NCBI RefSeq assembly: GCF_000381025.1
Contig: NZ_KB905820.1
Location: forward strand, 1 to 64,000
Length of the DNA: 64,000 bases
Source: Streptomyces sulphureus DSM 40104
GTDB taxonomy: Bacteria; Actinomycetota; Actinomycetes; Streptomycetales; Streptomycetaceae
Reading direction: 5' to 3'
The translations under genes were made by a program, and so were the position numbers. The notes under the pieces were generated by a model. The model was not told the origin of the DNA, did no database searches, and saw nothing but the letters and a program-made list of their open reading frames with translations. Below are positions 1 through 64,000 of this stretch, one piece after another (position 1 is the stretch's first letter; every line of letters starts with the position of its first letter).

Positions 1-456
1 CAGGTACGGGCATCAACAAACTTGGCGTTGACTAAATGGCACGCTGTTGAGTTCTCAAAGAACGAACGCTTCCATCGAACCCCTCCCAGGGCCCTCCGGG
101 CGCTTCCCTCTCGGTGTCTCCGACTCTATCAGACTCCCATTCCCACCCTTCCCCCTCACACAGAGAAGAAAAAGCAAGAACCCGAATCCAACCAACCCGG
201 CCGGCGGGACGCCTTCCGACGCGACCCCCACATTAGTCGATCACCCAGACCACACAAAATCCGGAACCCATTCCCCCACCAGCCCCCACACACCCAAAAA
301 AGGCACGCAGAAAACCCGCAAAGAAACGAGAAAACCAACCAGAAGAGACCGCCACCAGACGGCAGAAGAGCCACCCACACGAAACACAAAGCCTCCGGGG
401 CAGCTCGGAGAACACTACGGACCACCCCCACCACTGTCAAGCGAGGGGGAAGGGGC
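1..456. other. Gene-free left edge with an rRNA-operon-flank-like element
   Basis: I see no credible gene here. Positions 51-63 form a perfect small hairpin (GTTCT, loop CAA, AGAAC), and positions 37-140 resemble, from memory, the conserved sequence found beside actinomycete rRNA and tRNA genes. Positions 150-420 are purine-poor and rich in AC and CCA runs, with weak coding character in every frame. The apparent 335-codon plus-strand frame runs through this tract and then antisense to the MarR gene, so I treat it as a shadow. Confidence 0.5.
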
Positions 457-993
457 TCAATCGAGGTCCGTGAGGCGTCCGCCCGCGTCGGGCTGTGCGT
501 CCTCGACGCGGCGGAGGAGGCGGGTGAGGAGGTCACCGAGTTGTACGCGTTCGTCTCCCGAGAGGTCCTGGAGGAGCTCCTCCTCGAAGACCGAGGCGCG
601 GCGCATGACCTGGAGCCACTTCTCGCGGCCCGTGTCGGTGAGCCCGATGATCACGCGCACTCGGTTGTCCGGGTCGCGCTCGCGCGTGACGAGTCCCTGA
701 GCCAGCATGCGGTCGATCCGGTGGGTCATGGCCGCTGGGGTGAGGCCGAGACGTCTGGCGATGCCCCCCGGCCACAGTTGGTAGGGCTCGCCGACCATGA
801 CGAGTTCCTTGAGGACCTCCCACTCGGCGCTTCCGAGGTCGAGGGTGGCGAGTTGGCGGCCGTAGGCGACGTTCATCCTGCGGTCCAGCCGGCTGAGGGC
901 GTTCACCACCTTCTCGACTCGCGGGTCGAGGTCGCGGTACTCGCGCTGGTAGATGGCGATCTGCTCATCGAGGCTCGGCTGCTGCTCGGACAT
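457..993 (-). CDS. MarR-family transcriptional repressor
   Basis: A 178-residue winged-helix regulator. The recognition region is visible in the middle (IARRLGLTPAAMTHRIDRM) and is followed by the basic beta-wing (LVTRERDPDNRVRVIIGLTD). Long helices at both ends would form the dimer interface. I start at ATG 993 (MSEQQPSLDEQ) because the upstream 21 residues are basic, unlike the family, and overlap the probable operator. The gene is divergent from an MFS exporter. From memory, this pair matches SCO4122/SCO4121 of S. coelicolor, where the MarR protein controls a multidrug efflux pump. Family assignment is firm; the inducer is not visible from sequence. Confidence 0.92.
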   Translation of the reverse strand: MSEQQPSLDEQIAIYQREYRDLDPRVEKVVNALSRLDRRMNVAYGRQLATLDLGSAEWEVLKELVMVGEPYQLWPGGIARRLGLTPAAMTHRIDRMLAQGLVTRERDPDNRVRVIIGLTDTGREKWLQVMRRASVFEEELLQDLSGDERVQLGDLLTRLLRRVEDAQPDAGGRLTDLD

Positions 994-1047
994 GAGGCGG
1001 AGTATCCCACGGCTACGCGTTCGCATTGAAGGCTTGCTCTGTGTACT

Positions 1048-1061
1048 CTTCAACATTGAAG
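1048..1061. promoter_or_regulatory. Palindromic candidate MarR operator
   Basis: CTTCAA-CA-TTGAAG is a perfect 6-2-6 palindrome of MarR-box shape, in the divergent MarR/MFS intergenic region. A half-site, CATTGAAG, is repeated at 1024-1031. Both sit where the two divergent promoters should overlap, so a bound dimer could repress both genes. This is inference from position and symmetry. Confidence 0.6.
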
Positions 1062-1078
1062 TTTAGCTTCGAACTCTT

Positions 1079-1110
1079 GCGGCCCCCGCCGTTTTCACGG
1101 CGGGGGCCGC
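1079..1110 (+). terminator. Strong 13-bp hairpin in the leader of the MFS gene
   Basis: A perfect inverted repeat (arms 1079-1091 and 1098-1110, six-base loop) lies between the divergent promoters and the MFS start. There is no gene end here, so it may be an attenuator or mRNA-stability structure rather than an ordinary terminator. No T-tract follows. Confidence 0.5.
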
Positions 1111-1179
1111 AGTGGGGTGTGGGTCCGTACGGTTCCGGACCCGATGACCGGTACGACCGACCACTGTGTTCCTGGGTAG

Positions 1180-2463
1180 GTGAGTGTGACCACGGCGATG
1201 GGCGCGCAACTGCGCCGCATCCAACTCGGTAACGCCCTCGCGGCGTTCGGCAACGGCTTCACGATGCCGTTCCTCTTCGTGTACGCCTCCAAGGTGCGGG
1301 GACTGGGCGACGGGACCGCGGGTGCCGTGCTCGCGGTCTTCGCTGCCGCCGCGCTCGTGGTGCTGCCGTTCACCGGACGCGTCATCGATCGACGCGGGCC
1401 GATGGTGACGGTCGTCTTCGGCGCCGTTGCCGCGGCGCTGGGCGCGCTGGCGTTCTCTGCCGCTGCCACGCCGGGGGCCGCTCTCGGAGCCGCCGGGTTG
1501 ATGGGGGGCGGGATCGCCGTGCTCCAGCCCTCGTTGGCGACCATGATCGTCTGGTGTTCGAGCACGGTGAACCGGTCGCGGGCCTTCGCCACGCAGTTCT
1601 TCCTCAACAACCTCGGGCTCGGGATCGGCGGGCTGATCGGTGGGTTCGTCGTCGACGAGAACAGCGCGGGGTCGTTCCTCGTGCTCTTCGGGATCGAGGC
1701 GGCGATGTTCATGGTGCTGCTCCTGGTGCTCCTCACGGTGCGGCTGCCCTCGGCGCCCGGGTTCGACGACGAGGAGGTGCCCGAGGGGCGGACCGGTAGC
1801 GGGTGGGCGGTGCTGCTGCGGGACCGTTCGATGGTGCTGCTGTGCGTGCTCGGGTTCGTGGTCTTCTTCGCCTGTTACGGGCAGTTCGAGTCGGGGCTCG
1901 CGGCGTACGCGGTCGAGGTGACGCGGATCTCGACGGCGACGCTGGGGACGGCGCTCGCGGCGAACACCGCGGCGATCGTGCTGGCGCAGTTCGTGGTGCT
2001 GCGGCTCGTCGAGCGGCGCAGGCGGAGCCGGGTCATCGCCGTCGTCGGGCTGATATGGACCCTCGCCTGGCTCGCGGCCGGTGCCTCCGGATTGGTCGAA
2101 GGGGGGCAGGGCGTGGCGACGGCGCTGCTGATCTCGACGTACGCGCTCTTCGGGGTCGGAGAGACGATGCTGTCGCCGACGGTCGCGCCGCTCGTCGCCG
2201 ACCTTGCGCCCAGCCGCCTCGTGGGGCAGTACAACTCGGCCTTCGCGCTGGTGCGGCAGTTGGCGCTCGCGATCGGGCCCGCGGTGGGCGGGATGCTCGC
2301 CGCAGCCGGTGCGTACGCCTTCTACATCGGGATGCTGGTGGTCTGCTCGCTCGGGATCAGCGTGCTGGCGATGGTGCTGGGGCGGCGGTTGACGCACCGG
2401 CAGGATCGGCCGGGGCGGCCGGTGCCCGTGGAGGTCGAGGAGTCGGTGGCCGTCAGCGCCTGA
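1180..2463 (+). CDS. MFS multidrug efflux transporter
   Basis: A 427-residue polytopic protein with about twelve hydrophobic helices in two halves. The halves are separated by an acidic loop near residues 188-208 (FDDEEVPEGRTGSG). The motif-A-like loop between helices 2 and 3 reads GRVIDRRGP, typical of proton-coupled drug exporters. GTG at 1180 is the start; an internal ATG at 1198 is possible. It is divergent from the MarR gene and probably repressed by it. Synteny recalled from S. coelicolor (SCO4121) points to fluoroquinolone/chloramphenicol-type export, but the substrate cannot be read from this sequence. It converges on the next gene with 15 bp between stops. Confidence 0.9.
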   Translation: MSVTTAMGAQLRRIQLGNALAAFGNGFTMPFLFVYASKVRGLGDGTAGAVLAVFAAAALVVLPFTGRVIDRRGPMVTVVFGAVAAALGALAFSAAATPGAALGAAGLMGGGIAVLQPSLATMIVWCSSTVNRSRAFATQFFLNNLGLGIGGLIGGFVVDENSAGSFLVLFGIEAAMFMVLLLVLLTVRLPSAPGFDDEEVPEGRTGSGWAVLLRDRSMVLLCVLGFVVFFACYGQFESGLAAYAVEVTRISTATLGTALAANTAAIVLAQFVVLRLVERRRRSRVIAVVGLIWTLAWLAAGASGLVEGGQGVATALLISTYALFGVGETMLSPTVAPLVADLAPSRLVGQYNSAFALVRQLALAIGPAVGGMLAAAGAYAFYIGMLVVCSLGISVLAMVLGRRLTHRQDRPGRPVPVEVEESVAVSA

Positions 2464-2478
2464 GACGGCTCGCGGCCG

Positions 2479-4233
2479 TCAGGTCTCCGGCAGGGCGAAC
2501 TCGCACCAGACGGCCTTGCCCCCGCCCGGGGTGCGCCGCGAACCCCAGGACGAGGCGATGGTGGCGACGATGGAGATCCCGCGGCCCGCCTCGTCGGCCA
2601 CTTCCGGGGTGCGGCGGCGCGGGAGGTGCTCGTCCCCGTCGGTGACCTCGACGATGAGACGGCGGTCGGTTCTGCGCAGGCGTAGGCGCATGGGCGGGGT
2701 GCCGTGCTGGAGCGAGTTGGCGACGAGTTCGCTCGCGGCGAGGACGCCGAGGTCCCGGAGCTCTGCCGGGAAGCGCCAGGAGGCGAGGACGCCCGAGGCG
2801 AAGGCGCGGGCGCGGGGTGCGGCCTCCGTGCCGCCGAGGAGGTCCAGGGCGGCGTTGTGGAAGAGCTCGGCCTCCCGGCCCGTGCGAGCGGGGTGTTGGA
2901 GGACCAGTACGGCTACGTCGTCGTCGTGTTCGGCGGTGATTCCGAGGGAGCGGATGAGGCGGTTGCAGACGATCTCGGGGGAGCCGCCGGCGGCCGCGAA
3001 GGCGCGTTCCAGGGCTGCGACGCCGACGTCGATGTCGGCGTCGCGGCGCTCCACGAGGCCGTCGGTGTAGAGGACGGCCGTGGATCCGGGGCCCAGCGGC
3101 AGGGTGGCGGAGGTGTGAAGCCAGCCGCCGGTGCCGAGGGGCGGGCCCGTCGGCTCGCCCGTCCGGTGGACCACGCCCTCCTCGTCCTTGACGAGGATCG
3201 GGAGGTGGCCCGCGGAGGCGAAGCTGAGGATGCCCTCGTTCGGGTCGTGGACGGCGTAGACGCAGGTGGCGATCTGGCTGGCGTCGATCTCCGCGGCGAG
3301 GCCGTCGAGGAGCTGGAGCACCTCGTGCGGTGGGAGGTCCAGGCGGGCGTACGCCCTTACGGCGGTGCGGAGTTGCCCCATCACGGCGGCCGCCCGCACC
3401 CCGCGGCCCATGACGTCCCCGATGACCAGCGCCGTACGTCCGGCGCCGAGCGTGATGACGTCGTACCAGTCCCCTCCGACGGCGGTCTCGGTGCCGCCCG
3501 GCTGGTAGGTGGCGGCGACGCGGAGGTCGTCTGGCTGCTCCAGCTCCTGGGGAAGCAGGCTGCGTTGGAGAGTGACAGCGGCCTCGCGCTGGCGGCGCTC
3601 GCTCGTGCGGAGGCGTTCGGCTGCCTCGACCTGGTCGGTGACGTCGGCGGCGAAGATCAAGACGCCCTGTTCCTCCGCCGTCGTGAGCGGGGTGCAGGTG
3701 AAGGTGTAGTAGCCGGTGCGCTGAGGACCCTGCACGCGGCGGGACTTGACCGTGCGCGGAGTGCCGCTGCGCAGGACCTGGTCCATGAGGGGAGGGAGGC
3801 CGAGCTCGACGAGTTCAGGGAGGGCGTCGCGGGCGGCCGCACCGGAGGGGCGGGCGCCGAACGCCTTCTCGTAGGCGTCGTTGACGAAGGCGATGCGGTG
3901 CTCGGGACCGTAGACGACCGCGGCGGGGGCCGGGACAGGGCCGAGGAGTTCGCGGACGGGCAGCGCGTCGATGCGGCGCGTCGCGTGCTCGGCGGACGGG
4001 GTGCCGGGGCCTCGGCGGGATGCGTCGGACGGCGGGCGGCGGGGTGGGAAGCGGCGGCGGGAGCGGGCCTGCGGCACGACAGGTGGGGCGGGGTCCGATG
4101 CCGTCTCGTCCGCCTGTTCCGCGGGTGTGCGGGCAGGGGAGGGCTCGGACGGCTGCTGTGCCTCCGCGGCCGACTGGGCGGCGGTGCGCCGCTGTGTGCC
4201 GGGCAGTCGGGCGCTCCAGCGCGTGAAATCCAC
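2479..4233 (-). CDS. PAS/SpoIIE-type PP2C phosphatase with anti-sigma-like ATPase domain
   Basis: A 584-residue soluble regulator starting at GTG. Order of domains: a disordered Pro/Arg-rich N-terminus (1-85); a PAS sensor (about 95-200, ending in the DVTD motif); a PPM/SpoIIE phosphatase domain (about 220-435) with metal-binding motifs GGDWYDV (253-259) and GDVMGRG (272-278); and a C-terminal HATPase_c domain of the RsbW type (about 460-584, ELVANSLQHG). In Streptomyces such proteins act in partner-switching networks, dephosphorylating anti-anti-sigma factors while the ATPase domain may bind or phosphorylate partners. No STAS partner gene lies next to it, so the partner is elsewhere. Confidence 0.92.
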   Translation of the reverse strand: MDFTRWSARLPGTQRRTAAQSAAEAQQPSEPSPARTPAEQADETASDPAPPVVPQARSRRRFPPRRPPSDASRRGPGTPSAEHATRRIDALPVRELLGPVPAPAAVVYGPEHRIAFVNDAYEKAFGARPSGAAARDALPELVELGLPPLMDQVLRSGTPRTVKSRRVQGPQRTGYYTFTCTPLTTAEEQGVLIFAADVTDQVEAAERLRTSERRQREAAVTLQRSLLPQELEQPDDLRVAATYQPGGTETAVGGDWYDVITLGAGRTALVIGDVMGRGVRAAAVMGQLRTAVRAYARLDLPPHEVLQLLDGLAAEIDASQIATCVYAVHDPNEGILSFASAGHLPILVKDEEGVVHRTGEPTGPPLGTGGWLHTSATLPLGPGSTAVLYTDGLVERRDADIDVGVAALERAFAAAGGSPEIVCNRLIRSLGITAEHDDDVAVLVLQHPARTGREAELFHNAALDLLGGTEAAPRARAFASGVLASWRFPAELRDLGVLAASELVANSLQHGTPPMRLRLRRTDRRLIVEVTDGDEHLPRRRTPEVADEAGRGISIVATIASSWGSRRTPGGGKAVWCEFALPET

Positions 4234-4448
4234 GGTCGTCCGGTTCCTTGTTGCTCGCTCGTTCGCTGTCGTTCGCCGTCGGGTCGTGCCTGCTGCGCGT
4301 GCGCCGCTCGGGGTGTCCAGGCAAGGTCACCGCGGTGTGACGCGGCGCGTACCGCTGGGCGGCCCTGCCTTGCGGAGGAGGTCACTCTTCGCAGGCGCGG
4401 ACCCACCCATCGTCACATGCACAGTGTGGCGCAGACCGCCGCCATCCG

Positions 4449-5813
4449 TCAGACGCCGCTGTTCGGCGGGGAGTTCCGGGTTCCGCCTGGTTCCGGCGCG
4501 CGGTTGAGGGAGACGATCTCACGCCGGAAGAGGAGCGCGAGTGTCCACTCGGCCACGAGACCGACGCCGCGGGGCGCGGGAAGTTTCGTCAGATGGTGAC
4601 CGCGGTGCCAGAGCCAGGCCGTCGTGCCGCTCAGGGTGCGGTGCTGCAACTGCGCGACGGCTCGACGCGGGCCCAGCGGGATCGCCGAACTCGCGTGCGT
4701 ATGACGGTAGTCCACGAGGGGTTCGCCGCGCAGCTCGGCCGCCAGGTTCTCCGCTAAGAGCAGACCTTGGCGCCGGGAGTGCGCCGGCGTGGGCGCGGGT
4801 GCCTCCGGGGACGTGAGGGCGGCCGAGGCACCGGCTGACCAGGCGCCTCGGACTCCGTCGAGCTGGAGCGCCGGGGTGCATCGGAGGAATCCGTCGCGGG
4901 TGCGGGGGAGGTCCGTCGAGACGAGGAGGGGATGGGGCGCGGTGGGAGCGGCGCGGACGACGGTGTGCGCGGGGAGGCGGGTGCCGTCGTCGAGGACGGC
5001 GAGGCGCGGGGTGCAGGAGGCGAGGGAGGCGCCGAGGCGTACGTCGACGTTGTTGTCGCGGAGTTCGGCGAGGGTGCGGCGGGCCGGCGGCGGCTCGTAC
5101 TCCGGCAGGAGGCGGTCCTCGGGGACGGCGAGGAGGAAGCGGAGCTCCTCGGGGGCGAGGTTGCCGAAGTCGCGGCAGGATCGCCGGGCCGCCGCGGCGA
5201 GTTCGGCGAGGAGCGCGACGGTTGCGGCGTCGCCTCCCTCGAAGACGAAGGTGAGGGCCGCGTCCCGCACCGCGGGGTCGCGTGTGGAGGAGGCGAGGTC
5301 GAGTTGGTGCACGAGGTGGTTGCCGAGCGCCGTCACCTCGTGCAACGCGCGTGTGCCGAAGGCGTGTTCGGCGATACCGGGGGCGCGTGGGGGCTCACTG
5401 CCGGCGCCCGGTGCAAGGACCAGGTGGTCGTAGCGCAGGGCGAGCGGGGAGCGGTCCGCAGGTGTGCGTACGTATGCCGTGCGGTGGCGGTGGTCGACGG
5501 ACTCGGCCTCGCCGATGACGATGCGGCACGAGGGAAGGAGCCGGCGCAGCGGCGCGGCGGCGTGGTGCGTCGGCAGGGAGCCTGCGGCGGCCTCGGGCAG
5601 GAGGGGGCGATAGACGGTGCGGGGAGTCGGGTTGACGACGGTGAGGTGCACCGGGGGCGCCGCTCCCCTGTCGTGCGCCGGGGAGCGGCGAGGCGCGAGG
5701 GCGGGGTCGGCGAGGCGTGGCCCGAGGCGCCTGCTCAGGCGCCGTGCTGCCGTCGCGCCGACGTGGCCGGCGCCGATCAGGAGGATGCGCACGGGCGGCG
5801 CTGTTGCGCTCAC
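4449..5813 (-). CDS. NDH-2-like FAD/NAD(P)-dependent oxidoreductase
   Basis: About 454 residues. The N-terminal dinucleotide-binding fold shows ILLIGAGHVGATAARRL. A second-strand motif (LTVVNPTPRTVYRPLLPEA) follows after an unusual Pro/Arg-rich insertion of about 25 residues. The mid-protein motif YDHLVLAPGA and the later WSAGAS segment fit pyridine-nucleotide disulfide oxidoreductases of the type II NADH dehydrogenase group, which pass electrons from NADH to quinone at the membrane face. GTG at 5813 is preferred; TTG at 5843 would add ten residues. It is divergent from atrA, as I recall for SCO4119. The second nucleotide-binding site (FVFEGGDAATVALLAELA) deviates from the GxGxxG consensus, so activity is less certain. 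Confidence 0.8.
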   Translation of the reverse strand: MSATAPPVRILLIGAGHVGATAARRLSRRLGPRLADPALAPRRSPAHDRGAAPPVHLTVVNPTPRTVYRPLLPEAAAGSLPTHHAAAPLRRLLPSCRIVIGEAESVDHRHRTAYVRTPADRSPLALRYDHLVLAPGAGSEPPRAPGIAEHAFGTRALHEVTALGNHLVHQLDLASSTRDPAVRDAALTFVFEGGDAATVALLAELAAAARRSCRDFGNLAPEELRFLLAVPEDRLLPEYEPPPARRTLAELRDNNVDVRLGASLASCTPRLAVLDDGTRLPAHTVVRAAPTAPHPLLVSTDLPRTRDGFLRCTPALQLDGVRGAWSAGASAALTSPEAPAPTPAHSRRQGLLLAENLAAELRGEPLVDYRHTHASSAIPLGPRRAVAQLQHRTLSGTTAWLWHRGHHLTKLPAPRGVGLVAEWTLALLFRREIVSLNRAPEPGGTRNSPPNSGV

Positions 5814-6182
5814 GTCTCGTCCACCGCCTTGGTCATCCGTCAATGACGCCCCGCCGGACCGGCTTTGTCCACAGGCGTGACAGGCCGCACAACCGGTGGG
5901 AGCACGCTCCGGCTTTCACCACCACGTGCGCCGGCTCACCTGTTCGTGCAGCTCACCGGTGGTGCGCGAGGCGATGTCAGAGGCGCGTGAGACGGTGCTC
6001 AGCACGCAAGGGGAAACCAGCGGAGAGGGGCTGCGGAACCGCCCTCTTCTCTGGCGTGCCGGGCTCAACTATGTTCGTGTGCCTACGGGGTGCGACATGT
6101 GCCGACCAGGGCGCCCGGCACCCCGAGCGCAGTAGATCGGGTGCCTCCGGGGGGAGGCTCCCAGAATCGGGGGATTAGACAC
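5814..6182. promoter_or_regulatory. Divergent intergenic region NDH-2 / atrA
   Basis: About 370 bp with no gene. It must carry the promoters of both flanking genes and, by analogy with TetR autoregulation, probably AtrA sites, but I could not pick out a convincing operator by eye. GGGGG at 6169-6173 is the ribosome-binding site that fixes the atrA start at 6183. Confidence 0.5.
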
Positions 6183-7040
6183 ATGCGCACTCAGGGGATG
6201 TACGACGCTCAACCGGCCCGTGCCCACGTCTTCGTGGGCTCCGTCTCCACCGCTCCGGCGCCCGGCGCCGCGGGGACGGTCCGTCGGGAGGCGCCCGAGT
6301 CCGGCGGGGGGCGCGGCCTCGCGCCGCAGGGCCGGCCGGCGGCCGAGCGGCGGACGGCGGTAGGCCGTTCGGCACCGCTGCGGGTCGACGCCCAGCGCAA
6401 TCTGGAGCACGTACTGCGCGCCGCGCGCGAGGTCTTCGGCGAACTCGGTTACGGGGCGCCGATGGAGGACGTCGCACGGCGGGCGCGCGTCGGGGTCGGC
6501 ACCGTGTATCGGCGCTTCCCGAGCAAGGACGTGCTGGTGAAGCGGATAGCAGAGGAGGAGACCGCGCGCCTCACCGAGCAGGCGCGCGCGGCACTCGGAC
6601 AGGAGGACGAGCCCTGGGCCGCGCTCTCGCGTTTCCTGCGGACCTCCGTCGCCTCCGGCGCCGGGCGGCTCCTGCCGCCGCGGATACTCCGGGCCGAGGG
6701 CTGGGGGGAGGCCGCGGTCCGTGTGCCGCAGCAGCGCCGTCAGGGCGAGGAGGCCGAGGAGGAGCCGGAGGAGGGCGCGGTGGCGACGGAGGCGCCCGGC
6801 ATGGCGCCCGCAGCGGAGGACGACGCTGCTGCCGCCGAACTGCTCGACGTGGTCGGAAAGTTGGTGGAGCGGGCACGCGGGGCCGGAGGGCTCAGAGCCG
6901 ATGTGACGATCCAGGACGTCCTCTTGGTGATAGCGACGGCTGCGCCCTCGCTCCCCGATGCGGCGCAGCAGGCGGCGGCCTCCACGCGGCTGCTCGACAT
7001 CCTGCTGGAGGGGCTGCGGGCGCATCCGGTGGGCACGTGA
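6183..7040 (+). CDS. atrA: TetR-family regulator, AtrA-like
   Basis: 285 residues from ATG 6183, preceded by a GGGGG ribosome-binding site. After a disordered 60-residue N-terminus comes the TetR DNA-binding domain (about 65-115: AREVFGELGYGAPMEDVARR, then VGVGTVYRRFPSKDVLVKRI). The C-terminal ligand domain is interrupted by an acidic/Glu-rich insertion (EEAEEEPEEGAVATEAPG). AtrA of S. coelicolor (SCO4118) activates actII-ORF4 and other targets. The identification rests on the neighbours as I recall them: NDH-like gene upstream, ECF sigma gene and SARP-like gene downstream. Family assignment is firm, the ortholog name likely. Confidence 0.85.
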   Translation: MRTQGMYDAQPARAHVFVGSVSTAPAPGAAGTVRREAPESGGGRGLAPQGRPAAERRTAVGRSAPLRVDAQRNLEHVLRAAREVFGELGYGAPMEDVARRARVGVGTVYRRFPSKDVLVKRIAEEETARLTEQARAALGQEDEPWAALSRFLRTSVASGAGRLLPPRILRAEGWGEAAVRVPQQRRQGEEAEEEPEEGAVATEAPGMAPAAEDDAAAAELLDVVGKLVERARGAGGLRADVTIQDVLLVIATAAPSLPDAAQQAAASTRLLDILLEGLRAHPVGT

Positions 7041-7746
7041 GCTGAGCTTTGCTGCCTGCTGCTCGTCGGTGGGCCTTTGCGGGTCCGCCGGCGGGCCGCT
7101 GCGGCTGACGTCAGCGGGCGTGCGCTTGGTCGGGGGCGGGGCTCGCGGCTCTCCTGTGCGGAGTTGGGGTGCCGGTCGCCGGGGTCGGTTGCGACATCCC
7201 AGGAGCGGTGGCACGTACCTCGTGCGTGGGCGGAGGGCGTGGGCGGGCTCCGAGGGTCGTTGCGTCGCCGGGCGTCCGGGCGCCGTGCTATCAGGCTGCG
7301 GATACCAGGGGCGGGACGCTGGGCTGCCAGGTCATCGGGCGCCGCGCGGCTCACCGATCGCCGTCGCCAGGTCGCCGCGTCGCCAGCCCAACGGGACGCC
7401 ACTGCGCGGGACGCCTGGCCACCTCGTCGCCAGGTCGCCGGGCGCCACGTGGGTACCCGGCCACCCGGCAAGCTGCCGAGTGGAGTGTGTGCGTTGCGGA
7501 GTCCGAGCAACTGGGCGGTGTAGGTGTCGTGTTGTGGCAGGTGTCATAGGGGTCGAGTGGCTGATGCTGTGGAACTGGCGTCAGTCGGGGGTGGGTTGGT
7601 CGCATATGTGAGGTAGGACCCGATGCGGGGGCGCGTAAAGTAACCACGAACGGGTGATTGATCCATCCGGGGGACTCTCGGTCGTTTGCCCTGTGTCAGG
7701 CTTTCGCGGTGTTCGACCAACGGTACGCACACGGGAGTTGCGGCTC
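7041..7746. other. Gene-free spacer with short direct repeats
   Basis: About 700 bp, very GC-rich, with no supported gene. The 16-mer CGTCGCCAGGTCGCCG occurs exactly at 7362-7377 and 7425-7440. A related 20-mer (CCAGGTC, two variable bases, CGGGCGCC) occurs at about 7327 and 7431. The final 150 bp are less GC-rich and should hold the promoter of the sigma-factor gene. Confidence 0.5.
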
Positions 7747-9972
7747 ATGGGAGTTGACGGTCGCGACGAGCGAGGAGAACCCGCGGAGGACGCGGACGCC
7801 GTCGGACAACAGGGGACCCGCCCGCGTGCCCGGAGCCACGGCGGTGCGGAGGACTCGGCAACGTCGGGCTCGCGGACTCCGGGCAGCTCGGACGGCGAGG
7901 CCGGGCCCGAAAGCGCCGAAGCGGCGAAGGGCGAGGTCGAGCAGGGCGGGGACGAGAAGAGCGGCGAAGAGGGGTCCCGTTCCGGTGTGCCACGTCAACG
8001 TCGCCGGAACCCCGCTACGGCCGAGTCCGTTCGAGGCCGGGCCGCCGGCGGCAGGTCCGCTGACGGCGGCGGCTCCGGTGGGCGGGCCGGCGGCGAGGGC
8101 GAACGGGCCGCAGCAGCACACCGGTTGAGCAAGCCCGCTCCCCCCGCACCCAAGCGCGAGCAGGGCGGAGCATCCAGCCCGGGAACGGGCGCAGCGACGC
8201 CGCCCCCGCACGGCAAGGGCGTGCCGAAGCAGCGCGGCAGGAGGCCGCAGGCGACGGCGGGGCAGTCGGACGCCGAGCTCGTCGCGAGGATGCGGGAGGG
8301 TGACGCTGCCGCGTACGACGCGCTCTACCGGCGGCACGTCGCGCCCGTCCGCAGGTACGCGCGTACCTGCTGTCGGGACGCGGACACGGCGGAGGACCTC
8401 GCCAACGAAGTCTTCGCCCGTACGTTGCAGGCAGTGCGGGGCGGCAAAGGGCCGCAGTCGGCGGTGCGCGCCTACCTGATGACCTCCGTGCGGCACACCG
8501 CGGCGGCGTGGGCGAGGACCAGCAGGCGGGAGCAGCTCGTCGAGGACTTCGCCGTCTTCGCGGAGACCGCCGAGGAGTCGCGCGGGGGCGTCGAGGGCGC
8601 CACCGATCCGGGCGCCGACGTGCGAGCGATGCACGAGGCCGAACAGACCCTCGTCGTACGCGCGTTCCGCAGCCTCTCGGAGCACGACCAGATGGTGCTC
8701 TGGCACACGGCGGTGGAGGGCGCGAAGCCGCAGGACGTGGCGCCGCTGCTGGGCAAGTCGAAGGGTGCGACGGCGACGGCCGCGCACCGTGCGAGGGAGA
8801 ACCTCAAGCAGGCGTATCTCCAGGCCCACGTCAGCAGCGCGCGTACGGGAAGCGCCGACTGCGCCCGGTACGCGGACAGGCTCGGCGCCTACGCGCGCGG
8901 TGGCCTGCGCCTGCGGGCCGAACGCGGGCTGCTGCGGCACCTCGACGAGTGCGCCGAGTGCCGGAAAGCGGCGCTGGAAGTGAAGGACCTCAACCAGCAC
9001 ATCCGGGTCCTGGTGCCGGTGGCGCTGGTGGGATGGTTCGCCACCGCGGGCGGTGCCAAGGCGTTCGGCGCCCTGGTCGCGGGAGGCACCGCGGCAGGCA
9101 GCGCTGCCGCGGGTGGCGCCGCGGCGAGTTCGGGGGCAGGAGGTGCCGCGTCGGAGGGGCTCGGGACGCCGGCGAAGGTCGGACTGGGGCTCGGGCTCGT
9201 CGCGGCCGTAGCGGCTGTGGCGTACGCGTTGGTCGGCGGCGGAGGCGAGCCGAAACCGCGGTCGCAGGCCCAGCCCCCGGTGGCGGCGCCCCAGAAGCCC
9301 TCGGCCGAGCCGGAGGAGCCCGGTCCGCCCGCGCCGGTCCCGCCGAAGCCGAAGCCGAAGCCGACCCCGGAACCGGCGCAGCAGCCGACGCCGACGAAGA
9401 AGGCACCGAGCCCCTTCCCCACGAAGACGAGCCCGCAGCCGAATCCGACGCCGAGCAAGCGCCCCGCTCCCCCTCCGCCGGCTCCCCCGAGCGAGACGCC
9501 GTCTCCCCCGCCGAGCAGCCCACCGCCGCCACCGCCCACCGACTACCATCTGGGCCGACTCGACTACGACTTCACACCGGGCGAGGCAACGGACCCCACC
9601 ATCCGCACCCAGCCGGGTAGTTGGGCATGGCAGCGCACCGGTCTGCGGCTCGCGGGGGTCTCCTACGCCACCGGGATCTCGGTGCACCTCCCCTCCTCCG
9701 TGACGATCGACCTCAACCGGAGCTGCGTCAGCTTCGCCGCGCTCGCCGGTATCGACGACCTCTCGCCGGGTCAACGGGCCGCGCAGTTCACCGTGCACGG
9801 GGACGGACGCGAGCTCTGGCGCTCGGAGACGGTGCGGAACGGGAGCCGACCGGCCGCCGTGCGGGTGCCGTTGGAGGGCGTGGAGTCGCTGCGGCTGTCC
9901 GTGGACCCGGAGCGCCCCCTCGACCGGCTGGCCCTCGCCGACTGGGCCGACGCGCGGATCAGTTGCGCGTAG
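7747..9972 (+). CDS. ECF sigma factor fused to zinc anti-sigma, membrane helix and NPCBM-like domain
   Basis: 741 residues from ATG 7747 (GGGAG upstream at 7733-7737). Order: disordered charged N-terminus (1-170); sigma region 2 (about 175-260, DTAEDLANEVFARTLQAV); sigma region 4 (about 300-360, HDQMVLWHTAVEGAKPQDVA); a ZAS anti-sigma motif with His398-x3-Cys402-x2-Cys405 and an upstream Cys372; a hydrophobic helix at about 478-497; a Pro/Lys linker (about 500-598); and a C-terminal beta-rich domain of about 140 residues resembling NPCBM carbohydrate-binding modules. The whole signalling path from outside sensor to sigma factor sits in one chain, so release would need proteolysis or conformational change. 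It is conserved in this locus as I recall (SCO4117). It ends 3 bp from the convergent SARP gene. Confidence 0.88.
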   Translation: MGVDGRDERGEPAEDADAVGQQGTRPRARSHGGAEDSATSGSRTPGSSDGEAGPESAEAAKGEVEQGGDEKSGEEGSRSGVPRQRRRNPATAESVRGRAAGGRSADGGGSGGRAGGEGERAAAAHRLSKPAPPAPKREQGGASSPGTGAATPPPHGKGVPKQRGRRPQATAGQSDAELVARMREGDAAAYDALYRRHVAPVRRYARTCCRDADTAEDLANEVFARTLQAVRGGKGPQSAVRAYLMTSVRHTAAAWARTSRREQLVEDFAVFAETAEESRGGVEGATDPGADVRAMHEAEQTLVVRAFRSLSEHDQMVLWHTAVEGAKPQDVAPLLGKSKGATATAAHRARENLKQAYLQAHVSSARTGSADCARYADRLGAYARGGLRLRAERGLLRHLDECAECRKAALEVKDLNQHIRVLVPVALVGWFATAGGAKAFGALVAGGTAAGSAAAGGAAASSGAGGAASEGLGTPAKVGLGLGLVAAVAAVAYALVGGGGEPKPRSQAQPPVAAPQKPSAEPEEPGPPAPVPPKPKPKPTPEPAQQPTPTKKAPSPFPTKTSPQPNPTPSKRPAPPPPAPPSETPSPPPSSPPPPPPTDYHLGRLDYDFTPGEATDPTIRTQPGSWAWQRTGLRLAGVSYATGISVHLPSSVTIDLNRSCVSFAALAGIDDLSPGQRAAQFTVHGDGRELWRSETVRNGSRPAAVRVPLEGVESLRLSVDPERPLDRLALADWADARISCA

Positions 9973-9975
9973 GCG

Positions 9976-12900
9976 TCACCCCGCGGCCTCGCTGAGCCAG
10001 GCGTCGAGCGAGGCGAGGACCTCGGCCGCGTCGAGCGGGCTGTCGCGCGGGCGCGGGGCGCCGGGGGACCGGCGGCGGATGCGGTGGGCGAGCGCCTTCT
10101 CCGGTGCCGTCGGCGGGAGTTCGCCGCGCAGGTGATCGGCGGCGTCGGCGAAGCGCACGGCGCGGCTCGGGCTGCCGGCGGCGAGGGTGACGGCGGCGGC
10201 CGCGAGGACGAGACGGGCGAGGAGCGCGTCGTCGGAGGCGACGGCGAGTGCGCGGCGGAGCGCTTCGGTGATCTCGTGGACGGCGCGGTACCGGCGGTCC
10301 GGGCCCTCGGCCGCCGAGATGCGCGCGCCGACCATGTCGACGAGGACGTGCAGCGTCGGTGTCCCGGCCCGTGTGCACGTGATGCTGCGGGTGTGCAGGT
10401 CCCTTGCGCGCTGCGTCTCGCCGCGCTCCAGCGCGAGGAGGCTGCTGAGGTGGAGGACGTACGCCCGGGTGTCGGCGACGCCGAGGTGCGCCGCCTCCTC
10501 CAAGGCGCTGTCGGCGAGGCGCTGCGCCCGCATGCGGTCGCCCTGGCGATACCAGATCTCGGCGATACGGGCGAGGAGCAGCGGGACCTCCGTGTGGGCG
10601 CCGAGTTGCCTGGCGTAGCGCAGCGCCGTCTCGCACTCGGCGCGGGCTTCGCCGTACGCGCCGCGGCGGACGGCGAGTTCGGCGCGGAGGCCGCAGATCT
10701 GCGAGAGGAGCCAGCGGTCGCCCGTGGACTCGGCGAGGGACTCCATCTCGGGGAGGTCCGCGGTGATCCTGGGGAGGCTGCCCGGCAGTTCGGTGTGGAG
10801 GTAGGCGCGGCAGACCATCGTCACGGCCAGCGCCCAGGGGCCGCCGTGCGTACGGCAGTTCGCCACCGCGCGGTCGAGGGAGCTTTCCAGCGCCTCGGGG
10901 GAATCGACGCCGTAGCCGGTGAGCGGCGCGAGCAGTCCGGGGAAGCGCGCCGTGGCCTCGGGCGAGGCGCCGAAGGCGCGCCGCAACTGCTCCGCGGTGC
11001 GCGCGTGTGCGGCGAGTTGGGCCGGTTCTGCGCGGTCGTAGCGCCCGGCGCGGAAGGTGAAGCAGAGCATGCGCGACTCGGCGCGGAGCAGGTGTACGTC
11101 ACTGTCGTCGGCCGGAGTCGTGGGGAGGAGGTCGAGGAGGGCGGCGGCCCAGGAGGCGCCCTCCTCATGGTGGTTGCGGAGCCACCAGAACCAGCCGAGG
11201 GAGCGGAGCAGGGCGCCGAGCGACTCGGTGTCCCGTCTCTCGACGCAGCGGTGCGCGACGGCCCTGATGTCGTCGAGCTCGGCCTCCAGGCGCGCGAGCC
11301 ACTCCACCTGAGCGCCGGTGCAGAGGAACGGCGCCGCCCTCGCGGCGAACTCCACGACCTGCGTGGTGTGGCGGCGCCGGGTGGCGGCGAGGTCGGAGCG
11401 GTCCTCGGCGGCGCGTTCACGCGCGTAGGCGCGGATGGTTTCCAGCAGGCGGAAGCGGGTGCCGGAGGCAGAGGTGCGGTCGGCGACGACGAGGGACTTG
11501 TCGACGAGGGCGCCGAGGACGTCGAGGACCTCCGAAGACGGCAGTGACCCCGCTCCGCACACCGCCTCGGCCGCCTCCAGCGTGCAGCCCCCGGCGAAGA
11601 CCGAGAGGCGTGCGAGGAGGGTGCGTTCGCGGGCGTCGAGGAGCTCCCAGGACCAGTCGACGACGGCGCGGAGGGCCTGCTGGCGCGGCAAGACGTTGCG
11701 GCTGCCGCGGGCGAGGAGGCGGAAGCGGTCGTCGAGCCGGGCGGCGATCTCTTCCGGCGCGAGGGTGCGGAGCCGGGCGGCGGCGAGCTCGATCGCCAGG
11801 GGGAGGCCGTCGAGCCTGGCGCAGATCTCGGCGGTCGCCTCCCGGTGTGCTTCGGGTCGGTGCGCGGGGGTGACGGCGCGGGCGCGGTCGTCGAAGAGCC
11901 GGCGGGCGGCGGAGGGTGGCAGGGGCTCGACGGGGCGTACCGCTTCGCCCGCGACACCGAGCGGTTCGCGGCTCGTCGCGAGGACGGTGAGGTACGGGCA
12001 CTCGGCGAGAAGCGTCTCGGCGAGCGCCGCGACCGCCGACACCAGGTGCTCGCAGTTGTCGAGGACGAGCAGGAGGCGGCGGTCGCGGCAGTGGTCGAGG
12101 AGGCGGGTGGCGGCCTCGTCGGGCGGGTGGCGGGGCGGGGCGGCGCCGCCCTCGACGGGGGCGGAGGCGAAGAGGGCGGTGTCGCGGCGGCCCAGCGCGT
12201 CGAGGACGGCGCCGGGGACGGAGGCGGGGTGGTCGAGCGGTGCCAGCGGGACGAGCCAAGCGCCGTCGGGGAACTTCGGGTCGGACGGTGACGGTGCGCC
12301 GGCGAAGTGCTCGGCGAGGCGGGTCTTGCCCGAGCCACCGGGTCCCGTGAGCGTGACGAGGCGGTGTTCGGCGAGGGCGGTGCCGAGCGCGTCGAGCTCG
12401 TGCGTGCGGCCGACGAAACTGGTGAGGCGCGCAGGCACGTTGCCCCGGTGCGGGGGTCGGGGTTCCGCGGGGGCGGACGGTTGCGCGAGCCGGGCGGGGA
12501 GGTGTCCGCCTTCCTCCGAGCCGGGCTCGGTTCCGGCGGACGGGGCCGGTCGCTCGCCGGAGCGGAGCAACTCGGCGTGCAGCGCGCGCAGTTCCGGGCC
12601 CGGGACCACGCCGAGACGGGCGCCTATCCGCCGGCGCACGGTGTCGTACTCGGTGAGGGCCTCGGCCGTGCGGCCGCTCTCGCGGAGCGCGCGGAGGAAG
12701 AGGAGCTGCAACGGCTCGTCGAGCGGACGGGACTCGGCGAGCGCGCGGAGCTCGGAGAGCGCGGAGGCGGGGCGCCCGGCGGCCACCTCGGCGCCGAGGA
12801 GCCGCTCCTTGCAGGTGCGGCGCAACGCCTCAGCGTGGCGGGCCTCCTGACCCGGGTCGGGAAGGTCGGCCAGCGCGCCACCGCGCCACAGGCCGAGGGC

Positions 12901-13287
12901 CTCGCGGAGCAACTCGACGGCGCGCTGCGGTGCGCCGCGTGCCAGAGCCTCCTCGCCCGCTGCCGCGAGCCGGCGGAAGCGGTGGAGGTCGACGTGTTCC
13001 GGGTCGGCGACGAGACGGTAGCCGCCCGGGGCCGACTCGATCGCCGCCCGGCCGAGCGCCCGGCGCAGTCGGCCGACGAGCGCCTGGAGCGCGGCGGGCG
13101 CGTCCGTGGGAAGCTCCTCCGTCCACGGCCACACCTCGCCGACCAACTCGTCCACGGTCACCGGTACTTCGGAGCCCGCACGCAGCGCCAGCGCAACGAA
13201 CAGCGCACGCAGCCGCCGGCCCCCGAGCGGCAACGGGCGCCCCTGCGCGTCGTGGACCCGGGCGGGTCCGAGGATTTGGTACTGCAC
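9976..13287 (-). CDS. AfsR-like SARP regulator with BTAD, NB-ARC and TPR domains
   Basis: About 1,103 residues. The N-terminal OmpR-like DNA-binding domain (1-95, beginning QYQILGPARVHD) and the bacterial transcriptional activator domain (about 95-245) define a SARP. A linker leads to an NTPase domain with Walker A GPGGSGKT at about 315 and the Walker-B-like LLLVLDNCEHL. The C-terminal half is helical TPR-type repeats. Three tandem GTG codons (13285-13293) are all possible starts; the last gives the usual SARP N-terminus. Upstream in-frame residues are unlike the family. Large SARPs of this AfsR type activate secondary metabolism, and the targets need not be adjacent. Between AtrA, the sigma fusion and this gene, the locus is rich in regulators. 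Confidence 0.9.
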   Translation of the reverse strand: MQYQILGPARVHDAQGRPLPLGGRRLRALFVALALRAGSEVPVTVDELVGEVWPWTEELPTDAPAALQALVGRLRRALGRAAIESAPGGYRLVADPEHVDLHRFRRLAAAGEEALARGAPQRAVELLREALGLWRGGALADLPDPGQEARHAEALRRTCKERLLGAEVAAGRPASALSELRALAESRPLDEPLQLLFLRALRESGRTAEALTEYDTVRRRIGARLGVVPGPELRALHAELLRSGERPAPSAGTEPGSEEGGHLPARLAQPSAPAEPRPPHRGNVPARLTSFVGRTHELDALGTALAEHRLVTLTGPGGSGKTRLAEHFAGAPSPSDPKFPDGAWLVPLAPLDHPASVPGAVLDALGRRDTALFASAPVEGGAAPPRHPPDEAATRLLDHCRDRRLLLVLDNCEHLVSAVAALAETLLAECPYLTVLATSREPLGVAGEAVRPVEPLPPSAARRLFDDRARAVTPAHRPEAHREATAEICARLDGLPLAIELAAARLRTLAPEEIAARLDDRFRLLARGSRNVLPRQQALRAVVDWSWELLDARERTLLARLSVFAGGCTLEAAEAVCGAGSLPSSEVLDVLGALVDKSLVVADRTSASGTRFRLLETIRAYARERAAEDRSDLAATRRRHTTQVVEFAARAAPFLCTGAQVEWLARLEAELDDIRAVAHRCVERRDTESLGALLRSLGWFWWLRNHHEEGASWAAALLDLLPTTPADDSDVHLLRAESRMLCFTFRAGRYDRAEPAQLAAHARTAEQLRRAFGASPEATARFPGLLAPLTGYGVDSPEALESSLDRAVANCRTHGGPWALAVTMVCRAYLHTELPGSLPRITADLPEMESLAESTGDRWLLSQICGLRAELAVRRGAYGEARAECETALRYARQLGAHTEVPLLLARIAEIWYRQGDRMRAQRLADSALEEAAHLGVADTRAYVLHLSSLLALERGETQRARDLHTRSITCTRAGTPTLHVLVDMVGARISAAEGPDRRYRAVHEITEALRRALAVASDDALLARLVLAAAAVTLAAGSPSRAVRFADAADHLRGELPPTAPEKALAHRIRRRSPGAPRPRDSPLDAAEVLASLDAWLSEAAG

Positions 13288-13454
13288 CACCACATTGTTG
13301 CCACGGGGTCTGACAATCCCCCACGCCTTTTCTCCGTACCGCAGGCGGACGCCTCCGGCTCCACCCGCCGTCACCGCTGCCGGGTGCACGGCCGCCGCCG
13401 TCTGGGAGCGCCCTGCGCGCATCCGTCGACACCGGAGCGGGGGACGCAAGGGGC

Positions 13455-14235
13455 CGCATCATGTCTCCCCGACGGGGCGCCGTGACCGACGTGTTGGCGA
13501 GGCGGGTGCTGCGGGCAACGCATGACCGCACGCAGCGCGCGTTCGCCGGCCCGCACAGCGCCGCACGGTGCCGGCCCAACGCCTTCGACGCCCCGAAGCC
13601 CCCACACGCACACGCCGGCACGCATGGCGCCACACCGTGCTACCCCAACGGGAAGCCGGAAGGGACACGTTGGCAAGGCCAACATTCCAAGCGCCGACGC
13701 CCCGCAGGCACCGAGGGGCGCGCACCCCAGGCACTCACCCGCATCCACCACGCTCACATGCAGCCGCTTCAAGGCGACGCTACGGCCAATACCTCGCCGA
13801 GCCGCACGCTGCCGATACGCACACTCTCACCGGGACCGACCGGCCCGGGCACGCACGACACTTCCCAACGGAGACCCGCAACCGACGTATTCGGCAACCC
13901 CACCGCACCAAGCGCCGGTACACGCACGCGCGCCCACCGGCGTGTGCACGCACAACCCCACACGGTGCCGCCCTGACGCAGTACCACGATCAACGCCTCG
14001 ACGAGCCGCACGCTCCACACATGCGTGCCCGCACGCGCGCACTCACTCACCGACCCCGCGACGGGCTCCCACAACGCCGTACCGCCGACACACCTCACAC
14101 ACACCACAGGCACGCCACCAGCGCCCGCACGCCCAAGCCCGCACAGCAAGCCGTCCCAACGCGACGCCGCAGCCGACGCCTTGACGCGCCGCACGCTCCA
14201 GCGCGCCGGCACACCCGGCCCCCTCCGAAGCGCCC
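13455..14235. repeat. Degenerate tandem repeat array, unit about 100 bp
   Basis: No gene is supported between the SARP and asparagine-synthetase-like genes. Roughly eight diverged copies of a unit can be aligned by eye, starting near 13463, 13570, 13640, 13766, 13861, 13968, 14066 and 14152. The core reads approximately CCCAACGGGA-CCGCAACCGACG, followed by TTGGCGAGCCGCACGCTCCA. Spacers are rich in CACGC and GCGCG. Copies diverge strongly from one another, so this is an old array or a lattice of related sites. Confidence 0.55.
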
Positions 14236-16359
14236 CTACAGCGCAGGCCGCTGCTGCCCCGCCGTGACGCCGCCCGCCGCCGCACGCTGGCGGGGCGCCT
14301 CGCTGCCCGTCCAGCAGGAGCCGCGGCGGGCGAGGAGGCGGCGGAGCCACAGTTCGGTGGAGACGAGGTCGGCGAGGCCGTCGAGGGGGAGGCGGGCGCC
14401 CTCGGCCGCGTCCCTGATCGCTTTTCGGACCGTGCGGGCCTCGATGAGGCCGGCGTCGGCGAGGAGGGGAGCGCGGAAGAGGTCGAGGAGTTCGGGGGCT
14501 GCGAGGCGCACTCCCTTCTTGGCTGCCGCCGTCTGCGTCGAGTGCGAGGGCGCGCCCCAGCCGGCCGGGAGGTCGTGCACGCCGGCGCCGGCGAGGGCTG
14601 CGCGGAGGACGGCGGCGCGGGCACCCGGTTTGACGCGGAGCGCCTCGGGGAGGGCGCGGGCCGCGCGGACGACCTGGTTGTCGTAGAAGGGCGCGTGGAG
14701 ACGCTGGTTACGGATCTCCGCCGCCTGTTCGAGGACGCGGTGGTCGGCGGCTCGACGGGCGAGCGCGGCGCGGGAGCGGCGCTCCCCCGGGCGTTCGATC
14801 GTGGGGCGCGAGGCCGCTGCCGCGTCGAGCCGGAGGGCCACTTCGGCGAGGGCCTCGCCGGTGAGCCAGCGGGCCGCGGGCCCCGGGCGGCACCAGGTGA
14901 GGGCGGCGAGCGAGGCGTCGACGGCGCTGTCGGAGGCGGCGGCCGCGGCCTGACCGAACGTTCCGGCGCGCAGCCTCGCCGCTGCCTCTTCGACGCCGTC
15001 GCGGTAGGGAGTGCGGGCGAGTCGGCGTGCGGCCCGGTAGATGGCGAAGGGGACGCCCAGCGAGCGGCCGGCGGGGGGCTCCTCCGCCTGTGCGAGCGCC
15101 GCGACCGGCCGCAGCAGGTGGCGCCTCCGCCGGTCGAGCAGGAGGTCGGCGAGGCGGGCCGGGTGGGCGTCGAGCACCTGCCGTGCGCCGAAGCCGACGA
15201 AGTGGTCGGCGCTTCCGGCGGCGAGCCTGTGGCGGTGGTGCTCGGCGGTGACGAGAGCGGGGCCCGGCTCGTCGGTGAGCGGGCCGCTCTCCAAATCGGC
15301 GTAGGGCAGGGCCTCTTCGCCCGCGGTGACGACGAGGTGGTGGACGCGCGGGCTGCCCGCGAGGGCGTAGGCGCGCTCCAGTTCGGCGTCCTTCTGCTCG
15401 GCCGCGTGGCCGCCAGGGCTGCGTCCGCCCAGGGTGAGGTCGTTGAAGGTGACGGCGAGGAGGCGCTCGCCTGCTTCCGCGGCGCCGGTGCCGTGGACGG
15501 TGCCCGGCATGCCCGGCAGGCCGGCGGCGAGCAGCGCGAGGGTGCCGGAGGCCGGGCCTCCCGAGAGGTCGGCGCCGACGCCGGGGGCGGGACCGCCCCT
15601 TCTGGCCCGGCGGTCGGCGGGGCCCATGCCGGGCACGGGGCCAGGGTCGAGCGGTGCGAAGTCGTGCTCGGAGACATGCCGCGGCGCCGTGAGCCGCGTG
15701 CGGACGGCGGCGACGAGCGCGTCCCGCACCCCGGCGACCGCGGCCTCGGGATCGACGGCCGGCGCCGAGACCACGAGCGAGGTGCTCGGCTCGTACCCGG
15801 CGATCTCGCGGCTGCCGCCCTCCCTGACGATGAGCGCGTGCCCCGGCGGCACACGGCGCACACCGGCGTACGGGGTGCCGTCGCCGAGCGCCTCCGGCGC
15901 CTCGGGGCAGGCGAGTTGGGCAGCGAGATGCCCGATGTCGAGCTGCGCCTCGACGAGGTCGGCGAGGGGCAACGCGGCCGTCGCGTAGGCGGTGCCCCCC
16001 GCCCACGGGGTGTGAAAGACGGGGCGCGCGCCCGCGAGGTCGGCGGCGACGGTGATGCGGCGGCCGATGCAGGCGACGGCGGTGTAGCTCCCCGGCCAGG
16101 CGGTGAGGTGGCGGAAGGCGCCTCCCCTGGCGGCGAAGAGGCCGAGGCGGAGCTCGTCGTCCGTGGCCCCGCAGGAGCCGAGGACGGCGAGACGGTTGCC
16201 GGGTTCGGCCTCGACGACGCGGATCTCGTCGGGCCGCCAGTCACCGACGGCCCAGAGCGGGTCCGGCTTCTCCCAGAGCAACTGCGCGCCGACGGGCTCG
16301 ACGGCCCCCTCCGGCGGCATGGCGGCGGCCGCGGCGCTCCACCCCACCAACCAACGCAT
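14236..16359 (-). CDS. Asparagine-synthetase-like protein (orphan amidotransferase/cyclase fold)
   Basis: 707 residues from ATG 16359 (GAAGGCGGA upstream). The N-terminal 200 residues resemble the glutaminase-like half of asparagine synthetase B but lack the catalytic Cys2 (the protein begins MRWLVGW). The C-terminal half is the ATP-pyrophosphatase-type synthetase domain; its PP-loop reads DLSGGPASGTL rather than SGGxDS. This build recalls lasso-peptide macrolactam cyclases and other asparagine-synthetase relatives that adenylate a carboxylate. I found no lasso precursor, protease or transporter nearby, so the substrate is unknown. As I recall, the gene is conserved in this locus across Streptomyces, next to the Orf1590-like regulator. 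The altered loop could mean weak or lost catalysis. Confidence 0.75.
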   Translation of the reverse strand: MRWLVGWSAAAAAMPPEGAVEPVGAQLLWEKPDPLWAVGDWRPDEIRVVEAEPGNRLAVLGSCGATDDELRLGLFAARGGAFRHLTAWPGSYTAVACIGRRITVAADLAGARPVFHTPWAGGTAYATAALPLADLVEAQLDIGHLAAQLACPEAPEALGDGTPYAGVRRVPPGHALIVREGGSREIAGYEPSTSLVVSAPAVDPEAAVAGVRDALVAAVRTRLTAPRHVSEHDFAPLDPGPVPGMGPADRRARRGGPAPGVGADLSGGPASGTLALLAAGLPGMPGTVHGTGAAEAGERLLAVTFNDLTLGGRSPGGHAAEQKDAELERAYALAGSPRVHHLVVTAGEEALPYADLESGPLTDEPGPALVTAEHHRHRLAAGSADHFVGFGARQVLDAHPARLADLLLDRRRRHLLRPVAALAQAEEPPAGRSLGVPFAIYRAARRLARTPYRDGVEEAAARLRAGTFGQAAAAASDSAVDASLAALTWCRPGPAARWLTGEALAEVALRLDAAAASRPTIERPGERRSRAALARRAADHRVLEQAAEIRNQRLHAPFYDNQVVRAARALPEALRVKPGARAAVLRAALAGAGVHDLPAGWGAPSHSTQTAAAKKGVRLAAPELLDLFRAPLLADAGLIEARTVRKAIRDAAEGARLPLDGLADLVSTELWLRRLLARRGSCWTGSEAPRQRAAAGGVTAGQQRPAL

Positions 16360-16544
16360 GCCGTCCGCCTTCTGCCGTCAACGCCCGTGCCGCAAGGGCC
16401 CGTTGGTCGGACGCGGCCGCGGTCCCGCAGGAAGGTACGGGGTCCCGGCCGTGTGCCGACGAGCCGTGCGGCGACCGTACGTGCTGTCCGAACACCGTGT
16501 TCTGGCGGCTATGTTGCCACGATAGCGGCGTACGGGCGGCGCAT

Positions 16545-16634
16545 AAGGGGCGCATACCTCACATGGGGTGCGGTGCCTGACCGTCCGTCCCCTTCCGGCT
16601 CGGACGGACGGTGCGGGGGCACAAGGGGCGCATA
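16545..16634. repeat. Inverted repeat framed by 12-bp direct repeats
   Basis: AAGGGGCGCATA occurs exactly at 16545-16556 and 16623-16634. Between them lies the perfect hairpin ACCGTCCGTCC (16580-16590) and GGACGGACGGT (16602-16612) with an 11-base loop. The symmetry suggests a multi-site operator or a structured element upstream of either flanking gene; no function is known to me. Confidence 0.6.
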
Positions 16635-17174
16635 TACCGGCGTCCTCCCCACCCGGCAACGGCCGGGCGACCGATGCCATTCGGCCAAATCTCGCCCGTC
16701 GCAAGGGAGTCGGGATCGCGGGAGGGGGCGCGTGGACAGCGGCCAGGAGGCGCGTCCGCCAGGAGCACACGGAAGCCCCGGCGAGGCCGTGGCGGGCCGG
16801 CGGGACCCGGGCCGGCCGTGGGCGGCACACGCCTGCCGACGGCCCCTGCATGGTGCGGCCCGGGAGGCCGGCGCCTCCCGGGCCTGCCGCCACCCGCGGG
16901 GAATGAGGCGGCGGCACTTCCCCCAGCCCACTGCTGCGATGCAGCGGGCCGACCCACGCAGTACTCATCGAACCCGCTCGCCAACTACCCTGGCAGGCGC
17001 ATGGATGGGCGCACGGCCACACGCACGGAGCACGGGGAGGCGTCCGCTCCGCACACGTTTTTGGACGGGCGCCGGCGTACGTCGCCGCGGTGGCACGTGA
17101 CCGGCGCACGTACACCCGTGCCGCTCCGGAGGAGCCGGGACTGCAACAGATCTCGCCATCCGGGGAGCGGCCCC

Positions 17175-17203
17175 TTAACGGTCGGGATTCGGCGAACTAC
17201 GCT
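17175..17203 (+). promoter_or_regulatory. Candidate vegetative promoter for the Orf1590-like gene
   Basis: TTAACG (17175-17180), a 17-bp spacer and TACGCT (17198-17203) fit a principal-sigma promoter. Transcription would start near 17210, leaving a leader of about 250 nt before the ATG at 17463. Confidence 0.45.
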
Positions 17204-17462
17204 GTGTGGGCAGGGTTTGTCAGAGGTTCACGCACCGGCCCGGTGACCGGTCTGAGGACACCGGACCGACCGGAGCCCGTCGCCCGCCAGGCGATCGGGA
17301 GCCGGAGGCGTTGGGGGGGAACTGGCACGGCGGCTGTGCGGCCCGTTCCGCATACGCTCCGCGTCCGTCCCCGCACGCAGCGGTGCCGCCGGTGCGTAGG
17401 CAAGGGGAGAGCGTCCCGCACAGTTACCGCGGGACGGCCGTCGGTGTGTGTCAGGGGTGCGC

Positions 17463-18941
17463 ATGTCCAGGGAGTCACGCGGGCCGAACGAAAAACTCGG
17501 CACCGTTCTCGCCCTCGCAGGGATCAGCAACGCCGGTCTCGCCAGGAGGGTCAACGACCTCGGTACGCAGCGGGGGTTGACGCTCCGGTACGACAAGACC
17601 TCCGTCGCGCGATGGGTGTCGAAGGGGATGGTTCCGCAGGGCGCGGCGCCCCATCTGATCGCCGCGGCGATCGGCAGCAAGCTCGGCCGCCCCGTCCCGC
17701 TCCACGAGATCGGCCTCGCCGACGCCGACCCCACGCCCGAGGTCGGCCTCGCCTTCCCGCGGGACGTCAGGGCCGCCGTGAAGTCGGCGACCGACCTCTA
17801 CCGCCTCGATCTCGCGGGCCGCCGCGGCGGTGGCGGCATCTGGCAGACGCTCGCCGGCTCCTTCGCCGTCAGCGCCTACGCGACGCCCGCCGCCCGCTGG
17901 CTCATAACCCCGGCCGACAGCTCCGTCGCGAGAGACGAGCAGACGGCACGCGACCACCGCGGCGCCCCCGACCACGAGCAGAGCACCAGGGAGGCGCGCG
18001 AGGGCGACGAGGTCCCCGTCCCGCTCCGCGTCGGCCACAGCGACGTCTCGAAGCTCAGGGACGCCGCCGAGGAGGCGCGCCGCTGGGACTCCAAGTACGG
18101 CGGCGGGGACTGGCGTTCGTCGATGGTGCCGGAGTGCCTCCGGGTGGACGCGGCCCCGCTCCTGCTCGGCGCCTACACGGACGAGGTCGGCCGCTCGCTC
18201 TTCGGCGCGACCGCCGAACTCACCCGCCTCGCCGGCTGGATGGCCTTCGACACGGGTCAACAGGAGGCCGCACAGCGGTACTACATCCAGTCGCTGCGGC
18301 TCGCGAGGGCGGCGGCCGACGTCCCGCTCGGCGGATACGTCCTCGCCTCCATGTCGCTCCAGGCCACCTACCGGGGCTTCGCCGACGAGGGCGTGGACCT
18401 GGCGCAGGCGGCGCTGGAGCGCAACCGCGGCCTGGCGACGGCGCGTTCGATGAGCTTCTTCCGGTTGGTGGAGGCGCGCGCGCACGCCAAGGCGGGGGAC
18501 GCGCACGCGTGCGCCGCCTCGCTCGCCTCGGCCGAGGGGTGGCTGGAGCGCTCGCGCGAGGGCGACGCCGACCCCTCTTGGCTCGACTTCTACTCGTACG
18601 ACCGCCTCGCGGCCGACGCCGCCGAGTGCTATCGCGACCTCAAGGCGCCCCGACAGGTGCGGCGGTTCACCGAGAAGGCGCTCTCCCGGCCGACGGAGGA
18701 GTTCGTCCGCTCGCACGGCCTGCGCCTCGTCGTCTCGGCCGTCGCCGAACTGGAGTCGGGCAACCTCGACGCCGCCTGCGCCGCCGGGGTGCGCGCCGTG
18801 GAGGTGGCGGGACGGATCTCCTCGGCGCGGACCACCGAGTACGTCCGCGACCTCCTCAACCGCCTGGAACCGTACGGGGACGAGCCGCGCGTCGCCGAAC
18901 TCCGGGAGCGCGCACGGCCGTTGCTGGTGGCGCCGGCCTGA
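17463..18941 (+). CDS. Orf1590-type sporulation-associated transcriptional regulator
   Basis: 492 residues from ATG 17463, with AGGGG at 17452-17456 placing the ribosome. The N-terminal 60 residues carry an unusual helix-turn-helix ([19 protein letters not shown], then [18 protein letters not shown]). The remainder is an alpha-helical TPR-like domain of about 350 residues ([40 protein letters not shown]). This matches a Streptomyces paralog family related to S. griseus Orf1590 and annotated as sporulation-associated (SCO4114 by position, from memory). It likely binds DNA and senses a ligand or protein through the TPR half. The exact regulon is unknown. Confidence 0.82.
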
Positions 18942-18978
18942 GCCCCGGAGTCCCGCCGCAGGGGCGGCGCACGGTGCC

Positions 18979-20217
18979 GTGAAGATCGACAACGGGCACC
19001 GTACGGCCCGACTGTCAGTGGCGCGGTTCATGATGGAGGGCGTGCCAACGAAGCTCCCCACCCGCTCGGGCGGGTACGACTGCGACGTCCTGGTGCTCGG
19101 CGGCGGCGTCCTCGGCCTCGCCGCGGCCCGGGCGCTCACCAGCGCCACACCCGGGCTCCGCGTCGTCGTCGTGGCCCAGGAGGCGGGCTCGGTGCCCCGT
19201 CGGAGCGGGGTGGTGCACAGCCCGATCCACCGCCCGCCGGGCTCGCGCGAGGCGGGGTACACGCTCCGCGGCGGCGCCGAGCTCGCCGCGTTCTGCGCGG
19301 CCCACGCGCTGCCGTATGCGCGCACGGGCGAACTCGTCGTGGCCGGCGAGCGGAGCGAGCTGCCGCGGCTCCACGCCCTCGTCCAGCGCGGGCGCCGACA
19401 CGGCTTGCCTGTACGGGAGTTGGGCCCCGCGCAGATAGCCCGCCGCGAACCGCACCTCCGCGGGGTCGCCGCGATCCACGTCGGCGCCACCGCCGTCTGC
19501 GACTTCGCGGCGGTGGCGCGGCAGCTCTCCGCACTCGTCGAGGAGGAGGGCGGCCGTGTCCGCTACGGTGCACGGCTCTCAGCCGTCGACCGCCGCACGG
19601 GCCGCGGCGTGGCGGTCCGGCTCGACGACGGCACGGCGCTGCGCACCCGCGCCCTGGTCAACTGCGCAGGCCCGCACAGCGCCCGCGTCGCCCGCCTCGC
19701 CGGAGACACACTCCCCGCCCGCCTCGTCCCGTTCCGCGCGGAGTTCTACGAGCTCGCCCCCGGCCGCCGCGCACTCGTACGCGGGCTCGTCCAACCGCTG
19801 CCCGACCCGGCCCGCGCTGCTCCGAACATCCACCTCGCGCGTGGGTCCGACGGCACTGTCCGCATCGGCCCGCGGCTCACGCGCGAGACCCAGGACGCGC
19901 TCGCGGAGAACTCCCTCCCCACCGGAACGGCACGCCCCGTGCGGCAGCAGCGGCGGCACGGCGCGCTCTCCCAACGCGCGTTCACCGCGGCAGTGCAGCG
20001 CCTCCTCCCCGACGTGCGCCCCCGCGACCTCGTTCCCGCAGCCGCCGGCGTCCGGGCCAGAGCCGTCCTCCCCGACGGCACCCTCGCCGACGACTTCCTC
20101 CTCGCCTCGGGCCCGCACACCGTCCACGTCCTCGACGCACCCCCGGAGGCGGCAGCGGCCTCCCTGCCGATCGGCCGCGAGATCGCCGATCGCGCCCTGA
20201 CGAGCCTGGCCGCGTGA
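18979..20217 (+). CDS. FAD-dependent oxidoreductase, L-2-hydroxyglutarate oxidase-like
   Basis: 412 residues. The N-terminal FAD-binding fold is clear (CDVLVLGGGVLGLAAARAL, about 35-53), followed by the family motif for substrate-loop binding (RRSGVVHSPIHRPPGS) and the mid-protein NCAGPHSARVARLAG. These match the LhgO/DAO family, which oxidises L-2-hydroxyglutarate to 2-oxoglutarate and feeds electrons to the membrane quinone pool. GTG 18979 is used, but conserved sequence begins near residue 31, so ATG 19030 or GTG 19042 may be the real start. The C-terminal half is more Arg/Ala-rich than usual. Family is likely, exact substrate less so. Confidence 0.78.
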   Translation: MKIDNGHRTARLSVARFMMEGVPTKLPTRSGGYDCDVLVLGGGVLGLAAARALTSATPGLRVVVVAQEAGSVPRRSGVVHSPIHRPPGSREAGYTLRGGAELAAFCAAHALPYARTGELVVAGERSELPRLHALVQRGRRHGLPVRELGPAQIARREPHLRGVAAIHVGATAVCDFAAVARQLSALVEEEGGRVRYGARLSAVDRRTGRGVAVRLDDGTALRTRALVNCAGPHSARVARLAGDTLPARLVPFRAEFYELAPGRRALVRGLVQPLPDPARAAPNIHLARGSDGTVRIGPRLTRETQDALAENSLPTGTARPVRQQRRHGALSQRAFTAAVQRLLPDVRPRDLVPAAAGVRARAVLPDGTLADDFLLASGPHTVHVLDAPPEAAAASLPIGREIADRALTSLAA

Positions 20218-20407
20218 ACGCGCCCGCCGTCGGCAGCCGTTGCCCCCGCCGGGTGTGCGGCGGCAGCGCGCGCCGGCGCATCGTGCCGGGCCGCGCACCG
20301 CATACCGAGCACCGCCCGCGCATCTCCGCGCACACACCTCGGGCGATGGCTCGTGTGCGCGGGGTATCCGGGACGCCGTGACGTTTCCGTACCGCGGGAC
20401 GGCTTCG

Positions 20408-20413
20408 TAGACT
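20408..20413 (+). promoter_or_regulatory. -10 element for leaderless trmB transcription
   Basis: TAGACT ends nine bases before the GTG of trmB, and no ribosome-binding site lies between. Transcription would therefore begin at or within a few bases of the start codon, as is common for Streptomyces leaderless mRNAs. Confidence 0.5.
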
Positions 20414-20422
20414 TGCCGCATT

Positions 20423-21217
20423 GTGTCCGAGACGAGTTCCCCGCGCTCCGCGCCGCAGCAGCCAGCCGACCCCGACGGCCCCTCCAGCCTGATGTTCCCC
20501 CAGGGTGCGGGTCCCGTGCCCGATCCCGCGGGCTCGCACAACGAGCGTCGGATTCGCAGCTTTCAGCCGCGTCGCAGCCGCGTCACCACCTCGCAGCGGG
20601 AGAGCCTGCTGCGCCTGTGGCCGCGCTGGGGTGTGGAGATCGACGGGCTGCGCCGTCTCGACCTCGGTGCGCTCTTCGAAGACCCCGAGCTCCCCGTCGT
20701 CGTCGAGATCGGCTTCGGAATGGGCGAGGCCACGGCGCTCATGGCCGCCGACGACCCGGGGACGGGCATCCTCGCCGTCGACGTGCACACGCCTGGCCAG
20801 GGGAACCTCCTCGGCCTCGCGGAGCGCATGGGGCTGACCAACGTGCGCGTCGCCAACGGCGACGCCGTCATCCTGCTGCGTCAGATGCTCGCGCCCGGCT
20901 CCCTCGCCGGGTTGCGGATATTCTTCCCCGACCCGTGGCCGAAGAGCCGGCACCACAAACGCCGCCTGATCCAGCGGGAGTTCCTCGATCTCGCCGCCGG
21001 CCCCCTCGCTCCGGGCGCCGTGGTCCACTGCGCCACCGACTGGGAGGAGTACGCCGAGCAGATGCTGGAGGCGTTCACGGCGCACCCCGAGTTCGAGAAC
21101 GTCGAGCCCGACGGCGGCTTCGCCCCGCGGCCCGAGTCCCGGCCGCGTACCCGGTTCGAGGGGCAGGGCCTGGAGAAGGGCCACCGCGTCCACGACCTGC
21201 TCTTCCGGCGGCGCTGA
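20423..21217 (+). CDS. trmB: tRNA (guanine-N7-)-methyltransferase
   Basis: 264 residues. TrmB methylates N7 of G46 in the tRNA variable loop using S-adenosylmethionine. The SAM-binding motif VVVEIGFGMGEATALMAAD is at about 91-109. The family signatures IFFPDPWPKSRHHKRRLIQ (about 170-189) and the C-terminal TRFEGQGLEKGHRVHDL are intact. The N-terminal 45 residues are a low-complexity extension common in actinobacterial versions. GTG 20423 has no ribosome-binding site and is probably translated from a leaderless mRNA. It is followed after 139 bp by a membrane protease gene on the same strand. Confidence 0.95.
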   Translation: MSETSSPRSAPQQPADPDGPSSLMFPQGAGPVPDPAGSHNERRIRSFQPRRSRVTTSQRESLLRLWPRWGVEIDGLRRLDLGALFEDPELPVVVEIGFGMGEATALMAADDPGTGILAVDVHTPGQGNLLGLAERMGLTNVRVANGDAVILLRQMLAPGSLAGLRIFFPDPWPKSRHHKRRLIQREFLDLAAGPLAPGAVVHCATDWEEYAEQMLEAFTAHPEFENVEPDGGFAPRPESRPRTRFEGQGLEKGHRVHDLLFRRR

Positions 21218-21356
21218 CCGCCCCGCCGGACCGCGCCGATCGCCTCCGTGCAGAGGGAAGTTCGGGCGCGGCCCGTCGCCCCGAAGGGGCACGCGAAGAT
21301 CCGCCATTGCGCCGGGCCTGCTCCGGCCGCCCCGCACAGTCGCTACTGTCGGACGA

Positions 21357-23132
21357 GTGGTGGATGAGGAGAGCACGGAGCCGACGGAGACACCCCGGGA
21401 CCGGAACTCCCCGCGGGGAGCCGCACGCCCGGAGGAGGCCGCTCGTGCGGCCGATGCCGAGGGGGGCGCCGTCCCGCGTGGACCGGCTCCCGAACCTCCG
21501 CCGCCCGACGCGCCCTTGGTCCAGGACGCGCCGCCGAACCCCCGCGAGCGCCCCGACCCGGCGACCGTGCGCTCCGAGCGCACCTCCGCGCTCCGCCCCC
21601 GCGCCGACCGACGCACACCGGCGCACGAGGCCCCCGCGCCCGGCCCCGCAGACGGGCCGCCGCCGGCCGGCACAGCGCAGGAGACCCCGGACCCACCGGC
21701 GTACCCGCCGCACGCCGTGCCGCCCCCGCGCACCCCGCCCCTGAACGCGCCCCGTGAGGCACCGCTTCCGCCGCACCCGTACGCCCCGGCATTCGCCTCG
21801 GCCCCCGCGCCGCCACCCGGCGACCACGGGCAACTCGCACCCGTCGGCTGGGAGTTCGAGCACGCCGAGCCGCCCTCCTGGTGGCGCAGGCGGCAGCGGA
21901 CGCTCCGGGCGCTCGGTGTCGTGGTGCTGCTGGCGCTCTCGGGCCTGATGATCCTGGTGCTGGTGCGGCAGCAGACGGGGACGGCGGGGCTGCTCGTCGG
22001 CTTCGGCCTCGCGCTCTTCCCCGTGCCGCTGCTCATCGCCGCCTTCAGGTGGCTCGACGCCGTGGAGCCGACGCCGTGGCGCAACCACCTCTTCGCCTTC
22101 GCCTGGGGGGCGTGCGCGGCGACGCTCGTCGCACTCGTCACCAACGGCTTCGCGACGGACTGGCTCGCGAGCACCGTCGTCGTCGAATCGTCGCGCCAGG
22201 TCGACACGTTGGGGGCGACCGTGGTGGCCCCCGTCGTGGAGGAGCTGGTGAAGGGGGCGGCCGTGCTGCTGCTCTTCCTCTTCAGGCGGCAGCACCTGAC
22301 GGGCGTCGTCTCGGCGATCGCCGTCGCGGGGATCACCGCGGCCGGCTTCGCCTTCACGGAGAACATCCTCTACCTCGGCACCGCCTACGACACCGACTCC
22401 TCCCTGGGACCCGACCCGGTGCAGGGCTCGGCGACCGTCGCCACCTTCTTCATCCGGATCGTCCTCGCCCCCTTCGCGCACCCCCTGTTCACCGCGCTCA
22501 CCGGCATCGGCGTCGGCCTGCTCGCCGCGCTGCCGCGGCACAGGCGGGTGCTGCGGGCGTGCGCCCCCGTGCTCGGGATGCTCACCGCGATGCTGCTGCA
22601 CGCGATCTGGAACGGCTCGGCCTCCTTCACCGACCTGACGTTCCTCGTCGTCTACGGGCTCTTCATGATGCCGGTCGCGGCGGCGCTCACCTGGCTGGCG
22701 GTCTGGTCGCGCCAGAACGAGCTGCGGGCGGTGCGCACCACCCTCGCCGACTACGCGGAGGCCGGCTGGTTCGCGCCGCCCGAGCCGTGGGCGCTGGGCA
22801 CGATGCGGGCGCGCTCCTCGGCGCGCGCGGCCGCGCGCCACCACCACGGCAAGGAGGCCGCAGCGACGGTCGCCGAGTACCAGCAGGCGGCGACCGCACT
22901 CGCGCTGCTCCGCACCCGGGCCGAAGAGGGCGCGCCCCCCGACGACTTCGCCGCCCGCGAGCAGGAGCTCCTCCACCGGGTCGAGGCGCGCCGCGCCCTC
23001 GCCCGCCCGGCGACCGTACGCGCGGCGCTCACCCTCGCGGGCACGCGCGCCGTGCCCCCGGCGGCTCCTTACGGGTACGGGCACCACGCGCCCGCACCCA
23101 ACCCGTACGCCCCACCGCCGCACGGGCACTGA
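21357..23132 (+). CDS. PrsW-family intramembrane metalloprotease-like protein
   Basis: 591 residues. A cytoplasmic Pro/Arg-rich N-terminus (1-175) precedes seven or eight membrane helices (about 180-455) and a helical C-terminal tail. The PrsW signatures are present: VVEELVKG (about 294), GFAFTENILY (about 332), a membrane His in APFAHPLFTALTG (about 374) and LHAIWNGSA (about 414). PrsW cleaves the anti-sigma factor RsiW in Bacillus; substrates of Streptomyces homologs are unknown. GTG 21357 follows TACTGT (21344-21349) by seven bases with no ribosome-binding site, so the mRNA is probably leaderless. A possible client is a membrane anti-sigma protein such as the fusion encoded 11 kb upstream, but that is speculation. 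Confidence 0.88.
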   Translation: MVDEESTEPTETPRDRNSPRGAARPEEAARAADAEGGAVPRGPAPEPPPPDAPLVQDAPPNPRERPDPATVRSERTSALRPRADRRTPAHEAPAPGPADGPPPAGTAQETPDPPAYPPHAVPPPRTPPLNAPREAPLPPHPYAPAFASAPAPPPGDHGQLAPVGWEFEHAEPPSWWRRRQRTLRALGVVVLLALSGLMILVLVRQQTGTAGLLVGFGLALFPVPLLIAAFRWLDAVEPTPWRNHLFAFAWGACAATLVALVTNGFATDWLASTVVVESSRQVDTLGATVVAPVVEELVKGAAVLLLFLFRRQHLTGVVSAIAVAGITAAGFAFTENILYLGTAYDTDSSLGPDPVQGSATVATFFIRIVLAPFAHPLFTALTGIGVGLLAALPRHRRVLRACAPVLGMLTAMLLHAIWNGSASFTDLTFLVVYGLFMMPVAAALTWLAVWSRQNELRAVRTTLADYAEAGWFAPPEPWALGTMRARSSARAAARHHHGKEAAATVAEYQQAATALALLRTRAEEGAPPDDFAAREQELLHRVEARRALARPATVRAALTLAGTRAVPPAAPYGYGHHAPAPNPYAPPPHGH

Positions 23133-23206
23133 CGGCCCCGACGTCCTCCCGCCGCGGCCACGGTGGGCGCCGTACCCTCGTAGGCCCGAGACGGAAGGAC
23201 GCACCC

Positions 23207-23641
23207 ATGGCCGAAGAGGACGCACCGGAGCGGCTGTTGGCGCTCCTCGGCGAGCACCGCATCGGCGTGCTCGTCACGGTGAAGCGGGACGGGCGGCCCC
23301 AGCTCTCCAACGTCATCCACCACTGGGACCCGGACCGCAGGACCCTGCGTGTCTCGATCACCGCCACCCGCGCCAAGTCCCGCAACCTCGCGCGCGATCC
23401 GCGCGCCAGCTACTACGTGGGCAGCCCGGACGGCTGGCGGTACGTCGTGGCCGAGGGCGAGGCCGAGGTCACCGCTCCCGCCGCGGAGCCGCACGACGCG
23501 ACCGTCGAGGAGCTCGTCGAGCTCTACCGCGCGCTCAGCGGGGAGCACCCCGACTGGGACGAGTACCGGGCCGCCATGGTCGCCGAGCAGCGGCAGGTGG
23601 CCACGGTCCACGTGACGCGCGCCTACGGGCAGGCCGGCTGA
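23207..23641 (+). CDS. PPOX-class F420- or flavin-dependent enzyme
   Basis: 144 residues from ATG 23207, with GGAAGGA at 23193-23199. The split-barrel fold of the pyridoxamine-phosphate-oxidase superfamily is visible: LLGEHRIGVLVTVKRDGRPQ, then LSNVIHHWDPDRRTLRVSIT, a basic TRAKSRNLARDP cofactor-binding segment, and RASYYVGSPDGWRYVVAEGE. Many actinobacterial members of this size use F420 to reduce small molecules. Physiological substrate unknown. It lies 74 bp after the PrsW-like gene, so it may be co-transcribed. Confidence 0.85.
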   Translation: MAEEDAPERLLALLGEHRIGVLVTVKRDGRPQLSNVIHHWDPDRRTLRVSITATRAKSRNLARDPRASYYVGSPDGWRYVVAEGEAEVTAPAAEPHDATVEELVELYRALSGEHPDWDEYRAAMVAEQRQVATVHVTRAYGQAG

Positions 23642-23936
23642 GCGCCGGGCGCACGCCGGCGAACGGACCCGCGACGTACGCGGGTTGGGGGCGCTCGCCA
23701 ACCGGTAGGTCCAGGCGGCGGCCCCGCGCAACAGCCGTGCGCGGGCGGCGCACTCCGGGCGACGGCAGCCGTCACGAACAGGCGCCGCCCCGCCCCTCGA
23801 CGCCCGCAACCGCCGCCCGCCCGGCCAGCGTCGGCGCGTACCGGCACAGAGCGCGGCCGCACGCACGAAACAGAGCGGCCAGGGCACGCGCCCAACGCAC
23901 CGTCGACGCCCGCCCCTGCTCGCCCCCGCCGGCCCC

Positions 23937-24893
23937 TCAGCCGCCGGACGCCTCGGTCAGCGACGCCTCCTCCGACTCGGTCAACTCCAGCTCCCCGACC
24001 GCGAGAAGCGCGGGAAGCTGCGCGAGCGTCCGGGCACTGGCGATCGGCGCGACGACGCCCGGCCGACCCGCGAGCCAGGCGAGCGCCACCGTCGCGGGCT
24101 CGGCGCCGTGCGCCCCCGCGACCGCGTCGAGCGCCTCCAGGACCCGCTGCCCCTGCTCGGTCTCCGCGAGCCCCTGCGCCCGTCCGGACCGCGCGCTCTC
24201 CACCTGGCGACCCGGCCGGTACTTCCCGGTGAGGAACCCGGAGGCGAGGGCGTAATAGGGCACGACGGCGAGGGAGTTGCGCTCCGCGACACCGGCGAGC
24301 TCGCCCTCGTAACCCTCCCTGGAGACGAGGTTGTAGTGCGGCTGGAGCGCCACATAGCGTGCGGCGCCCTGCTCGTCGCTGGCCGCGAGGGAGGCGGAGA
24401 GCCGCTCGGCCGAGATGTTGGAGGCACCGATCTCGCGCACCTTGCCTGCCCGCACGAACTCGTCGAGGGTGCCGATGATCTCGGAGACGGGGACCGACTC
24501 GTCGTCGAAGTGGGTGTAGAGGAGGTCGATGCGGTCGGTCCGCAGGCGGCGGAGGGACTCGTCGACGGCGGCCCGCATCGTCTCCGGCGCGAGTCCCCTG
24601 TGCCGTGGGTGCGCGCCGATCTTGGTGGCGAGCACGACGTCGTCGCGCCGGCCGCGTGCGGCGAGCCAGTCACCGATGATCGTCTCCGACTCGCCGCCCT
24701 CGTTCCCCTCGACCCAGGCCGAGTAACCGTCGGCGGTGTCGAGGAAGTTGCCGCCCGAGCCCGTGTAGGCGTCGAGCACCTCGAAGGACTCTTCCAGATC
24801 GGCGGTCCAGCCGAAGACGTTGCCGCCGAGGCAGAGCGGACTGACGGTGAACCGACCCAGGGTGCCGCCGCTGCGGCGCGTGGAGTGAGACAT
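23937..24893 (-). CDS. Aldo/keto reductase
   Basis: 318 residues from ATG 24893. A (beta/alpha)8 NADPH-dependent reductase. The N-terminal motif GGNVFGWTADLEESFEVLDA, the active-site segment NFLDTADGYSAWVEGN (Asp and Tyr), the lysine strand VVLATKIGAHPRHRG, and IDLLYTHFDDESVPVSEIIG are all present, with the C-terminal cofactor-binding PIASARTLAQLPALL. Soluble, broad-specificity carbonyl reduction is likely. It stands alone between a short gene-free stretch and the M23 peptidase terminator. The PPOX gene upstream is convergent. Confidence 0.93.
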   Translation of the reverse strand: MSHSTRRSGGTLGRFTVSPLCLGGNVFGWTADLEESFEVLDAYTGSGGNFLDTADGYSAWVEGNEGGESETIIGDWLAARGRRDDVVLATKIGAHPRHRGLAPETMRAAVDESLRRLRTDRIDLLYTHFDDESVPVSEIIGTLDEFVRAGKVREIGASNISAERLSASLAASDEQGAARYVALQPHYNLVSREGYEGELAGVAERNSLAVVPYYALASGFLTGKYRPGRQVESARSGRAQGLAETEQGQRVLEALDAVAGAHGAEPATVALAWLAGRPGVVAPIASARTLAQLPALLAVGELELTESEEASLTEASGG

Positions 24894-24941
24894 GCGCCGA
24901 AGGTAGCGCGCGAGGCGGTGTCGCGGCGTGGAGAAGAGGCC

Positions 24942-24980
24942 GGCGGCCCTGGTGTCGGGGGGTGGTCCACCAGGGCCGCC
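24942..24980 (-). terminator. 13-bp hairpin downstream of the M23 peptidase gene
   Basis: Arms 24942-24954 and 24968-24980 are perfectly complementary with a 13-base loop. A second hairpin, CCGGAGCCC/GGGCTCCGG, follows at 24991-25009. Both lie after the stop of the minus-strand peptidase gene, between it and the aldo/keto reductase start, and should end its transcript. Confidence 0.7.
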
Positions 24981-25151
24981 GGGTCATGGGCCGGAGCCCG
25001 GGGCTCCGGCGGTAGGGGGCCCGCTGCCGCGGGCGTTCCGATCGCCGCCGCCTCGTCCCCTCCTCGGTGCTCGCCGGAAGCGGTACGGCGGCAGCCGCCC
25101 GCACTTCCGGCGGGCGAGGCGGCGGCGCGCTCGCGCGGGCGCGCCGGACGC

Positions 25152-26363
25152 TCAGACGTTGAGCCCCTTGCCCCGCAGCCAGGGCAGCGGGTCGACCGCG
25201 TCGCCGCCGCCGGGACGGACCTCGACGTGCAGGTGCGGCCCCGAGGAGTTGCCCGTGGAGCCGACGCGGCCGATGACGTCGCCGGTGGAGACCTTCTCGC
25301 CCGCGGACTTGGTCATCGAGGAGAGGTGGCAGAACCACAGCTCCGTGCCGTCGTCGAGCTCCAGCACGATGCGGTAGCCGTACGAGCCGGCCCAGCCGGC
25401 CTCCTTGACCGTTCCGGTGTGCACGGCCTTGACGGGCGTGCCGTTGGGAGCTGCGAAGTCCTGCCCGGTGTGGTCGCTCTGCCACATCCCGCCCGCCTGG
25501 CCGTAGCCGGCGCTGAGTTGGTACGAGGTGAGCGGCAGGGTGTAGCTGGCGCGGAGCTTGGCGAGGCGCTCGGCCTCCGCCTTCTTCCGCTTCTCCTCGG
25601 CGATCTTCCGCTTCTTCTCGGCCTCGGCCTTCCGCTCGGCGGTGGCCTTCTTCTCGGCCTCGGCGGCGGCCTTCCGCGCAGCCTTCTCGACGGCCTGCTC
25701 CCGTGCGGTCGCGTCGGCCTCGGTCTGCTGCTGTTCGGCCTGAGCGAGGATGCGGGCGCGCAGCGCCTCGCCGGCGTCCTCGTCCTCGCCTTCGGAGGCC
25801 GTGGAGCCGCCGGTGAGGCTGGCCTGGGTGAGCGGCGCGGCTTGCGCCGCCCCCTCAGCGTCGTCGGAGTCCGACACCAGGTCGCCGACGCCCGGGAGTT
25901 GGCCCGCGTCGGGCAGGTGGTCCGAGATGTTCTTGACGTGGTCCGAAGCCGAGGCGAGGTCGGGCATCGAGATCGAGGCAGGGCCCTTGTCCTGCGCCGT
26001 CGCCATGCCGCCCGCGCCCACGGCCGCGATCATGCCGACGCCGAGGACGGCGCCGCTGCGGGCCATGCCGCCCGAACGTTGCTTGCCGACACGGTGCTTG
26101 CCCCGTACCTGGCGGACGGAGTCCTCGGTCGGGTTCCACTCGTCGAACGGCTCGTCACCGCGCGGGCCGTAGACCTCGGGACCGTAGGAGGCGGCGTATC
26201 CGTCGTCGATGCGCTCGATCGGCTCGGTGCGGTAGTCGCCTGCGGTGTGGGGGTAGCCGAACTCGTCGGCGGTGTACGGCTCTTGAGAGCCGAAGCGGGC
26301 GTGCGAATCGCCGACCGCGCTCCGCGCGTACGCCCCCTCGGGGGCATGCCTCTTCGACGCCAC
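25152..26363 (-). CDS. M23 peptidoglycan endopeptidase with cytoplasmic tail
   Basis: 403 residues starting at GTG 26363 (AAAGGAG upstream at 26372-26378). Unusually, about 98 charged residues precede the single hydrophobic segment (about 101-123), so the protein is probably membrane-anchored with a cytosolic tail rather than freely secreted. A long Ala/Lys/Glu coiled coil (about 195-262) acts as a periplasmic stalk. The C-terminal lysostaphin-type zinc domain (about 285-403) carries HTGQDF and the HLHVE metal motif. The coiled coil plus M23 layout is shared with enzymes and activators that cut peptide cross-links during growth or germination. Expression is under a c-di-AMP riboswitch, as for other Streptomyces wall hydrolases. 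Confidence 0.9.
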   Translation of the reverse strand: MASKRHAPEGAYARSAVGDSHARFGSQEPYTADEFGYPHTAGDYRTEPIERIDDGYAASYGPEVYGPRGDEPFDEWNPTEDSVRQVRGKHRVGKQRSGGMARSGAVLGVGMIAAVGAGGMATAQDKGPASISMPDLASASDHVKNISDHLPDAGQLPGVGDLVSDSDDAEGAAQAAPLTQASLTGGSTASEGEDEDAGEALRARILAQAEQQQTEADATAREQAVEKAARKAAAEAEKKATAERKAEAEKKRKIAEEKRKKAEAERLAKLRASYTLPLTSYQLSAGYGQAGGMWQSDHTGQDFAAPNGTPVKAVHTGTVKEAGWAGSYGYRIVLELDDGTELWFCHLSSMTKSAGEKVSTGDVIGRVGSTGNSSGPHLHVEVRPGGGDAVDPLPWLRGKGLNV

Positions 26364-26387
26364 GGGGGGCGTTCTCCTTTCCTTCCT

Positions 26388-26525
26388 CTCGCCTACCGGG
26401 TTAGCTGACGGGTTCGGAGCAGGAAGGTCTCCTACGAACCGCTCGCCGCTGAGCGGGAGTTGTCCGATTCACCCCGTCCTCCGCGGGAGCGGAGGGGTGG
26501 TTCCCCGGTTCCCTCAGTGCGTCTC
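26388..26525 (-). promoter_or_regulatory. ydaO-type cyclic-di-AMP riboswitch
   Basis: On the minus strand, upstream of the M23 gene, the leader contains the hallmark blocks of this class: GAACCGGGGAACC near 26508, GGGGTGAATCGG near 26470, and CCCGTCAGCTAACCCGGTAG at 26394-26413, closing with GGCGAG. High c-di-AMP turns such switches off in known cases, so wall-hydrolase synthesis would fall when the nucleotide is abundant. Ribosome-binding site and GTG start follow about 25 nt downstream of the conserved core. The 270 bp upstream of the switch (26526-26794) holds no gene and should carry the promoter. Confidence 0.9.
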
Positions 26526-26794
26526 ATCGGGTGTGACCCGTGTGAGCACACGTACAGGATTCGGCGACGGCGCACGGTGCCGTCTCTCGTAACGGCAGTG
26601 ACGACCGCGCTGCGTTATCGGACGTTAATAGAAACGAGCCCTTGATTCCAAGCTGTTCCGACGACTTCCCGAACGCTCCGCGGATCACTTACCAGGAGGA
26701 GACCGGTCAAACTGGGCGCGATCTCACGTGAATTGAGGCGAAGAACTTCACAGAGTGACGAGCGACTCATCCACCCAGAACCGTCACCCCTCCC

Positions 26795-27967
26795 TCACTC
26801 GCCCCCCTTCGCCTCGTCCTCGGAACCCGGCCCACCCGCATCCGCACGCCCTTCGGTGACATCCGCCACGTCCGCATGCCGCTCCAGGGCGAGCAGCGCC
26901 ATGTCGTCCGACGCACCACCGCCCGTGTATGCGGTCACATCGTCGACGAGGAGATCGACCATCTCCTGCGCGTCGGCGTACGGGAGTTCGGCGAGGCGCT
27001 CCGCGAGCGGGTAGAAGACGCGCTGCGTGTCGCGCGCCTCCGAGAGCCCGTCGGTGTACAGCAGCAACAGGGCGCCCGGCGGGAAGTCGGACTCCTCCGG
27101 GTGCTCGGGCCACTCACCCAGCTGACTCATGCCGAGCGGGGTGTTGGGCACGCGCGCGGAGAGCGACCGCACGGTGCCGTCGTGGACGAGGAACGGCGGC
27201 GGATGCCCGCGGTTGAGCAGCCTCAGCACCCCGGGCCGCCCGTGCGGCACCTCCGCGAGGAGAGCAGTGGTGAACCCCTCCAACTGCGCCTCCCCCTCCT
27301 GCCGGGAGCCCTCGCGTTGCAGCGCGCGCTCCAACCGCTGGGCGAGCCGTGTCAGCGTCGGCTCCTGCTCGGCCGCCTCCCGGAAGGCACCGGTGATGAT
27401 CACCACCGCCTCGACGGCCCCGACGCCCTTGCCGCGTACGTCCCCGATGAGCAACCGGACCCCGAACGGAGATGCCTGCGCGACGTAGAAGTCCCCGCCG
27501 ATGGTCGCGCCCGACTGCGCGGCCTCGTACCGCGCCGCCACGTTGCAGCCGTCCACCCGGGCCGGCGGTGCGGGGAGCACCGCGAGCTGGATCGCCTCCG
27601 CCACCGTGCGGGCCGAAGCGAGGCGCCTCCCGCTACGGCGCATCACGTAATTGAGCATCAGCGCGAAGGCGGAGACGACGAGCACGCTCAGGCCCGACAA
27701 CCTCGTGTCGAGCGAGCGCTCCTCCATGAGGCTCGCTACCGCGAAGAGCAGCCCCGTCGAGACGAGACCGGTCAGCACCGTCGCGACGAACCCCTGGAGC
27801 GCCGCAGCAGCGACCGGTGCCGCGGCGAAGAGCGCGGAGATGATGACGTGCCCCGGGGTGAGAAGCTCGAAGCCGATCCCGAGCACGATGAAGAACGCCG
27901 GCAGCAAGTCGGCACAACGCCGCAACGCCGGGTGCATCTCCCCGTATTCGCCACTGGTAGCCCGCAC
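26795..27967 (-). CDS. Membrane SpoIIE/PP2C-type serine phosphatase
   Basis: 390 residues from GTG 27967. Three or four membrane helices (about 18-115, FFIVLGIGFELLTPGHVIIS and following) are joined to a cytosolic PPM phosphatase domain (about 140-365) with GGDFYVAQ, GDVRGKGV, LLYTDGLSEARD and ASDDMALLAL. The catalytic acidic residues are present. Such proteins dephosphorylate STAS anti-anti-sigma factors in response to a membrane signal. The longer open frame upstream reads through tRNA-Lys and is not coding. CAGATT six bases before GTG suggests a leaderless transcript. Confidence 0.9.
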   Translation of the reverse strand: MRATSGEYGEMHPALRRCADLLPAFFIVLGIGFELLTPGHVIISALFAAAPVAAAALQGFVATVLTGLVSTGLLFAVASLMEERSLDTRLSGLSVLVVSAFALMLNYVMRRSGRRLASARTVAEAIQLAVLPAPPARVDGCNVAARYEAAQSGATIGGDFYVAQASPFGVRLLIGDVRGKGVGAVEAVVIITGAFREAAEQEPTLTRLAQRLERALQREGSRQEGEAQLEGFTTALLAEVPHGRPGVLRLLNRGHPPPFLVHDGTVRSLSARVPNTPLGMSQLGEWPEHPEESDFPPGALLLLYTDGLSEARDTQRVFYPLAERLAELPYADAQEMVDLLVDDVTAYTGGGASDDMALLALERHADVADVTEGRADAGGPGSEDEAKGGE

Positions 27968-28107
27968 CGTCCCAATCTGACCCGCGGCCGGGGCGCCGGC
28001 CACTCGGAGAGGTCCAATGGGCCGACCCGGGCGCGGCCCGCCCACGGGCGGCGCTCCAACCCGCCCGCGTGCAATGGCGGTTGACGCCCGAACGGGGGAA
28101 GTGCGAG

Positions 28108-28180
28108 TAGGCCGCGTGGGACTCGAACCCACAACCAACAGATTAAAAGTCTGCTGCTCTGCCAATTGAGCTAGCGGCCC
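28108..28180 (-). tRNA. tRNA-Lys (anticodon TTT)
   Basis: A 73-nt cloverleaf on the minus strand. The acceptor pairs GGGCCGC with GCGGCCT, the anticodon loop is CTTTTAA, and the T arm is GTGGG-TTCGAGT-CCCAC. Discriminator A; CCA is not encoded. Confidence 0.97.
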
Positions 28181-28284
28181 GCCGCCCCAGCATATCCCTC
28201 GTCCCGCCGCGGCTTCGAGGGCATTCGCCTGCCGGGCCCACCGCACGCGACGAGGCGCGGCGGGCGTCCTCCTGCGGGATGCAC

Positions 28285-28316
28285 GAAGGCCCCCGGCACG
28301 GGGGCCGGGGGCCTTC
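28285..28316 (-). terminator. Terminator of the DEAD-box helicase gene
   Basis: GAAGGCCCCCGGC (28285-28297) pairs perfectly with GCCGGGGGCCTTC (28304-28316), 60 bp after the helicase stop. A 13-bp G/C stem without a long T-tract is the usual Streptomyces form. Confidence 0.8.
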
Positions 28317-28376
28317 CTTGCGTCATCCGCTCAGCCGGGCGCGGAGCTCGTTCCGCGCCCGGACCGCAGCGGTACG

Positions 28377-30491
28377 TCAGCCGTTGCGCTTCCAACGGGG
28401 CTTGTCCGCACGGCGGTCGTTGGAGCGGGGGGCGCCACCGCGGTAGTCGCCGCCGCGGCCGTGGGGCCTGCGGTCGTCGCGACGGTCGCGGTTGTAGGGG
28501 CGGTCGCCGTTGTACGGGCGGTCGTTGCGGGGGCCGCCGCGGAAGCCGCCCCTGTCGTCCCTGCGGTCGTCACGGCGGAAGTCGTCCCTGCGGGGACCGC
28601 CGCGGCGGTCGTCCCTGCGGAAGCCACCGTCGCGCTGGTCCTCCCTGCGGAAGCCACCGTCGCGCTGGTCGTCACGGCGGAAGCCGCCCTCGCGCTGATC
28701 GTCCCTGCGGAAGCCGCCCTCGCGCTGGTCACGGCCGCCCGGCCGGCCACCGCGGTGACCGTTGAATCCGCCGCGGTCGCGGCCGCCGCGGTCGTCGCGC
28801 CGGTAGCCGCCCTTGCGGTCGTCGCGCCCCCGGTCCTGGTTGTTGCGCTGCTCCCGCTCGCGCTTCTCGCGCTCACGGCGCTCGCGCCGCTCCCGCTCCA
28901 TCCGCTCACGGCGCTCCGCCTCGGCACGCTCCTCGGCCTCCGCCTCGGCACGCGCCGTCTCCTCGGAGGCCGCGACCGCGGCCTCCGGGTCGTCGCCCCG
29001 CTCCTTCGCCGCCTTCGCGGTGAGCAGCGACGCCTCGTCGCGCAGCTCGGTCGCGCGCTGCTTCGCCTCCTCGAGCTGGCGGGCGAGCTGGCGCGCCTCG
29101 CGGTCGGCCTGCTTCGCCGAGCTCGCCGCCGACTCCGCCTGGAGTTCGGTGAGCGAGCGGGCGCCGGTGATCCGCGCGACGTCGTCGTCGAAGACGTCGC
29201 CGCGGCCGATGGTGTGCCGGGACGCGTCGACGCCGGCGTCCTCCATGAGGCGGAAGATCTGGCGCCGCTGGTGCGGGAGCGCGAGCGAGACGACCGTCCC
29301 CGACTGCCCGGCGCGCGCGGTGCGCCCCGAGCGGTGGAGGTAGTCCTTGTGGTCGCCCGCGGGGTCGACGTTGAGGACGAGGTCGATGCCGTCGACGTGG
29401 ATGCCGCGGGCCGCGACGTCCGTCGCCACGAGCGCGTTGACCTTGCCGTCCTTGAAGTCGGCGAGGGTGCGGGTACGGGCGCCCTGCGTCATGCCGCCGT
29501 GGAGCGCGTCAGCGCGGACGCCGGCCTCGCGCAACTGCTCCGCGATGCGGTCGGCACCGAGCTGGGTGCGGACGAAGATGATGGTGCGGCCCTTGCGCGC
29601 GGCGATCGCCGTCGTCACGGGGGCCTTGTCCTTCGGCTTCACGACGAGCACGTGGTGGGTCATCGTCGTGACGGCGCCCTGGGCCGCGTCGACCTCGTGG
29701 CTCACCGGGTCGACGAGGTAGCGGCGGACGAGCGAGTCGATCTCCTTCTCCATCGTGGCGGAGAAGAGCATCCGCTGACCGCCCTCGGGGACGAGGTCGA
29801 GCAGCTCGGTGACCTCCGGCAGGAAGCCGAGGTCGGCCATCTGGTCGGCCTCGTCGAGGATCGCCACCTCGGTCGCGTCGAGCGAGCAGGAGCCGCGGTT
29901 GATGAGGTCGCGCAGGCGGCCGGGGGTGGCGACGAGGATGTCGACGCCGCGCTCCAGCGCGGAGATCTGGTTCGCCATCGAGGTGCCGCCGCAGACGACC
30001 TTCAGCCGCAGCCCGAGGGTGTCGCCGTAGGGCTGAAGCGCGTCGGAGACCTGCATCGCGAGCTCGCGGGTGGGCGTGAGGATCACGCCGCGCGGGTGCT
30101 TGCGCTGCGTACGGCCGCCGCTGAGGCGGGTGAGCAGCGGCAGGCCGAAGGAGAGGGTCTTGCCGGAGCCGGTGCGCCCGCGGCCGAGGATGTCCTTGCC
30201 GCCGAGAGCGTCGGGGATCGTCGCGGCCTGGATCGGGAACGGCGCGGTCACACCGTTCTGGCCCAGCTTGCGGACGACGGCCTCGGGGAGGCCGAGGCCG
30301 GCGAAGGTCGGGCCCTCGGGCTCGTCGTCGACGTCGGCCGGCTCGGCGACCTCGTCCGCCTCGAGGGCGGCGAGCGCCTCGCTGTCCGTGGGCGCGGCCT
30401 GCGCGGGGATCATCGGAGCGGCCTCGGGGCCGTTGTCCGGGTCGTTCGGCTCCGCGTCGAAGTGGAGGGAGTCATGAGTAACAACAGACAT
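28377..30491 (-). CDS. DEAD-box ATP-dependent RNA helicase with RG/RD-rich tail
   Basis: 704 residues from ATG 30491, with GGAAGG 11 bases upstream. After an acidic N-terminus (1-60) come the Q motif (FAGLGLPEAVVRKLGQNGVT), motif I GRGRTGSGKT, Ia PTRELAMQV, II DEAD in ILDEADQMADLGF, III SAT, and VI HRSGRTARAG. The tail (about 500-704) is a charged coiled coil followed by an RNA-binding, arginine/aspartate/glycine-rich region. It includes at least four near-tandem copies of GGFRRDDQR-like units (DNA 28620-28735). Likely roles are ribosome assembly, mRNA unwinding or cold adaptation, as for DeaD/RhlE-type enzymes. The leader is about 150 nt and may be regulatory. Confidence 0.94.
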   Translation of the reverse strand: MSVVTHDSLHFDAEPNDPDNGPEAAPMIPAQAAPTDSEALAALEADEVAEPADVDDEPEGPTFAGLGLPEAVVRKLGQNGVTAPFPIQAATIPDALGGKDILGRGRTGSGKTLSFGLPLLTRLSGGRTQRKHPRGVILTPTRELAMQVSDALQPYGDTLGLRLKVVCGGTSMANQISALERGVDILVATPGRLRDLINRGSCSLDATEVAILDEADQMADLGFLPEVTELLDLVPEGGQRMLFSATMEKEIDSLVRRYLVDPVSHEVDAAQGAVTTMTHHVLVVKPKDKAPVTTAIAARKGRTIIFVRTQLGADRIAEQLREAGVRADALHGGMTQGARTRTLADFKDGKVNALVATDVAARGIHVDGIDLVLNVDPAGDHKDYLHRSGRTARAGQSGTVVSLALPHQRRQIFRLMEDAGVDASRHTIGRGDVFDDDVARITGARSLTELQAESAASSAKQADREARQLARQLEEAKQRATELRDEASLLTAKAAKERGDDPEAAVAASEETARAEAEAEERAEAERRERMERERRERREREKREREQRNNQDRGRDDRKGGYRRDDRGGRDRGGFNGHRGGRPGGRDQREGGFRRDDQREGGFRRDDQRDGGFRREDQRDGGFRRDDRRGGPRRDDFRRDDRRDDRGGFRGGPRNDRPYNGDRPYNRDRRDDRRPHGRGGDYRGGAPRSNDRRADKPRWKRNG

Positions 30492-30646
30492 GCGAAATCT
30501 GACCTTCCGGAGTCATAGCGGCACGCGCCCAGAACTCCGTGAATTCGCAAGAGACCGCCTTGTGCGGTCAGCCACGGTCAAAGAGGAACGCGCCACACGG
30601 CGCGCTCTGCCAACGGCGCCGGGCAAATGGGATCAAACGATCTACC

Positions 30647-30676
30647 AGCATACGCACCCCACCCTGGGCAGCGCAA
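30647..30676 (-). promoter_or_regulatory. Candidate promoter of the DEAD-box helicase gene
   Basis: On the minus strand TTGCGC (30671-30676), an 18-bp spacer and TATGCT (30647-30652) give a principal-sigma promoter. The predicted start near 30640 leaves an mRNA leader of about 150 nt containing the hairpin GACCGC-N5-GCGGTC (30556-30572), reminiscent of autoregulated cold-shock leaders. Confidence 0.45.
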
Positions 30677-30709
30677 ATGCAGCCCCGGCCGGGCTCGAAC
30701 GCCCGCCGG

Positions 30710-31072
30710 CTACCCGTAGCCGAGCGAGTGGAGCCGGTCGTCGTCGATGCCGAAGTGATGCGCGATCTCGTGGACGACCGTCACCTCCACCTCCTCCACG
30801 ACGAGCTCGCGGTCCCCTCCCTCACGCTCCACCATCCGCAGCGTCGGCCCGCGGTAGACCGTGATGCGGTCGGGCAGCACCCCCGCGTACCACTCGCCGC
30901 GCTCGGTGAGCGGCGTGCCCTCGTAGAGCCCGAGCAGCTCGGGGTCCCCGGCGGGCGGCTCGTCCTCGACGAAGACCGCCACGTTGTCCATGAGCCGCGT
31001 CAGCTCCTCGGGGATGCGATCGAGCGCCTGGGCGACCAGCTCCTCGAACTCCTCGCGCGTCATCTCCAGCAC
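30710..31072 (-). CDS. Zincin-like metallopeptidase family protein
   Basis: 120 residues from GTG 31072 (reading LEMTREEFEELV); ATG 31063 is an alternative. The minimal zincin motif HEIAHHFGIDD lies near the C-terminus and is preceded by the strand VVEEVEVTVV. The family is small, soluble and widespread in Actinobacteria, with an HExxH metal site but no established substrate. It is divergent from the metallophosphoesterase gene, sharing a 110-bp promoter region. Confidence 0.88.
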   Translation of the reverse strand: MLEMTREEFEELVAQALDRIPEELTRLMDNVAVFVEDEPPAGDPELLGLYEGTPLTERGEWYAGVLPDRITVYRGPTLRMVEREGGDRELVVEEVEVTVVHEIAHHFGIDDDRLHSLGYG

Positions 31073-31182
31073 CCCGCCATTGTCGGACACCCGCCCCTGC
31101 ACACCCACCCCGGGTTCGGCCCCGCCACAGGCGGCGGGCGACGACCGCATAGCGCCGCCGCGCGGCGGGCATACCGCCCCCC

Positions 31183-32808
31183 ATGTCCGGACTCCCCCGG
31201 AAGCAGTGGCACGCGCGGGTGAGCACGGCCCTGGAAGGGCTGCGCTCGCGGGCGACGTCGCGGGTACGGTCCGTGCGCCGGCGCGCGCCCGCCGGCGGTT
31301 CCGGCGTCACGACGGGCCGTATGCGCCGTGCGTACCTCAGAGCGCTGGGGATGGGAGCCGTCACGCTCCTCGGCGCCTGGCTCGGGCTGCTCGCCGTCGG
31401 CAGCCTCGGTACGACCTCGCCCGTGGGCCCCGTCGACACCCATATGTCGCTCAAGCCCTCGCTCGAAGGCGGCACGACCGTCGACGTAGCACCCCTGGGC
31501 GCGCTCCAACTCCGCAGCCACCAGGGGCCGATGCGGCTCGACGTCGACATCCAGCGTCTCGACCAGGAGCGCGCCTCGGCGCTCGTCGACCACCCGGAGC
31601 GCCTGGAGGGCCTCGACGACGAGATCGTCTCCGACGTCAGGGCCGGCGCCGGAAACGTACTGCTCCGCTCCGGTCTCGCCGCCGCCGCGGGGGCGTGCGC
31701 GCTGGGGCTCGTCGTCTACCGACGCCCGCGCCGGGCGCTCGCAGCGGGCGGCCTCGCGCTGCTGCTCTTCGCCGTCTCCAGCGGGACGGCCTACGCCACC
31801 TGGAACCCCGAGTCCGTACTGGAGCCCCGCTATTCGGGGCTGCTCGCCAGCGCGCCCTCCGTCGTCGGGAACGCGCGCAGCATCGCCACGGAGTTCGACG
31901 TGTACCAGCGGGAACTCGCCCGCCTCGTCACCAACGTCACCAAGCTCTACGACACCGCGTCCACCCTTCCCGCCTACAGCCCCGACCCCTCGACCACGCG
32001 CGTGCTCCACATCTCCGACGTGCACCTCAACCCGGCGGCCTGGCACATCGTCGGCTCACTCGTCGAGCAGTACGACATCGACGTCATCGTCGACACCGGC
32101 GACACCATGGACCACGGCACCCCTCCGGAGAACGGATTCCTCGCGCCGATCAGGGAGTTGGGCGCACCGTACGTGTGGGTGCGGGGCAACCACGACTCGA
32201 AGAGCACGCAGGACGCCGTGGGGAAGCTGGGGCGCCACGTCCACGTCCTCGACGAGGGCGCGACGGTCGACGTGGCGGGGTTGCGCCTCGCCGGCTGGGG
32301 CGACCCGCAGTTCACGCCCGACCGCTCCGTCGACGCGGCGGGCGACGACGTCGAAATCGCGGACGGCCGCCGCCTCGCCACCGCACTGCGCGCGCAGCGC
32401 GCCGCCGGCAACCCCGTCGACATCGCGCTCGGCCACAACCCCGAACTCGCCAAGCAGACCGACGGAGTCGTCCCGCTCGCCCTCGCCGGCCACACCCACC
32501 AGCGCAGCAACGAGGTCCTGCCCAAGGGCACCCGGCTGATGGTCGAGGGGACCACGGGCGGCGGCGGACTGCGCGCCGTCGAGGGCGACGAGCCGCAGAA
32601 GGTCCAGGCGTCCGTGCTCTACCTGGACAGCGAGACGCACCGCCTCCAGGCGTGGGACGAGGTCGCCCTGGGCGGCCTCGGCCTCTCCAAGGCGGAGGTC
32701 TCCCGCCACCTCCCGGGGGACGCGAGGCCGGGCACGACGCCCTCGGAGTCGCCCGGCGCCGTACCGGAGAGCTCCGACAGCTCCCCTTCTTCGAGTGATC
32801 CCGAGTGA
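31183..32808 (+). CDS. Membrane-anchored calcineurin-like metallophosphoesterase
   Basis: 541 residues from ATG 31183. Two hydrophobic segments (about 52-75 and 160-205) enclose an extracytoplasmic region. The C-terminal catalytic domain (about 270-480) has the complete two-metal signature: ISDVHLNP, DTGDTMDHG, VRGNHDSKS, ALGHNPELA and LAGHTHQRS. The tail is Ser/Pro-rich. Phosphodiester or phosphomonoester hydrolysis at the cell surface or inner membrane face is likely; the substrate cannot be inferred. tRNA genes start about 160 bp downstream. Confidence 0.92.
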   Translation: MSGLPRKQWHARVSTALEGLRSRATSRVRSVRRRAPAGGSGVTTGRMRRAYLRALGMGAVTLLGAWLGLLAVGSLGTTSPVGPVDTHMSLKPSLEGGTTVDVAPLGALQLRSHQGPMRLDVDIQRLDQERASALVDHPERLEGLDDEIVSDVRAGAGNVLLRSGLAAAAGACALGLVVYRRPRRALAAGGLALLLFAVSSGTAYATWNPESVLEPRYSGLLASAPSVVGNARSIATEFDVYQRELARLVTNVTKLYDTASTLPAYSPDPSTTRVLHISDVHLNPAAWHIVGSLVEQYDIDVIVDTGDTMDHGTPPENGFLAPIRELGAPYVWVRGNHDSKSTQDAVGKLGRHVHVLDEGATVDVAGLRLAGWGDPQFTPDRSVDAAGDDVEIADGRRLATALRAQRAAGNPVDIALGHNPELAKQTDGVVPLALAGHTHQRSNEVLPKGTRLMVEGTTGGGGLRAVEGDEPQKVQASVLYLDSETHRLQAWDEVALGGLGLSKAEVSRHLPGDARPGTTPSESPGAVPESSDSSPSSSDPE

Positions 32809-32966
32809 CCGGAGTTGACGCTTCGGCGGGCACCGCCCCACCGGACCCGCACTCGTCCCACCGAGCCGAGGAGGCCCCACCACCAACCGTTTTGGCGAAC
32901 CGCGCCCCCATCCCATATGCTTCTCACGTCCCCGACGCGCTGATCAAGCGCCCAGGTGGGCCATCA

Positions 32967-33039
32967 GCCCTCATCGTCTAGTGGCCCAGGACGCCGCCCT
33001 TTCAAGGCGGTAGCACGGGTTCGAATCCCGTTGGGGGCA
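32967..33039 (+). tRNA. tRNA-Glu (anticodon TTC)
   Basis: 73 nt. Acceptor GCCCTCA pairs with TGGGGGC, anticodon loop CTTTCAA, T arm ACGGG-TTCGAAT-CCCGT. First of three closely spaced tRNA genes. CCA is not encoded. Confidence 0.97.
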
Positions 33040-33086
33040 CGCAGGCGCCTGTGCGAGACTGTTCCTCGCACAGCGTGTGCAAGCTA

Positions 33087-33161
33087 GGTCCTGTGGAGCA
33101 GCTTGGAGTGCTCGCCACCCTGTCAAGGTGGAGGCCGCGGGTTCAAATCCCGTCAGGACCG
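33087..33161 (+). tRNA. tRNA-Asp (anticodon GTC), copy 1
   Basis: Acceptor GGTCCTG pairs with CAGGACC, anticodon loop CTGTCAA, T arm CGGG-TTCAAAT-CCCG. The gene body is identical to the copy at 39301. Discriminator G. Confidence 0.97.
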
Positions 33162-33165
33162 CTGC

Positions 33166-33239
33166 GGCTGGGTAGCTCAGTTGGTACGAGCGTCCGCCTG
33201 AAAAGCGGAAGGTCGCCGGTTCGACCCCGGCCCCAGCCA
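33166..33239 (+). tRNA. tRNA-Phe (anticodon GAA)
   Basis: Acceptor GGCTGGG pairs with CCCAGCC, anticodon loop CTGAAAA, T arm GCCGG-TTCGACC-CCGGC. It begins four bases after tRNA-Asp, so the two must be processed from one transcript. Confidence 0.97.
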
Positions 33240-33259
33240 CCGCAGCCCGCACAGGGCGG

Positions 33260-33293
33260 AAGGGTCCCTTCGAGAAACCTCGGGGGGACCTTT
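33260..33293 (+). terminator. Terminator of the tRNA Glu-Asp-Phe cluster
   Basis: AAGGGTCCC (33260-33268) pairs with GGGACCTTT (33285-33293) across a 16-base loop, with one G-T pair. It lies 20 bp after tRNA-Phe. Confidence 0.65.
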
Positions 33294-33357
33294 CGCATGC
33301 TGCCCGCAGTCCTCCGGCAGCCAACCGCCCGCCCCCGGCGCCGACTTGCCCCGCCGC

Positions 33358-33858
33358 TCACCCCGTCGGACGGTCCACCGCGTACACCGTGACCTGCGCC
33401 CCGAGCAGCACCTCGGAGCGGCGGGCGGTGAAGCCGAGGCGCTCGGCGAGGCGTATCGACGGGGTGTTCGCCGGCTGGATCATGGCCGTGAAGCGGTCGG
33501 CGGACAGGTGGGCGAAGCCCCAGTCGAGGACGGCGCGGGCCGCCTCGGTGGCGTAGCCGCGGCCGCGGGCCTCCGGGTGGAGCGTCCAGCCGATCTCGAC
33601 CTCGTCCAGCTCGGGCCAGTGGTGGAGCCCGCAGCGGCCGAGGAACCCGCCGCCCTCGCGGAGCTCGACGGCGAAGAGCCCGTGCCCCCTGCGCTCCCAC
33701 TCCTCTCGGACCTCGACGAGCCGCCGGTGCGCCGCCTCGCGGTCGCGCGGGACGCCGACGAGGTGGCGGTTGACGCGCGCGTCGGAGTGGAGCTGCCAGA
33801 AGGCGTCGAGGTGCTCGGGGCCCAGCGGGGTCAGTGTCAGGCGCTCCGTCTCGATCAT
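33358..33858 (-). CDS. GNAT-family N-acetyltransferase (RimJ/RimL type)
   Basis: 166 residues from ATG 33858 (MIETERLTLTPL), the canonical N-terminus of RimJ-like acetyltransferases; ATG 33876 would add six. The acetyl-CoA site is seen in GWTLHPEARGRGYATEAARA, and NTPSIRLAERLGF is the conserved C-terminal motif. It acetylates an amine on a protein N-terminus or small molecule; the substrate is not predictable. It is followed on the same strand by nothing but the tRNA-cluster terminator. Confidence 0.93.
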   Translation of the reverse strand: MIETERLTLTPLGPEHLDAFWQLHSDARVNRHLVGVPRDREAAHRRLVEVREEWERRGHGLFAVELREGGGFLGRCGLHHWPELDEVEIGWTLHPEARGRGYATEAARAVLDWGFAHLSADRFTAMIQPANTPSIRLAERLGFTARRSEVLLGAQVTVYAVDRPTG

Positions 33859-33918
33859 GCGGTGAGCGTACGGCAACCGCCCCCGGAGGCAAGCCGGTTG
33901 AGGTCTCCGGGCGGCGCC

Positions 33919-34986
33919 TCAGTCCGGCGCCGGCGCGTTGCGGAAGATCCGCTCCTGACGGCCCCCGGGGTGCCGGTGCCGCCAGATCCAGAAGGCGCCG
34001 CAGGAGAGCACCGCCCACCCGGCGAGCACCAGGTACGGCTGGAGGAGCTGGTGTTCTGGGAAGTAGACGGCGGTGTGCTGCGCGTTGACGGACGCGCCAG
34101 GCGGCAGCCACTTGCCGATCTCGCCGAGGACGGAGGGAAGCAGCGGCCACGAGACGGCGCCGCCCGACGAGGGGTTGCCGAGCAGGACCATCAGGCCCCA
34201 CGTCGGAATCATCGCCCAGCGCCCGAAGAGGGCGTTGAACATGGTGAAGACCATCCCCGAGGCGAAGAGCGTGAGCGCGATGATTCCCCACGAAGTGACG
34301 AACGGCAGCCGCACCGAGCCCAGCAGCCAGTCGACGACCGCGCAGACGGCGAAGCCGCCGAAGACCGCGTAGCCGGCGGTGAACCCGATCCGCTCCCCCG
34401 GCGTGAGTCCGGCCGCGTGGACGCTGAGCTGGATCGCCCCGACGAAGCCGATGATCACGGCGGCGAGCGAGATGTAGAAGATCGCCAGCCCTCTCGGATC
34501 GCCGCGCGAGAGCGGTTTGAGGTCGTGTACGTCGACCCGCACCCCGACGCTCCTGCCGACCTCGGGCCCGGTTCGCTGGAGCGTCTCGGCGACCGTGGCG
34601 CCCGACGCGCTGGAGACGTCGAGCCGTACGACACCGCGCTGCTGCGCGTCGAGGATCGCGAAGATCCGCTGCTCCTCCACGGCGCGGACGGCGTCCTTGC
34701 GGTCCGCGAAGTGCCGCAGCCGCATCGAGCTGTCGAGCGCCCGTTCCATCCCGTCGAGGAACCGCTCCGACTCCGGAATTCCGGAAGGGGAGCCGACGAC
34801 GGCCGTGGGGATGTTCCGCGGCGTGGGGTTTGCCATTGCGTACGTGTACGAGCCGGCGAAGAGACCGGCGGCGGCACCGATGATGAGCACCAGGACGCAC
34901 CCCGGCAGGAAGGGAGAGTCGCGGAAGCGTCTCCAGTAGGTGCGGAGCGGGCCGGGTTCCGCAACCGTCCGTTCGTCCTCGCTCAT
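33919..34986 (-). CDS. ABC-2/YhgE-like membrane protein
   Basis: 355 residues from ATG 34986. One N-terminal helix (about 29-51), an extracytoplasmic domain of about 120 residues (TAVVGSPSGIPESERFLDGM and following), then five or six helices (about 175-340) and a short basic tail. This one-plus-six layout is typical of ABC-2 permease-like and YhgE/Pip proteins, which export lipids, drugs or wall precursors. No ATPase gene is adjacent, which favours an orphan or DUF3533-like member. Function unassigned. Confidence 0.75.
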   Translation of the reverse strand: MSEDERTVAEPGPLRTYWRRFRDSPFLPGCVLVLIIGAAAGLFAGSYTYAMANPTPRNIPTAVVGSPSGIPESERFLDGMERALDSSMRLRHFADRKDAVRAVEEQRIFAILDAQQRGVVRLDVSSASGATVAETLQRTGPEVGRSVGVRVDVHDLKPLSRGDPRGLAIFYISLAAVIIGFVGAIQLSVHAAGLTPGERIGFTAGYAVFGGFAVCAVVDWLLGSVRLPFVTSWGIIALTLFASGMVFTMFNALFGRWAMIPTWGLMVLLGNPSSGGAVSWPLLPSVLGEIGKWLPPGASVNAQHTAVYFPEHQLLQPYLVLAGWAVLSCGAFWIWRHRHPGGRQERIFRNAPAPD

Positions 34987-35139
34987 GGGGGTCAGCGTAG
35001 GTCCGTGATGTGGCGTTCGTACGGTTATGCCGCTTCCCCAGGCGAGTGGCGCGCACGCCTCTTCCGCCCCGGTGCGCCCCCTGCCCGGTCCGTAATCCGT
35101 TCGCCAGCCGAATCACCGAGGTGCGATCCTGGACCTGGT

Positions 35140-38100
35140 ATGTCGACTTCCACGCCCCACTCCCCGGGTCCGCTCAAGGCGCGCCTGCCCGAGCTCATGC
35201 TCCGCGACCAGCACCGGCTCGCGCGCAGGCTCGACGGCGCGCGCAAGATCCGCAAGCCGCAGGCCCGCGAAGAGGTCTTGGCGGAGATCTCGGCGGCGAT
35301 GGACGAGTCCGAGTTGCTCGTCGCCTCGCGCCGCGAGTCCGTCCCCGAGATCAGGTACCCGGAGCAGCTCCCCGTCAGCCAGAAGAAGGACGCGATCCTC
35401 GAGGCGGTACGGGATCACCAGGTCGTGATCGTCGCCGGCGAGACGGGCTCGGGAAAGACGACGCAGATCCCGAAGATCTGCATGGAGCTCGGCCGCGGCA
35501 TCCACGGCACCATCGGCCACACCCAGCCCAGGCGCCTCGCCGCCCGCACGGTCGCCGAACGCGTCGCCGAGGAACTCGACTCCCCACTGGGCGAGACGGT
35601 CGGCTGGAAGGTCCGCTTCACGGACCAGGTCGGCGAGAACACCCTCGTCAAGCTGATGACCGACGGCATCCTCCTCGCCGAGCTCCAGCAGGACAGGGAG
35701 CTGCGCCAGTACGACACCCTCATCATCGACGAGGCGCACGAGCGCAGCCTCAACATCGACTTCATCCTCGGCTACCTCGCGCAACTCCTGCCCAGGCGCC
35801 CGGATCTGAAGGTCGTCATCACCTCGGCGACGATCGATCCGGAGCGCTTCTCGCGGCACTTCGGCGACGCCCCGATCGTCGAGGTGAGCGGCCGGACCTA
35901 TCCCGTCGAGGTCCGGTACCGCCCGCTGTTGGAGGAGGAGAGCGAGGCGCCCGACCGCGACCAGGCGACGGCGATCGGCGACGCCGTCGAGGAGTTGCAG
36001 GCCGAGGCCCCCGGCGACGTCCTCGTCTTCCTCTCGGGCGAGCGGGAGATCAGGGACACGGCGGACGCGTTGGAGAAACGCTTCGCACGCCGGGGCGCGC
36101 GCGCCGCTGCGACCGAGGTGCTCCCGCTCTACGCCCGCCTCTCCCATGCGGAGCAGCAGCGCGTCTTCCAACGGCACACGGGCAACCGCGTCGTGCTCGC
36201 CACCAACGTTGCCGAGACGTCCCTCACCGTCCCCGGCATCAAGTACGTCGTCGACCCGGGGACGGCGCGGATCTCCCGCTACAGCCACCGCACCAAGGTG
36301 CAGCGGCTGCCGATCGAGCCCGTCAGCCAGGCCAGCGCCAACCAGCGCAAGGGCCGTTCGGGACGCACCTCCGAGGGCATCTGCATCCGCCTCTACTCCG
36401 AGGAGGACTTCCTCTCCCGCCCGGAGTTCACCGACGCGGAGATCCTGCGGACCAATCTCGCCTCCGTCATCCTCCAGATGCATGCGGCTGGCCTCGGCGC
36501 GATCGAGAAGTTCCCCTTCATCGACCCGCCCGACCACCGCAGCATCAAGGCCGGTGTCCAACTCCTGGAAGAACTGGGCGCCCTGCGCGAGGGGAAGCTG
36601 ACGAAGCTCGGACGGGATCTCGCCCGCCTCCCCGTCGACCCGCGCCTCGCACGCATGGTCCTGGAGGCGGGGCGGAACGGCTGCGTCCGCGAGGTGACCG
36701 TCATCGCGGCCGCCCTCTCGCTCCAGGACCCGCGCGAGCGCCCGTCGGACAAGCAGCAGCAGGCGGACCAGCACCACGCCCGCTTCAAGGACCCCACGAG
36801 CGACTTCGTCTCCTTCCTCCACCTGTGGGAGTACGTGCACGAGCGGCGCAGGGAGCTCTCCTCCTCCGCTTTCCGCCGGATGTGCAAGCAGGAGTTCCTC
36901 AACTATCTGCGCATACGCGAGTGGCAGGACATCTGCTCCCAACTGCGCCAGGTCGCAAGGACGATGGGCCTCAGACCGGAGGAACGCGAGGCGGGGAGCG
37001 AAATCCCGGCCGACGCGGTACACCGCTCGCTGCTCGCGGGGCTCCTCTCGCACGTCGGCCTCAAGGACACGGAGAAGAACGAGTACCTCGGGGCACGGAG
37101 CGCGAAGTTCGCCGTCTTCCCCGGCTCCGCGCTCTTCAAGAAGCCGCCGCGCTGGGTGATGTCGGCCGAGCTGGTGGAGACGTCCAGACTCTGGGCCAGG
37201 GTCAACGCGAAGATCGAACCCGAGTGGATCGAGCCCCTCGCCCAGCACCTGCTGAAGCACACCTACAGCGAACCGCACTGGGAGCAGAAGCAGGCGGCCG
37301 TGATGGGGTACGAGCGCGTCACCCTCTACGGCATCCCGATCGTTGCGCAGCGCAAGGTCAACTACGGCCGGATCGACCCGGAGACGTCCCGGGACCTCTT
37401 CATCCGGCACGCGCTCGTCGAAGGCGACTGGCGCACCCACCACGAGTTCTTCCGCGAGAACCGCCGACTCCTCGGCGAGGTCGAGGAGTTGGAGCACCGC
37501 GCCCGCCGTCGCGACATCCTCGTCGACGACGAGACCCTCTACGACTTCTACGACCAGCGCATCCCCGCCGACGTCGTCTCCGGCGCCCACTTCGACTCCT
37601 GGTGGAAGAAGAAGCGCCGCGAAGAGCCCGACCTGCTCAACTTCGAGAAGTCGATGCTCATCAACGAGCAGGCCGAGGGCGTCAGCGAGGCCGACTACCC
37701 GGACGTGTGGCGCCAGGACGGCTTGGTCCTGCCCGTCACCTACCAGTTCGAGCCCGGCACAGAGGCCGACGGCGTCACGGTCCACGTCCCGCTCCACGTC
37801 CTCAACCAGGTCTCCCCCCAGGGCTTCGACTGGCAGATCCCCGGCGTACGGCACACCCTCGTCACCGAGCTCATCCGCTCGCTGCCCAAGACGATCCGGC
37901 GCAACTACGTCCCCGCCCCCGACTACGCCTCCCGCTTCCTCGCGCTCCCCGCCCCCGACGGCACGGGGCCGCTGGCCCGATCGGCCCCGCAGCAGCGCCC
38001 GTTGACTTCCGCGCTCGCCGCCGAGCTCCAGCGGATGGTGGGCGTCCCCGTCTCGCCGGAGGACTTCGACACCGCGAAGGTCCCCCCGCACCTGCGGATC

Positions 38101-39192
38101 ACCTTCCGCGTCGTCGACGAGCGCCGCCGCAAGCTCGAAGGCGCCAGCGAGGACAAGGACCTGGAGGCGCTGAAGCTGCGCTTCAAGCCGCAGACACGGG
38201 AAGCGATCTCCCGCGCCTTCGAGTCGGCCGAGCGCTCCAAGTCCCGTAAGAAGAAGCAGGGGTCGCAGCCGGACGCGGCGCAGCCGGAGCCGGCCGCCCC
38301 CGCCGAGCCCCCTTCGACGCTCCAGCGCACGGGCCTCACCTCGTGGACGCTCGGCACGCTGCCGCGCACCTTCACCTCCCGCAGAGCCGGCCAGCCCCTC
38401 AAGGCGTATCCGGCGCTGGTGGACGAGGGCGAGTCCGTCGCGGTACGCCTCTTCGACACGGAGCCGGAGCAGCAGACGGCGATGTGGCGCGGGGTACGGC
38501 GGCTCATCCTCCTCAACGTCCCCGCCGATCCGGCGAAGTTCGCCCAGTCGAAACTGAACAACCAGCAGAAACTCGCTCTTTCACGCTCCCCGCACGGCTC
38601 GGTCCAGGCCCTCTTCGAGGACTGCACCACCGCGGCGACCGACCGTCTCATCGCCGCGCACGGCGGGCCTCCGTGGGACGAGGAGTCGTTCCGCAAGCTC
38701 TTCGACGCCGTCCGCACGGACCTCGTCGACGCCACCCTCGCCACCGTCACGCAGGTCCAACAGGTCCTCGCCGCGTGGCACTCGTGCGAGCAGCGCCTCC
38801 GCGCCACCACGAGCCCCGTCCTCGCCGACTCCGCGGCCGACGTCAGGCGCCAACTCGACGAGCTGGTGCACCCCGGCTTCGTCACCGCGCACGGCACCGC
38901 CCGCCTCAAGGACCTGCTCCGCTACCTCACCGCAGCCGACCGACGTCTCCAGCAGATGCCGCACAGCCCCGAGCGGGACCGCACGCGGATGGCGAAGGTC
39001 CTGGACATGCGGGACGAATACCTGTGGCTGCTGGAGCAGTTCCCGCCCGGCCGCCCGGTACCGCAGGCGGTCCACGAGATCCGCTGGATGGTCGAGGAGC
39101 TCCGGGTCAGCTACTTCGCGCATGCGCTCGGCACCAAGTACCCCATCTCGGACAAGCGCATCACGAAGGCCGTGGACGAGGCCGCCCCCTGA
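35140..39192 (+). CDS. hrpA: DEAH-box ATP-dependent RNA helicase HrpA
   Basis: 1,350 residues from ATG 35140. Motif I GETGSGKTT is at 100-108, Ia TQPRRLAA, motif II DEAH at 197-200, III SAT (VVITSATIDPERF), and the C-terminal QRKGRSGRTSEG motif VI. The helicase-associated, OB-fold and long C-terminal DUF3418 domains fill residues 500-1350, matching the usual length of 1,300 or so. HrpA processes mRNA and, in E. coli, rescues stalled ribosomes. The open frame extends 1.8 kb upstream, but that part runs antisense to the GNAT and ABC-2-like genes and is not coding. No clear ribosome-binding site precedes the ATG. Confidence 0.97.
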   Translation: MSTSTPHSPGPLKARLPELMLRDQHRLARRLDGARKIRKPQAREEVLAEISAAMDESELLVASRRESVPEIRYPEQLPVSQKKDAILEAVRDHQVVIVAGETGSGKTTQIPKICMELGRGIHGTIGHTQPRRLAARTVAERVAEELDSPLGETVGWKVRFTDQVGENTLVKLMTDGILLAELQQDRELRQYDTLIIDEAHERSLNIDFILGYLAQLLPRRPDLKVVITSATIDPERFSRHFGDAPIVEVSGRTYPVEVRYRPLLEEESEAPDRDQATAIGDAVEELQAEAPGDVLVFLSGEREIRDTADALEKRFARRGARAAATEVLPLYARLSHAEQQRVFQRHTGNRVVLATNVAETSLTVPGIKYVVDPGTARISRYSHRTKVQRLPIEPVSQASANQRKGRSGRTSEGICIRLYSEEDFLSRPEFTDAEILRTNLASVILQMHAAGLGAIEKFPFIDPPDHRSIKAGVQLLEELGALREGKLTKLGRDLARLPVDPRLARMVLEAGRNGCVREVTVIAAALSLQDPRERPSDKQQQADQHHARFKDPTSDFVSFLHLWEYVHERRRELSSSAFRRMCKQEFLNYLRIREWQDICSQLRQVARTMGLRPEEREAGSEIPADAVHRSLLAGLLSHVGLKDTEKNEYLGARSAKFAVFPGSALFKKPPRWVMSAELVETSRLWARVNAKIEPEWIEPLAQHLLKHTYSEPHWEQKQAAVMGYERVTLYGIPIVAQRKVNYGRIDPETSRDLFIRHALVEGDWRTHHEFFRENRRLLGEVEELEHRARRRDILVDDETLYDFYDQRIPADVVSGAHFDSWWKKKRREEPDLLNFEKSMLINEQAEGVSEADYPDVWRQDGLVLPVTYQFEPGTEADGVTVHVPLHVLNQVSPQGFDWQIPGVRHTLVTELIRSLPKTIRRNYVPAPDYASRFLALPAPDGTGPLARSAPQQRPLTSALAAELQRMVGVPVSPEDFDTAKVPPHLRITFRVVDERRRKLEGASEDKDLEALKLRFKPQTREAISRAFESAERSKSRKKKQGSQPDAAQPEPAAPAEPPSTLQRTGLTSWTLGTLPRTFTSRRAGQPLKAYPALVDEGESVAVRLFDTEPEQQTAMWRGVRRLILLNVPADPAKFAQSKLNNQQKLALSRSPHGSVQALFEDCTTAATDRLIAAHGGPPWDEESFRKLFDAVRTDLVDATLATVTQVQQVLAAWHSCEQRLRATTSPVLADSAADVRRQLDELVHPGFVTAHGTARLKDLLRYLTAADRRLQQMPHSPERDRTRMAKVLDMRDEYLWLLEQFPPGRPVPQAVHEIRWMVEELRVSYFAHALGTKYPISDKRITKAVDEAAP

Positions 39193-39300
39193 TGCGGCAC
39201 TGGGTGACAGTCCGGTCGCCCAGGGTGAGTTCGCTCTGGAGTGCCGTGCTGCTGTAGAGTCTCCTCTCGTGCCCGGCCGATACGCCGCAGCACAGCTCCT

Positions 39301-39375
39301 GGTCCTGTGGAGCAGCTTGGAGTGCTCGCCACCCTGTCAAGGTGGAGGCCGCGGGTTCAAATCCCGTCAGGACCG
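39301..39375 (+). tRNA. tRNA-Asp (anticodon GTC), copy 2
   Basis: Identical over the gene body to the copy at 33087. TAGAGT at 39255-39260 is a likely -10 element. Unlike copy 1 it has its own terminator and promoter. Confidence 0.97.
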
Positions 39376-39381
39376 CATCCG

Positions 39382-39409
39382 AAGGCCCGCCGTTCCGGCG
39401 GGCCTTTTT
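39382..39409 (+). terminator. Rho-independent terminator of tRNA-Asp copy 2
   Basis: AAGGCCCGCC, loop GTTCC, GGCGGGCCTTTTT: a strong stem ending in five T residues, seven bases after the tRNA. Confidence 0.9.
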
Positions 39410-39524
39410 CGTGCCCGCACCTCCTCATCCGCCGTGCGCCCGCAGCCGGTTGACGCCCGCACACCAGCGGGGTACGCCTGACCGCAGGGCCACGCACACG
39501 GCCGACAGCCTGGGGAGGTGGACG

Positions 39525-39698
39525 ATGCCGAAGCGGCCAGGTGGCACACCCCGCGACGACACGAGGGCCCTCCTACGAGCCCACCTCGCCGACCGCCGAA
39601 GGCACCGGCACCTTGCCCGCCATTGCCCGGCCTGCCACCGGCTGTGCCGCCTCGCGCTCCAAGCCCCTCGCACCATCGCGGCCGACGACGATCGGTGA
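39525..39698 (+). CDS. Small Cys/His-motif protein beside bldC
   Basis: 57 residues from ATG 39525 with a near-perfect ribosome-binding site (GGGGAGG, 39513-39519). The sequence is very basic. HLARHCPACHRLCRLAL in the C-terminal half contains one CxxC and flanking His/Cys residues, suggestive of a metal-binding or anti-sigma-like zinc knuckle. From memory it resembles the DUF6274 family confined to Streptomyces relatives. Function unknown. It is monocistronic in appearance, following tRNA-Asp and preceding a long gene-free stretch. Confidence 0.65.
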   Translation: MPKRPGGTPRDDTRALLRAHLADRRRHRHLARHCPACHRLCRLALQAPRTIAADDDR

Positions 39699-40485
39699 CG
39701 GCGCCTCAACTTCCGCAATGTGACGCCAGTTCGACACAGCCTGACCAGAACTGACTGCCTACGTGGCCGAATTGGCACCTCTTGTTGTGCAACACCGGTC
39801 AGCAGCCCGCACGTTCGCCGCCGCCTCCTCATGAGACGACCGAGGCCCCGTCCACTACCGCATCCATACGCTCCCTCACAAGGGAACACGAACGTGACGG
39901 GTGTCACCGAATTTCCCTCAGGAAGGGGGGAACTCGCGGGTCACTCCATGGCGGGCAATTTAATGTGTGCAATGGCACCATACCCAAAGCGACTGGCAGA
40001 CCCTCCGGCCGTTTCCCCCGACTCCCTTCCCTGCACCGCCCGTTCACCGTCACGGGCGTCACCGCGCATCGTCCCCAGCCGAGCCGCACCTCATGCACCA
40101 CGCGCGCCTCCGATACGCGCACACCCCCTCGGAAGCACCCCTGAACGGCCGCCTCCACAGGCTCCGTTGCTCCACCGCACCGACACGGAGCTCTGAGCGG
40201 CGCCAGAGCGCGCCCAGACGGCACTCCGTGCCCCGAACGGGCCCCGGCGCCCCCAGAAGCGCGCAGCGGCCACAGGAGGCGCTCATACGCGCGCACGCGC
40301 CTCGCACACCGAAGCCCGGACATCCAACTTCCGTGCACACAAAGAAAGATCGCGCTGGACCCGGCGGAGTCCAGCGCGATCAACGAGTGAGCGCTGTTGG
40401 GGCAGCAGCCCCTCGTGCGGTGCTCTGGGCGTCACAGCGGGGTGGGGGCCCCGCAATTCGCCCGGTTATGCGGTTGTTTCGCTGA
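39699..40485. other. Gene-free stretch downstream of bldC
   Basis: About 790 bp without a supported gene. It contains the palindrome GTGAC-N4-GTCAC (39893-39906) and a related GTCACGGGCGTCACCG at about 40048, plus the bldC terminator near its right end. Composition is AC-rich and resembles the array at 13.5-14.2 kb, but I could not align copies with confidence. Confidence 0.45.
40348..40381 (-). terminator. Terminator of bldC
   Basis: GATCGCGCTGGAC (40348-40360) pairs perfectly with GTCCAGCGCGATC (40369-40381). On the minus strand it is followed by TTTCTTTGTG, giving a classic terminator 105 bp after the bldC stop. Confidence 0.85.
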
Positions 40486-40692
40486 TCATGCCTCGCTGCG
40501 CTGCTGGGGGATGCCCGCCAGCAATGCGCGCACCTCCGCCTCGCGGTAGCGGCGGTGCCCTCCGAGCGTGCGGATGGACGTGAGCTTGCCCGCCTTTGCC
40601 CAGCGTGTGACCGTCTTCGGGTCCACGCGGAACATGCTGGCAACCTCAGCCGGGGTCAGCAGCGGCTCGGCTTCAGGGGTGCGAGCGGTCAT
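40486..40692 (-). CDS. bldC: Developmental regulator BldC (MerR-like DNA-binding protein)
   Basis: 68 residues from ATG 40692 with GAGGAGG seven bases upstream. The single winged helix-turn-helix (LLTPAEVASMFRVDPKTVTR, then WAKAGKLTSIRTLGGHRRYR) is that of MerR proteins without any effector domain. BldC binds DNA cooperatively, head-to-tail, on direct repeats and holds back entry into development in Streptomyces. The sequence is essentially that of the well-known ortholog. A 5-bp hairpin (GAACC-ATCAC-GGTTC, 40715-40729) precedes the ribosome-binding site. Confidence 0.98.
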   Translation of the reverse strand: MTARTPEAEPLLTPAEVASMFRVDPKTVTRWAKAGKLTSIRTLGGHRRYREAEVRALLAGIPQQRSEA

Positions 40693-41228
40693 GAGCGGCC
40701 TCCTCGGGAGAACCGAACCATCACGGTTCTTTCCTCTAAATTCTGCACCTTGACCCGCGTTGCCCGATATGGCGCACGCGGGCCGAGTCGGTTATAGGAC
40801 GAACGGCTTGTCCTCGGCACTACAACTGCACCATCTGTCCAGCCACGTCGGCCAAACCGATGGAATTGCCCTCTCAGGTGTTGAACCTCAACGGAAGCCG
40901 ATGGACCGTGCCATAGCGGACAGTCACGCCGTCGTGACGATCAGTCACAGCAGGAGCAAGCGGCACCAGCCCCACCGAGAAGTGCAATACCGATCTATCC
41001 GCCCAAAGTTGGATGGAAGGAGCCCTCGGCGAACTCCTTGTCCTATTTTGACACGAGGAGCAGCTCTGAGAGCAAGACCCCGATTAAGTGCGATCCATCA
41101 CGCTTGAGGCAATAGCCCGGTTCGGGACGTAGGTCCCATCCGTGCGCACTTTACTGCCGCCCGCACACCGACCGCGCACCGCACCCTCGGCTCCACCGCC
41201 CCGCAGTCCAACACGGAGGACGCGGCGC
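40693..41228. promoter_or_regulatory. Long, lower-GC upstream region of bldC
   Basis: About 535 bp without a gene and visibly richer in A/T than its surroundings, as expected of a xenogeneic-silencer or BldC-type binding region. It includes near-palindromes TCAGGT-N5-ACCTCA (about 40876-40892) and GTCAC-N6-GTGAC (40922-40937). The bldC promoter must lie here. Confidence 0.5.
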
Positions 41229-42104
41229 TCAGTTGGCGAACTGGAGCTCGCGCACCGCCCGCCACCGCAAGGTGAGCCGCTCGTACGCCTCACCCGCGGC
41301 CTCCTCGTCGCCGGCACGGAGCGCGGCGAGCCCCTCGGCGACGTCCGCCGCCGAATGGTCCGCTGCGAGCTGCTCGTCGCCGATCGCGTACGCGAGGCCG
41401 CCGTAGTCCAGTTCGACGAGCGAACGCGGGTGGAATTCCTCCAGCCAGCGCCCCACATCTACCAGGCCCTCGATGAGCGGTCCCTCCTCGAGCTCCTCGC
41501 GGAGCACTTTCAAGCCCCTCGCAAGGCGCCGCCGTGCCTGCACCATAGGGGTGCGATAGCGAAGGACGAACTGCTGTCCGCTCTCCTCACCGGAACCGGA
41601 CTTCCCAAACTCCCTCTCGTCGTCGGCGAAGAGCACGAACCACCGCACCGGAACCTGCCACACCGCGGTCCGAATCCACGGCCGCGCATCGGGGTTCCGC
41701 TCCCGCCAGCGGTCGTAGTCCTCGGCCGCCTGCCTGCGCACCACGGGAGGGACGGCCGCGTCCAGTACCGGCTGGGGCATCGCGATCTCCTGGTCGCCGG
41801 CGGCCTGGGTGAGCGCCGCCAGCGCCTGCCAGCCGCGGAGCCTCGTGCGCCAGGGGCAGACGCAGGTCACGCCCTCGACCTCGGCGACGAACGCGTCGGC
41901 GCTCTCGTGGTGTGGCACCACGACGGGCGGCATCGGCACGAGGTCGGTGAGCGAGCGCCGCACCTCGTCCTGCGCGGTGGGCAGGGTCTCCTGCTGTGCG
42001 TAGCGCACCCAGTGGCTGCGCTCCGGCTCCGGGAAGGCGGCGAGCGGCTCGTACACCCGCAGGTAGGACGCGTACGGGACAGTGACCGAAGCCGGCATGG
42101 CCAC
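41229..42104 (-). CDS. Conserved actinobacterial protein of unknown function
   Basis: 291 residues from GTG 42104 (GGAGG six bases upstream); the alternative ATG 42098 begins [20 protein letters not shown] soluble, acidic, alpha/beta protein. [19 protein letters not shown] segment near residue 90 and a Trp-rich middle ([20 protein letters not shown]) are distinctive. No catalytic or transport motif is recognised. As I recall, the gene between bldC and vdh (SCO4090) is also annotated hypothetical. It is divergent from vdh. Confidence 0.82.
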
Positions 42105-42398
42105 GTGGTTCCTCCAAGGACGGGTGCGGGGATCGCTTGCGGGGGCTCGGCGGACGCGTCGGAACCTCCGTGGAACGGGCGGTTTCCGGAGTGCGAACGC
42201 GGGTCCGGAAGACAGTTGACTACCCCATTCCCCGGACCGCAACGTGCCCGCGCTCCGCAGGCCGTACGCTGCCGACGAACCTCCGCGCACCAGGTCCGCC
42301 CGGCACCGCGGGGGAACTGCAGGCCCGCACCCGGGCCCTCTCCGCCACAAGCAGGAGCGGCCCGGCGGAGGGCGCCCTTCGCACTAGGAGTCACCACC

Positions 42399-43580
42399 GT
42401 GACCGAACCTTCAACCGGCGTGGAAGACCGAACGGCCCCCGGTACGGGACCGCGCACGCCCGCGCAGACCACCGCGCCCACCGCCGAGACGGGCACCCCC
42501 CGCCCTTCCGGGGTGCTGCGCACCCTCTTCCACTCCGAGCAGGGCGGCCACGAACAGGTCGTCCTCTGCCAGGACCCCGCCAGCGGGCTCAAGGCCGTCA
42601 TCGCGGTTCACTCCACCGCGCTGGGCCCCGCCCTCGGCGGCACCCGCTTCCACGCCTACGCCGACGCGGCAGACCCGGAGGAGGCAGCCCTGCGCGACGC
42701 GCTCGACCTGGCCCGCGGAATGTCGTACAAGAACGCGCTCGCGGGGCTCGACCACGGCGGCGGCAAGGCCGTCATCATCGGCGACCCGAGCCGCGACAAG
42801 ACGGAGGCGCTGCTGCGCGCCTACGGCAGGTACGTCGCCTCGCTCGGCGGCCGCTACGTCACCGCCTGCGACGTCGGCACCTACGTACAGGACATGGACG
42901 TGGTCGCCGAGGAGTGCCGCTGGACGACGGGGCGCTCACCCGAGAACGGCGGCGCCGGGGACTCCTCGGTCCTCACGGCGTTCGGCGTCTTCCAGGGGAT
43001 GCGTGCCACGGCCGCACGCCTGTGGGGAGCGCCGACGCTGCGCGGGCGCACGGTCGGCATCGCGGGCGTGGGCAAGGTGGGGCACCACCTCGTCGAGCAC
43101 CTCAGGGAGGACGGCGCCGAGGTGGTCGTCACCGACGTGCGCGCGGACGCGGTGCGCCGCGTTCGCGAGGGGCGCCCCGAAGTACGCGCCGTCGAGGACA
43201 CCTCGGCGCTCGTGCGGCTGCCCGAGCTGGACCTCTACGCCCCCTGCGCCCTCGGAGGCGCGCTCGACGACCGGACCGTCGCCGTTCTCACGGCACGCGG
43301 CGTCTGCGGCGCGGCCAACAACCAACTGGCGCACCCCGGGGTGGAGAAGGACCTGGCGGACCGCGGCATCCTCTACGCCCCCGACTACCTCGTGAACTCC
43401 GGCGGCGTGATCCAGGTCGCGGAGGAGCTCAAGGGGTTCGACTTCGCACGAGCGAAAGCAAAGGCGGAGAAGATCCACGACACGGCGCTGGCGATCTTCG
43501 ACCGTGCGGAAGCCGACGGCACCCCGCCTGCGACGGCTGCCGACAGGCTCGCGGAGCAGCGGATCGCAGGGGCCGCGTAG
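42399..43580 (+). CDS. vdh: Valine (branched-chain amino acid) dehydrogenase
   Basis: 393 residues from GTG 42399 (AGGAG eight bases upstream). An NAD-dependent oxidative deaminase of valine, leucine and isoleucine that supplies acyl-CoA precursors for polyketides. Catalytic region: [20 protein letters not shown] contains the conserved lysines. The Rossmann fold [16 protein letters not shown] is at about 216-231, and the C-terminal [20 protein letters not shown] is family-typical. The N-terminus carries about 30 residues of Thr/Pro-rich extension compared with the S. coelicolor enzyme as I recall it. No clear operon partner. Confidence 0.96.
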
Positions 43581-43747
43581 CCGGGAGGGCTTTCTCACGC
43601 CCCCTCGGCGGGTCGTTGCGGCACGGGAAGGTAAAATCCGGACTGACCAGCGCAGGAAAGGTCATGGGCGACAGCGGGGCCCTGTCGTGTCGTGCGGGCG
43701 ACGTACCGTACGAGCGCGGAAGAAGGTACCGTTGAAGCCTGAGAAAT

Positions 43748-43766
43748 GGTCTCTCCCTAGGAGACC
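43748..43766 (+). repeat. Leader hairpin upstream of the DUF3073 gene
   Basis: GGTCTC, loop TCCCTAG, GAGACC is a perfect 6-bp stem-loop 70 bp before the start of the DUF3073 gene. It could terminate vdh transcripts weakly or structure the downstream leader. Confidence 0.5.
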
Positions 43767-43836
43767 GCTCTGATGATTCATGAACGCGTGTCAAGACTCT
43801 GGGGCCGTCGAGCCCCGTCGTTGAGGGGGTCGAGCC

Positions 43837-44091
43837 ATGGGGCGCGGCCGGGCCAAGGCCAAGCAGACGAAGGTCGCCCGCCAGCTGAAGTACAACAGCG
43901 GTGGGACGGACCTCACACGCCTGGCTGAGGAGCTGGGCGCATCGACGTCGAACCAGTCGCCGAACGGCGAGCGCTTCGAGGAAGATGAGCTGGACGACGA
44001 CCCGTACGCACAGTACGCGGAGCTGTACAACGACGAGGAGGAGGGCGACGACCAGTCGTCCGACCCGCAGTCGAACCGACGTCGCGCTTGA
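43837..44091 (+). CDS. DUF3073 small acidic protein
   Basis: 84 residues from ATG 43837 with GAGGGGG seven bases upstream. The basic N-terminus (MGRGRAKAKQTKVARQLKY) is followed by an acidic, disordered C-terminus (FEEDELDDDPYAQYAEL). DUF3073 is conserved throughout Actinobacteria, typically adjacent to purM; the function is unknown. The split charge suggests nucleic-acid or ribosome association. Confidence 0.94.
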   Translation: MGRGRAKAKQTKVARQLKYNSGGTDLTRLAEELGASTSNQSPNGERFEEDELDDDPYAQYAELYNDEEEGDDQSSDPQSNRRRA

Positions 44092-44106
44092 CGTCCACGC
44101 ACAGTG

Positions 44107-44134
44107 GCCCGGTCCGGCATTCGCCGGGCCGGGT
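44107..44134 (+). terminator. Terminator of the DUF3073 gene
   Basis: GCCCGGTCCGGC pairs with GCCGGGCCGGGT around the loop ATTC, 15 bp after the stop, followed by TCTGTG. Confidence 0.75.
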
Positions 44135-44158
44135 TCTGTGCTGCCCGGACGCTTTCCC

Positions 44159-44195
44159 CCGGCCGGCGACCGCCGTGGCGGCGGCCGCCGGCCGG
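44159..44195 (-). terminator. Terminator of purM
   Basis: CCGGCCGGCG (44159-44168) and CGCCGGCCGG (44186-44195) form a perfect stem eight bp past the purM stop on the minus strand. Together with the neighbouring hairpin this insulates two convergent genes. Confidence 0.7.
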
Positions 44196-44202
44196 GCGTG
44201 GT

Positions 44203-45276
<1,074 letters not shown>

Positions 45277-45407
45277 GGGTTCGGGGGTCCTTTCTGCGCG
45301 CCGCACCGGCCGTACGGGGGCGTCGAGATGGCCGGGCCGCGCGGTGCGCGCGGACGGGCGGGCTCGGTCCTCGCCGGGCTTGTCATGATCTAAGCTGCAC
45401 GCGCCGT

Positions 45408-46970
45408 TCAGGGCCGCTTGAGCGCGTCGGCGCCGCCGACTCCGGCGGTGAGGGTGGGGACGCCGTCCGCGTCGGTGGCGGACGCCTCCGTGGTCTCCGT
45501 CTCCAGCAGGCGCTTGCCGAGGAGTTCGTGGTCGGGGAGGTCCATCGGGTACTCGCCGTCGAAGCAGGCCCGGCAGAGGTTCGGCTTGGCGATCGTCGTC
45601 GCCTCCGTCATGCCGTCGAGGGAGATGTAGGCGAGGGAGTCGGCGCCGAGGGACTTGCCGATCTCCTCGACGGAGAGGCCGTTGGCGATGAGCTCGGCGC
45701 GGGTCGCGAAGTCGATCCCGAAGAAGCAGGGCCACTTGATGGGCGGGGAGCTGATCCGGACGTGGACCTCTGCCGCGCCTGCCTCACGGAGCATCCGGAC
45801 CAGGGCCCGCTGGGTGTTGCCGCGCACGATCGAGTCGTCGACGACGACGAGCCGCTTGCCCCTGATGACTTCCTTGAGCGGGTTGAGCTTGAGCCGGATG
45901 CCGAGCTGCCTGATCGTCTGCGAGGGCTGGATGAAGGTCCGGCCCACGTAGCTGTTCTTCACCAGTCCGTTGCCATAGGGAATGCCACTCGCCTCCGCGT
46001 ACCCGATCGCGGCCGGAGTGCCGGACTCGGGCGTGGCTATGACGAGGTCCGCTTCGGCGGGGGACTCGCCGGCGAGGCGGCGGCCCATCTCGACACGGGA
46101 GAGGTAGACGTTCCGGCCGGCGATGTCGGTGTCGGGGCGGGCGAGGTAGACGTACTCGAAGACGCAGCCCTTCGGCCTGGCGTCGGCGAACCGCGTGGAG
46201 CGGAGGCCGTCCTCGTCGATGGCGACGAGCTCGCCCGGCTCGATCTCGCGGACGAAGCCGGCTCCGACGATGTCGAGCGCGGAGGTCTCGCTCGCCACGA
46301 CCCAGCCGCGCTCCAGCCGTCCGAGGACGAGTGGGCGGACGCCCTGCGCGTCACGGGCGGCGTAGAGGGTGTGCTCGTCCATGTAGACGAACGAGAAGGC
46401 GCCCTTGACCTGCGGAAGGACCAGCGGGGCCGCCTGTTCGACGGTGAGCGGGTTGCCGTCCTCGTCCGTCTGGCCTGCGAGGAGGGCGGTGACGAGGTCG
46501 GTGTCGTTGGTGGCCGCGACCTGGGTCGCACGGCCGCGGCTGCCCGCCGCCTGCTCGGCGACGAGTTCGGCGAGTTCGGCGGTGTTGACGAGGTTGCCGT
46601 TGTGTCCGAGTGCGAGGGAGCCGTGCGCCGTCGCACGGAAGGTCGGCTGGGCGTTCTCCCAGACCGAGGCTCCGGTCGTGGAGTACCTGGCGTGCCCGAC
46701 GGCGATGTGGCCGCGGAGGGAGCCGAGGGAGGTCTCGTCGAAGACCTGGGAGACCAGGCCCATGTCCTTGAAGACCAGGATCTGGGAGCCGTTGCTGACA
46801 GCGATGCCTGCGGACTCCTGTCCGCGGTGCTGCAGGGCGTAGAGACCGAAGTACGCGAGTTTGGCGACCTCTTCGCCCGGAGCCCAGACCCCGAAGACGC
46901 CGCATGCGTCCTGGGGGCCCTTCTCGCCCGGGAGGAGGTCGTGGTTGAGGTTTCCGTCACCACGTGGCAC
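45408..46970 (-). CDS. purF: Amidophosphoribosyltransferase
   Basis: 520 residues from GTG 46970. PurF performs the first committed step, forming phosphoribosylamine from PRPP and glutamine. A 22-residue propeptide precedes the nucleophilic Cys23 (CGVFGVWAPGEEVAKLAYF). The PRPP-binding signature VVVDDSIVRGNT and the cysteines of WPCFFGID and LCRACFDGEYP indicate the [4Fe-4S]-containing Bacillus-type enzyme, whose propeptide is autocleaved. The C-terminal tail is variable. Divergent from the HTH gene at 47206. Together with purM it opens the pathway in this segment. Confidence 0.98.
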   Translation of the reverse strand: MPRGDGNLNHDLLPGEKGPQDACGVFGVWAPGEEVAKLAYFGLYALQHRGQESAGIAVSNGSQILVFKDMGLVSQVFDETSLGSLRGHIAVGHARYSTTGASVWENAQPTFRATAHGSLALGHNGNLVNTAELAELVAEQAAGSRGRATQVAATNDTDLVTALLAGQTDEDGNPLTVEQAAPLVLPQVKGAFSFVYMDEHTLYAARDAQGVRPLVLGRLERGWVVASETSALDIVGAGFVREIEPGELVAIDEDGLRSTRFADARPKGCVFEYVYLARPDTDIAGRNVYLSRVEMGRRLAGESPAEADLVIATPESGTPAAIGYAEASGIPYGNGLVKNSYVGRTFIQPSQTIRQLGIRLKLNPLKEVIRGKRLVVVDDSIVRGNTQRALVRMLREAGAAEVHVRISSPPIKWPCFFGIDFATRAELIANGLSVEEIGKSLGADSLAYISLDGMTEATTIAKPNLCRACFDGEYPMDLPDHELLGKRLLETETTEASATDADGVPTLTAGVGGADALKRP

Positions 46971-47126
46971 GTCTTCGAGTCTAGGGCAGGCACGCGGGGA
47001 GCGGGGAACCGGGGAGGGCCGGACCCGCTCCGCCCCCGCCGGTGAGCAGCCGTTTCGGGGGCGTCGGGGGTCGCTCCCACCGGACGGCGGCGTCAAACGA
47101 CCTGCGGACAGGGGCAGTTGATGGCC

Positions 47127-47156
47127 TTGTGATGCGGCTACACAAGTGGCTACACT
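47127..47156 (+). promoter_or_regulatory. Promoter of the helix-turn-helix gene
   Basis: TTGTGA (47127-47132), an 18-bp spacer and TACACT (47151-47156). The direct repeat GGCTACAC-N5-GGCTACAC (about 47137-47156) overlaps the -10, a possible operator for self-control. Confidence 0.5.
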
Positions 47157-47205
47157 CGAGCGGGCCGCCGCAGTGCGGCCTCGACGCCCGACCCCTGGAG
47201 GTCTC

Positions 47206-47751
47206 ATGAGCACCGCTGCCCGGCACCCGGCCGAGGAACGCCTCACCGCACGGATACGCACGGCCGTCGAGCAGTACGCGCAGGAGCGAGGCGCAGCGCC
47301 CGGCGAGGGGCGGCTCGACTACACACGGTCACTCGCGGACGGCTACGCCGCCCACCGCGAGGAGCCCGGGCCGCTCGCCGCCTACCTGGACGGCCTCGCC
47401 GGCGAACTCGCGCTCGCCGACGTCCGTGCGCTGCGGCTCGCAGGCGAGGCCGCCGCCGCCGTGACGCCGCGACTCGTCGAGGCCGCAGCCGACGAGGGCG
47501 TACCGCCTCCCCGCATAGCCGAGGAGTTGGGCCTCACACCGTCGCGCGTCTACACGCTCCTCCGCGAGCAGCGACGGGAGCGGGCCCGCGCCGTACTGGA
47601 GGGCCGGCTCAGCCCAGCGGAGGCCGCGGGCGACGACCCGCGTGCCGCGCTCGTCCGCTACGGCGCAGCGCTCGTCGGCCTCCCCGCCGAGCACCGGGAG
47701 ACCGCCGAACGGTTCCTCTCCGGGCTGCGGGCCGCCGCCGAGGAGGCGTGA
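47206..47751 (+). CDS. Helix-turn-helix regulatory-type protein
   Basis: 181 residues from ATG 47206 with CTGGAGG five bases upstream. The protein is almost entirely alpha-helical and Ala-rich. A sigma-70 region-4-like or generic HTH is visible at about 98-120 (RIAEELGLTPSRVYTLLREQ). No effector domain is recognisable, so a DNA-binding adaptor is the best guess. It converges on the next gene (6 bp between stops). Confidence 0.7.
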   Translation: MSTAARHPAEERLTARIRTAVEQYAQERGAAPGEGRLDYTRSLADGYAAHREEPGPLAAYLDGLAGELALADVRALRLAGEAAAAVTPRLVEAAADEGVPPPRIAEELGLTPSRVYTLLREQRRERARAVLEGRLSPAEAAGDDPRAALVRYGAALVGLPAEHRETAERFLSGLRAAAEEA

Positions 47752-47757
47752 GGGCCC

Positions 47758-48585
47758 TCAGCGCAGGACCGGCAACAGATCGCCGAGGTCGGCCCGCTCG
47801 CCGCTCGCCGTGAGCGCGCCGTCCTCGCAGGCTCGCGCCCACTCCTCGCGGCCCGTCGCGAGGCGTACCCAGGTGAGCGGGGACGTCTCCACGACGTTCG
47901 GCGGGGTGCCCCTCGTGTGCCGGGGCCCCTCGACGCACTGGACGACGGCGAAGGGCGGGACGCGCACCTCGACCGAGGAGCCGGGCGCCTTCGCCGCGAG
48001 GGCGTCGGCGAGGACGCGGACGGTGCTTGCGAGCGCCTGCCGGTCGAGATGGGGGGCGACGCCGGTGGCGCGGGCGAGATCATCGCCGTGCACGACGAGT
48101 TCGACGAGGCGGGTCACGGTGAAGTCGAGCATGCGCATGGCACCGAAGGCACCGGGGACGAGGAGGTCCTCGCGGACGGCGGACTCCAGCACGGGCTCCA
48201 GGTCGGCGACGGCCGCGTCGATGAGGGCCGGTGCGTCCTGCGTGCGGGCGGCCCGCTCGCGGGTGCGCGCGTCGAGGTCCGCTGCGACGTCGCCGTTGGA
48301 GAGGGCCCACCGCGGGAGGCTCACCTCGGCGGCCCGCGCGTGTGCCTCGGGGCCGCTGAGGAACTTGGGGACGGCGTCGATCTGGAGGGCGAGGTGGACG
48401 AGCAGGTGGTGGACGTCCCAACCGGGGAGTCCTGAGGGGAGGGACCGCTGCTCGGGCGTGAGCCGGTGTGCCGCGTCTGCGGTCGCCTCGACCTGGGCGA
48501 TGAGGGCCTTGCGGGTCCTGTCCGGGTCGTACGCGCGCAGCTTCCTCGTCGTGCCCGTTGCTGATCTGCGGTGAGCGGACGGCAT
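47758..48585 (-). CDS. Maleylpyruvate isomerase/DinB-fold family protein
   Basis: 275 residues from ATG 48585. The DinB-like four-helix domain begins VEATADAAHRLTPEQRSLPS, with SGLPGWDVHHLLVHLALQ supplying the metal-type histidine. A second conserved segment is RMLDFTVTRLVELVVHGDDL. A C-terminal sterol-carrier-like domain (about 180-275) follows. The mycothiol-dependent isomerase family uses mycothiol as thiol cofactor in Actinobacteria. The exact substrate is not predicted. It ends the convergent pair with the HTH gene. Confidence 0.85.
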   Translation of the reverse strand: MPSAHRRSATGTTRKLRAYDPDRTRKALIAQVEATADAAHRLTPEQRSLPSGLPGWDVHHLLVHLALQIDAVPKFLSGPEAHARAAEVSLPRWALSNGDVAADLDARTRERAARTQDAPALIDAAVADLEPVLESAVREDLLVPGAFGAMRMLDFTVTRLVELVVHGDDLARATGVAPHLDRQALASTVRVLADALAAKAPGSSVEVRVPPFAVVQCVEGPRHTRGTPPNVVETSPLTWVRLATGREEWARACEDGALTASGERADLGDLLPVLR

Positions 48586-48748
48586 GCCGGTGAGGTTACC
48601 GCCGCCGCGTGCGCCGCGCGCGGGTCGTACGCCGCCGGCTGGAGCGGCGCACCGCGCGGACCGGGGCGCGTGGGCCGGTGCGTCGGGCGTCAACTGCCCT
48701 TGCTGGCGCGGCAGACCGAGGGAGACGACCTGTGCCAGGATTCCCCTC

Positions 48749-49297
48749 ATGTCTATTGCGGATCGCCATCTCGCCGACGACGAACAGCTCATATATGTGA
48801 CGCGACAGCACTGGACCGAAATGGTCAGCGAGTTCGTGATCCTCTGCGTGATCTGGGCGGTCGCAGGTGTGCTCGTCTGGATGGTCTCCGGCGCGGAGTG
48901 GGGGACGGCGACGTATGTCGTGCTCGGTGCGGCGGGGATCGCGTCCGTCTGGTTCTGGTTGATTCCGCTGCTGAAGTGGCGCAGCCAGATGTACATCCTG
49001 ACCACCAAGCGCATCTACAAGCGCACCGGCTTCCTCACCAAGGCGAGCCGCGCCATCCCGCTCCTGCGCGTCAACGACGTCTCGTTCAAGGCGACGCTCT
49101 GGGAGCGGATCATGCGGTACGGAACGATCAGCATCCAGTCCGCTTCCGAGCAGGGAAAGATGACGATGCGCCACGTGCCGAAGCCGGAGTGGTTCAAGTC
49201 GGAGATCTACCGCGCGGTCGACGAGGAGCAGTCGCGGCAGCAGATGGGCCCCGGGCCGATGGGACCGGGGCCGCAGTGGGGTCCGCCGCAGCACTGA
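48749..49297 (+). CDS. PH (bPH2)-domain membrane protein
   Basis: 182 residues from ATG 48749. Two hydrophobic segments (about 28-50 and 58-74) are followed by a bacterial pleckstrin-homology domain (about 80-160, RSQMYILTTKRIYKRTGFLT and LLRVNDVSFKATLWERIMRY) and a Gly/Pro/Gln-rich tail. YdbS/YdbT-like proteins with this layout are membrane-associated, with roles in envelope stress in other bacteria. CAGGAT six bases before the ATG, without a ribosome-binding site, suggests a leaderless mRNA. It converges on purL. Confidence 0.88.
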   Translation: MSIADRHLADDEQLIYVTRQHWTEMVSEFVILCVIWAVAGVLVWMVSGAEWGTATYVVLGAAGIASVWFWLIPLLKWRSQMYILTTKRIYKRTGFLTKASRAIPLLRVNDVSFKATLWERIMRYGTISIQSASEQGKMTMRHVPKPEWFKSEIYRAVDEEQSRQQMGPGPMGPGPQWGPPQH

Positions 49298-49321
49298 GTA
49301 CGGCGGCGGACCCGGTGCCGC

Positions 49322-51577
49322 TCAGCCGAAGAGTGCGGGCAGCGTCGCGGTGTGCGCGGTGCGCAGTTCGTCGAGCGGGAGGGTGAACTGCCCCTGGACC
49401 TCCAGCTCCTCGCCGTCGACGACGCCGATGCGGGCGGCCGGCATGCCGCGGGCCGCGCACATGTCGTTGAACCGGACCTCTTCGCTCCGGGGAATCGCCA
49501 CCAGCGCCCTCCCCTGCGACTCGGAGAAGAGGAAGACGAACGGGTCGACGCCGTCGGGCACCACGATGCGGGCCCCCTTGCCGCCGCGCAGGCAGGACTC
49601 GGTGAGCGCCTGGATCAGGCCGCCGTCGGAGAGGTCGTGCGCCGCGTCGGCCATGCCGTCGCGGGAGGCCGAGACGAGGATCTCGCCGAGGAGCTTCTCG
49701 CGCTCCAGGTCCACCTCGGGCGGAAGGCCGCCGAGGTGGCCGTGTGCGACCTGCGCCCACGCCGAGCCGCCGAGTTCGTCCCTCGTCTCGCCGAGGAGGT
49801 AGATCAGGTGGCCCTCCTCGGCGAAGGCCATCGGTGTGCGCCGTGCGACGTCGTCGATGACGCCGAGGACGCCGACGACCGGCGTCGGATGGATCGCCGC
49901 CTCGCCCGTCTGGTTGTAGAGCGAGACGTTGCCGCCGGTCACCGGGGTGCCGAGCGCACGGCAGCCGTCCGCGAGCCCGCGGCACGCCTCCGCGAACTGC
50001 CACATCGCTGCCGGATCTTCGGGAGAGCCGAAGTTGAGGCAGTCGGTGACGGCGAGCGGCTTCGCGCCCGTCGTGGCGACATTCCGGTACGACTCGGCGA
50101 GCGCCAACTGCGCGCCCCTGTACGGGTCGAGCTTCGCGTACCTGCCGTTGCCGTCGGTGGCGAGCGCGACGCCGAGCCCCGACTCCTCGTCGATCCGGAT
50201 CATGCCGCCGTCCTCCGGCTGCGCGAGGACGGTGCCGCCGAGGACGTAGCGGTCGTACTGGTCGGTGATCCACGAGGCGTCGGCCTGGTTGGGCGAGGAG
50301 ACGAGCGCGAGCGCGGCGGCGCGCAGCTCCTCTCCCCCGGCGGGGCGTGGCAACCGCGACGCGTCGTCGGCCTGAAGCGCGTCCTGCCACTCCGGGCGGG
50401 CGTAGGGGCGCTCGTAGACGGGGCCCTCGTGCGCGACGGTGCCGGGTTCGACGTCGACGATCTGTTCGCCGTGCCAGAAGATCTCCAGGCGGTCGCCCTC
50501 GGTGACCTCGCCGATGACGGTGGCGGTCACCTCCCACCGCTCGCAGATCTCCAGGAACCGCTCGACGTCGCCGGGCTCGACGACGGCGCACATCCGCTCC
50601 TGCGACTCGCTCATCAGGATCTCCTCGGGGGAGAGCGAGGGGTCGCGCAGCGGCACGGTGTCCAGTTCGACGCGCATGCCGCCGGAGCCGTTGGAGGCCA
50701 ACTCGCTGGTGGCGCACGAGAGTCCGGCCGCGCCGAGGTCCTGGATGCCGGTGACGAGTCCCTCGCCGAAGAGCTCCAGCGTGCACTCGATGAGCCGCTT
50801 CTCCTCGAAGGGGTCGCCGACCTGCACGGCAGGGCGCTTGGCGGGCTTGCCGTCGGCCGACTCGAAGGTCTCGGAGGCGAGGATCGACGCCCCGCCGATG
50901 CCGTCACCGCCGGTGCGTGCACCGTAGAGCACGACCTTGTTGCCTGCGCCCGCCGCCTTGGCGAGGTGGATGTCCTCGTGCTTCATGACGCCGACGCACA
51001 GCGCGTTGACGAGCGGGTTGCCCTGGTAGCACGCGTCGAAGACGACCTCGCCTCCGATGTTCGGGAGGCCGAGGCAGTTGCCGTATCCGCCGATGCCCGC
51101 GACGACGCCGGGGAGCACCCGCCGGGTGTCGGGGTGGTCGGGGGCGCCGAAGCGGAGCGGGTCCATCACGGCGACCGGCCTGGCACCCATCGCGATGATG
51201 TCGCGCACGATGCCCCCGATCCCGGTGGCGGCGCCCTGGTGCGGCTCGACGTACGAAGGGTGGTTGTGCGACTCGACCTTGAAGGTCACCGCGTACCCCT
51301 CGCCCACGTCGACGACGCCGGCCTGCTCGCCGATGCCGACGAGGAGCGCGTCCGAGTGCGGGGCCTTCTCGCCGAACTGCTTCAGGTGGATCTTGGAGGA
51401 CTTGTAGGAGCAGTGCTCGGACCACATCACCGAGTACATCGCCAGCTCGGCGCCGGTCGGGCGGCGGCCGAGCAGCTCGCGTACGCGTGCGTACTCGTCC
51501 TGTTTCAGGCCGAGTTCGGCCCAGGGCTGCTCGGCCTCCGGGGTCTGCTCGGCGTTCTTGACGGTGTCCAGGCTCAT
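49322..51577 (-). CDS. purL: Phosphoribosylformylglycinamidine synthase, large subunit
   Basis: 751 residues from ATG 51577. The small-type PurL synthetase works in a PurL/PurQ/PurS complex and converts FGAR to FGAM. Signatures include [56 protein letters not shown] and the [15 protein letters not shown] repeat. The ATG overlaps the purQ stop by four bases, so translation is coupled. The apparent longer frame upstream of ATG is antisense to purQ. It converges with the PH-domain gene, 24 bp apart. Confidence 0.98.
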
Positions 51578-52275
51578 GCGGTGACCAGCTTTTTCAAAAC
51601 CGAGGTGAAGAAGCCGAGCCCGTCGGTGGTCGGCCCGGTGAGGGATTCGACGGCGTGCTCGGGGTGCGGCATGAGGCCGACCACGTTCCCGGCCTCGTTG
51701 GTGACGCCCGCGATGTCGCGGCGGGAGCCGTTGGGGTTGCCGCCGAGGTAGCGGGCGACGACGCGGCCCTCCGCCTCCAGCGCGTCCAGGGTCGCCTCGT
51801 CGGCGATGTAGCCGCCCTCGCCGTTCTTCAGCGGGACGGTGATCGCCTCGCCGGGCACGTAGTCGGCGGTCCAGGCCGTCGCCGCGTTCTCGATGCGGAG
51901 GCGCTGGTCGCGGCAGACGAAGTGGAGGTGGTCGTTGCGCGTGAGTGCGCCGGGGAGCAGGTGGGACTCGCAGAGGATCTGGAATCCGTTGCAGATGCCG
52001 AGCACCGGCAGCCCCTCGCGGGCCGCCTCGCTCACCTTCCCCATCACGGGGGAGAAGCGGGCGATCGCGCCGCACCGCAGGTAGTCGCCGTAGGAGAAGC
52101 CGCCGGGCAGGATCACCGCGTCCACGCCCCGCAGGTCCGCGTCGCGGTGCCAGAGCGCGACGGGTTCGCCGCCCGCGAGGCGGACGGCGCGACGGGCGTC
52201 GCCGTCGTCGAGCGAGCCGGGGAAGGTGACGACGCCGATGCGTCCGAGGCCGGAGGCTTCGGGGTGCGCCGTCAT
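51574..52275 (-). CDS. purQ: Phosphoribosylformylglycinamidine synthase, glutaminase subunit
   Basis: 233 residues from ATG 52275, overlapping the purS stop by four bases. A class I glutamine amidotransferase: the oxyanion and nucleophile motif [10 protein letters not shown] contains the catalytic Cys. The His-Glu pair is in [11 protein letters not shown], and [17 protein letters not shown] is family-typical. It supplies ammonia to PurL. Confidence 0.98.
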
Positions 52276-52541
52276 GCCGCCGCCTGAGCGGGGTCGGGCT
52301 CCTCGACGCGGACGGTGTAGTCCTCGATGACGGTGTTGGCGAGGAGGGCGTCGGCCATCTCCCTCACCCGGGCGAGGGCGGCGTCGTCGACCGGCTCCGC
52401 CACCTCCAACTCGAAGCGCTTGCCCTGACGGACCTCGGTGATCCCCTCGTAACCGAGACGGGGCAGTGCGCGTTGCACCGCCTGTCCCTGGGGGTCGAGA
52501 ATCTCGGGCTTCAGCATGACGTCGACCACGACGCGAGCCAC
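52272..52541 (-). CDS. purS: Phosphoribosylformylglycinamidine synthase subunit PurS
   Basis: 89 residues from GTG 52541 with AAGGAG upstream. The small dimeric bridge that couples PurQ glutaminase to PurL. Motifs [20 protein letters not shown] and [11 protein letters not shown] match the family. First gene of the purS-purQ-purL operon, with two successive four-base overlaps downstream. It is divergent from lsr2. Confidence 0.97.
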
Positions 52542-53227
52542 GGGTACTCCTTGTGCTTAGCGGGGCGCTGCGTCCGCAAGCGTACCCGCCCGGAGAATCT
52601 ACGCGCGTGGACACAGAGCGGACACGCAACAGGCCCCCGCACGGCCACGGAAGGAGGGCCCAACGCACGCGCGGAACGCCCGAGATGGGTGCCCGGCACC
52701 GCGATGCGGCCGGGGTAAGCACTGGGAAAACGGGCGCGGAAAACGTAGGGTCCGGATTGCGGTCTCGTCGAGGGCTCCCCGGAAAACGCCTTCGCGATAT
52801 TGCACTGCCCGAAATCGGTCCGGCGGATCACCACCGGCTCTGCAAGAACCCGGAGTTCGTACACGAGCATGCACGGATACTTCGCGGATCTTCCACGAAC
52901 GGTTCCAAGGCGCCGATCACGGCGGACACGCACCGCGACCGGGCGCCGCGCGTACGGGCGCCCGTCCGGGCACCGCAGCAGACCGTGGCGGGGACCGCAC
53001 CCTCCGTCGGCGAGCGCCCCGGGGCTCCGCCGGCAGAGGCGACGAAGCGGCCGCCTCGCCCCTCCCGCGGAAAGAATCGCCAATCCGCGGGCTCTGCCCG
53101 GCGGTTGAACGGCAAGATCCCGATCGGCAACACCCGAAAACAGCCCCCAACGGGCCGCCCGCTTATCCGCACCCGCGGAACGAGTGCAATGGCCCACTCC
53201 GCGATCCTGATGGAAGGACCGGTATCC
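52542..53227. promoter_or_regulatory. Divergent intergenic region purS / lsr2
   Basis: Nearly 690 bp without a supported gene. It should carry the promoters of the purine operon and of lsr2. The stretch at 52730-52810 is relatively A/T-rich, so it may include Lsr2 autoregulatory sites. I could not identify a purine repressor box by eye. Confidence 0.5.
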
Positions 53228-53545
53228 GTGGCACAGCGCGTAGTGGTCACACTCTCCGACGACCTCGAAGGCGGAGACGCGTCGGAAACGGTCGCATTCG
53301 CTCTCGACGGCAAGTCCTACGAGATCGATCTCAACGCCGACAACGCGAAGAAACTGCGTGAAGAGTTGGCACCGTTCGTGGAGGCGGGCCGCAAGCGCGC
53401 CAAGTCGGGCAAGGCGTACCACCGGACGTCGGTCGAGCCCGACGCCCGTGCCGTGCGCGCCTGGGCCGAGTCGAACGGGTACGAGGTACCGGCCCGCGGC
53501 CGCATTCCGAAGCGGATCTACGAGGCGTTCCAGGCAGCGCACTGA
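53228..53545 (+). CDS. lsr2: Nucleoid-associated xenogeneic silencer Lsr2
   Basis: 105 residues from GTG 53228 with GGAAGGA upstream. The N-terminal oligomerisation domain (AQRVVVTLSDDLEGGDASET) and the C-terminal DNA-binding domain with the AT-hook-like RGR of EVPARGRIPKRIYEAFQAA are both present. Lsr2 binds A/T-rich DNA and silences horizontally acquired and secondary-metabolism genes. Longer in-frame sequence upstream has no similarity and includes the promoter region. Confidence 0.97.
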   Translation: MAQRVVVTLSDDLEGGDASETVAFALDGKSYEIDLNADNAKKLREELAPFVEAGRKRAKSGKAYHRTSVEPDARAVRAWAESNGYEVPARGRIPKRIYEAFQAAH

Positions 53546-53693
53546 GACGACCGTCCGGGGCTCCGCCGTCCTCCTCCGCACCGTGGCTCCGGGCGCCGAG
53601 TCGCCGCCGGGAGAACCGACTTGCCACACCCCCCAGGTGATCGGCTAAAGTTCTGAACACGCCGCGAGGGGAAGACACCACCTCCCGGAGCGT

Positions 53694-53765
53694 GCGGGTG
53701 TAGCTCAGTAGTAGAGCGCCCCCTTTCCAAGGGGGAGGCGCAGTGTGCAATCCCTGTCACCCGCT
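53694..53765 (+). tRNA. tRNA-Gly (anticodon TCC) with non-canonical D and T loops
   Basis: 72 nt. Acceptor GCGGGTG pairs with CACCCGC, and the anticodon stem-loop CCCCC-TTTCCAA-GGGGG gives TCC. The D loop is AGTAGTA, lacking the invariant GG found in the neighbouring tRNA-Gly genes (AGTTGGTA). The T arm reads CAGTG-TGCAAT-CCCTG: one stem mismatch, a six-base loop, and no TTC. The D-loop/T-loop elbow contact should be weak. This combination recalls staphylococcal tRNA-Gly species that are not used for translation but for the peptidoglycan cross-bridge. Confidence 0.9.
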
Positions 53766-53835
53766 CTCCTCACTTCTCCCGATCCTTCGGGTAGGGTGAT
53801 GGCCGCGCCACTCGGTGAAAGCCGGGTGGATGCAT

Positions 53836-53908
53836 GCGGACGTAGCTCAGTTGGTAGAGCGCAACCTTGCCAAGGTTGAGGTCGCGAGTTCGAGCCTCGT
53901 CGTCCGCT
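53836..53908 (+). tRNA. tRNA-Gly (anticodon GCC), copy 1
   Basis: Acceptor GCGGACG pairs with CGTCCGC, anticodon loop TTGCCAA, canonical D loop AGTTGGTA and T loop TTCGAGC. Identical to copy 2 at 54093. Confidence 0.97.
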
Positions 53909-53914
53909 CAGGAC

Positions 53915-53946
53915 AGAGGGCCCCGATCCCAGGATCGGGGCCCTCT
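53915..53946 (+). terminator. Terminator of tRNA-Gly(GCC) copy 1
   Basis: AGAGGGCCCCGATCC and GGATCGGGGCCCTCT form a perfect 15-bp stem with a two-base loop (CA), six bases after the tRNA and followed by TCTTTG. Confidence 0.9.
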
Positions 53947-54092
53947 TCTTTGATGCGGGCAGCCTCCCAACTCTCGTTCGTCGGCGCCTTGATGGGCCGG
54001 GCGGGCGTCGGCCACGCCCATGAGTGGCTCGAGGCCGGGGGGACGGAGGCTATACTCGTGGCCGTGCCGCAGCGGGAGATCCGCGACGGCGT

Positions 54093-54165
54093 GCGGACGT
54101 AGCTCAGTTGGTAGAGCGCAACCTTGCCAAGGTTGAGGTCGCGAGTTCGAGCCTCGTCGTCCGCT
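54093..54165 (+). tRNA. tRNA-Gly (anticodon GCC), copy 2
   Basis: An exact duplicate of the copy at 53836, including the immediate 3' flank and terminator stem, 257 bp downstream. The intervening DNA is different, so the duplication covers tRNA plus terminator only. Confidence 0.97.
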
Positions 54166-54172
54166 CAGCACG

Positions 54173-54202
54173 GAGGGCCCCGATCCCAGGATCGGGGCCC
54201 TC
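54173..54202. terminator. Bidirectional terminator of tRNA-Gly copy 2 and purC
   Basis: GAGGGCCCCGATCC and GGATCGGGGCCCTC, a 14-bp stem. It lies between the tRNA (plus strand) and the purC stop (minus strand, 18 bp away), so it can serve both. Confidence 0.85.
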
Positions 54203-54219
54203 TTCTCTGGTGCGCCGAG

Positions 54220-55119
54220 TCAGCTCCAGGCAAGGCCGGTGAGGCGCTCGTACGCCTCCACGTACTTCTGCCGGGTGCGCTCCACCACCCCCGAGGGCAG
54301 CGCAGGCGGCGGCTCCTCGCCGTTCCTGTCCCAGTCGGCGTCCGGCCCGGTGAGCCAGTCGCGCACGTACTGCTTGTCGAAGGAGGGCTGGGGGCGGCCG
54401 GGTTGCCAGGCGTCGCGGGGCCAGAAGCGCGACGAGTCGGGGGTGAGGATCTCGTCGGCGAGGACGAGGGTGTCGCCGTCCCAGCCGAACTCGAACTTCG
54501 TGTCCGCGAGGATGATGCCACGCTCCTCCGCGATCTCCCTCGCCCGCTGGTAGACGGAGAGGGTCGTCTGGCGGAGCAGCGCCGCGGCCTCCGTGCCGGC
54601 CCGGTGGGCGACCTCCTCGTACGTGACGTTCTCGTCGTGCTCGCCCACCTCGGCCTTGGTCGCGGGTGTGAAGAGCGGCCCCGGGAGCTCGGAGCCGTCC
54701 TCCAGCCCGTCCGGCAGGGCGAGGCCGCAGACGGTGCTGGACTCCCTGTACTCCTTGAGCGCCGACCCCGCCAGGTAGCCGCGCGCGACGCACTCGACCG
54801 GGACCATCCGCAACTGCTTGCAGACCATCACCCGGCCCTCCCACTCCTGCGGTGCGCCGGGCGGGAGTTGGGTGGAGAGCACGTGGTGCGGAACGAGGTC
54901 GACGAGCTGCTCGAACCACCACATCGACAGCCGCGTGAGGATGCGCCCCTTGTCGGGGATGCCGCCGGGGAGCACCCAGTCGTATGCGGAGATCCGGTCG
55001 CTGGCGACGATGACCAACTCACCGCGCTCGTTCCGGTAGAGGTCGCGCACTTTGCCCGTGTGCAGGTGCACCAAGCCCGGGACTTCCACGGGCTGCGGCT
55101 TCTCGACGAATCCGGACAC
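54220..55119 (-). CDS. purC: Phosphoribosylaminoimidazole-succinocarboxamide synthase (SAICAR synthetase)
   Basis: 299 residues from GTG 55119 with GGAGGAG upstream. PurC joins CAIR and aspartate with ATP. Signatures: HLHTGKVRDLYRNERGELVI, ASDRISAYDWVLPGGIPDKG, RGYLAGSALKEY, and LADTKFEFGWDGDTLVLADE. The frame continues upstream another 2 kb, antisense-like and low quality, so the GTG is well supported. Confidence 0.98.
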   Translation of the reverse strand: MSGFVEKPQPVEVPGLVHLHTGKVRDLYRNERGELVIVASDRISAYDWVLPGGIPDKGRILTRLSMWWFEQLVDLVPHHVLSTQLPPGAPQEWEGRVMVCKQLRMVPVECVARGYLAGSALKEYRESSTVCGLALPDGLEDGSELPGPLFTPATKAEVGEHDENVTYEEVAHRAGTEAAALLRQTTLSVYQRAREIAEERGIILADTKFEFGWDGDTLVLADEILTPDSSRFWPRDAWQPGRPQPSFDKQYVRDWLTGPDADWDRNGEEPPPALPSGVVERTRQKYVEAYERLTGLAWS

Positions 55120-55211
55120 GTTCTCCTCCTGAGGTACGTATGAGCGCGGTCCGATTCTCGCGTACCCGGAACGGGGGCCCGTGTGCGGACCTGCCGTCGG
55201 TGCGCGGACGA

Positions 55212-56687
55212 TCAGTCGCGTTTGCAGATACGGTCCAGGAGGTTCGCCGTGGCTTGCTGCACCCGCGGATCGGTGTGTCCCGGCCGGTCGAGAGCGGGCG
55301 ACCAGGCGAAGGTGCCGGAGGCGAAGACGAGGGCGCCGGAGGGTGCGCGGTAGAGCGACGTCTCCTGGTGGCGGCGGCGCCCTGCGGCGTCCTCGTACGG
55401 GGAGTGGGCGACGAGCGCGCGGTCGGTGTGCTCGGGGAGGCGGGTGCGGGGGAAGTAGCGGTCGGCCTCGCCGGCGACTAGGCCGGGGAGTTCGTCCCCG
55501 TCCCGTACCGCGGCGTCGTCCCAGAGCCAGTGGTCGGAGTTGCGGACCACCAGGGGCGTCGGCTCGGGGACCTGGCCCTGGTACTGGACGCCGAGGAGCA
55601 GTTGCTCCGGCTCGCCCTGCTCCCGCCAGAGGACGGGCCGCCCGGGGCCGCGGCGCTTGCGGCAGCGGAGCAGGCCGTCCTCGGCGCCCGAGGGGAGCGA
55701 GGCCAGTTCGACCTGCCAGTACATGGTGTTGGCCGAGAGGAAGACGAGCGAGGTGCCGATGTCTCTCGCCTTCTCGACGGTGCGGCGCATCGGGATCGAC
55801 CAGTACTCGTCGTGGCCGGGGAAGACGAGGCCGCGGTAGCGGCTCGGGTCGACGCGGCCCGCGTGCAGGTCGCGGGTGTCGGCGTAGGCGAGGTCGTAGC
55901 CGTAGCGCTCGGCCCAGCGGATGAAGTCGTAGGCGTGGCCCACGTGGAGGGGGAGTCCGGCTCCGGCGAACGGGCGGTCGAAGGAGACGGCGGTGGCGGC
56001 CTCGGGCTCGCCGAGGAGCGAGCCGTCCTCGTCCCAGGCGTGGTAGAGGCTGGCGCCTGTGCGGCCGTCCTCGGGGAAGAGGTTGTACGCCTGCCACGTG
56101 ATGTCGGGGAGGAGCAACAGCAGGTCTGCGGCGTCGCGTTGGCGGACGGTGAAGGGGACGTGCGAGCGGTGGCCGTCCTCGGTCGTGAGGACGGCGGCGT
56201 AGGCGCCGGTGTGCCAGTACTCGGGGATCTGGAGCCGCCAGGAGTGCCACCAGTTGTGGCAGGAGACCGTGCGGTCGGCGACGAGCGGGCGGGGCTGCTC
56301 GATGCCGGAGAGGCGCGGGCTGGTGGTGATCTTCTTCGCGCCCTCGCCGCCGTAGTGGCCGATGCGGTAGACGTCGACGCTGTACGGCTGGGGCGGGTTC
56401 ACCGTGATCCGGAAGTCGAGGGACTCGCCGGGGAGTACGCCGCCCGCAGTGGAAGCGAAGCCCTTGATCTGGCAACTGACGTCGTCGGCGGTGCGCGGGC
56501 CGTTGTGGACGGCGGGTCCCGGCGCCCCGGAGCGGCCACACTCGACGTACCACGGGACCACCCTGCCGTTCTCGAAGTACTGCTCGCTGCCGCGCAGCCA
56601 CGGCAGCGGTCCCTGGCCGAACGGATCGGTGACGGCGTGGGCGAGGGCGCCCGACTCCCATCGCCCGGTGTGCTGTTGGCTCCCCAC
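55212..56687 (-). CDS. N,N-dimethylformamidase beta-subunit-like protein
   Basis: 491 residues from GTG 56687 (GGAGGGGAG upstream). The domain resembles the large subunit of N,N-dimethylformamidase and similar proteins. The N-terminal beta-sandwich (ITVNPPQPYSVDVYRIGHYG) leads to conserved tryptophan-rich motifs CHNWWHSWRLQIPEYWHTGA and DITWQAYNLFPEDGRTGAS. A glutamine-amidotransferase-like Rossmann segment (YRGLVFPGHDEYWSIPMR) follows. No DMF small subunit is adjacent, so the substrate is probably a different amide or a wall-associated polymer. The position between purC and the broken membrane protein gene is conserved as I recall. Confidence 0.75.
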   Translation of the reverse strand: MGSQQHTGRWESGALAHAVTDPFGQGPLPWLRGSEQYFENGRVVPWYVECGRSGAPGPAVHNGPRTADDVSCQIKGFASTAGGVLPGESLDFRITVNPPQPYSVDVYRIGHYGGEGAKKITTSPRLSGIEQPRPLVADRTVSCHNWWHSWRLQIPEYWHTGAYAAVLTTEDGHRSHVPFTVRQRDAADLLLLLPDITWQAYNLFPEDGRTGASLYHAWDEDGSLLGEPEAATAVSFDRPFAGAGLPLHVGHAYDFIRWAERYGYDLAYADTRDLHAGRVDPSRYRGLVFPGHDEYWSIPMRRTVEKARDIGTSLVFLSANTMYWQVELASLPSGAEDGLLRCRKRRGPGRPVLWREQGEPEQLLLGVQYQGQVPEPTPLVVRNSDHWLWDDAAVRDGDELPGLVAGEADRYFPRTRLPEHTDRALVAHSPYEDAAGRRRHQETSLYRAPSGALVFASGTFAWSPALDRPGHTDPRVQQATANLLDRICKRD

Positions 56688-57291
56688 TGTGCTCCCCTCC
56701 CTCGTCCCGCTCGCCTCCTGCGGGCCGCGGCCCGGCACGGTGGCGTCGGGCTGTCTGTGGTCGCGGCTTCGCTGCGTGGGCCGTGCGGTGCGTACGAGTT
56801 GTGCGTGGTGTCTTCCGGCGTTGCCGTCTCCCTGCGGGGTGCGGCTCGGCCGGTGTGCGACCCGGTCCGGCGTCGGGCGGTCCCGCGGGGCTGCCCGGCT
56901 GGCTGGTTTTTGGCGGCCTCCCTGGGCATGACCGCCGGGACGGTCCTTGGGCGCCCCTTCCGTCGAGCCGCTCCGCTACGCGGGTTGCGGGTCGTGGATG
57001 ACCAGCGGTGGCGCGGTGGTGCGGCTCCCGCCGGAGAGTCCGGACGCTCCAGGGGCGCGGTCGGACGTTGGACTCGCCGCTCTCCGCGAGGAGTTGGGCG
57101 GAGGGCGGTTCGCCGCGACGGGTGGGAGACGGACGGGGTGCGGCGGCATGTACTGACACAGACAGGACATCACATCCTGCACGCACACGGTCACCGTTCG
57201 TTGTTAATCGTCGGATTCACGCCTTCGTGTCGAACTGCCGTGCGCTGCGCCGGACATCAGTGGCGCCGTCAACCACCCGGAAGCGGGACGC
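56688..57291. other. Gene-free stretch
   Basis: About 600 bp. It contains the promoter of the formamidase-like gene and the 3' flank of the broken membrane-protein gene. Short direct and inverted segments are present, but no convincing gene or RNA is seen. Confidence 0.45.
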
Positions 57292-59101
57292 TCAGAGCAG
57301 ACGCAACGGCTTGTCCGGCCGGACCCCGGCCGCCGTGAGCCACTCCCTGAGCGGGCCCGTCTCGCCGTACTCGGCCGCCGCGCGCACCGCTCCGGAGAGC
57401 GCGGTGTCCCGCTCCCCCGCGACGAGGAGCACGGGACCGTCGAGCCAGTCGAGCCCCGGGGACGCGCCCGCGGTGTCCACGGCGGCGCAGCAGATGGCGG
57501 AGTTGAGATGGTCGGCGAGCAACTCCTGCTCCCCGCGCGGTGGTTCGAGCGGCAGGCCCATGGGCGCCGGCTGTCCCTCGACGCCGCCCGGCAGCAACGG
57601 CCCTTCGTCGAGGAGGGGTTGCTGGGACTCCGCGCGCGCCTCCTCCTGGTGCTGAAGCGCGGCGAGGCGGGCGGCCAGCGCCGAGCGCGCGTCCGGGGAA
57701 CCGAGGCGGTCGAGTACGCAGGCGAGGGTGGGGCCGCACCACGTCCGATCGGGGAGAGAGCCGAGCGGCAGCGGCGCGCCGGCGGGGAGCGGCAGGGTGC
57801 GGGGCGCCGGCTCGGGCTCCGCCGTCCGCTCGGCCATGTCCAGCGCGTCGAAGAGGCGGGCGGCGCCCGTTCGCCAGATGCGCCCCGCGACCTCCTCCGG
57901 GTACGCGTGCCAGTCGACGGGCGTCCACTGGCGCGGGCCCTCCTCGGGCCCGGCTCCCTGGAGCGGGGGAGCCACCGGGGGCCTAGCGCCCACGAAGAGG
58001 CGGGCGGCGAGGAACGATACGGCGGCGTCCACCTCGCCCGGCTCCTCCAGAAGATCGCAGGCCGGGCGCTCGGCGAGCCGGGAGCCGGGAGGCGAAGCCC
58101 TCGGCGAGCCTGTCCCGGCGGGAGAGCTCGGTGAGCGCGGCGACGACGCCGGCGTCAAGCCTCGTCGGCCACCTGCCCAGGCGCCATGCGGGGAGGGCGA
58201 CCTTCGTCAGCAGGCGGTCCCAACCGGCGTAGGCGAGGCCGACCTGCTCCTGCGCGACGGTGCGGAGGCCGTAGTCGACCGACTGCGCGCGCTGGGAGGA
58301 GGCGGCGGCCACGCCGCGCTCCATCTCGGCGAGGTGGCCGCCGGCGGCGCGCAGGAGCGCACGTGCGAGCGCCCCCACGGCGCGGAGGAACGGCACGGCG
58401 AGCAACCCGGCGCCGTAGCGCGGGGGTTCGGCAGCGCGTGCGGTGCCGGCCTGCTCCTCGGCGCTGTGCGCCCGTGGCGTGCGCCGGGCGCGTTCGGCGC
58501 GGGCGACCGCCGCGTCGAAGCTTCTGGCGAGGCGGCGGGCCGCGGCTATGTCCGGGTGAGCCGACGGGCCCGTACCGGCGACCACGGGAGCGAGCAGTGC
58601 GCGCAGCTCCGCGACGCGCATCCACCAGAGGAACGGGGAGCCGATCACGAGGACGGGGGCGGGGCGCTCGCCCGGAATCCGCGCGTACAAGGGCCTGTCG
58701 GCGGGGGTGGGGCGTTCCTCCAGCCAGCTATCGCAGTCGGGGGTGAGTGCGATGGCGGAGGGCGCGGGCACGCCGAGGCGGTCGGCGACGTCGCGTACGA
58801 GGTTGTGGAGGTCCGGTGCCTGGCGTTCTTCGAGCAGGACGGTCGGCGAGACGGCGGGCTCGGCGCGCGCGATCACCGCCGCCGCGGCGCTGGCAGCCGC
58901 GAGCGCCGCGCAGGCGACCGCGGTGACGGTCCAGCACACAGGCTGCCAAGCGGAACCGAGGAGACCGGTGCCGCGTGCGGCGAAGAGGAGCACCGCGCAC
59001 GCCGCCGGGAGCAGCGCGATCCCCAGGGCGGTGTTCCTGACGCGCAGCACGGCGAGGGCGTGCGCCCGCGCGGAGACCGCTTCTTCCTGCTGGCCGAGCA
59101 C
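57292..59101 (-). pseudogene. Frameshifted membrane protein related to M48 peptidases
   Basis: Two abutting minus-strand frames join into one protein of about 600 residues. The first half (from a GTG near 59101) has two N-terminal membrane helices, an M48-like segment (LHNLVRDVADRLGVPAPSAI) and a third helical region, and runs to EGFASRL. The second half resumes in another frame with LAERPACDLLEEPGEVDAAV. The frames switch within a perfect tandem duplication of AGCCGGG (58088-58094, 58095-58101, plus strand); removing one copy restores SRLAERPACDLLEE. The M48 zinc motif HExxH is absent, so even the intact form would be a non-catalytic relative. Sequencing error cannot be excluded. Confidence 0.8.
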
Positions 59102-59412
59102 GAGCAATCCCACCTCCCGGCGGCGCCTCCGGCCGCTTGGACCCACTCCGGCCGCCTCCGGCCGCACCGGAGATCCGGCCTTCTCACTGTGGCACCGGGG
59201 ACCGACACCGCAATGTGCGCAGGGCCAGACGACGGACTCCCACGCGACTTGTGCGGAACCCTAGTTGGGGCATGTGGGAGCGTCAGCCGGACGCCATTCT
59301 GCTCACCCGATGGAATGGCTTTGGGGAGAGATCTTGCCCTCAACCCGGTGGGCAGGTAAGGGAACGCGGGGTCTGCCTCGCGGGCGGCGGGTACCCCGGA
59401 GCGGCAGCACGA

Positions 59413-59444
59413 CCGGGCGCCGGCCCGGGCACGTCGGCGCCCGG
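59413..59444 (-). terminator. Hairpin downstream of purD
   Basis: CCGGGCGCC (59413-59421) and GGCGCCCGG (59436-59444) form a perfect 9-bp stem ten bp past the purD stop on the minus strand. Confidence 0.7.
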
Positions 59445-59453
59445 GCCCGGAAG

Positions 59454-60734
59454 TCAGCGCCGGGCGGTGCCCTCCTCGCGCTCGTCTGCTGCGGCCTGCG
59501 CCGCGATGTCCGTGCGGTGGTGGGAACCGGGCAGGTCGATGCGCTCGACCGCGCGGTACGCGCGGGTGCGTGCCTCCGTGAGGTCGGAGCCGCCGGCGGT
59601 CACGGAGAGCACGCGGCCGCCCGCGCTGACGACGCTCCCGTCCTGGTTGCGGGCCGTGCCCGCGTGGAGGACGTAGGCATCGGGTCCCTCCTGCGCGGCC
59701 ACCTCCTCCAGGCCGTCGACCGGGTCGCCCTTGCGGGGAGCCGCCGGATACCCGGCGGCGGCGAGGACGACCGTCACGGCGGCGCCGTCGTGCCAGCGCA
59801 GCGGAGGGAAGTCGGCGAGCTGCCCGGTGGCCGCTGCCTGGAGGAGGCCGGCGAGGGGGGTTTGCAGGCGTGCGAGGACCACCTGGGTCTCCGGGTCCCC
59901 GAAGCGGGCGTTGAACTCGACGACGCGGACGCCCCGCGAGGTGAGGGCGAGACCGGCGAAGAGCAGGCCGGAGAAAGGGGTGCCGCGGCGGCGCATCTCG
60001 TCGACCGTGGGCTGGAGAACCGTCATCAGCACTTCGTCGACGAGTTTCGGGTCCGCCCACGGAAGGGGTGAATAGGCGCCCATACCGCCGGTGTTGGGGC
60101 CGAGGTCGCCGTCGTGGGCGCGCTTGAAGTCCTGGGCAGGCTGGAGGGGCACGACCGTCTCGCCGTCGGTGACGGCGAAGAGTGAGACCTCGGGTCCGTC
60201 GAGGTACTCCTCCACGACGACGCGTTCGCAAGCCGCTGCGTGCGCTCGGGCCTCCGCGGTGTCCCCCGTGACGACCACGCCCTTCCCCGCCGCGAGGCCG
60301 TCGTCCTTGACGACGTAGGGCGGGCCGAAGGCATCGAGCGCCGCGTCGACCTGCTCCGCGGTGGTGCAGACGTAGCTGCGGGCGGTGGGCACCCCGGCCT
60401 CCGCCATGACCTCCTTGGCGAACGCCTTCGAACCCTCCAGCTCCGCCGCAGCCCGCGAGGGCCCGAAGACGGGGACCCCGGTGGCGCGGACGACGTCCGC
60501 AACCCCCGCGACGAGCGGTGCCTCCGGGCCGATCACCACCAGATCCGCGGCGACTTCCGCGGCGAGCGCGGCGACGGCCGCCCCGTCGGTGGCGTCCACG
60601 CTGTGCGCGGTGGCCACCTCGGAGGTGCCGGCGTTGCCGGGGGCGCAGTGCAGCGCGCTGACGGCGGGGTCGAGCGAGAGCGCGCGGCAGAGCGCGTGTT
60701 CGCGGGCTCCGGTGCCGATGACGAGGATTCTCAC
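59454..60734 (-). CDS. purD: Phosphoribosylamine-glycine ligase (GAR synthetase)
   Basis: 426 residues from GTG 60734. The second step of purine synthesis. ATP-grasp signatures are intact: [75 protein letters not shown] and [20 protein letters not shown]. The last residues are charged and variable. TACGCT six bases before the start and no ribosome-binding site suggest a leaderless mRNA. It is separated from purC by an unrelated gene and the broken membrane-protein gene. Confidence 0.98.
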
Positions 60735-61120
60735 GCGCTCAGCGTAGCGATCCCCTGCAGGGGACGGGACCCGCGGCCGGTGGCACGGGGGGCGTACGGG
60801 GAGCGCTGTCCCAGCGCCCGCAGCCGGCGACCGCGGGCGCGGCCCGACGGCGGAGCGCCAGGCGCTGTGCGTCAGGGCCGCTCTTTCGTGTGAGGGCAGC
60901 CGCGGGCCGGTCAGCATCGTGCCTGGTCAGAGGCGGTAGATCGGCTCGAGGTCGCGTACAGGGCGGCTGTCGGCACGCGGTTTCGAAGGTAGGAAGGACT
61001 CGCTTCGCCCGCCGGTCGAGACGGTGGCGCGTGCGTCGGGTGGCGGCGCGTGCGGGGGTCGGCTTCGGCAGTGGAACGTCGGCCTTGGGGTGGAGCGGAA
61101 GAGCAGCGAAGGGGGCAGAT
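60735..61120. other. Divergent spacer purD / SLATT gene
   Basis: About 385 bp, Arg/Gly-coding-like in the plus frame but without family similarity, so I regard it as non-coding. It should hold both promoters. AGGGGG at 61110-61115 is the ribosome-binding site for GTG 61121. Confidence 0.5.
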
Positions 61121-61921
61121 GTGGGTGCAGGGGAGAAGGAGCCGCGGGCGGGCACCGAGCGGATCGAGGTGCCGCTCCGGCGGCCGGTTCCGCCGGGGTG
61201 CTGGCAGCAGCCGACGGAGCGGCTGGAAGAGCTCTACCAGTGGGTGGAGGACGGGGCTCTCGCCGCCGCCGACTGGTATTGGCGTCGACGGCGGGCGAAG
61301 CGCAGGGCCGCCCTGCTGCTGCGGTGGGGAACGGCGGTCTCGGCGAGCCTCGTGGCACTGCTCCCCGCGCTCGCCCTTGCGGGCGCTGCACCGGCCGACG
61401 CCCTGCTCTGGGGGTACGGAGCGCTCCTCGTCGCGGCCGGATGCCCCGCCGCTGACAGGTACTTCGCCCTCACGGCCGACTGGATGCGGTACATCGCGGC
61501 TGCGCAAGCGATCGGGCGCGCGCTGGAAGAGCTCCAGTACGACTGGGCGCGCGCCGACGTACGCGCGAGCCTCGGTCCGGCCGGTCCCTCGCTCGACGAG
61601 ACCACCGAGTACGCACTCGATCTCCTGCACCGATGCAGCGCCGAGATCGACGGCATCGTCAGGAGTGAAACCGTCGACTGGACGGCCCGTTTCTGCTCGA
61701 TGCCTGCACCTCCGTACCGGCGCTCGGCGGAGCGGAACGCATACCCAGTCGGCGCAGTCCGGACGCGTCCGCCACCGGGGTGCGGCGGTCGGTCGGCACG
61801 GCCGCAAGGGGCCGTCGGCGCCGCCGATCCGCGGAGCGAACGCGGGCGTACCGACACGCAGGGAGGCGGTGTGCGGATACAGATGCCGAGGCAGCGTCCG
61901 CCGGAGGGGCCCGTCCCCTAG
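61121..61921 (+). CDS. SLATT-domain two-helix membrane protein
   Basis: 266 residues from GTG 61121. A cytosolic helix (ERLEELYQWVEDGALAAADW), a basic segment WYWRRRRAKRRAALLLRWG and two adjacent membrane helices (about 68-84 and 88-105) define the SLATT layout, followed by a helical cytosolic region (about 115-190) and a Pro/Arg-rich tail. SLATT domains are predicted pore-forming effectors in nucleotide-triggered defence systems. Here no SMODS, CD-NTase or SLOG sensor is adjacent, and the gene sits in conserved core DNA, so a house-keeping role is equally possible. Confidence 0.75.
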   Translation: MGAGEKEPRAGTERIEVPLRRPVPPGCWQQPTERLEELYQWVEDGALAAADWYWRRRRAKRRAALLLRWGTAVSASLVALLPALALAGAAPADALLWGYGALLVAAGCPAADRYFALTADWMRYIAAAQAIGRALEELQYDWARADVRASLGPAGPSLDETTEYALDLLHRCSAEIDGIVRSETVDWTARFCSMPAPPYRRSAERNAYPVGAVRTRPPPGCGGRSARPQGAVGAADPRSERGRTDTQGGGVRIQMPRQRPPEGPVP

Positions 61922-62036
61922 GCGGCGAGGCGCGGTGCCCGCGGCCCGGCCGACGCCCGGCGCCGGGGCGGAGGTTGGCCGGGCCGCCGTGCGGGACCGC
62001 TCGCCGTGCGGGGCTGCTCAGTGCCCTGCCGTTGCG

Positions 62037-62699
62037 TTAGCTGAACACGATCAGGGAGCCCTGGGCGAGGCTCCGCGTCGCCGCGGAGTGCAGGCCGAGC
62101 CAGACATGGCGCTCCCGCGAGAAAGGACCCGAGTCGGTCGGAAAGGAGGTGGACGGCTCTTCGAGCTCGGTGGGGCGCTCGGGAGGCGCCGGTGGGCTCG
62201 GCGGATTCGCCGGGTCGATACCGAGCACCGGGGCGACCTGCTCCAGTTCGCGGAGCAACCCGTGACTCGACGCGAGCGGCCCGCCGCCCTCCAACAACTC
62301 GTCGTTGACGAGCGGGGCTTCGAAGTCGACGGGGACGTACGCGCCGGCGTGGTCGTAGTGCCAGACGAGGTGGGACTGCTGGGCCGTCGATTCGAACATC
62401 TCCAGCAACTGCTCGTAGTCGCTGCCGAGTTCGTCGACGGGCGCGACCTCGAGACCGCACCTGTGGAGGAGGAAGGCCCTGCGGAGGAAGTGCAGCGCGT
62501 CGTAGTCGAACCCGGCGATGGGGGCGACCTCACCGGACATCCCGGGCATGTAGGCGAAGACGGGGACCGGCGGGTGCCCGGCTTCCGTCAGCGCCTTGTC
62601 GTAGGAGGCGATCTCCTCCGCGAAGGGGTTGTCAGGGCTGTGGCACAGCACGTCGACGAGGGGGACCAGCCAGAGGTCACAGGCCAAGAGTTGCTCCAA
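62037..62699 (-). CDS. Conserved Streptomyces protein of unknown function
   Basis: 220 residues; the start is TTG at 62699 (reading EQLLACDLWLVPLVDVLCHS). Acidic and soluble, with a distinctive SPDNPFAEEIASYDKALTEA and FDYDALHFLRRAFLLHRCGL. A Pro/Glu-rich linker (about 168-185) separates the tail. I know of similar unannotated actinobacterial sequences but no functional assignment. It is convergent with the SLATT gene. Confidence 0.75.
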   Translation of the reverse strand: MEQLLACDLWLVPLVDVLCHSPDNPFAEEIASYDKALTEAGHPPVPVFAYMPGMSGEVAPIAGFDYDALHFLRRAFLLHRCGLEVAPVDELGSDYEQLLEMFESTAQQSHLVWHYDHAGAYVPVDFEAPLVNDELLEGGGPLASSHGLLRELEQVAPVLGIDPANPPSPPAPPERPTELEEPSTSFPTDSGPFSRERHVWLGLHSAATRSLAQGSLIVFS

Positions 62700-63461
62700 T
62701 GCGCCGCGGTGCGGCCACAGTCACAGTCGGACGTCGGCGACCACAGCGTAGTGCCGCGGCGTACTCGACGGTACAAGCCGAGCGGCGAAGTCAGGCGGTT
62801 GCCGGGAGGCGGAGGTGAGGGGGCGATCGGGCACAGGGGCCGTGGGCCGGAGCCTGGTCGGTTGAGTCGGTGTCGCCTCGATCGTGGGGCGGTCGTGTGG
62901 AGAGGGCGGACAGCGAGCGGATTCGTCGGTGCGGCAAACCGGCGGGGAGAAGGGGCGTGCCGCCGGAGCTGGAGGCAGTTGACCCGTCAGTTCCATACGC
63001 CGGGCGGGCAGTTGAGCGGGAGCGAGCACCCGGGAAGGGTGACGATCGAGGAAGAGACCCGGAGAGCGGTCGGACGGGGCGGTCGGGCAGGCGATCGGTC
63101 GAGGACGGTCGTGAGGGCCCCCATCGCCCGGGATTGGTCGCGGAGTCTCGGAAGAGGTGCCCGGGAGAGGCTCCAAGGGATGCAGTCATGAGAGGAGCAG
63201 TCGCGGACACAGTCGCCAGGGCAATCGTGCGGCAGGTACGCGCAAGGAGAGGAGTTGCACAGGAAGCACCTGCGCGCGACGTGTTCGCGCGGAAGATCAC
63301 CGCGAGGGAAGCGCTCGCAGGGGAAGCCGTCGTGAGGGAGGGAAGCGCGACAGGTCATGAGGGAGGCAATCGTGCGGCAAGCACTTGCGCCGGGCACCGT
63401 CTCGGGGCGGACGCGTAGGTCCTTCGGCTGCCGCGGCATCTCGTGCGCTGGTACGGGCAGG
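62700..63461. other. Gene-free stretch containing a 15-bp-periodic tract
   Basis: About 760 bp without a supported gene. The right half is a periodic tract (listed separately). The left part has no clear signal beyond the promoter expected for the minus-strand gene ending at 62037. Confidence 0.5.
63185..63400. repeat. Degenerate 15-bp tandem repeat tract
   Basis: From about 63215 to 63334 at least eight successive 15-mers fit a loose consensus CGGGAAG--C-TCGCG. Clear examples are AGGGAAGCGCTCGCA and CGGAAGATCACCGCG. The sequence GGCAATCGTGCGGCA occurs exactly at 63220-63234 and 63366-63380. A 15-bp period preserves reading frame, so either strand reads a five-residue repeat, for example KITAR/EALAG/EAVVR on the plus strand from ATG 63188. 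Confidence 0.55.
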
Positions 63462-64000
63462 TCAGTCGCCGGGGTCGGGGGCAAGCGTCAGTGCGTGGGT
63501 GTTGTAGTCGCCGATGATGTGCCGGGAACCGTCGGCGTCGGCGCATTCGACCGCCTCGACGAGTGCGCAGTGGTCCGCCCAGAGCTTCCCCGCGAGCGGC
63601 TCCTGGTGGCGCAGGCGGGGTACGACGTAGGCCCAGCACTGCACCCGGAGGCGGTCGAGGAACTCGCATACGTAGGAGTTGGTGAGTACGCCGCCCAACT
63701 CCCGCCAGAAACGGAGGTCGTAGGCGATGAGCACGTCGAGGTCGCCCGCCCGGGCGGCACGTCCTGCCGCCTCGGCACGGCGCCTGATGGAGGTGAGGGT
63801 CTGCCGGCCGACGTGCCGGGTGATCAGTCCACCTTGCTCGGCGCCGGTCGAGCCGCCCGTCGAGGCGGGGCGGCTGCTGTCGTCGGGGGCGGCTCCGGCG
63901 CCGGGGCGCCGGAGGGTGCCTCGCACGCCGGAGGAGGTGTCCGGGTTCGCGGCCGGTCGGGCGTTGCTGCTGTTCTCGGAGAGGTCGCCAAGTGCTGTGG
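63462..64000 (-). CDS. GntR-family regulator, C-terminal FCD-like part (cut by window edge)
   Basis: The frame is open to the right edge, so the N-terminus is outside the window; a GTG at 63926 is inside but would drop the DNA-binding domain. The visible region ends in an all-helical domain (RRRAEAAGRAARAGDLDVL, then IAYDLRFWRELGGVLTNSYV and LWADHCALVEAVECADADGS) that resembles the FCD effector domain of GntR/FadR-type regulators. The Ser/Pro/Gly-rich linker at about 63850-63950 is unusual. Assignment is by fold impression only. Confidence 0.6.
   Translation of the reverse strand, partial: TALGDLSENSSNARPAANPDTSSGVRGTLRRPGAGAAPDDSSRPASTGGSTGAEQGGLITRHVGRQTLTSIRRRAEAAGRAARAGDLDVLIAYDLRFWRELGGVLTNSYVCEFLDRLRVQCWAYVVPRLRHQEPLAGKLWADHCALVEAVECADADGSRHIIGDYNTHALTLAPDPGD

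Follow-up and report, generated by a model that had tools for sequence, protein, structure and literature searches.

Within a 64,000-nucleotide stretch of the Streptomyces sulphureus DSM 40104 genome (the window), two ordinary tRNA-Gly(GCC) genes are preceded by a tRNA-Gly(TCC) gene whose D loop and T loop depart from the usual letters. An earlier note, made from the letters of the window, proposed that this variant tRNA may be reserved for, or preferentially used in, cell-wall synthesis. The question raised by the locus is whether the glycine carried by this tRNA is destined for protein or for peptidoglycan. According to passages of PMC4052509, the manner in which aminoacyl-tRNAs are withheld from translation for use in the wall is somewhat unclear in most cases, and a proposed answer exists for Staphylococcus aureus. 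In three tRNA-Gly of that organism, A-U pairs take the place of G49-U65 and G51-C63, the pairs that are strong for EF-Tu, and UU or CU takes the place of GG18-19; with these changes the three tRNAs could avoid translation and be available for the wall (passages of PMC4052509). The wall tRNAs of S. aureus are mentioned in the same sense in parts of PMC9976931 and PMC4810233. No description of such a Streptomyces tRNA was found in the open-licence literature, as covered by titles, abstract openings and selected passages among the matches listed.

The gene at position 53694 is an intact tRNA-Gly(TCC) with changes in both the D loop and the T arm, the latter in loop and stem (Table 1). It scores 54.9 bits with Rfam against a cut-off of 29, and 103.7 bits with the model R1, of which its own sequence is a part. 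The two GCC neighbours, described in the earlier note as canonical, are indeed so and score 70.2 bits each. The identity set of bacterial GlyRS consists of G1-C72, C2-G71, C35-C36 and U73, all of which are present in the variant sequence. In canonical numbering the D loop reads A14-G15-U16-A18-G19-U20-A21. The sequence AGTAGTA, previously said to lack the GG dinucleotide, is present, and the loss is confined to G18, with G19 kept. The T arm reads G49-C50-A51-G52-[U]-G53, followed by the loop U54-G55-C56-A57-A58-U59-C60 and the strand C61-C62-U63-G64-U65. The loop TGCAATC was said to lack TTC; this holds for position 55, which alone is altered (U to G), and fails for the rest of the motif, with U54 and C56 in place along with R57 and A58. 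Judged from these letters, the tertiary contact that is lost is G18-U55.

The T stem consists of five full pairs and one bulged extra base, with which the Rfam alignment agrees, and the single stem mismatch reported earlier is better read in this way. The bulge is preferred because the extra base persists in relatives whose T loop is an ordinary TTCRA, and because in one genome (G445, locus L180) the extra base is shifted by one position with all five pairs intact; a mismatched stem was ruled out on both grounds. An alternative hairpin, GCRC-AGT-GTGC, is favoured by energy folding in some variants. Neither the GGGGCAGTGTGC variants nor the genera g115 and g118 retain it, and it was rejected. 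Minimum-energy folding says little here, since the normal TCC tRNA also gives no cloverleaf by the same folding. A third change, missed in the earlier note, is the weak A-U pair at 51-63, which is G-C in the TCC, CCC and GCC tRNA-Gly of the same genome. The pair 49-65 is G-U in this genome and is still strong.

Table 1. Coordinates of the variant tRNA-Gly(TCC) gene, its parts and its surroundings, as positions of the window.
Feature	Position	Strand	Basis or remark
Lsr2-type gene upstream (context)	53228..53545, start inferred	+	Pfam PF11774, PF23359
-35 TTGCCA of the variant tRNA promoter, inferred	53621..53626	+	TTG at 19-nt spacing among relatives
-10 TAAAGT of the variant tRNA promoter, inferred	53646..53651	+	Comparison of 68 upstream regions
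Conserved 5' leader, ACACGCCG-GAGGGG...	53652..53693	+	Upstream regions compared by eye; leaders of this type also precede some other tRNAs of the genome
Variant tRNA-Gly(TCC)	53694..53766	+	ARAGORN; Rfam RF00005 match 53694-53765, one base shorter
D loop AGTAGTA	53707..53713	+	A at 53710 replaces G18; G19 kept
Anticodon TCC	53726..53728	+	ARAGORN
T arm GCAG[T]G-TGCAATC-CCTGT	53740..53757	+	T at 53744 is the bulged extra base; U55 replaced by G at 53747
tRNA-Gly(GCC), first copy, ordinary	53836..53909	+	ARAGORN, Rfam
Intrinsic terminator-like hairpin 3' of first GCC tRNA	53915..53946	+	1 found in 53500-54300, 0.5 expected
tRNA-Gly(GCC), second copy, identical to first	54093..54166	+	ARAGORN
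purC downstream (context)	54220..55119, start inferred	-	NCBIfam purC

A promoter-like element of the form TTGN / 19 nt / TANNGT lies upstream of the variant gene and its counterparts. Among the 68 upstream regions examined, the -10 forms are TAGAGT (48), TAAAGT (10), TAGTGT (5) and TAATGT (3), with none found in 2, and of the 66 regions in which a -10 was recognised, 65 contain the whole element. A generic promoter scan in which only spacings of 16-18 nt were allowed found no promoter for this gene. The first tRNA-Gly(GCC) is probably co-transcribed with the variant tRNA, since the terminator-like hairpin comes after it. The two GCC genes are identical and near-identical terminator-like hairpins stand behind both (53836-53946 and 54093-54204), as if a duplication or gene conversion had taken place recently. 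By eye, a CGCCGAGGGG-like stretch soon after the start region is common to the leaders of the gene at 53694 and of tRNA-Gln (L068), tRNA-Arg (L007) and tRNA-Ala (L015), and may be a leader or processing element that they share.

The earlier note had asked for a canonical TCC tRNA in the rest of the genome, and one was found (G000:C9:47905-47975). The two share the anticodon, U73, the acceptor ends and the general cloverleaf; unlike the variant, the canonical tRNA has a normal GG, a TTCGA loop, a G51-C63 pair and no bulge. Among the 49 distinct tRNA sequences called by ARAGORN in the window and at the other tRNA loci retrieved from this genome, the GTTCRA motif of the T loop is missing only from the variant tRNA. 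One Leu tRNA in this set has no GG in a crude D-loop window, yet its T loop is normal. The tRNA list of the genome may be incomplete, as the assembly has 26 contigs and one N run inside a tRNA array. This run, in a Gly-Cys-Val array (L062, G000:C1:354300-355200), cuts tRNA-Val(GAC) genes and is an assembly gap.

Conservation of the altered loops across the genus was examined with a 161-base query, which by BLAST matches 150 of 150 genomes, the one under study included. The query matched once only in its own genome at E ≤ 0.001, so that the matches in the genus are not due to ordinary Gly tRNAs. From 67 of these genomes, which were read (the other 83 were matched by BLAST alone), 68 loci yielded 80 copies and 31 distinct sequences; every copy has both loops altered and the extra base in place, and thus 67 of 67 genomes read have these features. 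Two or three intact copies stand at 8 of the 68 loci. Across the 31 distinct sequences and 21 pairs, 99.8% of the 651 cells are paired, both partners have changed in five of the pairs, and no slid register does as well as the true one; the count of further pair types, 8, does not exceed that of the shuffles, which average 9.2. The pairs of the T stem are invariant, and the loops, including the anticodon loop, are nearly fixed. A normal TCC tRNA was found in 146 of the 150 genomes by a pattern from which even the normal sequence departs at two positions, and which gave no match in G047, G050, G092 and G105. ARAGORN made no call for the variant tRNA at 13 of the 30 loci L031-L060, although the gene is present there, and annotation that relies on this program may omit it. 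Two genomes of the genus carry plasmid pieces identical to Streptomyces records.

The model of the variant tRNA, built from the 31 sequences, gives 97-104 bits on variant tRNAs and 54-66 bits on normal Gly tRNAs. Applied to 296 genomes of the class under stricter filters (16 candidates scored per genome, so that weaker forms may escape), it detected the variant in 28 of 28 genomes of the genus and in 0 of 268 outside it. A pattern search of the class genomes had the same outcome, plus one chance match inside a genome of the genus. A looser T-arm pattern with up to three mismatches matched 46 of the 296 class genomes; the listed matches outside the genus all had three mismatches and were judged to be chance, and the backwards control likewise matched some genomes. 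In the family, the variant tRNA is present in 90 of 121 genomes: 68 were obtained by pattern, and of the remaining 53 the model added 7 of 12 and 15 of 41, the latter scan scoring 121 candidates per genome under the same kind of stricter filters, which weaker forms may escape. It is lacking from all 27 genomes of genus g127, from all 3 of g124, and from G462; G451, of the same genus as G462, has it, and the absence in G462 is a loss or a gap. In G462, three tandem tRNA-Val(GAC) genes occur at L247:1095-1390, and the acceptor end of the middle one differs yet is paired (gcgcgat/atcgcgc vs ggacgat/atcgtcc).

Genus g127 is named Kitasatospora from one plasmid piece, 15 kb of which match a Kitasatospora fiedleri record without a difference; other g127 pieces show resemblance, but no identity, to Kitasatospora and Streptomyces records. 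Two g127 genomes searched at a low threshold contain TCC, CCC, two GCC and one more match with the score of a GCC tRNA, and nothing that replaces the variant. With normal Gly tRNAs only in these two genomes, protein synthesis can do without the variant tRNA. Genus g118 is Embleya-like (one piece is 82.9% identical over 70% to Embleya), and g120 includes 'Streptomyces sp. SN-593'.

The tRNA occurs in the family in two grades. Column counts were made on 61 of the 62 distinct family sequences, all of 72 nt, with the 71-nt sequence from L219 left out. The anticodon loop TTCCA (33-37), A37 included, and the A51-U63 pair are present in 61 of 61, A49-U65 occurs in 7 of 61, and the column of G18 holds A in 56 and G in 5. 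The g115 and Embleya-like g118 form shares the bulge and A51-U63 with the variant tRNA; it differs in that G18, G19 and U55 of a TTCRA loop are kept and in an A3-U70 pair. Over the 62 distinct sequences, in a tally that did not take in loci L243-L323 or those from L339 upward, A18 is combined with G55 in 57 and G18 with U55 in 5, with no mixed form. In a 48-row tree of FemX, a supported group (99/96) unites g115 with g118 and stands beside all other rows of the family (100/97). The change of 18 together with 55 is not repeated evidence of coupling, since one event suffices on this tree. The genera lacking the variant tRNA, Kitasatospora and g124, fall together with weak support (90/62), and one or two losses are possible. 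The order of events seems to have been that the bulged weak T stem is older, that the loop changed once, and that the tRNA was later lost in the Kitasatospora lineage.

The T-loop change was compared with that of the staphylococci in a scan of 84,980 species, with one genome per species, for unbulged tRNA-Gly(TCC)-like DNA containing R52-G53-U54-G55-C56-R57-A58. The staphylococcal T loop U-G-C-R-A was known beforehand and guided the search pattern, and its letters were then found in the matches. The scan gave 32 stretches, of which 28 belong to Staphylococcus or Mammaliicoccus and the other 4 contain no tRNA by ARAGORN; the same program confirmed tRNA-Gly(TCC) in all 4 of the 28 staphylococcal stretches that were tried. 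In 36 distinct staphylococcal sequences, A51-U63 and A49-U65 are each found in 35, and no G at 18-19, no bulge, and C or T at 37 are found in all. The staphylococcal wall tRNA-Gly(UCC), which is linked to FemX/FemA/FemB, has in common with the variant tRNA the anticodon, the acceptor determinants, the loss of G18 and an A-U pair at 51-63. The U-G-C-R-A loop is also common to both, by construction of the search pattern. Both kinds are extra to the normal isoacceptor set and stand in tandem copies in some genomes.

The earlier claim that the two loops carry the same changes as in staphylococci is borne out for the T loop; for the D loop it is not, as G18 alone is changed rather than both G. The variant tRNA has AG in place of UU or CU, its T stem is bulged, A37 is kept, and its pair 49-65 is G-U in this genome where 35 of the 36 staphylococcal sequences have A-U. 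By analogy, it looks as if the variant tRNA works like the staphylococcal kind, yet by these features it is not strictly a member of that class. Convergence appears likelier than common descent, since the phyla differ and the variant tRNA is known here within one actinomycete family.

A candidate for the FemX-type enzyme named in the earlier note is encoded in the genome. The only gene of the FemAB family (G000:C8:197372-198487) is on the same contig as the window and is FemX-like, and the best solved relative of its product is S. aureus FemX (6snr, E 3.8e-30). The protein scores 158 with Pfam FemAB against a cut-off of 24, and 101 with the NCBIfam FemX equivalog, below the cut-off of 500. A neighbouring gene is alanine-racemase-like, with 41 against an NCBIfam cut-off of 218 and thus below it. 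FemX and VanK of S. coelicolor are named, in passages of PMC4052509, as users of aminoacyl-tRNA in reactions on wall precursors; these passages name enzymes and no particular tRNA species for them, and the genome under study has one gene of the family. Of the 121 family genomes, 120 have a FemX homologue, and these include the genomes that lack the variant tRNA. No match was obtained in G457, an assembly of about 410 contigs in which the variant tRNA is present. Many family genomes have two to four FemX-like matches among the matches listed.

A FemX-like gene without the variant tRNA occurs in 27 of 27 genomes of g127, in 3 of 3 of g124 and in 103 of the 268 class genomes outside the genus. 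The proposal that the tRNA is reserved for the wall, in the sense of a need, is not supported by these counts from the Kitasatospora genus and the wider class, and FemX as a strict partner was rejected as a requirement. The wall of Kitasatospora contains meso-DAP (passages of PMC6113628). That the tRNA was lost there because such a wall has no glycine is not supported by the DAP(Gly), glycine on DAP, of K. viridifaciens mycelium (Table 1 of PMC8092295). K. viridifaciens is one species with a glycine bridge, and the absence of the tRNA is known from the g127 genomes rather than from that species. Given this DAP(Gly) and the many genomes with FemX alone, FemX can probably work without the variant tRNA.

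The most likely reading, at about even odds, is a tRNA that is handicapped toward EF-Tu and that feeds FemX preferentially in most of the family, as a helper rather than a necessity. GlyRS would charge the tRNA, to go by its kept G1-C72, C2-G71, C35, C36 and U73, and the conserved promoter-like region suggests that it is expressed. The bulge between 52 and 53, the weak A-U pair at 51-63 and the changes of G18 to A and U55 to G would make it a poor partner for EF-Tu and the ribosome. Its glycyl form would stay free as the preferred glycine donor for FemX, which would then attach one glycine residue to DAP in the precursor of the wall. The tRNA would act as a buffer against competition with translation, the bridge being possible without it. 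This reading is favoured most by the fixed T arm, by the second, normal TCC tRNA, and by a rare loop that is otherwise staphylococcal only in the scan of 84,980 species; that two genomes of the Kitasatospora genus lack the tRNA makes it dispensable for decoding and counts for the wall role. The same role is weakened by the occurrence of FemX in genomes without the tRNA and by the invariant anticodon loop, A37 included. With TTCCA unchanged in 61 of 61 sequences and G19 and C56 kept, decoding may not have been given up. The tRNA could then be a structurally variant but translating reader of GGA, perhaps slow or conditional, in which the changes at 18/55 and in the T stem are tolerated drift fixed in one family. 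This we consider rather unlikely. Also consistent with it are the retention of U54, A58 and the G-U pair 49-65, the formation of all cloverleaf pairs and the two adjoining ordinary Gly tRNAs; against it stand the separate normal TCC tRNA in 146 of 150 genomes and the two genomes examined of the lineage that lacks the variant, in which the normal Gly tRNAs are of the same kinds. Drift also leaves unexplained a fixed extra base, A51-U63 and loop amid changing stems, and the match to the staphylococcal loop.

A non-translating tRNA might instead serve a user of glycyl-tRNA other than FemX, such as another FemAB-type transferase, an aminoacyl-lipid enzyme, or regulation by the tRNA or its fragments. 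FemX elsewhere does not need the variant tRNA, two to four FemX-like matches are found in many family genomes among the matches listed, and passages of PMC12945691 describe Gly-tRNA-dependent FemAB-like enzymes of natural product synthesis in Streptomyces, DhpK and BD-12 Orf11. We nevertheless regard a different user as unlikely: the only FemAB gene of the genome under study is the FemX-like one, and the tRNA is genus-wide whereas natural product clusters are sporadic in occurrence. A decaying pseudogene, left by tandem duplication in the Gly cluster, is highly improbable. The unusual T arm, an Rfam score below that of the neighbours and the silence of ARAGORN at 13 of 30 loci (L031-L060) would fit decay, but constraint is not relaxed and pairs are not broken: the same altered features recur in 67 of 67 genomes, 2-3 intact copies stand at 8 of 68 loci, stem changes are compensatory and the promoter-like region is conserved. 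Pseudogene status was therefore rejected.

Returning to a tRNA that preferentially supplies FemX, we propose, tentatively and with slightly less than even confidence, that the Streptomyces family evolved a wall-dedicated tRNA-Gly independently of the staphylococci. The bulged, EF-Tu-weak stem would have come first, as kept in the Embleya-like genera, and the U-G-C-R-A loop later; the lineage that includes Kitasatospora would have dropped the tRNA, with FemX there competing for ordinary glycyl-tRNA. The bulge in the T stem would represent a novel type of anti-determinant for EF-Tu. With Streptomyces, a genus that is easy to work with, having the variant tRNA throughout, Kitasatospora lacking it and an Embleya-like form half-way, the question of how aminoacyl-tRNAs are withheld from translation becomes testable.

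In S. coelicolor, DasR is reported at a cluster of tRNA-Glu/Asp/Phe genes and at a gene for tRNA-Gly that lies upstream of SCO3679 (passages of PMC4398421). Control of the variant tRNA by DasR was considered and rejected; no link was found, and neither was any dre-like site above chance within the window. A tRNA-Glu/Asp/Phe cluster is located at 32967-33241 of the window. tRNA-Asp(GTC) occurs twice in the window, at 33087-33162 within this cluster and at 39301-39376 alone.
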